From NCBI GenBank assembly GCA_020851325.1, contig JADZCY010000401.1:1-51470 (forward strand): 51,470 bases of DNA, read 5' to 3'. Made by a program: the position numbers and the translations under genes. The notes below the pieces were generated by a model, which searched no databases, was not told the origin of the DNA, and worked only from the letters and a program-made list of their open reading frames with translations. This document shows positions 1-51,470 of this stretch, one piece after another. This DNA is from Acidobacteriota bacterium. Lineage in GTDB: Bacteria; Acidobacteriota; Vicinamibacteria; Vicinamibacterales; UBA2999. The stretch's first letter is position 1, and every line of letters begins with the position of its first letter.

Positions 1-2
1 AC

Positions 3-584
3 AACCTGCGCGAGTGGCGGGCGAAGCGCGGGTGGAGTCAGGCGGAACTGGCACGACGCGCCGGTCTCAGCAAGGGCATGCTCGTGCAGATCGAACAGTC
101 GCAGACCAACCCGTCGATCGCGACGCTGTGCAAGCTGGCCAACGCGCTGGGCGTGGCGCTGCCGCGGCTGGTGGAGGTCAGCGATGAGCCGGTCGTCCGC
201 CGCATCGGCCGCGACGATGTGGCGTGGTTGTGGCAGGGCCGCGGCAAGAACAGCGGCGCGGGGCTGATTGGCGGCATCGAGGCGCCGATTCCGGTGGAAC
301 TGTGGGAATGGCGCATGGGCGCCCGCGATGCCTACGAAGCGCCGGCGCACCCCGCCGGCACGCGCGAGATCGTCTACGCGCTCGAAGGTCGCGTGTCGAT
401 CAACGTCGGCGGCACGGACGTGGTAGTGGCGACAGGTGAAGCCGCGATCTTCCAGGCCGATCGGCCGCACCGCTACGCCGCGGCGGGCGGTCGATCGACG
501 CGGTTCATGATGGTCGTCGTCGAGCCGCTCGGTCCGACGCGCCAGTCGCCACGACCGTCGTCGCGAACGGGTCGGCGTCCGTAA
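3..584 (+). CDS. XRE-family transcriptional regulator with C-terminal cupin domain (5' partial)
   Basis: Frame open from window edge: NLREWRAKRGWSQAELARRAGLSKGMLVQIEQSQTNPSIATLCKLANALGV (HTH_3) followed by cupin-like PAGTREIVYALEGRVSINVGG...AAIFQADRPHRY. Confidence 0.85.
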   Translation, partial: NLREWRAKRGWSQAELARRAGLSKGMLVQIEQSQTNPSIATLCKLANALGVALPRLVEVSDEPVVRRIGRDDVAWLWQGRGKNSGAGLIGGIEAPIPVELWEWRMGARDAYEAPAHPAGTREIVYALEGRVSINVGGTDVVVATGEAAIFQADRPHRYAAAGGRSTRFMMVVVEPLGPTRQSPRPSSRTGRRP

Positions 585-939
585 ACAGACTTGCGTCTCG
601 CTGCGTACAGATTCGTAAACATATTCGCGATGCCGACAACCGTTGCCATTCCCGATTCGCTCCTGAAGTCCATCGAGCGTCGCGAGTGGGCAAGCGTCGG
701 AAGTCTTCAGTCTGCGCGATCTCATTACTTTGATATCGCGAAGGCAACGCGTCGCCGAATGCGAGGTGTCTTGCGATCTCTTTCTCGATGCGTCGCCGTC
801 GCCGCGCAGAATTGACTTCAACGACGAGTTGCGATGCAAGAAAAGACGGCACCTCCTCGTCCTGGGCGCGGAGGCAGCAGTGCTTGAATTTGCGCCCGGT
901 CCCGCACGGGCACGGCGCGTTACGACCCGGTGAGGCCAT
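505..939 (-). CDS. SEC-C metal-binding motif protein, possibly degraded C-terminus
   Basis: N-terminus MASPGRNAPCPCGTGRKFKHCC matches the SEC-C zinc motif; the 3' end overlaps the convergent XRE CDS by 80 nt. Confidence 0.55.
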   Translation of the reverse strand: MASPGRNAPCPCGTGRKFKHCCLRAQDEEVPSFLASQLVVEVNSARRRRRIEKEIARHLAFGDALPSRYQSNEIAQTEDFRRLPTRDARWTSGANREWQRLSASRICLRICTQRDASLFTDADPFATTVVATGASDRAARRRPS

Positions 940-956
940 TGCGTGTGATGCCCGGC

Positions 957-1385
957 CTATCGCTCTTCCGCCTCGGTCTGGGTGAGCTGGTGCACCCGCT
1001 GATGCGAGAGTCCCAGCAGACGTGCAGCGTCGCGCGCGCTCATCTTCAGCTTTCCGGACCGGAGCACCCGGACCGCGCGCCGAGCGGCACGAGCGGCGCG
1101 TCGGTCTTCCTCGTCAGCCCTTCTGCGGAGGGCCGCATAGGCCCGAATCGCCTTCGTCGCCGAGATCGGCAGCTTCACATCGTCCACGATGGGCGCTGTG
1201 CGCGCATCATCGACGAACAGTTCCAGCGCTTCCTTGATGCGGCGCCGAGCCTCGTCAACGGTACGTCCCTGCGTGTGGCAGCCGCGGACACCGCTCACAG
1301 AGGCCACCCACCACCCCGACTCATCACGCTCGTAGGCCACGCGATATCGTTTCACGGTTTCCTCAACCATCCCTTCCCGAGGCAC
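957..1385 (-). CDS. hicB: HicB-family antitoxin with C-terminal HTH
   Basis: YRVAYERDESGWWVASVSGVRGCHTQGRTVDEARRRIKEALELFVDD typical of HicB; C-terminal MSARDAARLLGLSHQRVHQL HTH; overlaps upstream hicA. Confidence 0.8.
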   Translation of the reverse strand: MPREGMVEETVKRYRVAYERDESGWWVASVSGVRGCHTQGRTVDEARRRIKEALELFVDDARTAPIVDDVKLPISATKAIRAYAALRRRADEEDRRAARAARRAVRVLRSGKLKMSARDAARLLGLSHQRVHQLTQTEAEER

Positions 1386-1558
1386 GGCTCCAAGTCGCGC
1401 TCGATTCGCCGCAGTAGACCAGGACCGATATCCTCACCCGCATGAACTGGTACGGTCGTCACGCAATGGCCGCATTCGATTCGCAGGTGCGAGCCCCGTT
1501 GCCTGCTCTCGACGCAACCGAAGGACCTCAGGATGCGCCGAAGGTCCTTCGCCGTCAC
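1352..1558 (-). CDS. hicA: HicA-family mRNA interferase toxin
   Basis: MTAKDLRRILRSFGCVESRQRGSHLRIECGHCVTTVPVHAGEDIGPGLLRRIERDL; HicA fold with G-S-H motif, immediately upstream of hicB. Confidence 0.8.
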   Translation of the reverse strand: MTAKDLRRILRSFGCVESRQRGSHLRIECGHCVTTVPVHAGEDIGPGLLRRIERDLEPCLGKGWLRKP

Positions 1559-1564
1559 AGAATC

Positions 1565-1570
1565 AGAATA
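1565..1570 (-). promoter_or_regulatory. candidate leaderless -10 box of hicA (TATTCT, 6 nt before GTG)
   Basis: Minus strand reads TATTCT-gattct-GTG. Confidence 0.5.
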
Positions 1571-1923
1571 GCCGACTCTTGGCGTATGTGTCTAGAGCAG
1601 TAGACAGTGTGAGACCGGGCCGCGTCGCCGGGCTCAGCCGTCGGCGCGGTATTCGTAGACACGCTCTCAGCGCCTCAGAGACGTCGCCGAAAAGAGCGCG
1701 GCGACCGAGCAAGGGACTGCAGAAGCGCACAACTCACGCCATCAGCGCGCTCTGGATTCTCGGCGCTTCTCAGGCAGTGTGCCCACGTGCGTGGGTCCGA
1801 CACGCTGAGATGAGCGAATCTCCGGTCGAATTCGACGAAGGCGACGGTTCGAAAAACCGCCGCCTCGCGCCATGGAAAATCTCGATCAGCTAGGTCTCGA
1901 TTCCGCGTACACTTAGCGTCTGC

Positions 1924-2017
1924 GGTGAGGTGGCCGAGAGGCTGAAGGCGGCGGTTTGCTAAACCGTTGTAGGGCGTTAAAACTCTACCCAGGGTTCGAA
2001 TCCCTGCCTCACCGCCA
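1924..2017 (+). tRNA. tRNA-Ser(GCT)
   Basis: GGTGAGG...CCTCACC acceptor pairing, anticodon loop TTGCTAA (GCT), long class II variable arm, T-loop GGTTCGAATCC, encoded GCCA 3' end. Confidence 0.95.
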
Positions 2018-2026
2018 TTCGACTCG

Positions 2027-2057
2027 CTTTGCGGCTCGCCTCCGGCGAACCGCAAAG
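2027..2057 (+). terminator. strong hairpin just downstream of tRNA-Ser
   Basis: ctttgcggctcgcc-tcc-ggcgaaccgcaaag, 13 of 14 positions paired, 3-nt loop; no clear T-tract. Confidence 0.45.
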
Positions 2058-2336
2058 CTCGCTCATGGCAAGCCAAGAACTGCGCTGAGACTGAACCCGG
2101 AAACTCCCCTCCAGCGAGCCGAAGGGCTCGCCACGGCTCCCTGACCCCGCCCTGTCCTGAGCCCGGCGCGCCGAAAGCTCGCTCATCGCTGACCCGTCGT
2201 AGCCAGCCGAAGAGTCCGGACAGAGCAGGCACCCTCGCTCCGCGCCCACACCCGCACGACCGCCGCAACTCCGCGAGCACCCCGGTGCCGCACGACGGGG
2301 CTGAAGCCTCGTCGCCCCACTGCCCCCGTGCCGCCC

Positions 2337-2455
2337 CGTGCCGCACCTCGTGCCGCACCCCCGTGTAGCACCTCCGTGGAGCACCCCCGTGGAGGACCCC
2401 CGTGGAGCCCCCCCGTGGAGCACCATCGTGAAGCACCCCCGTGTCGCACCCCCGT
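2337..2455 (+). repeat. 13-bp tandem repeat array, consensus CGTGGAGCACCCC
   Basis: Eight 13-bp units in register at 2349-2452 (cgtgccgcacccc, cgtgtagcacctc, cgtggagcacccc, cgtggaggacccc, cgtggagcccccc, cgtggagcaccat, cgtgaagcacccc, cgtgtcgcacccc), preceded by a 12-bp unit. Confidence 0.9.
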
Positions 2456-2486
2456 AAGAACAACCTTCGTGTACCCTGACTCCCAC

Positions 2487-4588
2487 GTGCGCCCCCGCTC
2501 CCTCGTCGACCAGACCTCCCGCTGGCTGACCGGCCCCTCCCGCGAGGCGGCCGTCGCCAGGAACATCCTCGTCTGCGTCGTCTACGTCCTCCTCGCCGAA
2601 CTCGTCCTCTGGCCCAGGAATGACGGCGGCCAGGCCGCCATGCCCGCCTGGCCCGCGCACGGCTGGTCCCTGGCCGTCATCTGGATCTTCGGCCGCCACG
2701 TGCAATACGGCCTGATGGCCGGGGCGACCCTGGTGATCGTCACGCACGGCCCGCCGCTGATGGCCGTGCTCGGCTGCCTCGGCCCGGTTGCCGGCGCCCG
2801 CGCCGCGCGGCGAGTGCTGACGCACCTGCGCTTCGACGATCGCTTCGAACGTATCCGCGATCCGCTGCTCCTCACCATGGTCGGTGCACCGGTCAGCGCC
2901 CTGGTGTCCGCGACGATCGTCACGACGGCCGCGGGGACCGCCGGCCTGCTGCCGCCGCCGGCCCTCGCCGCCGACTGGCTGCTGTGGGTGATGCGCAACT
3001 GGCTCGGCGCCGCCACCATCACGCCGCTGGTCCTGGCCTGGCGCCGCGCCCGTCCCCTGCCCGACATCATCAGCATGGCCCGCGCCGCCGAAGCCGCGGT
3101 GCTGATCACGCTGCTGATGGTGCTGGCCTCGTTCGTGGTGTGGATGTGGGCCATCACCGCGCGCGACATCCCCGTCGCCTTCCTCGCGCTGCCGTTCATC
3201 ACCTGGTCGGGCCTGCGCTTCGGCATGCGCGGCGTCTCGATCGTCATCGTCGTGCTGACGAGCATTGCCGTCTTCGCCGCGGTGTTCGGCCTCGGTCCCA
3301 CCGTCGGCCTGCCGATGCTGGTCGGGCAGGCCATGCTGTTCCTGTTCCTGCTCTTCACCTCGACGGTCGGCCAGGTGCTGGCGGCGATGAAGGCCGAACG
3401 CGACGAAGCCGTGGCGCGCCGCGTGCACCTCGAGGAACAACTTCACCACTCGCAGAAGATGGAAGCGATGGGCCGGCTTGCCGGCGGCATGGCGCACGAC
3501 TTCAACAACCTGCTGACCACCATCGTCGGTTACACCGAAATCCTGATGGGCGCGTTCGATGCGCGCGATCCGAAACGCGCCGACGCCGAACACGTCAGCC
3601 GTGCCGCCATGCGCGCCGCCGAACTGGCGCGGCAGCTGCTCACCTTCAGCCGTCGCCGCGGCGACGCGGCGAAAGCGGTGAACGCCAACACGGTGATCGA
3701 CAAGGTGGAGCCGATGCTGCGCCGTGTGATCGGGGCCGACATTTCGCTGACCATCGCGCCGCGATCGCATCAGCCTGTGGTCAGCATCGATGCCGGTCAG
3801 CTCGAACAGATCGTCATGCACCTGGTGGTCAACGCCCGCGACGCCATGCCGCGCGGCGGACGCCTCACCGTCGAAACGCTCGACGTGCACCTCGACGAAG
3901 ACACCGCGCTCGATACGCCCGATGCGCAGCCCGGCGACTTCGTCGCGATCGTCGTCTCGGATACCGGCGCCGGCATGCCGCCGCTGGTGCGCGACCGCGT
4001 GTTCGAGCCGTACTTCACGACGAAGGAAGCAGGAAAGGGAACCGGGCTGGGGCTCTCCACCGTCTACGGCATGGTGCGCCAGGCCCACGGACACGTCACG
4101 CTCACCACAGCAGTGGGACAGGGAACGACCTTCCGCGTGCTGTTGCCGGTCGCCCACGTCGACGCGGCGCCGGAGACGGAACCGATGGTGTCGCGGCTGC
4201 CGCGCGGCACCGAACACGTCCTCCTCCTCGAAGACGATGCGTCGGTGCGCCGGCTCGCGAAAGAGCTGCTCACCAAGCTCGGCTACAGCGTGATCGAAGC
4301 CGCCTCCGGCCGCGCCGGACTCGCCCTCGGCAGCGACGACGCCCGCCACTTCGACATCGTCGTCTGCGACGTGATCCTCGGCGACATGAGCGGGCCCGCC
4401 GTCGCCGAAGCGCTGCAGGCGCTGCGGCCCGGCATCCGCGTGCTCTACATCTCCGGCTACCTCGACGATGTGATCGTGCGGACCGGCGTGCTGGGCGAAG
4501 GCAAGCCGCTGTTGCAGAAGCCCTTTACGCCGCTCCAGCTTGCGCGCAAGATCCGTGAGGTGCTCGAAGCGCGGGAATACGACGTCGC

Positions 4589-4592
<4 letters not shown>
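2487..4592 (+). CDS. MASE1-like membrane sensor hybrid histidine kinase (HisKA-HATPase-REC)
   Basis: Multiple TM segments, LHHSQKMEAMGRLAGGMAHDFNNLLTTIVGYTEIL (H box), GKGTGLGLSTVYGMV (G box), C-terminal REC EHVLLLEDDASV...VVCDVILGDMSG...LQKPF. Start moved from 2328 to in-frame GTG 2487 because 2328-2455 is a tandem repeat. Confidence 0.85.
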
Positions 4593-7438
<2,846 letters not shown>

Positions 7439-7496
7439 TCCAGCGCGCTGCGGCGGTGCGCACATGGCCGGATTCATCATCCGGCAGGGAGACACG

Positions 7497-9371
7497 ATGA
7501 CCAGGTTCTTCATTCGAGTGGTGATCCTCTGCGTGCTGCTGATGCCGCGGCTGGCGGCGGCGCAGGCGGCGCCGTTCGAGTACACGCTGTCGTTCCCGGC
7601 GGTGGAGCATCGCTGGATGCAGGTGGAGGCGCGCTTCCCCGGGTTACCGGCGGGGCCGGTGGACATCCGCATGAGCCGCACCTCGCCGGGACGCTACGCG
7701 CTGCACGAGTTCGCGAAGAACGTCTTCGAGGTCAGCATCACCAACGGCGTCGGCCAGGCGATCGAGCCCGAGCGCCCGAGCCTGCATCAGTGGACGGTGC
7801 GGCAGCACGACGGCACGGTGGTGGTGCGCTACAAGGTGTTCGGCGATCGCACCGACGGCACGTACCTGAGCGTCGATGCCGCGCACGCGCACATGAACAT
7901 GCCGGCGACGGTGATGTTCGTGCGCGGGCATCTCGATCGCCCTGCGCGTATCACGTTCGTGCGGCCGGCGAACCGGCCGTGGCAAGTGGCGACGCAGCTC
8001 TATCCCACGGCCGATCCGCTGGTCTTCACCGCGCCGAACATCCACTATCTGCTCGACAGCCCGACGGAGTTCGGGCTCTTCACGCTCCGCACCTTCACCG
8101 TGGACGATGGGGTGAATGGCGCGCAGACGATTCGCGTCGCCATGCATCACGACGGGACGGATGCCGAGCTCGACGCCTACGTGCGCGACGTCGAGAAGAT
8201 CGTCCGCGAGTCGACGCGCATCTTCGGCGAGCTGCCGAAGTTCGATGCCGGCACCTACACGTTCCTCGCCGACTATCTGCCGTGGGCCGACGGCGACGGG
8301 ATGGAGCATCGCAACAGCACGGTGGTGTCGGGGCGCGGCGCGCTCCGCAACCCGGCGCAGCGGCAGGGCATGCTCGGCACGGTGTCGCACGAGTTCTTCC
8401 ATGCGTGGAACATGGAGCGCCTGCGGTCGAAGGGCATCGAGCCGTTCGACTTCGAGAACGCGAACGTCTCCAGCGACCTGTGGTTCGGCGAAGGCTTCAC
8501 CAACTATTTCGACGGGTTGATTCTCGAGCGGGCGGGGCTCATCCCCGTGCAGACGCTGCTTGGCGACTTCGCCGGCATCATCAACACGGTGACGCTCAGT
8601 CCCGGGCGGCAGATTCGATCGGCGGTGGAGATGAGCCGCCTGGCGCCGTTTGTCGACGCAGCGGCGTCCATCGACCGCACGGCGTGGCCGAACCTGTTCA
8701 TCTCGTATTACACCTACGGATCGGCGATCGCGCTCGGCCTCGACCTGAGCCTGCGTGATCGCAGTGATGGCAAGGTGACGGCTGACGCCTACATGCAGGC
8801 GCTGTGGCGACGTTTCGGCCGGGCGTCGAACACCACACCGGGCATGGCGCCGGCGCCGTACACGATTGAGGATCTCGAAGCGACGCTGGCGGAACTGGCG
8901 GGTGACAAGGCCTTCGCGCGCGAGTTCTTCCAGCGGTTCGTGCAGGGACGAGAAGTCGTCGACTACACGCGCCTGTTCCTGCGCGCGGGACTGGTGGTCC
9001 GCAAGTCGAAGGCCGGCCAGGTCTGGCTCGGCAGCGCGCCGTTGCAGGTGGGCGCCGGTGGCGCACGCGTGACCGGGCTGGTGCCGTTCGAGTCACCGTT
9101 GCACAAGGCCGGCGTGGCGCAGGACGATCTCATCGTCTCGATCGACGGCGTCGAGTTGTCGCAGCCGGCGCTGCTCGATCAGGTGCTGGCCCGCCACAAG
9201 CCCGGTGATCGCGTGCCGATCCACTTCGTCCGCCGCGGCGGCGAACGCGTCGAGACGACGATCGTGCTGGACGAAGACCCGCGCATCGAGATCGTCCCGA
9301 TCGAAACCGCCGGCGGAACGTTGACCGTGGAGCAGCAGCGTTTCCGTCAGGCGTGGCTCGGTGCGCGGTAG
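7497..9371 (+). CDS. M61-family peptidase with PDZ domain
   Basis: Signal peptide MTRFFIRVVILCVLLMPRLAAAQ; HEFFHAWNMERLR...WFGEGFTNYFD; C-terminal PDZ-like GLVPFESPLHKAGVAQDDLIVSIDGVEL. Confidence 0.9.
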   Translation: MTRFFIRVVILCVLLMPRLAAAQAAPFEYTLSFPAVEHRWMQVEARFPGLPAGPVDIRMSRTSPGRYALHEFAKNVFEVSITNGVGQAIEPERPSLHQWTVRQHDGTVVVRYKVFGDRTDGTYLSVDAAHAHMNMPATVMFVRGHLDRPARITFVRPANRPWQVATQLYPTADPLVFTAPNIHYLLDSPTEFGLFTLRTFTVDDGVNGAQTIRVAMHHDGTDAELDAYVRDVEKIVRESTRIFGELPKFDAGTYTFLADYLPWADGDGMEHRNSTVVSGRGALRNPAQRQGMLGTVSHEFFHAWNMERLRSKGIEPFDFENANVSSDLWFGEGFTNYFDGLILERAGLIPVQTLLGDFAGIINTVTLSPGRQIRSAVEMSRLAPFVDAAASIDRTAWPNLFISYYTYGSAIALGLDLSLRDRSDGKVTADAYMQALWRRFGRASNTTPGMAPAPYTIEDLEATLAELAGDKAFAREFFQRFVQGREVVDYTRLFLRAGLVVRKSKAGQVWLGSAPLQVGAGGARVTGLVPFESPLHKAGVAQDDLIVSIDGVELSQPALLDQVLARHKPGDRVPIHFVRRGGERVETTIVLDEDPRIEIVPIETAGGTLTVEQQRFRQAWLGAR

Positions 9372-9378
9372 AAAAGAG

Positions 9379-9422
9379 ACCACGAAGGACACGAAGCGAT
9401 TCGCCCTTCGTGCTTTCGTGGT
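9379..9422. terminator. bidirectional hairpin terminator between convergent genes
   Basis: accacgaaggacacgaag ... cttcgtgctttcgtggt form a near-perfect stem (one bulge) between the M61 gene (+) and coxB (-). Confidence 0.6.
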
Positions 9423-9427
9423 TTCCT

Positions 9428-10174
9428 TTACCGCGGCGCGAGGAGGCTGACCTCTTCGGCCTCCCAGGCCTTCCACTCTTCGGGCGTGACGACCTTGTAT
9501 TCGCCGCGCATGCGGTAGTGGCCGAGGCCGCACAACTGCGAGCACATGATGTCCCACGCGCCGAGGGTGATGGGCGTGAACCACGTGCGGGCGGTGAGGC
9601 CGGGGGTGGCGTCCTGTTTCACGCGCATCTCGGGCAGGGTGAAGCTGTGCACGACATCGCGGCTGGTGATGACGAGCGTGACCGGACGATTGAGCGGCAG
9701 CATCAGAATGTTGGCCAAGCCGATGTCGTCAGCGGCCGTGGGATCGCTGCGATCGATGCCGACGGGATTCGACGCCGAGATGAACGTGGCCGCGGTGCGG
9801 CCGAAGCGGCCATCCGGCCCGGTGTAGTGGATGTGCCACGCGAACTGCTCGGCAATCACGTGGATCTCGAGCGGCGTCTCCGCGCTCGCCGGTGGCGGCG
9901 TCATGCGGCTCCACCACGCCGGCAGGGCACGGCTTGTCAGGATGCCGACATCGCCGATGATCACCAGCGCGATGGCGGCGACGGGCCACTTCCAGCTCGG
10001 ACCTGACGCCGCTGGCTCGGGATGCCGGCCCTCGCGGAACCTGACGAGCGCCACGACGAAGATCGTCAACCAGACGACGAAGACCAGCGCCATGTGCCAG
10101 TGGATGTCGACGAGCACGGCATCGAGGAGCGCCGCGTGCGCGGACGCCGCCGCCGGCAGGAAGTATTCGATCAC
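9428..10174 (-). CDS. coxB: cytochrome c oxidase subunit II
   Basis: Two N-terminal TM helices, IHVIAEQFAWHIHYTGPDG, CuA motif DIMCSQLCGLGHYRM. GTG start at 10174 gives a GTGA overlap with the upstream ORF. Confidence 0.9.
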   Translation of the reverse strand: MIEYFLPAAASAHAALLDAVLVDIHWHMALVFVVWLTIFVVALVRFREGRHPEPAASGPSWKWPVAAIALVIIGDVGILTSRALPAWWSRMTPPPASAETPLEIHVIAEQFAWHIHYTGPDGRFGRTAATFISASNPVGIDRSDPTAADDIGLANILMLPLNRPVTLVITSRDVVHSFTLPEMRVKQDATPGLTARTWFTPITLGAWDIMCSQLCGLGHYRMRGEYKVVTPEEWKAWEAEEVSLLAPR

Positions 10175-10365
10175 TCGGCGTCCCTCTCCGCGCGCCACAG
10201 CCGCACGCCGGCCCACACGATCGGCACCAGCACGGTTACCGTGACCGCGATCAGCACCAGCGCGCCAGCGCGTGCGCCCTCGCTCATCAACGCGCCCTCC
10301 GGCGTCGCGCAGATGGGACAGGCCAGCGTCAGCCGCGTGAGAAGACGAACACGCTGACGAACCAT
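10171..10365 (-). CDS. small single-TM protein with CPxC motif in cox operon
   Basis: ACPICATPEGALMSEGARAGALVLIAVTVTVLVPIVWAGVRLWRAERDAE; lies between coxA and coxB and overlaps both. The true start may be internal. Confidence 0.6.
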   Translation of the reverse strand: MVRQRVRLLTRLTLACPICATPEGALMSEGARAGALVLIAVTVTVLVPIVWAGVRLWRAERDAE

Positions 10366-12401
10366 AGGATCGACATCGCTCCCAGCATCACTTGCAGTCC
10401 GTTGGCGCGCGGCGCGAAGCGCTCAGCGTCGCCGACCACCGTCCCCGCGGCAATCACGGCCATCACGGCCACCACCAGCAGCCAGACGCCGGTGATGGTG
10501 AACCACGACGCCCACTCGAGGTGCATGGCCGGCGTGAAACCGCCGGCAAACGTCGTCGCGTGCGAGCTGGCAAGCCAGATCACCAGTCCCGCGAGCAGCG
10601 CCGCGGCAGCGCCAACACGCCATCGGCCGCGAGCGCTCGACGCCTCGCCATCTGTCACGCCGCAGGCCATCGCCGCACCCGCCAGCGCGAGCGCGCCCGC
10701 CACCGCATTCACGAGACTGCCGGCATGCTGCGTCCACTCCGCACTGCCAGCGCGAATCAGCACGTACCCCGACACCAGCGACCCGACAAACATCGTCAAC
10801 CACGCGACGGACAGAAGGGAGGGAAGCGTGCTGAAGGGTGCTGAGGGGTGCTGAAAGGTGCCGAGGGGGGCTGAAAGGTGCGGTGTTGCCTTGCGCGCGC
10901 GGAGGAGGGCGAGAAGAAACGGGATCTGCACGATGCCGAGCACGATGGCGGAGACCGTCATGTGGCGCTGCAGCGCCGTGTATGGTGCAGCGAGCGCGAA
11001 CTGGGCGCCGGCATCGTAGAGGCGGCGATTCACGCCAGCGAAGCCGATGAAGAACATCGGCATGAAGACGTTGTTCATCATGAACAGCGTCAGCCAGAAG
11101 TGCCACTTGCCAAGACGCTCGCTCAGCACGCGCCCGGTGACCGCCGGATACCAGTGATAGATCCCAGCGAAGATCGCGAACATCGTTCCGGGCGCGACGA
11201 GGTAGTGGAAGTGGGCGACGACGTAGAAGGTGTCGTGGAGCGAGATGTCGCTGGCGGCCAGGCCGAGGGGAAGGCCCGTCAGGCCGCCGATGCCGAACAT
11301 CGGCAGGAACGCGAGCGCGAAGAGCATGGCTGTGGTGAAGCGGATCGATCCGCCCCACAACGACATCACCAGCGACGTGACGATCACCACCGACGGGACC
11401 GACACGATCATCGTCGTCACCTGGAAGAACGTGCTGAGCGTCGTGCCCATGCCGGTGAGGAACATGTGATGCGCCCACACGAGCATCGAGAGCAGGCCGA
11501 GCAGCAGCACCGCGCCCACCATCAGGCCGTAGCCCCACAGCGGACGCTTCGTGTGCGCGACGATCACTTCGGCGACGATGCCCATCGCCGGCAGGATGAG
11601 GACATACACCTCGGGGTGCGCGAGAAACCAGAACAGGTGCTGCCAGAGCAGCGGATTGCCGCCGCCGGAGTAGTCCTGCAGGGGGACACCGCCGATGACG
11701 AGGCCGCTGGGCAGGAAGAAGCTGCTGCCGGCGACGCGGTCCATCAACTGGAAAACGGCAGCCGCCTGCAGCGCCGGGAAGGCGAGCAGCAACAACAGCG
11801 CGGTGACCAGTTGTGCCCACACGAAGAACGACATCGTCCGCAGCAGCACGCCCGGTGCGCGGCCCTGCACGATGGTAGTGATCATCACGATGGACGACAG
11901 CGTCGCCGACGCGCTCACCAGCGCCATGGCGACGAGCCACCACGTTTGCCCGCTGGTGGCCAGGATGCTGAGCGGCGGGTACGAGGTCCAGCCGGAATTG
12001 GCGGCGCCGCCCTCGACGAAAAAGCTGGCGATCATCACGATGCCGCCGATGGCGTAGAGCCAGAACGCCAGCGCGCTCATCTTCGGCAGCGCCATGCCGC
12101 GGGCGCCGATCAGCGGCGGCACCAGCAGCGTGCCGAAGGCGCCGGCCAGCATCGGCACCACGGCGAGAAAGATCATCACCGTGCCGTGCATGGCCACAAG
12201 CTGGTTGTAGAACTCCGGCAGCATGATGCCGCCGGGCGCGTTGGCCTCGCCGGAGAGCCACGCCATCCAGGCCGGCAGCGGCTGCCCGGGCCAGGCCAGT
12301 TGCCATCGCAACAGGACCATCAGCAGGAAGCCGGCGAACAGGAAGATCAGGGACGTGACGGCGTACTGCAGGCCGACTGTCTTGTGGTCCGTCACCGTCA
12401 C
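10329..12401 (-). CDS. coxA: heme-copper oxidase subunit I with fused degenerate subunit III-like C-terminal domain
   Basis: WQHLFWFLAHPEVYVLILPAMG, WAHHMFLTGM, HDTFYVVAHFHYLVAPGT; C-terminal VAWLTMFVGSLVSGYVLIRAGSAEW...FTPAMHLEWASWFTITGVWLL resembles COX3. Confidence 0.9.
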   Translation of the reverse strand: MTVTDHKTVGLQYAVTSLIFLFAGFLLMVLLRWQLAWPGQPLPAWMAWLSGEANAPGGIMLPEFYNQLVAMHGTVMIFLAVVPMLAGAFGTLLVPPLIGARGMALPKMSALAFWLYAIGGIVMIASFFVEGGAANSGWTSYPPLSILATSGQTWWLVAMALVSASATLSSIVMITTIVQGRAPGVLLRTMSFFVWAQLVTALLLLLAFPALQAAAVFQLMDRVAGSSFFLPSGLVIGGVPLQDYSGGGNPLLWQHLFWFLAHPEVYVLILPAMGIVAEVIVAHTKRPLWGYGLMVGAVLLLGLLSMLVWAHHMFLTGMGTTLSTFFQVTTMIVSVPSVVIVTSLVMSLWGGSIRFTTAMLFALAFLPMFGIGGLTGLPLGLAASDISLHDTFYVVAHFHYLVAPGTMFAIFAGIYHWYPAVTGRVLSERLGKWHFWLTLFMMNNVFMPMFFIGFAGVNRRLYDAGAQFALAAPYTALQRHMTVSAIVLGIVQIPFLLALLRARKATPHLSAPLGTFQHPSAPFSTLPSLLSVAWLTMFVGSLVSGYVLIRAGSAEWTQHAGSLVNAVAGALALAGAAMACGVTDGEASSARGRWRVGAAAALLAGLVIWLASSHATTFAGGFTPAMHLEWASWFTITGVWLLVVAVMAVIAAGTVVGDAERFAPRANGLQVMLGAMSILWFVSVFVFSRG
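10831..10880 (-). repeat. 10-bp tandem repeat inside coxA (plus-strand unit CTGAAAGGTG)
   Basis: Five contiguous 10-bp units: ctgaagggtg ctgaggggtg ctgaaaggtg ccgagggggg ctgaaaggtg. Confidence 0.9.
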
Positions 12402-12406
12402 GCCAC

Positions 12407-12412
12407 TACAAT
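12407..12412 (+). promoter_or_regulatory. candidate leaderless -10 box (TACAAT, 6 nt before ATG 12419)
   Basis: TACAAT-accccg-ATG in a 17-bp gap between divergent genes. Confidence 0.6.
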
Positions 12413-12418
12413 ACCCCG

Positions 12419-14221
12419 ATGACTCGCACCCCCGCCCGTGTGCTCGTCGCCCTTCTTGCCGCCGTGATGATCACATCCATGCCGATCGGCGCGCAGGCGC
12501 CGGAACCCATTCGCTACACGCTGCGCTTTCCGGCGCCGCAGACGCACTACGTCGAGGTCGAAGCGGTGTATCCCGCCGCGGGACAACAGGCCGTCGAGAT
12601 CTACATGGCGGTGTGGACGCCCGGCTCGTACCTGGTGCGCGAATACGAACGCCATGTCGAAGCCGTGACCGCCACCGCGGGTGGGCGAGCCGTCGCCGCG
12701 GAGAAGGTGAAGAAGAACCGCTGGCGAATCAATACCGGCGGAGCGCCATCCGTGACCGTGCGCTACCGCGTCTACTCGCGCGAGATGACCGTGCGCAACA
12801 ACTGGGTCGAGAGCGGCTTCGCGATGCTGAACGGCGCGCCGACCTTCCTGACACTCGCCGACAAGACGCCGCGCCCGCATGAAGTCCGCATCGAACTCCC
12901 CGCCGGGTGGAAGTCCACGGCCACGGCGCTGATGCCGATCGCCGGCACGCCCAACGCGTATCGCGCCGAGGATTTCGACACGCTCGTCGACAGCCCGATC
13001 ATTGCCGGCTCGCCGGTGACGCGTGAGTTCACCGTAGACGGCAAGAAGCACGTGCTGGTGCTCGAAGGCGATCCGTCGCTCTTCGATGCCGATCGCGCTG
13101 CCGCTGACGCGCGCAAGATCGTCGAAGCCAGCCGCGACGCGATGGGGCCGCTGCTCTATCCGCACTACTACTTCCTCAACATGGTGGTCGACACCGGCGG
13201 CGGTCTCGAGCACAAGAACAGCTTCCTGACGATGTCGAACCGCTTCACGACGCGGACGCATCGCAGCTATCTCGGTTGGCTCGGTCTCCTCGCGCACGAG
13301 TACTTCCACAACTGGAACGTCAAGCGCCTGCGTCCGGTGGAACTCGGGCCGTTCGATTACGAGAACGAGAACTACGTCAAGACGCTGTGGGTGGCCGAAG
13401 GCTTCACCGACTACTACGCCGATCTGCTCGTGCGACGCGCCGGGCTTTCCACCGATGCGGAGTATCTGGACGGACTGTCGAATCAGATCGAAGCGGTGCA
13501 GACGACGCCGGGCCGCCTTGTATCCGCGGTCGACATGTCGTCGTACGACACGTGGATCAAACAGTATCGCCCCGACGAGAACACGGCGAACACCGCCATC
13601 AATTACTACCCGAAGGGCGCGGTGATTGCGTTCCTGCTCGACGCGCGCATTCGTCAGGCCACGAGCGGCGCGAAGTCGCTGGACGACGGGATGCGGCTGG
13701 CGCTGCAGCGGTATGGCGGCGACAAGGGCTACACGCCGGCGCAGTTCTATCAGGTGATGAGCGAGGTGGCTGGCATCGACCTGACGGCGTTCTTCAAGAC
13801 GTCGGTCGAAACGACGGACGAGTTGGACTACGCGCCCGCGCTGGAGTATTTCGGCCTGCGCTTCCGTGCTGTGGATCCGAAGGTCGCCCGCGCGTTCCTC
13901 GGTGCGGTGACGCGCGTCGATCAGGGACGGCTGATCGTGTCGGGCGTGCGCCGCGGCACGGCCGCCTACGACGCCGGACTGAATGTCGACGACGAGATTC
14001 TGGCGATCGACGGGGTGCGTGTGCGGCCGGAAGGGCTGGCGGCGCGCCTCGAGCAATATGCGCCCGGCGCCAAAGTGCAGATGCTGGTCGCTCGCCGCGA
14101 CCGGTTGACGCCGATTGACGTCACGCTTGGCACCGATCCGCAGCGTCCCTGGCGCCTCGAGCCGCGTCCCGACGCCACACCGGAGCAGAAGTCTCGCTTG
14201 ACGGCCCTGCTCAGCCGTTGA
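12419..14221 (+). CDS. M61-family peptidase with PDZ domain (second paralogue)
   Basis: LLAHEYFHNWNVKRLRPVELGPFDYENENYVKTLWVAEGFTDYYADLL; C-terminal PDZ GVRRGTAAYDAGLNVDDEILAIDGVRV. Confidence 0.9.
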   Translation: MTRTPARVLVALLAAVMITSMPIGAQAPEPIRYTLRFPAPQTHYVEVEAVYPAAGQQAVEIYMAVWTPGSYLVREYERHVEAVTATAGGRAVAAEKVKKNRWRINTGGAPSVTVRYRVYSREMTVRNNWVESGFAMLNGAPTFLTLADKTPRPHEVRIELPAGWKSTATALMPIAGTPNAYRAEDFDTLVDSPIIAGSPVTREFTVDGKKHVLVLEGDPSLFDADRAAADARKIVEASRDAMGPLLYPHYYFLNMVVDTGGGLEHKNSFLTMSNRFTTRTHRSYLGWLGLLAHEYFHNWNVKRLRPVELGPFDYENENYVKTLWVAEGFTDYYADLLVRRAGLSTDAEYLDGLSNQIEAVQTTPGRLVSAVDMSSYDTWIKQYRPDENTANTAINYYPKGAVIAFLLDARIRQATSGAKSLDDGMRLALQRYGGDKGYTPAQFYQVMSEVAGIDLTAFFKTSVETTDELDYAPALEYFGLRFRAVDPKVARAFLGAVTRVDQGRLIVSGVRRGTAAYDAGLNVDDEILAIDGVRVRPEGLAARLEQYAPGAKVQMLVARRDRLTPIDVTLGTDPQRPWRLEPRPDATPEQKSRLTALLSR

Positions 14222-14263
14222 TCGCCAACCAATCCATCGGCTGCAACGTCTACTACAACCGGC

Positions 14264-16834
14264 ATGTTGACGACGCTCCGCCTCCTCCCCGCGGCGCTGC
14301 TGGCCGTCCTGACGGCCGCCGTTCCCGCCGTGGCGGCGCCGCCGGTGCGTCTGGTGCTGGCCGAGGCCACTGCCGTTGCCGCCACCGACGCCATGGTGGT
14401 GGACGGCGTGTTCGACGAAGCGACGTGGGATTCCGCGCCGAAGGTGGCCGAGTTCGTCCAGCGCGAGCCGGCCGAGGGCGCGGCGCCCAGCCACAACACC
14501 GAGGCGCGGATTGCCTTCGACGATCGCGCGCTCTACGTTGCCATTCGCGCCTTCGACGCCGAACCCGATCGCATCGTCGGCATCCTGACGCGGCGGGATC
14601 AGGGGTCGCCCTCCGACTGGTTGAAGGTGGTGATCGATTCGTATTTCGATCGCCGGTCGGCCTACGAGTTCGCGGTGAACCCGGTCGGCGTCAAGCGCGA
14701 TCGCTACTACTTCAACGACGGCCCGAGCGACGACAGTTGGGACGCGGTGTGGGACGTGGAGGTGGCGCGCGACGAGGATGGCTGGCGCGCCGAGTTCCGC
14801 ATTCCATTCTCGCAGCTTCGATTCAACAACACCGACGGCGGGCCGGTGGGCTTCGCCATCATCCGCGAGATCGGGCGGCTGAACGAGATCTCGACCTGGC
14901 CGCTGCTGTCGCGCAACGCCAACGGCTTCGTGTCGCAGTTCGGCGAGATGCAGGGCATCCGCCTCGGTCGGACGCCGCAGCGCTTCGAGCTGATGCCGTA
15001 CTCGCTTGGCAAGTTGAACACGGCGCCGATCGACGACGGCAACGCGCTGGCGCATTCGCCGGATCCGGGCGGATCGATCGGCCTCGACATGAAGTACGCG
15101 GTGACGCCCGGCCTCACGCTCACCGCCACGGTGAATCCCGACTTCGGTCAGGTGGAAGCCGATCCGGCGGTCGTCAATCTGGAAGCGGCGGAAGCGTTCT
15201 TCCCCGAGCGGCGGCCGTTCTTCGTCGAAGGCTCCGGCACGTTCCGCTTCAACATGGACTGCAACGACGGCAGCTGCACGGGGCTGTTCTATTCGCGGCG
15301 CATCGGCCGGGCGCCGCAGGGGTCGGCGGACACCGAAGACGGCGAGTTCTCGGTGACGCCGGACATCGCGCCGATTCTGGGCGCCGCCAAGCTTGGCGGG
15401 CGCATCGGGAACTTCTCCGTCGGTGCCATCACCGCGCTGACCGCACAGCAGGACGCCGCGATTGCCGGGGCGCAGGGCGTGAACCGGCGCACGCAGGTGG
15501 TGGAGCCGCTCACGGCCTACAACGTCGTGCGCGCGCGACGGGAATACGCGAACCAGTCGGCGCTCGGCGTGATGTTCACCTCCGCCAACCGGCAGCTCAC
15601 CGCCGACACCGACTTTCTGGTCGGCAACGCCGTGACCGGCGGCATCGACTACGACTGGCGGCTGTCGCGGCGCTACAACATCACCGGCTTCTGGGCCGGC
15701 AGCCGGTTGAGCGGCAGCACCGAGGCGATCACGCGGCTGCAGAAGAACAACGTGCACACGTTCCAGCGGCCCGACGCGGACTACACCGAGCTCGACGAAA
15801 CCGCGACGACGATGAGCGGGCACGCCGGCTCGATTGCGTTCGGCAAGATCGCCGGCGACCGCACGCGCTTCAACAGCTTCTTCGGCTACAAGACGCCCGG
15901 CTTCGACAGCAACGACCTCGGCTTCCAGCGCCGCGCCGACGAACAGACGATGAACAACTGGTTCCAGTATCGCGACTTCGTGCCGAGCCGGTTCGTGCGC
16001 AACTGGAACATCAACTTCAACCAGTGGGCGGGCTGGAACTTCGGCGGCGACCGCATGAACCTCGGCACCAACATCAACACGCACTGGACGTGGACCAACA
16101 ACTACAGTGCCGGCATGGGCGTGAACCTCAACGCCGCGCCGCTGCGCGACCGCATCACGCGTGGTGGGGCGGCGGTGCTCGGCAACGCCAATCGCAGCGT
16201 CTGGTTCTACGCCAACACCGACAATCGCAAGGCGCTGTCGTTCAGCTACAACGGCTTCTACGAATCCGACCGCTTCGGCACGTTCCGCGGCGAGATCAAT
16301 CCCTGGATCAACCTGCGCCCGTCATCGGCGGCAATGCTCTCCGCCGGCCTGCGCTGGTTCACCAACAACGACGACGCGCAGTGGGTGGAGAACGTCACCG
16401 ACGACGACGACGTGACGCACAACGTGTTCGGGCGCATCGAACAGAAGACGGTGTCGATGACGCTGCGCTTCAACTACACGCTGACGCCGAACCTCTCCGT
16501 CCAGACCTATGCGGAGCCGTTCGTCTCGGCCGGCGACTACTCGAACTTCCGCGAGTTGTCCGACAACCCGCGCGCCGAGGCCTACGCCGATCGCTATCGT
16601 CCCTACGACTACACCGGCGACGCCGACTTCAACATCCGCTCGTTCCGCACCACCAACGTGCTGCGCTGGGAGTACAAACCCGGCTCGCAGTTCTTCGTCG
16701 TCTGGCAGCAGGGCCGCTTCGAGGACATCCGCGACTTCGGCAGTTTCCGCTTCAACCGCGACTTCGGCGGGTTGTTCACGACGCCGTCGAAGAACGTGTT
16801 TCTCGTCAAGTTCACGTACTGGGTGAATCTGTAA
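14264..16834 (+). CDS. DUF5916-type outer membrane protein with N-terminal CBM9-like domain
   Basis: VDGVFDEATWDSAPKVAEFVQREP...WDAVWDVEVARDEDGWRAEFRIPFSQLRF, followed by a beta-strand-rich C-terminus ending in VFLVKFTYWVNL. Confidence 0.8.
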   Translation: MLTTLRLLPAALLAVLTAAVPAVAAPPVRLVLAEATAVAATDAMVVDGVFDEATWDSAPKVAEFVQREPAEGAAPSHNTEARIAFDDRALYVAIRAFDAEPDRIVGILTRRDQGSPSDWLKVVIDSYFDRRSAYEFAVNPVGVKRDRYYFNDGPSDDSWDAVWDVEVARDEDGWRAEFRIPFSQLRFNNTDGGPVGFAIIREIGRLNEISTWPLLSRNANGFVSQFGEMQGIRLGRTPQRFELMPYSLGKLNTAPIDDGNALAHSPDPGGSIGLDMKYAVTPGLTLTATVNPDFGQVEADPAVVNLEAAEAFFPERRPFFVEGSGTFRFNMDCNDGSCTGLFYSRRIGRAPQGSADTEDGEFSVTPDIAPILGAAKLGGRIGNFSVGAITALTAQQDAAIAGAQGVNRRTQVVEPLTAYNVVRARREYANQSALGVMFTSANRQLTADTDFLVGNAVTGGIDYDWRLSRRYNITGFWAGSRLSGSTEAITRLQKNNVHTFQRPDADYTELDETATTMSGHAGSIAFGKIAGDRTRFNSFFGYKTPGFDSNDLGFQRRADEQTMNNWFQYRDFVPSRFVRNWNINFNQWAGWNFGGDRMNLGTNINTHWTWTNNYSAGMGVNLNAAPLRDRITRGGAAVLGNANRSVWFYANTDNRKALSFSYNGFYESDRFGTFRGEINPWINLRPSSAAMLSAGLRWFTNNDDAQWVENVTDDDDVTHNVFGRIEQKTVSMTLRFNYTLTPNLSVQTYAEPFVSAGDYSNFRELSDNPRAEAYADRYRPYDYTGDADFNIRSFRTTNVLRWEYKPGSQFFVVWQQGRFEDIRDFGSFRFNRDFGGLFTTPSKNVFLVKFTYWVNL

Positions 16835-16890
16835 CGGGAGGCCCTTCGACTGCGCTCAGGGCGAGCGGGAGGCGGGAGACGGGAGGCGGA
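16835..16890. repeat. family A intergenic satellite (GGGAGGC units plus CCCTTCGACTGCGCTCAGGGC core)
   Basis: cgggaggcccttcgactgcgctcagggcgagcgggaggcgggagacgggaggcgg; the same elements occur at 18195-18285, 18859-18918 and 40206-40308. Confidence 0.8.
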
Positions 16891-16997
16891 ACTACCGACA
16901 GTGCCGGGACCGACATCTTCGTCGGGACTGTCAGGGCTATCGGGACGAGAATTCCCGCGGGACTGAGTGGCCCTCAGTCGTGGTTTCTTCTTGCGCG

Positions 16998-17924
16998 CTA
17001 GTCGCGGAAGAGCGCCGCGGCGATCGTGTCGAGCGTTTCGAGGCCCTGCACGTCCCTGGGCAATTGCGGCACGCGCAGGCGCGGCACGGCAGCGAAGCGG
17101 CGGTCGATCTCGATCAGGTACTCGCGCTCCTGGGCCTGGCGGGCGATCAGGAACGGGTCCGGGCTCGACTCGGGCAGCACGCGGTTCACCACCAGCGCGC
17201 CGACGCGGACGCCGGCTTCTTCCAACTGCTCGAGCGCGCGTGCGGTCTCTTCGATGGGGAGCCGCTCGGCGATCAGCACCAGCACGAAGGCCGTGACACG
17301 CGGGCTGATCAGTCGCGCGCGGAACTCGCGCAGGCGCTCGAGCCGCTCCGCAAGTGAGGTCATGATCGGATCGTTCCTGTCGTCCTGATCGACGCCGAGC
17401 ATGGCGCGGCGCGAGCGGGACAAGGCGCGAATCCACGCCTCCATCAGTTCGGGCATGCGGATCAACCGCAGCGTGTGGCCGGTCGGCGCGGTGTCGAAGA
17501 CGAGCAGGTCGAAGCGCTGGTCCTCGCCGCTGATCAGTGAACCGATGCGATCGAACAACGCCACTTCCTCGGCCGCCGGCATGCTCGCCGCCAAATCGAT
17601 CTGCCGGTTGGCTTCCTTCAGAATCGAATGACCGAACAGCGCCTTGATGCGCGTCTTCACCTCGCCGACATACCGCGCGGATTCCTGCGCCGCGTCAATC
17701 TCCAGCGCGTGCAGGTTCGGCTGCACCTCGACGATCTCGGGTCCGACCGGCCGGCCAAGAATGTCGGAGGTGTTGTGCGCCGGGTCCGTGGACACCAGCA
17801 GCACGCGCTTGCCGGCCCGACTGGCGGCCAGTGCGGTCGCCGAGGCGCTGGTGGTTTTACCCACCCCGCCTTTGCCACCGAAGAACAGGACCTTGCGGTC
17901 GAGCAGCCGCGCCGCGTCGCTCAT
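16998..17924 (-). CDS. ArsA/GET3-family ATPase
   Basis: KVLFFGGKGGVGKTTSASATALA (deviant Walker A), LLVSTDPAHNTSDIL, FDTAPTGHTLRL. ATGA overlap with the upstream small ORF. Confidence 0.85.
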   Translation of the reverse strand: MSDAARLLDRKVLFFGGKGGVGKTTSASATALAASRAGKRVLLVSTDPAHNTSDILGRPVGPEIVEVQPNLHALEIDAAQESARYVGEVKTRIKALFGHSILKEANRQIDLAASMPAAEEVALFDRIGSLISGEDQRFDLLVFDTAPTGHTLRLIRMPELMEAWIRALSRSRRAMLGVDQDDRNDPIMTSLAERLERLREFRARLISPRVTAFVLVLIAERLPIEETARALEQLEEAGVRVGALVVNRVLPESSPDPFLIARQAQEREYLIEIDRRFAAVPRLRVPQLPRDVQGLETLDTIAAALFRD

Positions 17925-18178
17925 CAGCAGCAGGGCAGGTTGCCGAGCGGCGACCGGTCCATCCCCATGCGGCGGTGCCACAGGTGGAACTGGTCGAGCA
18001 GGTAGGGATAGATGTCGAGCATGTAGAGCGTCGCCGGATTCGGCAGCCCGACGATCTCCATGTAGCAGAGCAGGAGGAACAGGTCGTTCAGTTCGTTCGC
18101 CTGCTTGCGCAGCTCGCGCTCGTAGTGGCTGTAGGCGATGCCATGCACGAAGTCGCGAAAGTTCTTGCCCAGAGGCAT
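17924..18178 (-). CDS. small (84 aa) protein ending in -CC, partner of ArsA-like ATPase (resembles cory-CC-star proteins)
   Basis: MPLGKNFRDFVHGIAYSHYERELRKQANELNDLFLLLCYMEIVGLPNPATLYMLDIYPYLLDQFHLWHRRMGMDRSPLGNLPCC; translationally coupled to the ATPase. Confidence 0.75.
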   Translation of the reverse strand: MPLGKNFRDFVHGIAYSHYERELRKQANELNDLFLLLCYMEIVGLPNPATLYMLDIYPYLLDQFHLWHRRMGMDRSPLGNLPCC

Positions 18179-18194
18179 GGGCGGGATCGTAGCA

Positions 18195-18285
18195 GACGGG
18201 AGGCCCTTCGACTTCGCCAGGGCAAGCGGGAGGCGGGAGGCCCTTCGACTTCGCTCAGGGCAAGCGGGAGGCGGGAGGCGGGGCC
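18195..18285. repeat. family A satellite, tandem copy (left arm of inverted pair)
   Basis: Two copies of gggaggcccttcgacttcgc(t)cagggcaagc; 18227-18277 is the exact reverse complement of 18863-18913. Confidence 0.9.
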
Positions 18286-18296
18286 TCTCCGTTTCC

Positions 18297-18815
18297 TTAC
18301 GCCCCCACGCGGTAGCGCTCGCGCAGGATGTCGAGGTGGTGCTGCGTGTGCCCGGCTGTGATCCAGCAAAGGGCGCGGCCGCTAACGGGCCGGCCGTTGG
18401 CCACGACCTGGCGCGTCAGCATGGCGTCGTTCAGCGTCCGGACCAGCGCAAGCGTCGCTTCGCGCACGGCGAGCAGTTCCGCGACGATGTCCGCGACCGG
18501 ACGGAAGTGGTGCGGTGCGACTTCGGCCCACTGGTTCTCATCGAATCCGGCCAGCGGCGTGGCGTCGTTGCGGGCGACTCGGAGCAGCCGATACGCAAAC
18601 ACGCGCTCGGCATCGGCGAGATGGCCGAGCACCTCGTTCACGCTCCATTTGCCGGGTTCATATCGAAACGTCGCGGTGTCGGCCGGCAGCGGCGCGAGGC
18701 CGGCGATGTTCTGGCGCTGGCCTTGGAGCGCGGCCAGCGGACCGCTCTCGGGGACCTTGCTGACATAGCCGGCATAGAACGGAGCGAACTCCTCGGGCGT
18801 GGGCCTGGCGATCAT
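18297..18815 (-). CDS. DinB-family protein
   Basis: KWSVNEVLGHLADAERVFAYRLLRVARND...HFRPVADIVAELLAVREATLALVRTLND...GRALCWITAGHTQHHLDILRERY. Confidence 0.85.
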   Translation of the reverse strand: MIARPTPEEFAPFYAGYVSKVPESGPLAALQGQRQNIAGLAPLPADTATFRYEPGKWSVNEVLGHLADAERVFAYRLLRVARNDATPLAGFDENQWAEVAPHHFRPVADIVAELLAVREATLALVRTLNDAMLTRQVVANGRPVSGRALCWITAGHTQHHLDILRERYRVGA

Positions 18816-18821
18816 CGCGCC

Positions 18822-18827
18822 ACACTA
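18822..18827 (-). promoter_or_regulatory. candidate leaderless -10 box of dinB-like gene (TAGTGT, 6 nt before ATG)
   Basis: Minus strand TAGTGT-ggcgcg-ATG. Confidence 0.45.
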
Positions 18828-18858
18828 CCAGATCCCCAACCAGGCCGCCTGGACAAGA

Positions 18859-18918
18859 ACGTCTCCCGCCTCCCGCTTGCCCTGAGCGAAGTCGAAGGGC
18901 CTCCCGCCTCCCGTGTCC
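18859..18918. repeat. family A satellite (right arm of inverted pair)
   Basis: ctcccgcctcccgcttgccctgagcgaagtcgaagggcctcccgcctcccg at 18863-18913. Confidence 0.9.
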
Positions 18919-18945
18919 CGTCAACGTATACTCAGAAGACCCCTC

Positions 18946-20400
18946 ATGCGTTTTGCCCCCGAGTACGTCTCCATCGTCCTCGACGAGAACTTCGAGGACG
19001 CCAAGGAGCTCCTCCTCTCGCCCCTGATGTCCATCAACTACGCGCACCTGGTGATGCTGGCCGAACAGGGCATCATCAGCGGCGCCGACGCGCGCATGCT
19101 GCGCACCGCGCTCGATGGCATCTCGCTCGACACGGTGCGCGAAGTCACCTACGACGGCACCTACGAGGATCTGTTCTTCTACATCGAGCGGCTGATCGAG
19201 CAGTCCGCCGGCGACGAGGTTGCCGGCCGCCTGCACACCGCGCGCAGCCGCAACGACATCGCGATGACGATGTATCGCATTCGCCAGCGCGAGTTCATCG
19301 CCGCGGTGGCAACCGGCGTGCTGGACCTGCGCGCCGCGTTCATCGATCTGGCGTCGCGTCATCGCGAATCGATCTACGGCGCGCATACGCACACGCAGCC
19401 GGCGCAGCCAACGACAATGGCGCATTACCTGCTGGCGGTGATCGAGCAGTTGGAACGCGACACGACGCGGCTGGCGGCGGCCTACGAGTCGACGAACCGC
19501 AATCCGCTCGGCGCCTGCGCCATCACCGGTACCGGGTTCCCGATCGATCGCACGCGCACCAGTGACCTGCTCGGGTTCTCCGCGCCCACCTGCAACACCT
19601 ACGGCAGCATCGCGACGGTGGACTACCTGCTCGAGAGCGTGTCGGCCACCGGCGTGCTCGTAATCGGCCTTGGCCGCGTCATTCAGGATCTGCTGCTGTG
19701 GTGCACGATGGAGTTCGGCTACCTGCGGCTGGCGGACGGCTTCGTGCAGGGCAGCAGCATCATGCCGCAGAAGCGCAACCCGGTGGCGCTTGAGCATGCG
19801 CGCGCCATTGCCAGCAAGGCGGTCGGCCAGTCACAGGCGATTGCCTCCGCCGTCCACAACACGCCCTTCGGCGACATCGTCGATACGGAAGACGACTTGC
19901 AGCCGCTGGTGGCGCAGATGTTCCGCGACGCGACGCGTGCGGTGACGCTGGTGGCCGCGGCGATGCGTGGCGCGGACTTCCATCGCGAGCGCCTGGCCGC
20001 GCGTGCGGCCGAGGGCGGAACGACGCTGACGGAACTCGCGGACACGCTGGTGCGCGATCACGGGCTGCCGTTCAAGTCGGCGCACGCGATTGCCGCGATG
20101 CTGCTGAAGGCACGCACGGAAGATCCCGACGCGTCGATGTCCGAAGCGCTGGCGCGCGCGTCCACCGCCGTGCTGGGCCACACGCTGTCCTACACCGAAG
20201 AGCAGTTGCAGACCATCATGAGCCCGGCGCATTTCGTGGCCGTGCGCACCACCTACGGCGGTCCGGCGCCGACCGAAACGGCGCGGGCGCTCTCCGCTTC
20301 GGTCGATCTGCTGGCGCGCGACAAGGCGCAGTGGCAGGCACGGCGCGACGCGCTGGCGACATCCGAGCGGCGCCTGCGAAGCGCGGTGGACGGCCTGTGA
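18946..20400 (+). CDS. argH: argininosuccinate lyase
   Basis: GRLHTARSRNDIAMTMYRIRQREF, GAHTHTQPAQPTTMAHYLL, GSSIMPQKRNPVALEHAR fumarase-superfamily signature. Confidence 0.92.
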   Translation: MRFAPEYVSIVLDENFEDAKELLLSPLMSINYAHLVMLAEQGIISGADARMLRTALDGISLDTVREVTYDGTYEDLFFYIERLIEQSAGDEVAGRLHTARSRNDIAMTMYRIRQREFIAAVATGVLDLRAAFIDLASRHRESIYGAHTHTQPAQPTTMAHYLLAVIEQLERDTTRLAAAYESTNRNPLGACAITGTGFPIDRTRTSDLLGFSAPTCNTYGSIATVDYLLESVSATGVLVIGLGRVIQDLLLWCTMEFGYLRLADGFVQGSSIMPQKRNPVALEHARAIASKAVGQSQAIASAVHNTPFGDIVDTEDDLQPLVAQMFRDATRAVTLVAAAMRGADFHRERLAARAAEGGTTLTELADTLVRDHGLPFKSAHAIAAMLLKARTEDPDASMSEALARASTAVLGHTLSYTEEQLQTIMSPAHFVAVRTTYGGPAPTETARALSASVDLLARDKAQWQARRDALATSERRLRSAVDGL

Positions 20401-20405
20401 CCCAC

Positions 20406-20495
20406 ATGAACCGCCAGTACGTGCTGGTGATCCTGGTCTGGATCGCGACGCTGGCGGCGCTGTACATCTTCCAGTCGGCCTTCGGGCTTCGCTGA
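20406..20495 (+). CDS. tiny (29 aa) single-TM ORF upstream of SSS symporter
   Basis: Manual translation: [29 protein letters not shown]; sits between argH stop and symporter start, absent from the ORF track. Confidence 0.5.
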
Positions 20496-20520
20496 CTCCT
20501 GCTCACCGCGACCTGCGCCC

Positions 20521-22230
20521 ATGCACTGGATCGACTGGACCATCATCGCCGTCTATCTCGTCTGGATTGTCTGGGACGGCATCCGCCTGACCGAGAAGGC
20601 GCAGGAGATCGAAGGCTACTTCCTGGCCAGCCGCAGCCTGCCGTGGTGGGCCGTCGGCCTGTCGGTGATGGCGACGCAGCTCTCGGCCATCACGATGATC
20701 GGCACGACCGGGCAGGGCTACCAGAGCGGCATGGGACTGCTGCAGCAGTACTACGCGCTGCCGCTGGCGATGATCATCCTGTCGGTCACGCTGGTGCCGT
20801 TCTTTCACAACGCCCGCGTGTTCACGGCCTACGAGTATCTGGAAGGACGCTTCGACAGCAAGACACGGACCTTCACCGCGCTGCTGTTCCTGCTCTCGCG
20901 CGGCATGTCCACCGGCGTCGTCATCTCGGCGCCGGCTGTCGTGCTGTCGGTGATGCTCGGCCTCGACGTCACCACGACATGCCTGCTCATCGGCCTGCCG
21001 ACGGCCGTCTATACGATGTTCGGCGGCGTGCAGGCCGTGACGTGGACGGACGTCAAGCAGATGTACCTGATCGTGTTCGGGCTGGTCGCCGTGGCCATCG
21101 CGCTGGTGCTGGGCCTGCCGGACGGCGTCGGCGTTGGCGAGGCGCTGCGGATTGCCGGGGCAACCGGCCGCCTGCAGGTGATGGACTTCAGCCTCGATCC
21201 GAACCGCACCTACACCTTCTGGTCGGGAACGATCGGCGCGCTGTTCCTGTTCCTGTCGTACTTCGGCACCGACCAGAGCCAGGTGCAGCGCTATCTCACG
21301 GCGAAGTCGGTGGACGAGGCGCGCACGTCGCTCCTGATGAGCGCCTACTGGAAGATCCCGCTGCAGGCGCTGGTGATGATCATCGGCGTCTTCATGTTCC
21401 TGTTCTACGTCTTCACGCCGCCGCCGATGCTGTTCAATCCGGTGCACGACCAGCAGGTGCGGCAGAGCGAACGCGCGGCGGAATACGCGGCGCTGGAACA
21501 GCGCTTCGACGCCGCCGTGGCGACGCGGCGGCAGGCCGCCGAAAGCGCGGCGCAGATGGACCGCGGCGGCGACGGCATGACGCGGGCGTTGTCGCAGGCG
21601 GCGTTCCTGAGCGCCGACGAGCAGGTGAAGAGCGTCCGCGCCGAAGCCGTGGCCCTGGTCCGCGAGGTGTCGGGCGATGCCACCTACAACGACGTCAACT
21701 ACGTCTTCCCGACGTTCGTGACGACGCACCTGCCGGTGGGGTTGATTGGTCTGTTGATGGCGGCGATCTTCGCGGCGGCGATGTCGACGATTTCAGCGGA
21801 GCTGGCGTCGCTGTCGACGGCGACGGTGATCGACTTCTACCGCCGCTTTGGCAGCGGCCGCACGGCCGATGATCGGACGCTGTTGAACGTGTCGAGGCTG
21901 GCCACCGGACTCTGGGCCGTCTTCGCCTCCGTCGTCGCGATCTGGGCGGCGGAGCTCGGCTCGCTGATCGAAGTGGTGAATCGCTTCGGGTCGTTCTTCT
22001 ACGGCTCGATCCTCGGCGTGTTCATCCTCGCCATAGCCTGGCCGCGCGCCAATGGACACGGCGCGTTTGCCGGACTGATTGCCGGCATGGTCACGGTAGG
22101 CTACGTCGCGAGTACCACCTCCATCGGGTTCCTCTGGCACAACCTGATTGGCGCCGTCGCCGTCTTCGTCGTCGGCGTGATCGTCAGCGCCGCCACCGGC
22201 GGTCGCCGGACCACGCCTGCCGCGAGCTGA
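20521..22230 (+). CDS. sodium:solute symporter (SSS family)
   Basis: Polytopic; FASRSLPWW-like [68 protein letters not shown]. Confidence 0.9.
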
Positions 22231-22232
22231 CG

Positions 22233-22340
22233 ATGGCGCGGGCGCTGCTGCCGGCAATCCTCGGCGTGGCGGCAGTGCTGCTGGTGTCGTGGCTTGTCGG
22301 CGAATTGCTCCGACAGCGCCGTCCGCGCCGCCGACGATGA
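22233..22340 (+). CDS. tiny (35 aa) single-TM ORF with basic tail downstream of SSS symporter
   Basis: Manual translation: MARALLPAILGVAAVLLVSWLVGELLRQRRPRRRR; starts 2 nt after the symporter stop. Confidence 0.45.
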   Translation: MARALLPAILGVAAVLLVSWLVGELLRQRRPRRRR

Positions 22341-22347
22341 CGCGGAC

Positions 22348-22415
22348 GGTCTCCAGGGCTTGGACGGCTTGAAGGGCTTGGAGGCTTGGAGGGCTTGGGG
22401 CTTGGAGGGCTTGCC
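22348..22415. repeat. family B satellite (GGGCTTGGAG units)
   Basis: gggcttggacggcttgaagggcttggaggcttggagggcttggggcttggagggcttg; partial reverse complement at 22772-22800. Confidence 0.8.
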
Positions 22416-22441
22416 GGGCTGGTCGGCATACACTCTTCGCC

Positions 22442-22735
22442 ATGTATGCCATCGCCATCGTACGCTATCGCCGCCCGCTGGAAGAAGTGACCGCTCACCA
22501 GGAGCCGCATCGGGCTTACCTGCGACAACTGAAGGCGGACGGCACGCTCGTCGCCGCGGGGCCGCTCGATCCCCGCTTCGGTGGACTGTTCCTGTTGCGC
22601 GTCTCCGACGCGACGCCGCAGGCGGATCTGGACAAGGTGCGCGACAACGACCCGTACTACCTCGCGGGTGTGGCGCAATACGAGCTGCTGCCGTGGGGGC
22701 CCGTGATCGGAAAAGAGGATCTCGACAAGATCTGA
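22442..22735 (+). CDS. YciI-family protein
   Basis: MYAIAIVRYRRPLEEVTAHQEPHRAYLRQLKADGTLVAAGPLDPRFGGLFLLRVSD...DNDPYYLAGVAQYELLPW. Confidence 0.85.
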   Translation: MYAIAIVRYRRPLEEVTAHQEPHRAYLRQLKADGTLVAAGPLDPRFGGLFLLRVSDATPQADLDKVRDNDPYYLAGVAQYELLPWGPVIGKEDLDKI

Positions 22736-22771
22736 TCGCTGGCGAGAGGGGCTTGATCGGAGACTCGCCCG

Positions 22772-22900
22772 TTCAAGCCCTCCAAGCCCGAAGCCCTCCC
22801 AGCCTTTTGTCTGATGCCCTTACCGCCGCGCCGAAGCGCCAAGCGCGCACGCGGGCGGTCCCTTCCAGTCCTCCAGCCCTCCAGCCCTCCAGTCCTCTAG
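22772..22900. repeat. family B remnant (TTCAAGCCCTCCAAGCCC) and CCAGYCCT octamer array
   Basis: ttcaagccctccaagcccgaagccctccc at 22772-22801 and ttccagtcctccagccctccagccctccagtcct at 22863-22896. Confidence 0.75.
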
Positions 22901-22914
22901 TAAAGTAAGTCCCT

Positions 22915-24303
22915 GTGGCTTCTTTGACATTTCTGGGTGCCGCCGGCACCGTGACGGGATCGCAGTATCTCGTCGAGACCGACAACGAGCGCGTGCTGGT
23001 CGACTGCGGCATGTTCCAGGGACTCAAGGCGCTGCGGCAACGCAACTGGGCGCCGCTGCCGGTCAAGCCCGGGTCGGTGCGGTCGGTGGTGCTGACGCAT
23101 GCGCACCTCGATCATTCGGGCCTGTTGCCGCGCCTCGTCTCCAACGGTTTTGCCGGCCGGATCTTCTGCACGGCGGGCACGTCTGATTTGTGCAAGCTGG
23201 TGCTGCCCGATGCCGGCCGCCTTCAGGAAGAGGACGCGCGTCGCGCCAATCGGCGCCGCTACACGCGGCACACGCCGGCGCTGCCGCTCTTCACCGAGGC
23301 AGACGCGTCGCTCGCGCTGTCGCGCCTGCAGCCCTTCGGGTTCCACCGCGCGATGCCGATTGCGCCGGGCCTCGAAGCCGAGTTCATCAACGCCGGTCAC
23401 CTGCTCGGCTCGGCATATGTCCGCATGCGCCGGACCAACGGACAGGGCGGCACCATCCTGTTCGGCGGCGATCTCGGACGCTATGGCCGGCCGGTACTGC
23501 CGGACCCGTCGCCCGGCGTTGACTGCGACGTGCTGCTCGTCGAATCCACTTACGGCGATCGCCTGCACCCACCCGAAGACGACGGCGCCGCGCTGGCGCA
23601 GGTGATCAACGACACGGTGGCGCGCCGCGGCAAGTTGATCATCCCGTCGTTCGCGATTGGCCGTGTCGAGGAAGTGCTCTACTGGTTGAAGAAGCTGGAA
23701 GAACAGAATCGCGTGCCGGTGCTGCCGGTCTACGTCGACAGCCCGATGGCCGTCAAAGCCCTCGAGTACTACCGTCGCCATGCGGCCGAACTCGATCCCG
23801 ATGTGCGTCCGGCCCGCGGTGAAGTGTGTGCGTTCTGCACGGCGCGGTTCGAGGCGGTCGAGTCGACGCAGGAGTCGAAGTCGGTCACCGAGCGTCCCGG
23901 CCCGGCGATCGTGATCTCCGCCAGCGGCATGGCCACCGGCGGTCGCGTGCTGCATCACCTGGCCGCGGCGCTGCCCGACCCGCGCAACACCGTGCTGTTC
24001 GTCGGCTTCCAGGCGGCGGGCACGCGCGGCCGCACGCTCATCGACGGCGCCAAGGTGGTGAAGATGCTCGGCCAGGAGATTCCGGTCAACGCCACCGTCG
24101 CCAAGCTCAACGCGATGTCGGCACACGCCGACGCCAACGAGATCATCCAGTGGCTGCGCACGTTCCCGAAGGCGCCGGGCATCACCTATCTGGTGCACGG
24201 CGAGCCGCCGGCGCAGCAGGCGCTCAAGGTGCGGATCGAGCAGGAGATGGGCTGGCGCGTGCACGTGCCGGCGCACGGCGAGAAGGTGGAGATCCCGCTG
24301 TGA
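22915..24303 (+). CDS. MBL-fold RNA-processing exonuclease (beta-CASP/RMMBL)
   Basis: MASLTFLGAAGTVTGSQYLVE, LTHAHLDHSGLLPRL, LLVESTYGDRLH, VISASGMATGGRVLHHL, KLNAMSAHADANEIIQWL, LVHGEPPAQQAL. Confidence 0.92.
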   Translation: MASLTFLGAAGTVTGSQYLVETDNERVLVDCGMFQGLKALRQRNWAPLPVKPGSVRSVVLTHAHLDHSGLLPRLVSNGFAGRIFCTAGTSDLCKLVLPDAGRLQEEDARRANRRRYTRHTPALPLFTEADASLALSRLQPFGFHRAMPIAPGLEAEFINAGHLLGSAYVRMRRTNGQGGTILFGGDLGRYGRPVLPDPSPGVDCDVLLVESTYGDRLHPPEDDGAALAQVINDTVARRGKLIIPSFAIGRVEEVLYWLKKLEEQNRVPVLPVYVDSPMAVKALEYYRRHAAELDPDVRPARGEVCAFCTARFEAVESTQESKSVTERPGPAIVISASGMATGGRVLHHLAAALPDPRNTVLFVGFQAAGTRGRTLIDGAKVVKMLGQEIPVNATVAKLNAMSAHADANEIIQWLRTFPKAPGITYLVHGEPPAQQALKVRIEQEMGWRVHVPAHGEKVEIPL

Positions 24304-26234
24304 GCGAGGTCGAAACCACGACGCGTCCATACCTGCTCGAGCAGATAGACGACGCGGCGGTCGTGCAGTTGTACGCGGATGGGTTTGCCGCGCTGCCGCT
24401 GCCCGAAAAGGTGCTCGTCTGGCACCTCTACAACGCCGCGCTTGCCGGCCGCGACATCTATTACGACCAGCGCTATCGGCACAATCTGGCCATGCGCGCG
24501 ATGCTCGAAGCGGTGATCACACGTCCCGCCGGCATCGAGGCCTCGGCGCTCGACGCCATCACGCGCTACACCAAACTCTTCTGGCTCAACACCGGACCGT
24601 ACAACAACCTGACGGCACGCAAGTTCGTGCTGCCGCTGGCGCCCGAGCGGTTTGCCACCGCGGTGACGCAGGCGCATGCCAACGGCGCGACGCTGCCGCT
24701 GCAGGCCGGTGAGACACCCGAGGCGCTGGTGGCGCGCTATGCGCCGATGTTCTTCGATCTGTCCGTCGACCCGATGGTCACGAACAAGACGCCGCTCGAC
24801 GGCAGGGACATCCTCGTTGCCAGCGCCAACAACCTGTACGACGGCGTGGCGATGGCCGATCTGGAGGGCTTCGCCGAGCGGCACCCGATCAACTCGCGAC
24901 TGGTGAAGCGCGACGGCCAGCTCACCGAAGAGGTGTATCGCGTCGGCGGCCTCTATCACGATCACATCGTCCGCATCGTCTCGCACCTGCAGGAAGCCGC
25001 AGCGGTGGCACCGCCGGCGCTTGCGCGTGCGCTGACGGCGCTGATTCGGTGGTACCACACCGGTGACGAAGCGGACCGTGAAGCGTTCGACATCGCCTGG
25101 GTGCAGAATCACGACACCAGCGTCGACACCATGAACGGCTTCATCGAGGTCTACATGGACGCGCGCGGCACCAAGGGCGCGTGGGAAGGGCTCGTCTACT
25201 ACAGCAACCCCGAGAAGACCGGCAAGATCCGCACGCTGGCCGAGCAGGCGCAGTGGTTCGAAGACCGCATGCCGATCGAGCCGCGGTTCCGCAAACCCGT
25301 CGTGCAGGGCGTGTCGGCGATGGCGATCGAAGTGGTGGTGGAAGCCGGGGACTCGGGCCCGATCACGCCGATCGGCGTCAACCTGCCAAACGATCAGCGC
25401 ATCCGCGAGGCGTACGGCAGCAAGTCGGTGTCGCTGGCCAACGTGCTCGAGGCCTACGACCGCTCGCAGCCCGACAGCGTGCGCCAGGAGTTCTGCTGGG
25501 ACGAGGCGGAAGCGGAACGGGCGCGGCAGTGGGCCGCCTTCGCCGGCGAATTGACGACGGAGATCCATGAGGTGCTGGGGCATGGATCGGGCCGGATGGC
25601 CGAGGACGTCGCCGCGCAGCCGCAGGAGTTGCTGAAGGAGCAATATTCCGCGCTCGAAGAGACGCGCGCCGATCTGGTGGCGTTGTACTTCGTCGCCGAA
25701 CCGCACCTGGCGACGCTCGGCCTGCTCGATGGTGCCGATCATTCGGCGATCGTCCGCGCCGAATACGAGGCCTACGCGCGAAACGCCTTGATGCAACTGC
25801 GGCGCGTCCGCGAAGGCACGTCGATCGAGGAAGATCACATGCGCAACCGGCAGGCGATTGTCGGCTGGCTGCTCGCCAACACCGCCGCCATCGACATCCG
25901 TCGTCGCGACGGCAAGACCTACTACGTCGTGACCAACGTGGACGCGTTCCGCGCTGGTGTGGCGACGCTGCTGGCGCACGTGCAGCGCGTCAAGAGCGAG
26001 GGCGACTACGCCGCCGCGCGCGAGCTGTTCGAGACCTACGGCGTGCACTTCGATCCGGCGCTGCGGGACGAGATCGTCGAGCGCGTCGATCGCTTGAAGC
26101 TGCCGTCGTACACCGGGTTCGTCATGCCGAAGCTGCAAGCCGTCTACGGTCGGGATGGCGCCATCACTGACGTCGAGATCTCGTATCCTTGCGACTTCAC
26201 CGCGCAGATGCTCGAGTATTCGGGAATCCGATGA
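24300..26234 (+). CDS. M49-family (dipeptidyl-peptidase III-like) metallopeptidase
   Basis: Zinc motif EIHEVLGHGSGR and EETRADLVALYFVAEP; GTGA overlap with the upstream gene. Confidence 0.85.
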   Translation: MSEVETTTRPYLLEQIDDAAVVQLYADGFAALPLPEKVLVWHLYNAALAGRDIYYDQRYRHNLAMRAMLEAVITRPAGIEASALDAITRYTKLFWLNTGPYNNLTARKFVLPLAPERFATAVTQAHANGATLPLQAGETPEALVARYAPMFFDLSVDPMVTNKTPLDGRDILVASANNLYDGVAMADLEGFAERHPINSRLVKRDGQLTEEVYRVGGLYHDHIVRIVSHLQEAAAVAPPALARALTALIRWYHTGDEADREAFDIAWVQNHDTSVDTMNGFIEVYMDARGTKGAWEGLVYYSNPEKTGKIRTLAEQAQWFEDRMPIEPRFRKPVVQGVSAMAIEVVVEAGDSGPITPIGVNLPNDQRIREAYGSKSVSLANVLEAYDRSQPDSVRQEFCWDEAEAERARQWAAFAGELTTEIHEVLGHGSGRMAEDVAAQPQELLKEQYSALEETRADLVALYFVAEPHLATLGLLDGADHSAIVRAEYEAYARNALMQLRRVREGTSIEEDHMRNRQAIVGWLLANTAAIDIRRRDGKTYYVVTNVDAFRAGVATLLAHVQRVKSEGDYAAARELFETYGVHFDPALRDEIVERVDRLKLPSYTGFVMPKLQAVYGRDGAITDVEISYPCDFTAQMLEYSGIR

Positions 26235-28297
26235 AGAACGTGTTGCCCGCGCTGGCTTGGTGTGTCCTGCTCTCGTTGTCGTCGCCCGCGGCTGTCGTCG
26301 CACAGCCGGCGGTGACGCCGCAGATGCAGGCCGATGCCCTGGAGCAGATCATCCAGGGCGAGGACGCTCGTGACGCCGACATGATCCGCGCCGCGATGTC
26401 GCGAGGCGCGCAGCGGCGCAATGGCATCCGCGCGTTAGGACGCCTCGAGCAGCCGGAGATGATTCGCTACGTTGCGCCGGCGCTCGGCGACGGCGTTGGC
26501 ATCCGGGCCGAGGCGGCCTGGGCGCTGGCCCAGCTTGCGACCACGCCAGAGGCCGTGGCGCAGGTGCAGGACCTGATCATCGAGCGCGCCACGCAGGACG
26601 CCGACGCCGGCTTGTGGGAAGTGTGGGGCGAGATGGCGGCGGCGCTCGGACGCCTGCCCTACACGACGCCCGAACAGGTGGCGCGTACCGAAACGTTGCT
26701 CGTCGATCGGTTGCCGTCTCCCGATTCATTCGACGAACCGGAAACCGCGGCGATCATCGGCGCCGTTCGCGGCCTCGAGTCACTTGCCCGCGTCAGCCGC
26801 AAGGTGGCGCAGTTCCAACCCCGCACCTGGGATCGCCTGCGCTGGTCGGCAACGGCGCAGCGTCCCGCCGCCGATCCGCGTTCGTCGTGGATTCGTCGTC
26901 TTGCCATGGCGGCGCTCGTCACCGGCAACGAGGTGACGACGTCGATTGTCGAGCGTGCGCTGGCCGATCGCGATACCGAGGTGCGGCGGTTGGGGACGGT
27001 GGCACTGGCCGCCGACGGCGAGATGGCGGATCGCGCGGCGCTGATTCAGCAGGCGTTGAAGGATCCGGAACCGCAGGTGCGTCTGGAGGCCGTGCGCGCG
27101 TGGAGCCGCCGCCTGCCGTCGCCGACGTGCGCGCCGCTGCAGGCCGCGACGCGCGATCCGAATCCGCACGTGCAGATCCAGGCGATCGACGAGCTCGGCA
27201 CCTGCACGGCCGCTGAGGGCGTTACCGAGCTGACGGCGTTCGTCCAGGCGCCGCCTGCCGACACGCCACGCGCCTGGCATGTACCGTCACACGCGCTTGT
27301 CGCGCTTGCCCGTCGTCAACCGGACGGCGCCCGCAAGGCGTTGCCGGCGTTTGCCGCGCACCAGACGTGGCAGGTGCGGATGTATGCCGCACGTGCCGCC
27401 GCGGTCCTGAACGCGCACGATGTTCTCGTCAAGCTCGCTACCGACGCGCACGCCAACGTCCGCGAAGCGGCGTTGTCGGCGTTGATCGAGGCCAAGCGTC
27501 CGGAAGCCGTGCCCGCCGCCATCGACGCGCTGAACAAGGCCGACGACCATCAGCTTGTCCGCACGGCCACGCGCGCGTTCGTCGATGCGGACACACGCGC
27601 CAAAGCGGTGCCCGCACTCGTCGCCAGCCTGGCGGCGTTGACGAAGCAGCAGAAGGACACCTCGCGCGATCCGCGCATGGCGATTCTCGATCGCCTCGAG
27701 GCACTGGGCGATCGCGCGCAGGCGTCGGCGCTCGAGCCGTACCTGAAGGACTTCGACCCGGCGATCGCGGAGAAGACCGCCACCATCCTCACGGCGTGGA
27801 CCGGCGCGCCGAAGACGGCTGCGCCGGCGCGTATCATGGCGCCGCCGACCACGCTGGCCATGGTGCAGGCACTGCGCTCGCGCAAGCTTCGCGTCACCAT
27901 GGCGGGCCTTGGCACGTTCGACATCGCGCTCGACGTGGACGTCGCGCCGCTCACCGCCGTGCGCATTGCCAGCCGCGCCGAAGCGGGTTACTACAACGGC
28001 ACGACGTTCCATCGCCTGTCGCCGAACTTCGTCATCCAGGGCGGCAGTCCCGGCGCCAACGAATACGCCGGCGATGCGCGCTACATGCGTGACGAAGTCG
28101 GCACGCACCGGCGTGGCGCGGTCGGCATCTCGACGCGCGGGCGCGACACCGGCGACGCGCAGATCTTCGTCAACCTCGTCGACTCGCCCCGCCTCGATCA
28201 CCAGTACACGGTCTTCGGCACCGTCGTCTCGGGGATGGACGTCGTCGATCGCGTGCTCGAGGGCGACGTCATCGAACGCATCGACGTCGTCGATTGA
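26231..28297 (+). CDS. HEAT-repeat protein with C-terminal cyclophilin-type peptidyl-prolyl isomerase
   Basis: Signal peptide, HEAT-like repeats, then GYYNGTTFHRLSPNFVIQGGSPGANEYAG...DAQIFVNLVDSPRLDHQYTVFGTVVSGMDVVDRV. ATGA overlap with the M49 gene. Confidence 0.9.
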   Translation: MKNVLPALAWCVLLSLSSPAAVVAQPAVTPQMQADALEQIIQGEDARDADMIRAAMSRGAQRRNGIRALGRLEQPEMIRYVAPALGDGVGIRAEAAWALAQLATTPEAVAQVQDLIIERATQDADAGLWEVWGEMAAALGRLPYTTPEQVARTETLLVDRLPSPDSFDEPETAAIIGAVRGLESLARVSRKVAQFQPRTWDRLRWSATAQRPAADPRSSWIRRLAMAALVTGNEVTTSIVERALADRDTEVRRLGTVALAADGEMADRAALIQQALKDPEPQVRLEAVRAWSRRLPSPTCAPLQAATRDPNPHVQIQAIDELGTCTAAEGVTELTAFVQAPPADTPRAWHVPSHALVALARRQPDGARKALPAFAAHQTWQVRMYAARAAAVLNAHDVLVKLATDAHANVREAALSALIEAKRPEAVPAAIDALNKADDHQLVRTATRAFVDADTRAKAVPALVASLAALTKQQKDTSRDPRMAILDRLEALGDRAQASALEPYLKDFDPAIAEKTATILTAWTGAPKTAAPARIMAPPTTLAMVQALRSRKLRVTMAGLGTFDIALDVDVAPLTAVRIASRAEAGYYNGTTFHRLSPNFVIQGGSPGANEYAGDARYMRDEVGTHRRGAVGISTRGRDTGDAQIFVNLVDSPRLDHQYTVFGTVVSGMDVVDRVLEGDVIERIDVVD

Positions 28298-28309
28298 CGA
28301 CGCGCGTCG

Positions 28310-29479
28310 ATGATTTCGTCGCGATTTCCTTCCGACCTGTCGCCCAATGCGGTGACACGCGCGATCGAGGCGCGCCTGGCCAGCGGGCGCCCGCTGATCG
28401 ATCTTACCGAGTCCAATCCCACCCGCGTCGGCCTGCGGTATCCGATCGATCTGCTGGCGCCGCTGGCGTCGGCTGAATCGCTGCGCTACGAACCGCAGTC
28501 GCTGGGGCTGCCGGCGGCACGCGAAGCCGTCGCAGCGGAGTTCACGCGGCAGGGTGTGACGCTCTCGCCGGATCGCGTGACGCTGACAACCAGCACCAGC
28601 GAGGCGTATGCGCTGCTGTTCAAGCTGTTCTGCAATCCGGGCGATGCCGTGCTGGTGCCGCAGCCGAGCTATCCGCTGTTCGAGCATCTGACGCGGCTCG
28701 AGGCGGTCGAGACCGCGAGCTACGCCCTCGAGTATCACGGCACCTGGCGCATCGATCTCGATACGGTGACTCGTGCGATCACGCCGCGAACGAAGGCCGT
28801 GCTGGTGGTGTCGCCCAACAATCCGACGGGCTCGTATCTGCATCGCGATGATCTGGCGGCGCTGACGCGTGTGTGTGCCGAGCATCGGCTGGCGCTCGTT
28901 GGCGATGAGGTGTTCTTCGACTACGCGCTGGACGCGGCGCCGCAGGCGACGCCTGTGCTGGCACAAGCGGATGTGCTGACGTGCGCGCTCGGTGGCTTGT
29001 CGAAGTCCGGCGGCTTGCCGCAGGTGAAGCTCGGGTGGATCGGCTGGGGCGGACCCGAACGTGATGTCATGGCCGCGCTTCGTGCCTATGACATCATGGC
29101 GGATAGTTACCTTTCGGTGTCCACGCCCGTCCAGATCGCCGCACCCGCGCTGCTCTCCTCCGTGCACACCATCCGCCAGCAGATTCACGCGCGCGTCAGA
29201 CACAACCTCGATCGGTTGCGTGTGTTGTGTCACGGGTGGCCGTCGCTGCACGTGCTGCCGGTCGAAGGCGGCTGGTCGGCGGTGCTGCGTGTGCCGGCCG
29301 TGCGATCGGAAGAATCGCTCGTGCTCGATCTGCTGAACGACGAAGGCGTGCTGGTGCACCCGGGATACTTCTTCGACTTCCCTAACGAAGCGTTTCTCGT
29401 GCTCAGCCTCCTCGTCGAACCGTCGCAGTTTCTCGACGGTGCGGCGCGCGTGGTGGCACGCGCGGGAGCGACGGCATGA
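28310..29479 (+). CDS. PLP-dependent aminotransferase class I/II
   Basis: SNPTRVGLRYP, VVSPNNPTGSYL, VGDEVFFDYAL, GGLSKSGGLPQVKLGWIGWGG. Confidence 0.88.
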   Translation: MISSRFPSDLSPNAVTRAIEARLASGRPLIDLTESNPTRVGLRYPIDLLAPLASAESLRYEPQSLGLPAAREAVAAEFTRQGVTLSPDRVTLTTSTSEAYALLFKLFCNPGDAVLVPQPSYPLFEHLTRLEAVETASYALEYHGTWRIDLDTVTRAITPRTKAVLVVSPNNPTGSYLHRDDLAALTRVCAEHRLALVGDEVFFDYALDAAPQATPVLAQADVLTCALGGLSKSGGLPQVKLGWIGWGGPERDVMAALRAYDIMADSYLSVSTPVQIAAPALLSSVHTIRQQIHARVRHNLDRLRVLCHGWPSLHVLPVEGGWSAVLRVPAVRSEESLVLDLLNDEGVLVHPGYFFDFPNEAFLVLSLLVEPSQFLDGAARVVARAGATA

Positions 29480-30948
29480 CGCGCACGAGCGGCATCAGCG
29501 TGCCGCTGTTCTCGATCGTCACCAGCCGTGGCTGGGGCATCGGCGAGTTTCCGGACCTGGTGGACTTCGGCCATTGGGCGGCGCGTGCCGGCCAATCGCT
29601 GATCCAGATTCTGCCGGTGATGGAACTGCCGGAGTTCGAGCGCTCGCCGTACTCGGCACTCACGTCGTGCGCGCTGGACCCGACCTACATTGCGCTGCCC
29701 GACGTGCCGGACTTCGACGCCATCGGCGGCGAACTGGCCTTCGAGCCGCACGATCGCCTGATGCTGGCCGAAGCGCGCGAGGCGCACCAGATCGACTATG
29801 CCGCCGTTCGACGGCTCAAACAGCGCTGGCTGCGTCGTGCCTGGGAGCGCTTCACGCAGCGTGAACTCGCCGCCGGCTCGCCGCGTGCGCGTGCCTTCGA
29901 CGACTACTGCACGCGCGAAGCGTGGTGGCTGGACGACTACGCGGTATTCCGCGCGCTCCTCACGCACTTCGATCAGCGTGCGTGGTGGGAGTGGCCCGAG
30001 CCGTTCCGCAGCGGATCGGACGACGCCTGCCGCGAGGCACGGCGCCTGCTGGCGGACGAGATCGCGTATCGCAAGTATCTGCAGTGGATCGCCGACGAGC
30101 AGTGGGCGGCCGCTCGCGAAGCGGTGTTTCCGCTGCGCGTCTTCGGCGACCTGCCGTTCATGATCAGCGGCAACAGCGACGACGTGTGGCGCCGGCAGGA
30201 GCAGTTTCATCTGGACGCCACCGTTGGCGCGCCGCCGGACGCGTTTGCCGCTGACGGCCAGGACTGGGGCCTGCCGCCGTGGCGCTGGCAGGAGTTGCAA
30301 CAGAACCACTACGCCTGGATGCGGCAGCGCGCGCGGCGCATGGGGCAGTTGTTCTCCGGCTTCCGCATCGATCACCTCGTCGGCCTGTATCGCACGTGGA
30401 TTCGTCTGGCCGATCGCAGTCGCGAGCCGTATTTCGATCCGGCGGATGAACCGGCACAGCAGGCGCTCGGTGACGCGCTGGTGCGCGTGTTCCAGTCGAG
30501 CGGCGCGGAAGTGATCGCCGAGGATCTCGGTACGGTGCCGCCGTTCGTCCGCGCCTCGATCACCGCGCTGGGCGTGCCCGGCTTCAAGGTGATGCGCTGG
30601 GAACGCCGCTGGGATGAACTCGATCAGCCGGCGATCGATCCAACGACGTTTGCCGAGTTGTCCGTCGCGACGACAGGCACGCACGACATCGAACCGCTCG
30701 CCGCGACGATGGACGCTGATGACGCCGATCGCGCGCTGGACGCGCTGCTTGGTTCCGGTTCGTACCTCACGCTCGTGCCGCTGCAGGACGTATTCGGCTG
30801 GCCCGATCGCATCAACACGCCCAGCCTGGTGGACGGCATCAACTGGACGTGGCGCGTGCCGAAGCCGGTGGATACGTGGACATCGTGGCCGCTCGCACAG
30901 GAGCGCCAGCAGCACCTGGCGGCCCGCACCCGCGCGGCAGGTCGATAG
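29476..30948 (+). CDS. malQ: 4-alpha-glucanotransferase (GH77)
   Basis: SLIQILPVMELPEFERSPYSALTSCALDPTYIAL, GFRIDHLVGLYRTWIR, EVIAEDLGTVPPFVRASITALGVPGFKVMRWER; ATGA overlap with upstream gene. Confidence 0.9.
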   Translation: MTRTSGISVPLFSIVTSRGWGIGEFPDLVDFGHWAARAGQSLIQILPVMELPEFERSPYSALTSCALDPTYIALPDVPDFDAIGGELAFEPHDRLMLAEAREAHQIDYAAVRRLKQRWLRRAWERFTQRELAAGSPRARAFDDYCTREAWWLDDYAVFRALLTHFDQRAWWEWPEPFRSGSDDACREARRLLADEIAYRKYLQWIADEQWAAAREAVFPLRVFGDLPFMISGNSDDVWRRQEQFHLDATVGAPPDAFAADGQDWGLPPWRWQELQQNHYAWMRQRARRMGQLFSGFRIDHLVGLYRTWIRLADRSREPYFDPADEPAQQALGDALVRVFQSSGAEVIAEDLGTVPPFVRASITALGVPGFKVMRWERRWDELDQPAIDPTTFAELSVATTGTHDIEPLAATMDADDADRALDALLGSGSYLTLVPLQDVFGWPDRINTPSLVDGINWTWRVPKPVDTWTSWPLAQERQQHLAARTRAAGR

Positions 30949-30951
30949 ACG

Positions 30952-31047
30952 ATGGGCGCGCGTGAGTCACCGCCGTGCGCCATCACGGTCGAGGTGGCGC
31001 GCGTCGATGCGGCCACCGGTAAGCGGATCCACGTCGTGTTCACGTAA
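30952..31047 (+). CDS. possible 31-aa ORF
   Basis: Manual translation MGARESPPCAITVEVARVDAATGKRIHVVFT; coding status uncertain. Confidence 0.2.
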   Translation: MGARESPPCAITVEVARVDAATGKRIHVVFT

Positions 31048-31056
31048 TAAACCGGT

Positions 31057-31635
31057 GTGGACTCGACCGACACCCCCTCGGCCGCCGGTGCCGGTGCGCC
31101 CGGCCCTCTGCGCATGACGGTTCGCCGCGGCACCGCGGCGGACGCCCCGGCCTTGGCGGCGTTCGGCTGGCGCGTGTTCTTCGAGACGTTTGCGCCCGAC
31201 AACGACGAGACGGATCTGAAGGCGTATCTCGACGCCGCCTACACGCCCGATCGCCAGGCGGCCGAGATGGCCGACCCGGCGATCGATACCTGGCTGCTCG
31301 AGGTGGACGGCGTGCTGGCGGCGTTCACGCAGTTGAAGGCGGGCGCACCGCCGGAAGGCGTGGCGGCAACACGCCCGATCGAACTGTGGCGCTTCTACGT
31401 CGACCGCCCGTGGCACGGCCGCGGCGTCGCCGCGACGCTGATGCAGACTGTGGAACACACGGCACGCGCGCGCAGCGCCGACACGATCTGGCTTGGCGTG
31501 TGGGAACGCAACGTCCGCGCCCAGGCCTTCTACCGGCGACAAGGCTTCACCGTCGCCGGCGCGCACATCTTCGTCCTCGGATCAGATCCACAGCGGGATC
31601 TGATCATGACAAAGGTCCTGGGTCCTGGGTCCTAG
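31057..31635 (+). CDS. GNAT-family N-acetyltransferase
   Basis: FYVDRPWHGRGVAATLMQTVEHTARARSADTIWLGVWERNVRAQAFYRRQGFTVAG. Real start may be ATG 31114. Confidence 0.88.
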   Translation: MDSTDTPSAAGAGAPGPLRMTVRRGTAADAPALAAFGWRVFFETFAPDNDETDLKAYLDAAYTPDRQAAEMADPAIDTWLLEVDGVLAAFTQLKAGAPPEGVAATRPIELWRFYVDRPWHGRGVAATLMQTVEHTARARSADTIWLGVWERNVRAQAFYRRQGFTVAGAHIFVLGSDPQRDLIMTKVLGPGS

Positions 31636-31706
31636 GTCCTAGGTCCTAGGTCTTAGGACGGCCTCCAGTCCCCCAGCCCTCCAGTCCCCCAGTCCTCCAG
31701 CCCTTA
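31613..31706. repeat. family C heptamer (GGTCCTA) array fused to CCAGYCCC array
   Basis: ggtcctgggtcctgggtcctaggtcctaggtcctaggtcttagg followed by ctccagtcccccagccctccagtcccccagtcctccagccc. Confidence 0.9.
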
Positions 31707-34700
31707 CCTGCCCACCGGCTTCAGCGCCGGGAAAATCGCGCCGGCGCCAATCATCTCCTTCACCAATCCCGGCAGCTTCGCCGCGACGGCGTTGGTTTGA
31801 TCGATCACGATCGGCAGCGCCGCCTTCACCTCGCGGATCTGCATCAACTGCGTGCTGGTCGGGACCACGGTCGATCCGATGATTGCGCCCTTCAACTGGC
31901 CGATGCGTCCCCGCACGTTCTCGGTGTTGCCGCCGAAGCCACCGCCGCCCCCGCCGAGACCGAGACGACGACGGACCACGTCCATTTCCTTTACGGCGGC
32001 GTCCAGCGACTGCTTCACCGCCGGCGGCAGCGTCCGGTTCCGCGTCTGCTCCTGCAACTGCTGTAGCTGTGCGTTGGCGTTCTGCGCCAGTTCCGCCGCG
32101 TCGTTGGCTTTCTGCTGCATCTGCTGCAGATCCAGCGCCGTGTCGAACCACACCTTCCGATCGGCGTCGCTGATCTTCACGTCGGGATCGCCGGTCACGC
32201 CGACGTTCACCGTCTGCACTTCCTTGCCGTCCACCGAGAGCGCGGCTCGATAGGTGCCGGGCAACACGAACGGCCCGTTGACGTTGCCGCCAAAGCCGCC
32301 GCCGCCCCCACCCGCCGGCGGAGCGCCTGGCGCCGGCGGCAGCGGTCGCACCGGGTCGACACGCAGATCCCACTTGATGATGTTGAGGCCGGCCTTGTTG
32401 CGATCCTTCGTCGCCTCGCCGGCGATCTCTCGCACCACCGTGCCGCTCGCATCCCGAATGGTCCACTTGACGTCCTTGACGTCGGAGCGAAGCCGGTAGG
32501 CGAGCGTCGCACCCGGCGCCGGGTTCTGACCGAGGAACACTCTGTCGCCCTCGAAGCCCTTCATCTGATCGTTCGCCGCGTTGAATGCCAGTGCCGGATC
32601 GGGTTCGAACGCGTACGCCATCGGTCCATTCGTACCATCGGCAGCCGCCTTCGCCCACTGCTGGATGATGCCGAGGTCATCGAGGATCCAGATGCCGCGG
32701 GCATGACTCGCCAGGATCAGATCGTTGTCGCGTGGATGCGTCTTGATCTCGTAGATCGGCATCGTCGGCAGGTTGGCCTTGATGCGCGTCCATTGACCGC
32801 CGCGGTTGAAGGACGCCCACAGGCCGGTCTCGGTGCCGAGGTAGAGCAGGTCGGCGTTGCGGCGGTCTTCCGCCAGCGTGCGCACCACCTCGCCCTGCGG
32901 CAGGTTGCCGGCGATCGATCGCCACGTGGCGCCGAAGTCGGTGGTGGCGAACACGTAGGTGCCGTAGTCGCCGCCGCGATGCCCGTCGAAGCTCACATAC
33001 GCGGTGCCGGCCGCCGCCCGCGAGGGTACGACGTCGGACACGTAAGTGAACTTCGGCACGTCGCCGATGCGGGACATCACGTTGGTCCACGTTTTCCCGG
33101 CGTCCTGCGTCACGCTGACGACGCCGTCGTCGCTGCCGGCCCAGACCACGCCGGCGCGCGCCGCGCTTTCCTCGAGCGTCACGATGCTGCCGAAGCTGCC
33201 GACACCGTCGTGCTTGGCGATGCGGATGTCCTTGCCAGGCACGCCCATGATCGACAGCGCTTCGCGATCGGTGTTGGTGGTCAGGTCGGGGCTGATGGGC
33301 TGATACGAGCGGCCCTGATCGGCTGACTTGAGCACGACGTTGGCGCCGATGTAGAGCGTCTTCGGATCGAACGGCGAGAGCTGCATCGCCGTGTCCCAGT
33401 TGAAGCGATACGTGGTCGACGGCTCGAACGGCTTCTGCTCGGGCGGTTCGGGCCGCACCACCGTCCGCTCGTTGGTGCGCCGATCGATGCGGCTCATGCG
33501 CCCATCCTGCGACTCGCCATAGACGATGTTCGAGTCGGTCGGGTCCATGAGCGGCTGAAAGCCGTCGCCGCCGTTGATGACGTACCAGTCGTCGTTGTCG
33601 ATGCCGCTGTTGGTGCGCACGGCGCTCGGCCCGCACCAGGTGTTGTTGTCCTGCAGCCCGGCGCAGACGTGATACGGCGACTGCATGTCGAACTCGACGT
33701 GGTAGGCCTGGGCGCCGAGGACGTTGGGCATCCACACCCACGTGGCGGCACGATCGTGGGAGATGCTGACGCCGCCGTCGTTGCCGATGATGAGGTGACG
33801 CGGATCGGTGGGGTTGACCCACATCGCGTGATGATCGACGTGAATACGCTCAGCGCCGTCGCCGCGGAACGTGCGCCCGCCATCGTCGGAGACGTGCAGC
33901 GAGACACCGAGCACGTAGATGCGCGAGTCGGTCTGCGGATCGACGCGGATCTGACTGAAGTACATCGGACGCGGATTGGTCGTGCTCAGCTTCCGCCAGC
34001 TCGCGCCGGCGTCGTCGGATCGATAGACGCCGCTCTCCTCCGGGTGTTCGATGACGGCGTAGAGCACGTTGGGATTGCGCCGATAGATGTCGAGACCGAT
34101 GCGGCCTTTGGGTCCGGGCGGCAGGCCGGCCTCGAGCTTCATCCATGTCTCGCCGCCGTCGGTCGACTTCCAGATGCCGCTGCCGGGACCGCCGCCGTTC
34201 ATGCCCCACTGCGCGCGCCGCCGCTGGTAGGTGGCGGCGTACAGCGTCTTGCTGTTCAGCGGATCCATCACCAGATCGGTCGCGCCGGTGTCGTCGTCCA
34301 CGTGCAGCACGCGGCGCCAGGTGAGTCCGCCGTCGGTGGTCTTGTAGACGCCGCGCTCGCCGCCGGCCCGCCACAGGTCGCCGACCGCCGCGACGTGGAC
34401 GACATTGAAGTCGCCCGGGTCGATGACGATGCGCGGGATCTGGCGGCTGTCGCGGAGGCCCATGTTCTTCCATGAGCGGCCGCCGTCGGTCGACTTGTAG
34501 ACGCCGTCGCCCCAGGACGACGACTGCCGGTTGTTGGCCTCGCCCGTGCCGACCCACACCAGGTTGCCGTCGGTCGGGGCGACCGTCACGTCGCCGATCG
34601 AGCCGCTGCCCTCGTGGTCGAACACCGGCGTGAACGTGGTGCCGGCGTTGGTCGTCTTGTAGACGCCGGAGGTGGCCATGCCGACGTAGAACGTCGACGG

Positions 34701-34904
34701 ATCCGATTCGAGCACCGCGAGATCGTCGACGCGCCCCGACGGCGTCGCCGGGCCGATCGAGCGGAACGCGAGCCGATCGAGCGGGCCCGATCCCCGCGAG
34801 CTTTCGGTCCACGCCGGCGTCGGCCGTGGTGGCGCCTGCGCCAGCAACACCGTCGCGCCCGCTACCAGCACACCGATCACACTCCACACCAGACGCTGTT
34901 TCAT
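31704..34904 (-). CDS. VPS10/sortilin-like BNR-repeat (beta-propeller) secreted protein
   Basis: Signal peptide MKQRLVWSVIGVLVAGATVLLAQAPP; many YKTTNAG/YKSTDGGRSWKNMG/YKTTDGGLTWRRV repeats; C-terminal LPPAVKQSLDAAVKEMDVVRRRLG. Start moved to 34904 because upstream codons are repeat-derived. Confidence 0.9.
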   Translation of the reverse strand: MKQRLVWSVIGVLVAGATVLLAQAPPRPTPAWTESSRGSGPLDRLAFRSIGPATPSGRVDDLAVLESDPSTFYVGMATSGVYKTTNAGTTFTPVFDHEGSGSIGDVTVAPTDGNLVWVGTGEANNRQSSSWGDGVYKSTDGGRSWKNMGLRDSRQIPRIVIDPGDFNVVHVAAVGDLWRAGGERGVYKTTDGGLTWRRVLHVDDDTGATDLVMDPLNSKTLYAATYQRRRAQWGMNGGGPGSGIWKSTDGGETWMKLEAGLPPGPKGRIGLDIYRRNPNVLYAVIEHPEESGVYRSDDAGASWRKLSTTNPRPMYFSQIRVDPQTDSRIYVLGVSLHVSDDGGRTFRGDGAERIHVDHHAMWVNPTDPRHLIIGNDGGVSISHDRAATWVWMPNVLGAQAYHVEFDMQSPYHVCAGLQDNNTWCGPSAVRTNSGIDNDDWYVINGGDGFQPLMDPTDSNIVYGESQDGRMSRIDRRTNERTVVRPEPPEQKPFEPSTTYRFNWDTAMQLSPFDPKTLYIGANVVLKSADQGRSYQPISPDLTTNTDREALSIMGVPGKDIRIAKHDGVGSFGSIVTLEESAARAGVVWAGSDDGVVSVTQDAGKTWTNVMSRIGDVPKFTYVSDVVPSRAAAGTAYVSFDGHRGGDYGTYVFATTDFGATWRSIAGNLPQGEVVRTLAEDRRNADLLYLGTETGLWASFNRGGQWTRIKANLPTMPIYEIKTHPRDNDLILASHARGIWILDDLGIIQQWAKAAADGTNGPMAYAFEPDPALAFNAANDQMKGFEGDRVFLGQNPAPGATLAYRLRSDVKDVKWTIRDASGTVVREIAGEATKDRNKAGLNIIKWDLRVDPVRPLPPAPGAPPAGGGGGGFGGNVNGPFVLPGTYRAALSVDGKEVQTVNVGVTGDPDVKISDADRKVWFDTALDLQQMQQKANDAAELAQNANAQLQQLQEQTRNRTLPPAVKQSLDAAVKEMDVVRRRLGLGGGGGGFGGNTENVRGRIGQLKGAIIGSTVVPTSTQLMQIREVKAALPIVIDQTNAVAAKLPGLVKEMIGAGAIFPALKPVGR

Positions 34905-34977
34905 ATGAACTCCGACGATCAAAGGACCGCCCGCCTTCGCGCTGCGCGCGACGACGCGCGGTGGGGAGTATCCAACA

Positions 34978-35080
34978 GCCAAGCCGTTCAAGCCTCGGAT
35001 GGACCGCCGCTCGCGCGGCGGTGGGGGCATCAGGACCGCGCTGCGCGGTGGGGGCATCAAACGGCCAAGCCGTTCAAGCC
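34978..35080. repeat. direct repeats in VPS10-gene upstream region
   Basis: gccaagccgttcaagcc at 34978-34994 and 35064-35080; ggtgggggcatca at 35020-35032 and 35047-35059. Confidence 0.75.
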
Positions 35081-35132
35081 GTAAGCCTCGCCGAAGCGCG
35101 TAGCGCGGAGGCGGGCCCCCAGCCCTCCAGAC

Positions 35133-36044
35133 CTAGAATCTTTCGCGCTTCAGATCCGCTTCCGCGGCGATGAAGCCGAAGGCGTTCCAGCCGCCGCCGC
35201 TCGTGACGCGCTCGAACACCTGCTTCGCTCGCGCGCGGTCGCCCATGACGAAGTAGTAGTTGCCGACGCCGTATCCCTGCGTCGCAATCGTCGTCGCATC
35301 CGCCTTCGCCGTGTCGAGCAGCGACTGCGGCTTCTCGAGGCCCTTGTACATCAACAGGCGCCGGTGGTACGACTGGTTCTCGAGGATGTCCATCTTCGGC
35401 GTGATGCGCTCCAGCACCTTCGCCGCCTCCGCCTTGCGTCCCATCCGCATCAGCGTCATCCACATCCAGTCGCTCGTCGCGACGATGGAGTCGTCGTTGG
35501 TGGAGACCTTCATGCATTCGACGTAGGCGTCGTAAGCGGGCGCGAAGTTTCCCTGGAGGTAATGCGCCAGCGCCAGGTGATACCAGATGTTGAACTGCAA
35601 CGTGCTGCGCGGAACGCCGGCTGGATTCGGTGCGCCATCGGGCTCCACTTCATCGGGCTTGCCCTTGATCAGCGTCACCGCCTTCTCGAAGTCGGCCTGC
35701 GCCTTCGCGAACTCACGCACCGACAGATACCGATGCCCGCGATGACGATAGAAACGCGCGTCGTTCGGGTAGCGCTCGATGCCTTTCGTGAAGGTCGCGA
35801 TCGCGTCCTGATAGCGCCACAGATAACCCTGACGCCGGCCAATCCACACGAGCGCGTCGGCGGAGTCCGGATTCGGCACCGACTGCGCGTCCTTCAGATC
35901 CTGCTCGAGCTTCGCCTGATTCGGAATCGGCGTCGGCGCAAAAAGCGGCGTGCCCATCAGCGACGTCGCTTCGGGCTTGCGTGTCTGCGCGGCGGCAGTG
36001 AGCGCGGACGCGAGAATCACGGCGGCAATGACGACTCGTCTCAT
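35133..36044 (-). CDS. secreted tetratricopeptide repeat protein
   Basis: Signal peptide MRRVVIAAVILASALTAAAQT; TPR-like ALVWIGRRQGYLWRYQDAIATFTKGIERYPNDARFYRHRGHRYLSVREFAKAQADFEKAV. Confidence 0.85.
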   Translation of the reverse strand: MRRVVIAAVILASALTAAAQTRKPEATSLMGTPLFAPTPIPNQAKLEQDLKDAQSVPNPDSADALVWIGRRQGYLWRYQDAIATFTKGIERYPNDARFYRHRGHRYLSVREFAKAQADFEKAVTLIKGKPDEVEPDGAPNPAGVPRSTLQFNIWYHLALAHYLQGNFAPAYDAYVECMKVSTNDDSIVATSDWMWMTLMRMGRKAEAAKVLERITPKMDILENQSYHRRLLMYKGLEKPQSLLDTAKADATTIATQGYGVGNYYFVMGDRARAKQVFERVTSGGGWNAFGFIAAEADLKRERF

Positions 36045-37354
36045 CGTGGGGTCTCCTCTTCGACGGGGTCGAGCAGGTCCTGCTGCAGCGCGCTCTGCAG
36101 CTTGCGCGCCGCCGTATCTACCGGCGGCGGCGTCTCCGCGGCATCGCCGGTGGCCGCACCCAGTTCGCGGAACCGCCGCATCGACACCATCACGCGCGCA
36201 TCATACGCGCCTACGGCTTCGTTATACGCACGGACGGTGGAATCGAGCCGCTTGCCGACGGTGTCGAGCCGCTCGGTGAAGGCCCGCGCCCGGTCGTACA
36301 GCTCGCGGCCGAGCCGGCTGATCTCTTCCGAGTTCATCGTCAGGCGCTCTTCACGCCAGCCGAGCGCCGCCGTGCGCAGCAGCGCAATCAATGTCAGCGG
36401 CGACGCCAGCAGCACGCGCCGCGTCACGCCGTAGTCGATCAGGTGCAGGTCCTGATCGAGCGCCGCCATGAAGATGGCTTCCGCCGGCAGGAACAGGACG
36501 ACGAAATCCGGTGACGAGGGGAACTGATCCCAATACTGCTTCGCGCCCAGCTTGGTGACGTGATCGCGGACCTGCCGCACGTGATCCGCCAGCTTGCCGG
36601 ACCGCACGCCGTCGTCGGAGGCCGCCTGCGCGTCGAGGAACGCCTCGAGCGGCACCTTGGCGTCGACGACGATGGTGCGGTTGCCGGGGAGGCGGATGAG
36701 CATGTCGGGACGGAGGCGGCCGGTGTCGGTCGTCGCCGTCGTCTGCGACGTGAAGTCGCAGTGCTCGAGCATGCCGGCCAGTTCGACGACCTTGCGCAGC
36801 TGCACTTCGCCCCAGCGGCCGCGGACGCCTGGTGAGCGCAGCGCGCGCACGAGCGTCTGCGTTTCCTGCTGCAACTGCTGCTGCGTCTGACCGACGGCTG
36901 TCAGCAGCGATCGCAGGTGTGCCGCATCGTCGACGCGATTGCGATCGACGGAGGCCAGTGTGGTGGACACCTGCGCCAGCGTGTCGCGGATGGGTGCGAC
37001 GAGGGTGTCGAGCGCCTGCTGGCGCTGCGACAGGTCGTGGGCGGCGGTGCGGTGGACGTTGCCGATGGTCTGATCGGCGAGGTCGAGAAACTGCCGGCTG
37101 CTCGTCGCCAGCGCACCGGCGGCCAGCGCCTCGAACGAATCGCGCAACTGCTGCTGCATGCCGTCGATGGCGGCCAGCGTGTCGGGGACCGTGCGATCGC
37201 GGTGGGCGAGTTCGGCCGAGAGCCGCGCGTGATCGGCCACGAGCTTCGAGGTCTGTTCCGCGGCCCGGGCCCGGGCGATGAACCAGCCGAGCGCGGCGCC
37301 CAGGATCAGCGCGGCGACGGCAAGGACGATCGACGCGGTGGTCAGCACGTCCAC
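36041..37354 (-). CDS. rmuC: DNA recombination protein RmuC
   Basis: RGRWGEVQLRKVVELAGMLEHCDFTSQ, RLRPDMLIRLPGNRTIVVDAKVPLEAFLDA, FVVLFLPAEAIFMAALDQD; N-terminal TM. Confidence 0.92.
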   Translation of the reverse strand: MDVLTTASIVLAVAALILGAALGWFIARARAAEQTSKLVADHARLSAELAHRDRTVPDTLAAIDGMQQQLRDSFEALAAGALATSSRQFLDLADQTIGNVHRTAAHDLSQRQQALDTLVAPIRDTLAQVSTTLASVDRNRVDDAAHLRSLLTAVGQTQQQLQQETQTLVRALRSPGVRGRWGEVQLRKVVELAGMLEHCDFTSQTTATTDTGRLRPDMLIRLPGNRTIVVDAKVPLEAFLDAQAASDDGVRSGKLADHVRQVRDHVTKLGAKQYWDQFPSSPDFVVLFLPAEAIFMAALDQDLHLIDYGVTRRVLLASPLTLIALLRTAALGWREERLTMNSEEISRLGRELYDRARAFTERLDTVGKRLDSTVRAYNEAVGAYDARVMVSMRRFRELGAATGDAAETPPPVDTAARKLQSALQQDLLDPVEEETPR

Positions 37355-37517
37355 AGCTTAACTCCAGGTCTGGCGAACGCGAGCAGTCGCATGCAGGAGC
37401 ATGCAGCGTCTTCGTTCGCGACGTCCTCAGGGGACCGCGCGTTCAAGAATCGCGCGGAACTGGCCGATGCCCTCGTCGTAGAATGAACCCCCGCTTCCCC
37501 CGAGGCACGGATTTGTG

Positions 37518-38852
37518 ATGAACGACGGTCTGGGGCCGAGAACGGCCTCGACGGATGCCGCGACGGGTGAGCCCGTCGAGCTGCTCGAACTCTCGGCGGA
37601 ACTGGCGTTGCACACGCCCTTTGCGACGGCGCTCACCGAGCGCGTCACGCGGCTGTCGGCGGTCCGCCATGCCTCCTACGTGCACCTGCGCCGCGTCGAT
37701 CGTCCGAACATGGACCGGTTGGTCGTGGTGTCGGACGCCACGCCGGGACATCGGTTGTCGGATGTGCTCGACGCCGCGGCGGGGGAGCGGCCGCCGATCG
37801 AAGCGGTCGTCGCGCTGCTGCGGCAGTTGCTGCCGGCGGTCTCGCTGTTCTCGCGCCACAACCGCGCGCACGCGCTGGGCACCATCGCACCCGAGCGCAT
37901 CTTCATTTCGTCGCCGGCGCGTGTCGTCATCGCCGACTCCGCCTTTGGCGCCGCGCTCGATCTGCTCCAGTTGTCGCCGGTCGACGCCTGGCAACGGTAC
38001 CGCGTCGCCGCGCCCTCGTCCATCGACCCGGTCACGAGCACCACTCGCGCCGATGCCACCGCCGTCGGCGTCGTAGCCTTGTCGGTGCTGCTGGGCCGCC
38101 GCCTCACGACCAACGAATACCCAGCGGCGTTGCCGGCGCTGATTGCCGACGCACGCGAACGCCACGGCGACGAGGACCATCCGCTGTCGAGCGTCTTCGC
38201 GCGCTGGCTGCGACGGGCGCTGCAGTTGGAGGGGGGCGGCTTCGATTCGCCGCAGGCGGCACAGATCGCGTTCGAGGAAGTGCTGGCCAGCAACCGGCGC
38301 TACGTCACCGGCACCGACGCGCTCGAGCAGTGGGTCGAGAAGGTGGCCGGGCCTCTCACGCCGCCTGCTCCCGAGCCGGAACCGAGCCTTGCCGCGCCGG
38401 CGCCCGAGCCAGTGGAAACGGTGGTCGACACGCCCGAGGCCGCACCGACTGTCGAGGCCACGCCCGCCGTGCCGACTGGACGGATCTTCGGCATCCCGCG
38501 CTGGGCGCTCGTGCTGCTGGCCGTGTTGATCGTGCAGGCCGGCGTGATCGGCTGGTACTGGACGCGTCCGGCGCCCGGTCCCGTCGAAGGCGAAGGCGAA
38601 CTCGTCGTCACGTCGCGACCCGTCGGCGCCACCGTGATCGTCAACGGCACCGCGCGTGGCGAGACGCCACTGACCTTGACGCTGGCGGCAGGCGCACATG
38701 TCGTCGAAGTGCGCGCCGGGACGAGTGAACCGCGCGTGATCCCGCTGATGATTCGCGCCAACATGCAGACCGCGCAGTACGTCGAACTGCAGGAAGCCGC
38801 GCCGACGCCGCCACCCGTGGAGCGGAAGGCGCCGGTTCGCCGGCGGCGGTGA
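37518..38852 (+). CDS. probable pseudokinase-like domain + TM + PEGA domain protein
   Basis: PEGA: GELVVTSRPVGATVIVNGTARGETPLTLTLAAGAHVVEVRAG; TM WALVLLAVLIVQAGVIGWYW; N-terminal kinase-like spacing without catalytic residues (see findings). Confidence 0.75.
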   Translation: MNDGLGPRTASTDAATGEPVELLELSAELALHTPFATALTERVTRLSAVRHASYVHLRRVDRPNMDRLVVVSDATPGHRLSDVLDAAAGERPPIEAVVALLRQLLPAVSLFSRHNRAHALGTIAPERIFISSPARVVIADSAFGAALDLLQLSPVDAWQRYRVAAPSSIDPVTSTTRADATAVGVVALSVLLGRRLTTNEYPAALPALIADARERHGDEDHPLSSVFARWLRRALQLEGGGFDSPQAAQIAFEEVLASNRRYVTGTDALEQWVEKVAGPLTPPAPEPEPSLAAPAPEPVETVVDTPEAAPTVEATPAVPTGRIFGIPRWALVLLAVLIVQAGVIGWYWTRPAPGPVEGEGELVVTSRPVGATVIVNGTARGETPLTLTLAAGAHVVEVRAGTSEPRVIPLMIRANMQTAQYVELQEAAPTPPPVERKAPVRRRR

Positions 38853-38956
38853 CCATGCCGACCGCGGCGCACCAGCGAGCGCGGGGTGGTCGTGTCCAAA
38901 CACGCTGGCATCGTTCGTCCCAAGCTGGTAGGATGGCGCGTCCATTCCGGGAAAAG

Positions 38957-40204
38957 ATGCGTCGATTCGTATTCATCGGACTCGTGCTTGGTGTCGGTGT
39001 GACCGGCGCCCTCGCCCGTCAGACGCCCCAGGCACAGGTGCCCGGGATCACTGAGCCGGCCGAGCGCCGCACGACCGACATTCACCTGCCGGCGGATTCC
39101 CTCGTCATCGAAGGCACGATTCCGCCGGGCCGGACGCTGGGCGCGATGTTCGCGGATCACGACGTGGCCGACGCCGATCGCCTGGCGGTGGTGGACGCCG
39201 TGGCGAGCGTCTTCGACGTCCGCAAGCTGCACGCCGGTCAGCCGTTCCTGCTCGATCGTCTCTTCGACGGCCGCGTCCGCACATTCACCTACGGCATCGA
39301 CGACGATCGCCTGCTGCACGTGCAGGCCGACGCCGCGCACGTGTTCCATGCCGAGGTCCAGGCGATCCCGAAGGACACGGAAGTGACGGCGGTGCATGGC
39401 GACATCTCGCGCGAGACGCCGTCGTTGACGCAGTCGCTCGACGCCGCCGGCGAGCGCCTCGATCTCGCATTGCAGATGGCCGAGATCTTCTCCGGCGAGC
39501 TCGACTTCTCGTCGGAACTCCAGCCCGGCGACGGTTATCGGCTGGTGGTGGAACGTCACACGCGCGACGGCGAGGTCGTGGGCTACGGCGATATCCTCGC
39601 GGCGGAATTCGTTGCCAGCGGACGCGCCATTCGCGCCATCCGCTACGCGACGGAAGGCGGCAAGCCGGCGTATTACGACGAGGACGGCCGCTCGCTGAAG
39701 CGCTTCTTCCTGAAGTCGCCGCTCAAGTTCGAGCCGCGCATCACGTCGCGCTTTGCCTCGGCGCGCAAGCATCCCATCCTGAACTACACACGCGCGCACA
39801 ACGGCGTGGACTACGCGGCGCCGCCCGGCGCGCCGGTGGCGGCCGTGGCGCCCGGCACGGTGACGCTGGCCGGATGGACCGGCGGTGGTGGCCGCACCGT
39901 CCGCGTGCGCCATCAGAACGGCTACGAAAGCGAATACCTGCACCTGTCGGCCATCGGCGTGCGCGTCGGCGAACGCATCTCGCAAGGCGATGTCGTCGGC
40001 AAGGTGGGGTCGACGGGCCTCGCGACAGGGCCGCACCTGCACTACGGCCTGCGCAAGAACGGCCGCTACGTCAATCCGGTGATCGAGCACCGCAACATGC
40101 CGCCGGGCGAACCGATTCCCGCCGCCGAATTGCAGGCGTATACGCTCGTCCGCAGCCGGCTCTTCGAGCTCTTCTCCCTTCCTGCTACCCGCGCCGCCAA
40201 CTGA
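38957..40204 (+). CDS. M23-family peptidoglycan peptidase
   Basis: ITSRFASARKHPILNYTRAHNGVDYAAPPGAPVAAVAPGTVTLAGWTGGGGRTVRVRHQNGYESEYLHLS...GLATGPHLHYGLRKNGRYVNP. Confidence 0.92.
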   Translation: MRRFVFIGLVLGVGVTGALARQTPQAQVPGITEPAERRTTDIHLPADSLVIEGTIPPGRTLGAMFADHDVADADRLAVVDAVASVFDVRKLHAGQPFLLDRLFDGRVRTFTYGIDDDRLLHVQADAAHVFHAEVQAIPKDTEVTAVHGDISRETPSLTQSLDAAGERLDLALQMAEIFSGELDFSSELQPGDGYRLVVERHTRDGEVVGYGDILAAEFVASGRAIRAIRYATEGGKPAYYDEDGRSLKRFFLKSPLKFEPRITSRFASARKHPILNYTRAHNGVDYAAPPGAPVAAVAPGTVTLAGWTGGGGRTVRVRHQNGYESEYLHLSAIGVRVGERISQGDVVGKVGSTGLATGPHLHYGLRKNGRYVNPVIEHRNMPPGEPIPAAELQAYTLVRSRLFELFSLPATRAAN

Positions 40205-40205
40205 C

Positions 40206-40350
40206 CCCGCCTCCCGCCTCCCGTCTCCCGCTTCCCCCTCCCGCCTCCCGCCTCCCGCTCCCGCCTCCCGCCTCCCGTCTCCCGCTTGCCCTGAGCGAAG
40301 TCGAAGGGTCGTGGATTCACCTCCCGACTATCCAGCCCTCCAGTCCTCCA
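40206..40350. repeat. family A satellite (CCTCCCG heptamers) plus short CCAGYCCT tract
   Basis: ccgcctcccgcctcccgtctcccg...cttgccctgagcgaagtcgaaggg ... ccagccctccagtcctccag. Confidence 0.9.
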
Positions 40351-40423
40351 GTCGTCGTTCTTCCCACCGTGCCGGCTCGCGTCCGGCATGGCTCATGCAC
40401 TTTCTCAGCCGAGGAGGCTATTC

Positions 40424-40900
40424 ATGTCGTCGATACAGAAGTGCTTACTTGCCCGAATGAAATTCTTACTTCCCGCGCTGCTCATTCTGGCGAGTGCGGC
40501 ACCCAGCTTCGCCCAGGGACCGGGCATCCGCGGCGGCGTCTCGATTGATCCGGATCAGTTCTATTTCGGCGGGCACTACGAAACGAGTCCGCTCATCGAC
40601 CGCCTGCATTTCCGACCGAATGTCGAGATAGGCATCGGCGACGATGTGGTGACGACCGGGCTCAACATGGAGTTCGTCTACAAGTTCCCGACGCGGTCCG
40701 ACTGGGGGATGTATGTCGGCGGTGGTCCGGCGGTGAACTTCTACTCGTACGACGACTCGCGCGGCGGCGACACCGAGTCGGAAGGTGGCCTCAACGTGCT
40801 GGTCGGCGTCGAGAGCAGCCGCGGCCTGATGTTCGAGATCAAGATCGGCGCGATCGACTCGCCCGACCTGAAGTTCGGCGTCGGCTGGTCGTTCCGCTAG
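40424..40900 (+). CDS. secreted/outer-membrane beta-barrel-like hypothetical protein
   Basis: MSSIQKCLLARMKFLLPALLILASAAPSFAQGPGIRGGVSIDPDQFYFGGHYETSPL; alternating beta pattern; preceded by gaggagg Shine-Dalgarno. Confidence 0.7.
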   Translation: MSSIQKCLLARMKFLLPALLILASAAPSFAQGPGIRGGVSIDPDQFYFGGHYETSPLIDRLHFRPNVEIGIGDDVVTTGLNMEFVYKFPTRSDWGMYVGGGPAVNFYSYDDSRGGDTESEGGLNVLVGVESSRGLMFEIKIGAIDSPDLKFGVGWSFR

Positions 40901-40931
40901 TTCCACCCGCTCCCGCGGGCGTCAGAGTACC

Positions 40932-40937
40932 TATAAT
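40932..40937 (+). promoter_or_regulatory. candidate leaderless -10 box (TATAAT, 6 nt before ATG 40944)
   Basis: TATAAT-cctctg-ATG. Confidence 0.65.
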
Positions 40938-40943
40938 CCTCTG

Positions 40944-42140
40944 ATGTCTTCCATCTACCCCTTCGCGGCGCTGCGGCCCACACCGGCCGCGGCGTCGCAA
41001 GTGGCGGCCGTTCCCTACGACGTCGTCAACACCGACGAAGCCCGCGCCCTGGCCGCCGGCAATCCCCTGAGCTTCCTCCACGTCTCGCGTCCGGAGATCG
41101 ACCTGCCGGCCGGTACCGACCCGCACGCCGAGGCGGTGTATGCGAAGGCGGCGGCGGCGTTTGCCGCGCTGAAGACCGCCGCGCCGCTGGTCCTCGAGGA
41201 CGCGCCAAGCCTGTATGTCTATCGTCTGCACATGGGCGATCACGTCCAGGCCGGCATTGCCGCCTGCTTTTCGATCGACGAATACGATCGCGACCTGATT
41301 CGCAAGCACGAGAAGACGCGGCCGGACAAGGAGGACGATCGTACGAAGCACATGCTGGCGATCGGCGCGCAGACCGGCCCGGTGTTTCTCACCTACCGCG
41401 CCTCACCGGCCGTCGACGCGGTGGTCGAGCGCGTGATGACCGGCGCACCGCTCTTCGACATCACGGCGCCGGATCAGGTGCGTCACGTGCTGTGGCGCGT
41501 GCCGGCGGCGGACGCCAGCGCCATCACCGCGGCATTCGGTGAGATCCCCGTGCTCTACATCGCCGACGGCCATCATCGCGCCGCCAGCGCGGCCCGCACG
41601 CGGCGCTCGCTGCAGTCCCGCGGCGCGGGTGAATGGGACCGTGTGCTGGCCGTGGCGTTCCCCGACAACCAGATGCAGGTGCTGCCCTACAATCGCGTCG
41701 TTCGCGACCTGAATGGCCAGACCGCGGAAGGCTTTCTCGAGGCGCTGCGTGCGCGCGCGACCGTGCGTCCCGGCGGGTCGGCAGCGCCGGCCCGCAAGGG
41801 CGAGATCGCGATGCGGCTCGGCGGCCAGTGGTACACGCTCGCGTTCCCGACGTCGGACGCGTTGGACGTCGATGTCCTCGAACGCGAAGTGCTGGCGCCG
41901 ATTCTCGGCATCACCGACGTGCGCACCGACAAGCGCATCGACTTCGTCGGCGGCATCCGCGGCACGGCTGAACTCGAGCGCCTTGTCGATGACGGCACGT
42001 GGGCGGTGGCGTTCTCGATGTATCCGGTGTCGCTGGACGACTTGATGCGCATTGCCGACGCCGGTGGCATCATGCCGCCGAAATCCACATGGTTCGAACC
42101 GAAGCTGCGCGACGGTCTGTTGTCGCACGTGATCGCGTGA
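40944..42140 (+). CDS. DUF1015-family protein
   Basis: MSSIYPFAALRPTPAAASQVAAVPYDVVNTDEARALAAGNPLSFLHVSRPEIDL; VLYIADGHHRAASAARTR; PPKSTWFEPKLRDGL. Confidence 0.9.
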   Translation: MSSIYPFAALRPTPAAASQVAAVPYDVVNTDEARALAAGNPLSFLHVSRPEIDLPAGTDPHAEAVYAKAAAAFAALKTAAPLVLEDAPSLYVYRLHMGDHVQAGIAACFSIDEYDRDLIRKHEKTRPDKEDDRTKHMLAIGAQTGPVFLTYRASPAVDAVVERVMTGAPLFDITAPDQVRHVLWRVPAADASAITAAFGEIPVLYIADGHHRAASAARTRRSLQSRGAGEWDRVLAVAFPDNQMQVLPYNRVVRDLNGQTAEGFLEALRARATVRPGGSAAPARKGEIAMRLGGQWYTLAFPTSDALDVDVLEREVLAPILGITDVRTDKRIDFVGGIRGTAELERLVDDGTWAVAFSMYPVSLDDLMRIADAGGIMPPKSTWFEPKLRDGLLSHVIA

Positions 42141-42186
42141 TCGGCCGCAACATCGCGGTGTTCTTCTGGTCCCCGGAGGGTCTCTC

Positions 42187-43407
42187 ATGACCGTGCTCGT
42201 TGCTGACAAATTCGAACAGTCCGGCCTCGATGGCCTGAAGGCCGCCGGCTGCGATGTCGTGTATCAACCCGATGTGTCGGGCGACACGCTCGTCGAGGCG
42301 CTGCGCACATCACGTGCGTCGGTCCTCGTCGTGCGGTCGACGCAGGTGACCGAACCGATGCTCGACGCCGGTCCGCTGGCGCTGATCGTTCGCGCCGGCG
42401 CCGGCGTCAACACCATCGATCTGGCAGGCGCGTCGAAGCGCGGCATCTACGTCTCGAACTGCCCCGGCAAGAACGCGGTGGCCGTGGCCGAACTGGCGAT
42501 GGCGTTGATCCTCGCGCTCGATCGCCGCATCGCCGACAACGTCGCCGAACTGCGCGCCGGATTGTGGAACAAGAAGGAGTATTCGAAGGCGCGCGGTGTC
42601 TACGGCCGCACGCTCGGCCTGCTCGGCTTCGGCAACATCGGGCAGGAAGTGGCACGCCGTGCCCGCGCGTTCGGCATGCCGGTGCTGGTGTGGAGCCGGC
42701 GTTTCGCCACTGATGCCGATGAACGCGCCCGCGTCGAGGAAGCCTTCGACCTCACCGTCGTCGACACGCCCGAAGCGCTGGTCGCCGGTGCCGACATCGT
42801 CAGCGTGCACCTCGCGCTCGGCAAAGACACGCGCGGCTTCGTCAACCAGGCGCTGCTGTCGCACATGAAGCCCGGCGCGTTCTTCGTCAACACCGCGCGC
42901 GGCGAAGTGGTGGATGCGGCAGCGCTGCTGGCGGCGGCGACCGAGAAGAAGCTGCGGCTCGGCCTCGACGTCTTTGCCGCCGAGCCGTCATCGGCCACCG
43001 GCGCGTTCGTCGATCCGCTCGTCGCGCTCCCCGGCGTCTACGGCACGCACCACATTGGCGCGTCCACCGATCAGGCGCAGGAAGCCATTGCCGGCGAAAC
43101 CGTCCGCATCATTCGGACGTTCAAGGAAACCGGTCGCGTTCCCAACGTCGTCAATCTCGCGCGCAAGACGCCGGCGACGCACATGCTCGTCGTCCGTCAC
43201 CGCGATCGACCCGGCGTACTCGCGCACGTCTTCGATCACCTGCGCCAGGCGCAGTTGAACGTGCAGGAAACCGAGAACATCATCTTCGACGGCGCCCAGG
43301 CCGCCGTCGCGCGAATCAACCTCGATGGCGCCCCGCCCGACGCCACGCTCGACGCGCTGCGCACGGGCCACGCCGACGTGCTTGATCTGCAACTGGTAAC
43401 TCTCTAG
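42187..43407 (+). CDS. serA: D-3-phosphoglycerate dehydrogenase with C-terminal ACT domain
   Basis: GRTLGLLGFGNIGQEVARRARAFGMPVLVWSRR, FVNTARGEVVDAAALL, THHIGASTDQAQEAIA, ACT-like HMLVVRHRDRPGVLAHVFDHLRQAQLNVQETEN. Confidence 0.9.
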   Translation: MTVLVADKFEQSGLDGLKAAGCDVVYQPDVSGDTLVEALRTSRASVLVVRSTQVTEPMLDAGPLALIVRAGAGVNTIDLAGASKRGIYVSNCPGKNAVAVAELAMALILALDRRIADNVAELRAGLWNKKEYSKARGVYGRTLGLLGFGNIGQEVARRARAFGMPVLVWSRRFATDADERARVEEAFDLTVVDTPEALVAGADIVSVHLALGKDTRGFVNQALLSHMKPGAFFVNTARGEVVDAAALLAAATEKKLRLGLDVFAAEPSSATGAFVDPLVALPGVYGTHHIGASTDQAQEAIAGETVRIIRTFKETGRVPNVVNLARKTPATHMLVVRHRDRPGVLAHVFDHLRQAQLNVQETENIIFDGAQAAVARINLDGAPPDATLDALRTGHADVLDLQLVTL

Positions 43408-43533
43408 GTCCTGGGTCCTAAGTCCTAGGTCCTAGGCAAGAACCCTTGTCCACGAGAACACGGCGGTTTCGATGTCGTGGACAGAGGTTCTTCCTAAGAC
43501 GGCTTAGGACCTAAGACCTAGGACCTAGGACCT
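43404..43533. repeat. long foldback (family C GGTCCTA heptamers as outer arms, separate inner stem) between serA and serC
   Basis: Outer arms aggtcctgggtcctaagtcctaggtccta / taggacctaagacctaggacctaggacct; inner stem aagaacccttgtccacga (43438-43455) / tcgtggacagaggttctt (43475-43492), 16/18 paired, 19-nt loop. Confidence 0.9.
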
Positions 43534-43534
43534 G

Positions 43535-43540
43535 TACAAT
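43535..43540 (+). promoter_or_regulatory. candidate leaderless -10 box of serC (TACAAT, 6 nt before ATG)
   Basis: TACAAT-tcaccc-ATG. Confidence 0.6.
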
Positions 43541-43546
43541 TCACCC

Positions 43547-44635
43547 ATGGCTACATCCCGTCCTTTCAACTTCTCCGCCGGTCCGGCGGTTCTCCCGATC
43601 CCCGTCCTCGAAGAGGCGCAGCGCGATCTCGTATCGTTGCCGAACGTCGGCATGTCGGTGCTCGAGATCAGCCACCGCTCCAAGACCTTCGAAGGCATCC
43701 TCGCGCAGACCGAGGCCGACCTCCGCACGCTGGGCAACGTGCCCGCCAACTACAAGGTGCTGTTCCTGCAGGGCGGTGCCTCGCTCCAGTTCTCGATGGT
43801 GCCGCTCAACCTGCTTGGCGCCGGCCAGTCGGCCGACTACATCGTCACCGGCGGCTGGTCGCAGAAGGCGGTGAAGGAAGCCAAGCGCGTCGGCACCGTG
43901 AACATCGCCGGCAACACGGAAAACGAGAACTTCGGGCGCATCCCGCGGCAGGACGAACTGACGCTCGACGCGAACGCCGCCTACGTCCACTTCACGACCA
44001 ACAACACGTTGTTCGGCACGCAGTGGAAGGCGGAACCGGCCACGGCCAACGTTCCGCTCGTCGCCGACACTTCGTCGGACATGTTCAGCCGGCCGATCGA
44101 CATCGCGAAGTACGGCCTCATCTACGCCGGCGCGCAGAAGAACCTTGGCCCCTCGGGCGTCACGCTGGTGATCATCCGCGAGGACCTGCTGGCGCGGTCA
44201 GCGAAGTCCTTGCACACGATGCTGAACTACTCGGTGCACGCCGAGAACGGCTCGATGTACAACACGCCGCCCTGCTTCGGCATCTACCTGATGGGCCTGG
44301 TGATGAAGTGGGCGATCGGCGAAGGCGGTCTCGCGGCGATCGGCGCGCGCAATCAGCGTAAGGCCGAGAAGCTGTACGCGGAGATCGACCGCACCGGTTT
44401 CTACAAGGGCACGGCGGCGGCCGACAGCCGCTCGGCCATGAACATCACGTTCCGCCTGCCGAACGAGGATCTCGAGAAGACGTTCGTCAAGGAATCGACG
44501 GCGGCCGGTCTCGACGGCCTGAAGGGACACCGCTCGGTCGGCGGCATGCGCGCCTCGATCTACAACGCGTTCCCCGAAGCGGGCGTCGAGGCGCTGGTCG
44601 AGTTCATGCGCGAGTTCGAGCGCAAGAACGGCTGA
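43547..44635 (+). CDS. serC: phosphoserine aminotransferase
   Basis: RPFNFSAGPAVLPIPVLEEAQRDL, EISHRSKTFEGI, LFLQGGASLQFSMVPLNLL, GLIYAGAQKNLGPSGVTLVIIRED, GHRSVGGMRASIYNAFPEAGVEAL. Confidence 0.95.
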   Translation: MATSRPFNFSAGPAVLPIPVLEEAQRDLVSLPNVGMSVLEISHRSKTFEGILAQTEADLRTLGNVPANYKVLFLQGGASLQFSMVPLNLLGAGQSADYIVTGGWSQKAVKEAKRVGTVNIAGNTENENFGRIPRQDELTLDANAAYVHFTTNNTLFGTQWKAEPATANVPLVADTSSDMFSRPIDIAKYGLIYAGAQKNLGPSGVTLVIIREDLLARSAKSLHTMLNYSVHAENGSMYNTPPCFGIYLMGLVMKWAIGEGGLAAIGARNQRKAEKLYAEIDRTGFYKGTAAADSRSAMNITFRLPNEDLEKTFVKESTAAGLDGLKGHRSVGGMRASIYNAFPEAGVEALVEFMREFERKNG

Positions 44636-44649
44636 CGCCCGTCAGCGCA

Positions 44650-46062
44650 TCAGGCGGGACGACGCGGCCGGCTGCCGCGTCGTCGACCGCCGCGTCGACG
44701 ACGGCGGTATGGCGCGTCGGTGGCCATTGCCTCGGACGCTTCGGCCTCCGCCGGCGCCGTGGCGCGCACGGCTTCGACGAACCCCTTCCAGTGCTCGACG
44801 ATTTCCGGCACCTGCCCCTGCACATCGAGCCACGTCAGCGCGTCCTCGAACGGGCCTCGCATCATCAGCGCGCGTTTCGCGCGCGGTGACGATTCGAGAT
44901 CCCGGAGCCTCGACTGCAGCGACAGCACCTGCCGCAACCGTTCCGTGTCGCGCCGCGCGATCGGCAGGATGCCGATCTTCATCACCGGCGGCTTCGGACG
45001 ACGATCGCGCCGCTCGGCCGACCAGGAACGACCGCGCAGGCGGCGGACCGGCGGCGTGTCCGGCGCGTCGTCCGTCTCCGCGGCATCGGTGTCGTCGACG
45101 GTCTCGTCGGCGTGATAGCTGCGCGGCATCAGCCCGATTGGCAGCAGCAGCGACCCCAGCAGGACGGGATTGGTCAACTGCGCCGGCATCTCGGCAAAGC
45201 GGCGGCGATAGGTGTCGAGCGCGCGCAGCGACTCCCACAGCGGTTCGTGCGCGGCCTTCTTCTGCAACTCGGGCGTCACCGGTTCGAGCAGGCCATGCTC
45301 GGCGAGCAGGCGGAAGGTCCGCTCGGCGGATCCCGACCGCAGGATCTTGTAGTACTCCTCGATCAATCGCGCCGGCGCCGCCAGCGCCATCAGGTGCCGC
45401 CGTTCGCGAATGGCGTCGACGATCGGCGGGTCGAGCGTGAAATCCAGGCGCGCCGCGAAGGCCACGGCGCGCAGCATGCGCACGGGATCTTCCTCGAAGC
45501 GCAGCAGCGGATCGCCGATCGAGCGGATGACGCGCGAGCGCAGGTCGTCGAGGCCGCCGACGTAGTCGATGATCGAAAAGCTGGCGATGTCGTAGAACAG
45601 CGCGTTGATCGTGAAGTCGCGGCGGAACGCGTCTTCTTCCGGCGTGCCGAAGGTGTTGTCGTGGCGCACCGGGCCGTCGGGTTCGGCAGCCTGGGGCGGT
45701 GGAGCTGTTTCGGCGTCGCCGCCATCCACCGGTTCATCCTGGGCGATCAGACGACGAAAGGTGGCGACTTCGATGGTCTTGTCGCCGAAGCGGACGTGCG
45801 CGAGGCGGAAGCGACGGCCGATGATCCAGCAGTTCCGGAACAGCTTCTTGATCTGGTACGGATGCGCGTCGGTGCCGACGTCGAAATCCTTCGGCTGGCG
45901 TCCGAGCAGCAGATCGCGGACACCGCCGCCGACGAGATAGGCCGTGTAGTTGGAATCGCGGAGCCGGTTGAGAACCTTGAGTGCGTCGGGGTCGATGTCC
46001 CGGCGCGAGATGGAATGCTCTGCGCGGGGCACGATCACTGGGGCGGCCATTCGGGACTTCAT
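44650..46062 (-). CDS. pcnB: poly(A) polymerase / CCA-adding-type nucleotidyltransferase
   Basis: AYLVGGGVRDLLLGRQPKDFDVGTDAHPYQIKKLFRNCWIIGRRFRLAHV, EDAFRRDFTINALFYDI, RFEEDPVRMLRAVAFAARLDF; basic C-terminal tail. Start may be the second ATG at 46050. Confidence 0.92.
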   Translation of the reverse strand: MKSRMAAPVIVPRAEHSISRRDIDPDALKVLNRLRDSNYTAYLVGGGVRDLLLGRQPKDFDVGTDAHPYQIKKLFRNCWIIGRRFRLAHVRFGDKTIEVATFRRLIAQDEPVDGGDAETAPPPQAAEPDGPVRHDNTFGTPEEDAFRRDFTINALFYDIASFSIIDYVGGLDDLRSRVIRSIGDPLLRFEEDPVRMLRAVAFAARLDFTLDPPIVDAIRERRHLMALAAPARLIEEYYKILRSGSAERTFRLLAEHGLLEPVTPELQKKAAHEPLWESLRALDTYRRRFAEMPAQLTNPVLLGSLLLPIGLMPRSYHADETVDDTDAAETDDAPDTPPVRRLRGRSWSAERRDRRPKPPVMKIGILPIARRDTERLRQVLSLQSRLRDLESSPRAKRALMMRGPFEDALTWLDVQGQVPEIVEHWKGFVEAVRATAPAEAEASEAMATDAPYRRRRRGGRRRGSRPRRPA

Positions 46063-46101
46063 TGTACTGCGTGCTACGATCCGTCCCGGGTATTCACCGT
46101 C

Positions 46102-46932
46102 ATGGCCATGTCAGCAGCAGGGCGCTACCGGGCGCTGATCGCCGGCGCGTGCCTGGCGTTCGTGCTCGGCGCCGCCGGTCCGGCGTCGGCCGATCGGGCC
46201 GATCTGGCGCGGGCGCTCGCCCTCTACAACGAGCGGCGGTTCGACGAGGCCATCGAGGCCGCCATGGCCGCCCGCAAGACGCCCGACACGCAGGACGCCG
46301 CCGCCATCGTGCAGGCGCGAGCGCACCTCGAGCGGTATCGCGAGTTTGTGGATCCGGCGGACCTGTCGGCCGCGCGCGAAGCCCTTGGCGCCGTTCGCAC
46401 GGGAGTGATCACCGAACGCGCGCGCATCGAGTATCTGCTGGCACTGGGCCAGGCGTTGTTCCTCGAAGACGACTTCGGCGCCGCCGCCAACCTGTTTGCC
46501 TCGGCCGTCAAGGCCGGGCGCGCCTACGACATGGAGCTGGGTGAGTCGCTCACCGACTGGTGGGGCAGCGCCGTGGAACGTCAGGCCGATCTGTCGGACG
46601 CCGAGGTCCGCCGCGACCAGTTCATGACGCTGGCGGACGAAATGCGCGACCAGCTCGAGACGCATCCGACATCGTCGGCCGCCGCGTATTGGCTGGCCGC
46701 GGCGCTTCGTGGCGCCGGCGACGCGCGAGGGGCCTGGGATGCTGCCGCTGCCGGCTGGGTCCGCGCGCGCCTGGCCGGCGACCGTGCGGCGGGACTGCGC
46801 GCCGATCTCGACAAGCTGGTGCTGCAGGGCGTGATTCCCGATCGCGTGCAGCCGTTGGCGCCGGCGGACCGTGCCGCCGCCGAGTCGCAGCTGCGCGTCG
46901 AGTGGGAGCTGGTGAAGGAACGCTGGCGCTAG
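46102..46932 (+). CDS. secreted hypothetical protein with TPR-like helical content
   Basis: Signal peptide MAMSAAGRYRALIAGACLAFVLGAAGPASA; ALALYNERRFDEAIEAAMAARKTPD. Confidence 0.75.
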   Translation: MAMSAAGRYRALIAGACLAFVLGAAGPASADRADLARALALYNERRFDEAIEAAMAARKTPDTQDAAAIVQARAHLERYREFVDPADLSAAREALGAVRTGVITERARIEYLLALGQALFLEDDFGAAANLFASAVKAGRAYDMELGESLTDWWGSAVERQADLSDAEVRRDQFMTLADEMRDQLETHPTSSAAAYWLAAALRGAGDARGAWDAAAAGWVRARLAGDRAAGLRADLDKLVLQGVIPDRVQPLAPADRAAAESQLRVEWELVKERWR

Positions 46933-46982
46933 CCACGGCGCGCGCAGGCGCCTCGCCCGCCTGACGCCAGCCCTGTCGACGA

Positions 46983-49658
46983 CTACGACTTGGCGTCCTT
47001 CCAGTTCGCGCCGACCCCCACATCCACATCGAGCGGCACCCGCAGCGTCACCGCCTCCGACATCGTCTTCCTGACCAGCGCGGCGATGTCGTCGGCGTCC
47101 TGTGCCGGCGATTCGAAGAGCAGTTCGTCGTGCACGGTGAGAATCATGCGTGCCTCGGTGCCGCGCGCCGTCAATGCGGCGTCGATGTCGATCATTGCGC
47201 GCTTGAGGATGTCGGCGGCCGTCCCCTGGATCGGCATGTTCACGGCCACGCGTTCGGCGGCACTGCGGATCTGGCCGTTGCGGCTGGTCAGTTCCGGCAC
47301 CAGCCGCCTTCGTCCGAACATCGTCTTCACGACGCCGGTTTCGCGCGCCGTTGCCAGCGTTTCGTCGATGAACGTGCGGACGCGCGGGAAGCCTTCGAAA
47401 TACGCATCGATGAACTGCTGCGCCGCCGCCTGCGTCACACCGATGTCCTTGGCCAGCGTGAACGCCGTCTTGCCGTAGAGCAGCGCGTAGTTGATGATCT
47501 TCGCCCGCCGCCGCAGTTCATGCGGACCGAGCGCGCTGTCGGCGCCGAAGACGGCGTCTGCCGTGCGGTCGTGGATGTCCTCGCCGCGCTCGAAGGCGGC
47601 GATGAGTGTCTCGTCGCCGGAGAGATGCGCCAGCACGCGGAGTTCGATCTGCGAGTAGTCGGCGGAGATCAACAGCCAGCCAGGTTCGGCGACAAACGCC
47701 CGACGGATCTCGCGGCCGAGTTCCGTGCGGATCGGGATGTTCTGCAGGTTCGGGTCGCTGCTGCTCAGCCGACCTGTCGCTGCGACGCCCTGGTTGAACT
47801 GCGTGTGCACGCGTCCGGTCTGCGGGTTCACCAGCGTCGGCAGCGCGTCGATGTAGGTGCCCTTCAGCTTGGCAAGGCTGCGCCAGTCGAGGATCTGTCG
47901 CGGCAGGTCGTGCGTCAGCGCCAGTTCCTCCAGCACTTCCACGGCGGTGGACGGCGTGCGCGTCGTTCCCGTGCGCTTCAACACCGGCAACTGGAGCTTC
48001 TCGAACAGCACGTCGGCCAGTTGCTTCGGCGAGTTGATGTTGAACGTCTCGCCGGCCAGCCGGTAGATCTCGGCGCCGAGCGCGCCAAGTTCGTGATCGA
48101 CGCGCGCCGCCTGGGCCGCCAGCGCCGGCACATCGACACGAACGCCGCGCTGCTCGAGCTTCGCGAGGATCGGGATCAGCGGCCGTTCGAGATCGCAATA
48201 CACGTCCATCAGGCCGTCGCGGGTCAGCAGCGGCGACAACGCTTCGGCGAGTTGCCACGACAGATCCGCGCGTTCGCCGGCGTAGACGAGCACCGCGTCG
48301 GCCGGCACGTCGGCAAACGGCCGTGCCTTTGCGCCCTTGCCGCGCACGGCTTCTTCGTCAACGGCGCGATACGACAACTGTTCCAGCACCAGCGGTTCCA
48401 GCGCCTGACTCGGACGGTTGGCGTCCAGCAGGTACGCCGCCAGCATCGTGTCGATGTCGATGCCGCCGAGCACGATGCCGTGCCGCGCCAGGACGATCGT
48501 GTCGGCCTTCAGGTCGTGGCCGATCTTGCGGACGTCCGGATTCGACAGCAGCGGCGCCAGCAGGCCGAGCGCTTCGTCGCGATCGAGCGAGCCGTCGCCC
48601 ATGAAGCCGTGATGGCCGACCGGGATGTAGCGCGCCTGACGCGCGCCGGTGGACACGGCAATACCGACGAGCGACGCTCGCACGGGCGCGGTGCCGTCGG
48701 TGATCAGCCGCAGGGCGATCTGCGGCTGCGCCGACCACTCCCGCACGAGCATGGTCAGCTCCTCGATCGACGCCACCAGCGCGTAGTCGCGCGTCGTCGT
48801 GTCCGCCGTTGGCGCGAACTCGGTGACGAGCGTCCGGAACCCGAGCGACGAGAACAGCGCGTAGCAGCGTTCGCGCGACGGCCCCTGGAACCGAAACGCC
48901 GCTTCATCGAAATCGACACCCACATCGGTGTGGATCATCACCAGCGTCCGGCTCTGCCTCGCCTCGTCTGCGTGGTTCTTCAACGCTTCGCGATACTTCT
49001 TCTGCGGGACCTCGTCGACGCGCGCCAGCAAGTCCTCCACCGATCCGTAGGTCTTGATCAGTTCGCGCGCGCCCTTCTCGCCAATGCCGGGGACGCCTTT
49101 GATGTTGTCGATGGAGTCGCCCATCAACGCCAGCACGTCCACCACCTGCGCCGGCGCGACGCCGAAGCGCGCTTCGACGCCCTCCGCGTCGTACCACGTG
49201 CCTTCGTCGCGCGGGTTGTACACCTTGACGCGGCCGCCGACGAGCTGAAAGAAGTCCTTGTCGCCCGTGACGATGGCGACGTCGAAGCCGGCGTTGGCGG
49301 CCTTCACCGCCAGCGTGCCGATGACGTCGTCCGCCTCGAAACCTTCCGCCGTGAGGATCGGCACGCCCATTGCCTGGCACGCCTCGTGGACCCATGTCAG
49401 TTGCTCGCGCAGGTCGTCCGGCATTGGCGCGCGGTTGGCCTTGTAGTCCGCGGCCAGCTTCGATCGGAACGTCTCGGTCGGGAGATCGAACGACGCGGCG
49501 ATGTGCGTCGGCTGGTGATCCGTCAGCAGCTTCCGCAGCATCGTCACGAAACCGTAGACGGCGTTGGTGGACTTGCCGTCCGGGCCGGTGAGCCCGCGCA
49601 GCGCGTGATACGCGCGGTACATCTGGTTGCTGCCGTCGATCAGGAACAGGGTGGGCAT
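46983..49658 (-). CDS. polA: DNA polymerase I
   Basis: 5'-3' exonuclease domain, DNA_pol_A motifs SADYSQIELRVLAHLSGDETLIAAF, RRRAKIINYALLYGKTAFTLAKDIGV, ILTVHDELLFE. Confidence 0.96.
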   Translation of the reverse strand: MPTLFLIDGSNQMYRAYHALRGLTGPDGKSTNAVYGFVTMLRKLLTDHQPTHIAASFDLPTETFRSKLAADYKANRAPMPDDLREQLTWVHEACQAMGVPILTAEGFEADDVIGTLAVKAANAGFDVAIVTGDKDFFQLVGGRVKVYNPRDEGTWYDAEGVEARFGVAPAQVVDVLALMGDSIDNIKGVPGIGEKGARELIKTYGSVEDLLARVDEVPQKKYREALKNHADEARQSRTLVMIHTDVGVDFDEAAFRFQGPSRERCYALFSSLGFRTLVTEFAPTADTTTRDYALVASIEELTMLVREWSAQPQIALRLITDGTAPVRASLVGIAVSTGARQARYIPVGHHGFMGDGSLDRDEALGLLAPLLSNPDVRKIGHDLKADTIVLARHGIVLGGIDIDTMLAAYLLDANRPSQALEPLVLEQLSYRAVDEEAVRGKGAKARPFADVPADAVLVYAGERADLSWQLAEALSPLLTRDGLMDVYCDLERPLIPILAKLEQRGVRVDVPALAAQAARVDHELGALGAEIYRLAGETFNINSPKQLADVLFEKLQLPVLKRTGTTRTPSTAVEVLEELALTHDLPRQILDWRSLAKLKGTYIDALPTLVNPQTGRVHTQFNQGVAATGRLSSSDPNLQNIPIRTELGREIRRAFVAEPGWLLISADYSQIELRVLAHLSGDETLIAAFERGEDIHDRTADAVFGADSALGPHELRRRAKIINYALLYGKTAFTLAKDIGVTQAAAQQFIDAYFEGFPRVRTFIDETLATARETGVVKTMFGRRRLVPELTSRNGQIRSAAERVAVNMPIQGTAADILKRAMIDIDAALTARGTEARMILTVHDELLFESPAQDADDIAALVRKTMSEAVTLRVPLDVDVGVGANWKDAKS

Positions 49659-49685
49659 GGGCGAAGCCTCAAAGTATCATCGCCG

Positions 49686-49764
49686 CCCCTCCAGCCTTCC
49701 AGCCCACCAGTCCGCCAGTCCTCCAGCCCTCCAGCCCTCCAGCCCTCCAGTCCTCCAGTCCCCC
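49686..49764. repeat. CCAGYCCT octamer satellite between divergent polA and lipoprotein gene
   Basis: ccctccagccttccagcccaccagtccgccagtcctccagccctccagccctccagccctccagtcctccagtcccc. Confidence 0.9.
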
Positions 49765-49787
49765 GTGTCGTCGTACAATCGGAGCCC

Positions 49788-50519
49788 GTGGTGCGCCGGC
49801 TGTTCGTGGCATGGGTGTCGCTGCTGGTTGTCGCCGCCTGCAGCACCAACCCGTTATCGCGGAAGTACGAATACGAGGAAGAGGTCTACGTCGACCTGGA
49901 CGGCTCGGCGATCGTCTACGTGAACGCCGCCGTGCCGGCGCTCGTGGCGCTGCGGGGCGTGGACCTGCCGCTGGACCCTGGTGCGCGTCTCGATCGACAG
50001 GATGTGCGCGCCATTTTCGAGACGCCGGTGAGTCACGTCGCCAACGTGAGCCTGTCGCGGCGCGACGGCCGGCGTTACGTGCATCTGCGGATCGAGGTGG
50101 ACGACATTCGCCGCCTGCACGAGGCCGCGCCGTTTGCGTGGTCCACCTATCGTCTGGATGTCGCCGACGCCGGCGCCGTCTATCAGCAGCGCGTCGGTGC
50201 CTCTGCCGGGCGCGGCGTTGGCGAGGTCGGCTGGAACGGATCGGAGCTAACCGCTTTCCGTCTGCACCTGCCCAGCCGCGTCACCTTTCACAACTCGCCG
50301 TCGAAAGAGATCCTGCGCGGCAACATCATCGTCTGGGAGCAGCTGCTGGCCGAACGACTGCGCGGCGTGCCGATCGACATCGAGGTTCGCATGGACAGCG
50401 ATTCGATTCTTCAGACGACGCTGCTGCTGTTCGGCGCGATGGCGGTGCTGGTGGCGGTGACGTTCGTCGGCTTCGTCTGGTTCGTCCGAAGCCGCGGGAA
50501 AGAAGAGCCGGCGGGCTAG
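49788..50519 (+). CDS. putative lipoprotein with C-terminal TM segment
   Basis: VVRRLFVAWVSLLVVAACSTNPL lipobox-like start; C-terminal TM TTLLLFGAMAVLVAVTFVGFVWFV. Start inferred from promoter position. Confidence 0.7.
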   Translation: MVRRLFVAWVSLLVVAACSTNPLSRKYEYEEEVYVDLDGSAIVYVNAAVPALVALRGVDLPLDPGARLDRQDVRAIFETPVSHVANVSLSRRDGRRYVHLRIEVDDIRRLHEAAPFAWSTYRLDVADAGAVYQQRVGASAGRGVGEVGWNGSELTAFRLHLPSRVTFHNSPSKEILRGNIIVWEQLLAERLRGVPIDIEVRMDSDSILQTTLLLFGAMAVLVAVTFVGFVWFVRSRGKEEPAG

Positions 50520-50529
50520 CCGCGTTCGT

Positions 50530-50588
50530 CCCGCCTCCCGCCTCCCGTCTCCCGTCTCACGCCCGCCTCCCGCCTCCCGCCTCCCGTC
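50530..50588. repeat. family A satellite (CCTCCCG heptamers)
   Basis: cccgcctcccgcctcccgtctcccgtctcacgcccgcctcccgcctcccgcctcccg. Confidence 0.9.
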
Positions 50589-50597
50589 ACGTTTTCG

Positions 50598-51158
50598 CTA
50601 CGGTTCGCCGACGCCCAGCGTCTCTCTGAACTCGGCGTCGGTCTGCAGCCGGCTCGTCACTTCCAGCGCGCCGAAGCTTCCGGCCAGTGATCGCGCCAGC
50701 GCGCGTTCGACGTTGCTCGGCACCACGCCTTCGAGACTCACGCGTCCGCGATTGACGACGATGTGGATGGGTGGGTTGGGCATCGAGGCGAACTGCCAGA
50801 AGGACGAGTGACCGTAGATGGCGCGCGAAATCCGGAAGCGCAGCTCGTCGTCGAACTGTGACACCGGCAGTACCTGAATCGCGTTCTCCACCGACGTCAC
50901 ACCGTGCACGCGCCGCACGCGGCGCTCGAGGTCGTCGCGCTTGTACGGCATCGTCACCCAGCCATCGAGGATGACGTGACCGTTGTCGATGCTGGCGGCG
51001 ACGCTGTCGAAGACGGTGTATTGCGTGTAGCGCTCGACTTGCGTGGAGATCTGCTGGAAGAGCACGCGGTCGCTGGCGGAGATCTGCGCGGCGGAATCTG
51101 CGGCCGGTATCACGAGCGCGGCGGCCAGCAGAACGGTGCGGAGGATGGTGCGGGTCAT
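50598..51158 (-). CDS. BON-domain periplasmic protein
   Basis: Signal peptide MTRTILRTVLLAAALVIPAADSAAQ; TVFDSVAASIDNGHVILDGWVTMPYKRDDLERRVRRVHGVTSVENAIQVLP and a second BON-like stretch. Confidence 0.9.
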   Translation of the reverse strand: MTRTILRTVLLAAALVIPAADSAAQISASDRVLFQQISTQVERYTQYTVFDSVAASIDNGHVILDGWVTMPYKRDDLERRVRRVHGVTSVENAIQVLPVSQFDDELRFRISRAIYGHSSFWQFASMPNPPIHIVVNRGRVSLEGVVPSNVERALARSLAGSFGALEVTSRLQTDAEFRETLGVGEP

Positions 51159-51258
51159 GGCTGTCTCCCTGACCCTTTACACTGCGAGGACCGTACCACG
51201 CGGCACTGTCCGCGCCTGCTACCTGGTGCCTGCCGTCCGCTGCCTGCTACCTGCTTCT

Positions 51259-51470
51259 TCAGGGCGTCGCGATATACCCGCGTCGCGCCCGCACCAGCGC
51301 CGACGAATCGCGCAGTTCGACGCGGATGGTGTGCCAGCGCCCGTCGCGATGGCCGGGGCTCGGATAGCCGATGTAGTACTGCTTGCCCAGCTCGTCGGCG
51401 ATGTTCGCCGTCGCCGGATCGAGATCACGCGCCGTGCGCACGATTTCGGTGCGGCCGCCGCTGTCGTCGG
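51259..51470 (-). CDS. VWFA-related (acidobacterial type) domain protein, C-terminal fragment running off the window
   Basis: IVRTARDLDPATANIADELGKQYYIGYPSPGHRDGRWHTIRVELRDSSALVRARRGYIATP, typical C-terminus of the acidobacterial VWFA-related family. Confidence 0.7.
   Translation of the reverse strand, partial: DDSGGRTEIVRTARDLDPATANIADELGKQYYIGYPSPGHRDGRWHTIRVELRDSSALVRARRGYIATP

Follow-up and report, generated by a model that had tools for sequence, protein, structure and literature searches.

A probable pseudokinase family with PEGA domains in one order of Acidobacteriota

Introduction

Only a small number of pseudokinases are known from bacteria, most of them uncharacterised. The described families include ActPs1-3, GLW and DLHK and, in part, CP1 and DYD (PMC12599244), and neither Acidobacteriota nor PEGA is named in that review. 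Our search of the open-access literature returned no paper joining pseudokinase and PEGA. Of three open-access papers with both pseudokinase and Acidobacteria, none appears, judged by title and abstract, to describe the present family.

We analysed a stretch of 51,470 nucleotides (hereafter, the window) with a gene predicted to encode a kinase-like domain, a transmembrane (TM) helix and a PEGA domain. The PASTA/Hanks-type kinases (PknB, PknA, StkP) share with this protein the fold, the order of motifs, a cytoplasmic kinase-like domain, a single TM helix and an extracytoplasmic beta domain, but here all four key catalytic residues are absent, PEGA stands in place of PASTA, and Pkinase goes undetected in the window protein. 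The ActPs3 domain (MviN/Rv3910 kinase homology domain, 3uqc) likewise places a dead kinase fold in a membrane protein, with a structural match and a suggested envelope link. However, it belongs to a different phylum, the pseudokinase here lacks the MviN flippase part, and its motifs differ from the ActPs3 replacements (VALT, Lsidhpsr and Y--) given in Table 1 of PMC12599244. The GLW pseudokinases, mainly proteobacterial and with no PEGA reported, carry GLW for HRD, whereas the Acidobacteriota family has mostly HGA at positions 120-122 and the window protein LGT. In some CP1 members all three motifs are degenerate, and a Leptospira member has an H..igp-type catalytic loop; yet CP1 proteins have no TM and are fused to COG3899, whereas the protein here has TM and PEGA and no COG3899. 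EssB/YukC is also a bitopic membrane protein whose cytoplasmic pseudokinase serves as a scaffold, but it is a T7SSb component of Firmicutes without PEGA, and no such secretion genes occur at this locus. On the features tested, our family thus falls outside GLW, CP1 and ActPs3, and the motifs or hosts reported for ActPs1, ActPs2 and DLHK differ from those seen here.

Domain layout and predicted fold

An open reading frame (ORF) scan placed the gene where the earlier note had put it, and all stretches quoted there were found in the sequence (Table 1). The ORF starts with ATG at 37518, with an alternative GTG start one codon upstream at 37515, and ends with a TGA stop at 38852. The proposed fusion to a TM segment and a PEGA domain was borne out by the AlphaFold model and by Pfam, whose PEGA profile (PF08308) matched residues 360-400 above its cut-off (E 3.1e-10; 40.2 bits vs 20.8). 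PEGA was the only Pfam match of the window protein, with neither Pkinase nor an MviN domain detected, and NCBIfam returned no kinase family match for it. MAD6 and LIC10124, weakly matched in relatives by NCBIfam, were rejected with scores far under the cut-off.

Table 1. Positions in the window of the pseudokinase gene, its predicted domains and altered catalytic sites, and two adjoining genes.
Feature	Coordinates	Strand	Remarks
RmuC-family gene, divergent upstream neighbour conserved in the window's clade	36041..37354	-	PF02646, E 8.5e-95
Pseudokinase gene with PEGA	37518..38852	+	444 aa; same-genus orthologues 65% identical; order-wide family
Kinase-like (pseudokinase) domain, residues 1-278	37518..38351	+	AlphaFold, Foldseek, profile matches, dN/dS
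Degenerate G-loop DGLGPR, residues 3-8	37524..37541	+	Arg8 in place of the GxGxxGxV valine
Leu23 at the beta3 (VAIK) lysine position	37584..37586	+	aligned to the lysine of PknB VAVK
Arg42 at the alphaC glutamate position	37641..37643	+	aligned to the alphaC Glu of PknB
Catalytic-loop equivalent LGTIAPER, residues 120-127	37875..37898	+	family form HGAxxPER
Asp140 at the DFG-Asp position	37935..37937	+	DSA replaces DFG, acid retained
Pro/Ala/Glu-rich low-complexity cytoplasmic linker, residues 279-327	38352..38498	+	pLDDT <50 in stretches; dN/dS ~1.0-1.2
Single TM helix, residues 328-349	38499..38564	+	AlphaFold helix; hydropathy scan
PEGA domain, residues ~359-426, predicted to lie outside the inner membrane	38592..38795	+	Pfam PF08308; beta sandwich in AlphaFold model
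M23 peptidase gene, downstream neighbour conserved in the window's clade	38957..40204	+	PF01551, E 4.8e-34; start codon not certain

Kinase homology was faint in the window protein itself and clear in the family. Specifically, phmmer with the single window sequence gave marginal matches to kinases in the PDB (E 0.006-0.03), whereas a profile of 30 relatives matched S. aureus PknB, M. tuberculosis PknB/PknA and S. pneumoniae StkP with E-values of 4e-9 to 6e-8. By hhalign, the family profile aligned with active acidobacterial kinases from the same genome and its relatives at 99.5% probability (E 1.9e-22), and 16 of the 112 aligned members matched Pfam Pkinase at E <= 0.01 (best 1.9e-8). The full-length AlphaFold model of the window protein had a mean pLDDT of 88, and the kinase-like domain modelled alone from the 112-sequence alignment reached a mean pLDDT of 95.9 and a pTM of 0.94. 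The top PDB matches of this domain model in Foldseek were all kinases (S. aureus PknB and M. tuberculosis PknA, PknB and PknI; TM-scores to PknB/PknA 0.54-0.67), and the MviN pseudokinase 3uqc ranked 21 (E 3.4e-9). The earlier note had read a kinase order in the N-terminal region and had held that a predicted fold unlike a kinase would count against this reading. Both the above-chance profile and Pkinase matches and the bilobal fold of the model agree with that reading and place the domain in the protein kinase (Hanks-type) fold superfamily.

Catalytic positions lost, replaced or kept

We took a residue census over the 112 aligned members, with the register set by alignment to PknB and by hhalign to active kinases of the same genome. 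None of the 112 carries the beta3 Lys, the alphaC Glu, the HRD Asp or the catalytic-loop Asn, so the residue set of an active Ser/Thr protein kinase is incomplete throughout and the domain fits the definition of a pseudokinase, a kinase fold without at least one canonical catalytic residue. The replacements are themselves conserved, which answers the orthologue comparison that the earlier note had proposed for the missing positions. The beta3 Lys position is Leu in 101/112 and the alphaC Glu position is Arg in 98/112; in the degenerate G-loop, both R8 and G6 are found in 112/112. At positions 120-122 the family has H in 93, G in 110 and A in 76 of the 112 members, so that the HRD Asp, which had been read as missing, gives way to Ala in 76/112 and to Thr in the window protein. 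Position 127, that of the Asn, is Arg in 99 members (including the window protein) and His in 12.

There is also no canonical DFG/APE activation segment in the pseudokinase. The reading of VVIADSAF as standing in for DFG holds for the Phe and Gly, both of which are gone, but not for the Asp, as profile alignment to PknB places D140 on the DFG Asp. Position 140 is Glu in 74, Asp in 37 and Ala in one of the 112 members; the metal-site acid was thus kept in 111/112 while the F and G were lost. Ranked by conservation among the 260 domain positions, R8 and G6 hold ranks 1-2, L23 is 14th and R127 15th. The five ex-catalytic positions carry more information than randomly drawn ones, equally informative draws having come up 201 times in 100,000. 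The pairs at positions 127 and 140 were R-E in 74, R-D in 25, H-D in 11 and H-E in none of the 112 members. This co-variation is consistent with a predicted contact between R127 and the acid that may replace the metal site, although shared ancestry alone could give the same pattern. The domain is almost certainly a catalytically dead kinase fold held under selection.

Distribution and selection

Within a single Acidobacteriota order, 83 of 162 genomes encode a member of the family. In a phylum sample of 297 genomes, matches of at least 150 bits were confined to this order, and the next best scored 69 bits and lower. Most of the eleven near-miss loci that we read had canonical catalytic motifs. 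Two of them, outside the order, are other degenerate kinases with HGFLHP and HGSLSP catalytic loops (L074:366-2333 and L078:2071-4104); a catalytic loop of the form HG[ASF]LxP recurs among unrelated dead kinases. A search of GTDB contigs for related loci recovered two, both of them orthologues already known. In our tree, the 113 domain sequences formed one clade on a long stem, apart from 14 active kinases, and a more careful tree of 42 rows supported the family clade at 100/100. The family has a single origin.

At least one match to a PEGA model built in this analysis was found in 89 of 114 family ORFs, some of the other 25 being cut by contig ends. One clade of members of 294-372 aa (L133, L029, L144, L146 and L028), inside the window's family, consists of the kinase-like domain only, with TM or PEGA not detected; membrane anchoring is therefore not universal in the family. 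The M23 peptidase gene still adjoins two of these short members (L029 and L133).

We estimated dN/dS for the window gene against two same-genus orthologues. The kinase-like domain gave 0.08-0.15, indicating purifying selection, and the TM helix plus PEGA gave 0.08-0.22, whereas the linker reached ~1.0-1.2 at 21-29% identity between the window protein and these orthologues, so that it holds no conserved site. The gene is nonetheless dispensable, because it is broken or absent at the locus in three genomes. In G032 it is broken at the syntenic site, where only two fragments, one N-terminal and one from PEGA, lie between RmuC and M23 (L183:3490-3950). In G386 a short C-terminal remnant occupies the syntenic site, and in G002 no recognisable remnant was found there. 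Taken together, we regard this as a genuine, old, previously unrecognised and order-wide pseudokinase family kept by selection in soil Acidobacteriota.

Neighbouring genes and other kinases of the genome

Downstream of the pseudokinase gene, the window holds on the same strand genes for the M23 peptidase, an unassigned small protein, DUF1015, a SerA-like D-2-hydroxyacid dehydrogenase and a class-V aminotransferase. The order conserved in the window's clade is RmuC (divergent), pseudokinase, M23 peptidase, DUF1015 and SerA. In the larger clade, a gene for a TonB_C-domain protein lies at +1 in 24 members, frequently with a 0 bp gap; an M23 peptidase gene is found at +1 or +2 in 18 family members, and the deep member L010 has both neighbours. 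As the M23-DUF1015 pair also persists in relatives without the pseudokinase, the M23 linkage may reflect conserved gene order and nothing more, and the case for the peptidase as an obligate partner is weakened. The TonB_C and M23 neighbours point to the cell envelope without naming a partner.

The earlier note had assumed active Ser/Thr protein kinases (STPKs) in this genome, and in it ten matches to Pkinase exceed the curated cut-off, while HRDxKxxN is present at nine loci. One of the ten, an active STPK with TPR repeats, lies in the window itself (4589-7438; Pkinase E 8.5e-46), ~30 kb from the pseudokinase. The genome also encodes a separate second pseudokinase of the same architecture (L041, contig C309, minus strand, within 91-3576), with a kinase-like domain, linker, TM and two PEGA repeats, in which the VAIK Lys is kept, HGALHPRD replaces HRDxxxxN and TGLG replaces DFG. 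In the tree this protein stands apart from the family on a long branch, and its candidacy as a close sister found no clear support. A further locus (L032, contig C139, minus strand, 604-3351) is a tandem kinase-pseudokinase in one ORF, where an active domain (HRDLKPAN, DFG) is followed directly by a degenerate one (IAGVNPDM catalytic loop, SAG for DFG).

Possible functions of the pseudokinase

A kinase-fold family that lacks the catalytic residues and is kept by selection probably serves as a scaffold or switch and not as an enzyme. With a probability of roughly 0.65, we therefore read the protein as a bitopic inner-membrane pseudokinase (cytoplasmic dead kinase fold, flexible linker, TM helix and periplasmic PEGA) that acts as a scaffold or allosteric partner; for the scaffold or allosteric function taken separately, the balance of the evidence is still in favour. 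The former ATP cleft would no longer hold Mg-ATP. The arginines R8, R42 and R127, joined by R79 on the hinge side, would remodel it around the retained acid 140, and this remodelling may either fix the domain in one conformation or allow a different anionic ligand to bind. The kinase-fold domain would then work through protein-protein contact at the envelope, with PEGA anchoring or sensing on the periplasmic side and the linker acting as a flexible connection without conserved sequence signal. The suggestion of an allosteric or scaffold receptor in the earlier note is a reasonable one and, like ours, an inference.

The main rival is a new active or ligand-binding site made up of the invariant arginines and the retained acid, at which the remodelled cleft runs another reaction or senses a nucleotide-like or other anionic ligand. 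We consider this possible but unlikely. A lack of canonical kinase residues is not proof that catalysis is absent, as SelO AMPylates and SidJ glutamylates. Conservation within the domain peaks at the cleft positions, R8 (112/112), R79 (110/112) and E/D140 (111/112) among them, although this larger set was partly picked after conservation had been seen. New chemistry has also been gained by other pseudokinases (PMC12599244). Nonetheless, all four canonical residues are missing in every member, and a salt-bridge network would account for the same conservation without a ligand. A transmembrane receptor whose arginine/acid cleft would sense an anionic metabolite of the cytoplasm, or catalyse a transfer reaction other than that of a kinase, coupled to the envelope via PEGA, is a candidate to which we give slightly less weight still.

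It is rather improbable that the protein is instead a phosphorylation-controlled regulator or receptor, in which the linker is phosphorylated by an active STPK and an FHA protein then binds the phospho-site. PMC12599244 describes a precedent in the pseudokinase domain of M. tuberculosis MviN, our domain model also matches 3uqc, and ~ten kinases of the genome exceed the Pfam cut-off. However, a phospho-site in the linker is not conserved, given its dN/dS near 1 and low identity among same-genus orthologues, and the neighbourhood and domains of MviN are unrelated to those found here. That the gene is a decaying, functionless kinase relic would fit the lost catalytic residues and the broken or absent copies in several relatives, but this reading is already contradicted, and scarcely credible, in view of the low dN/dS of the domain, the invariance of non-kinase residues over 112 members and the persistence of one clade across half of the order's genomes (83/162). 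The role of scaffold, or of allosteric partner to an active kinase, is thus the most likely, ahead of new chemistry or ligand binding in the arginine-rich cleft.

What this family adds to the few bacterial pseudokinases described is an order-wide group of single origin, mostly missed by Pfam as kinase-like, with defined active-site replacements and conserved envelope neighbours. The PEGA pseudokinases are a test case for the role of a dead kinase domain in bacteria.
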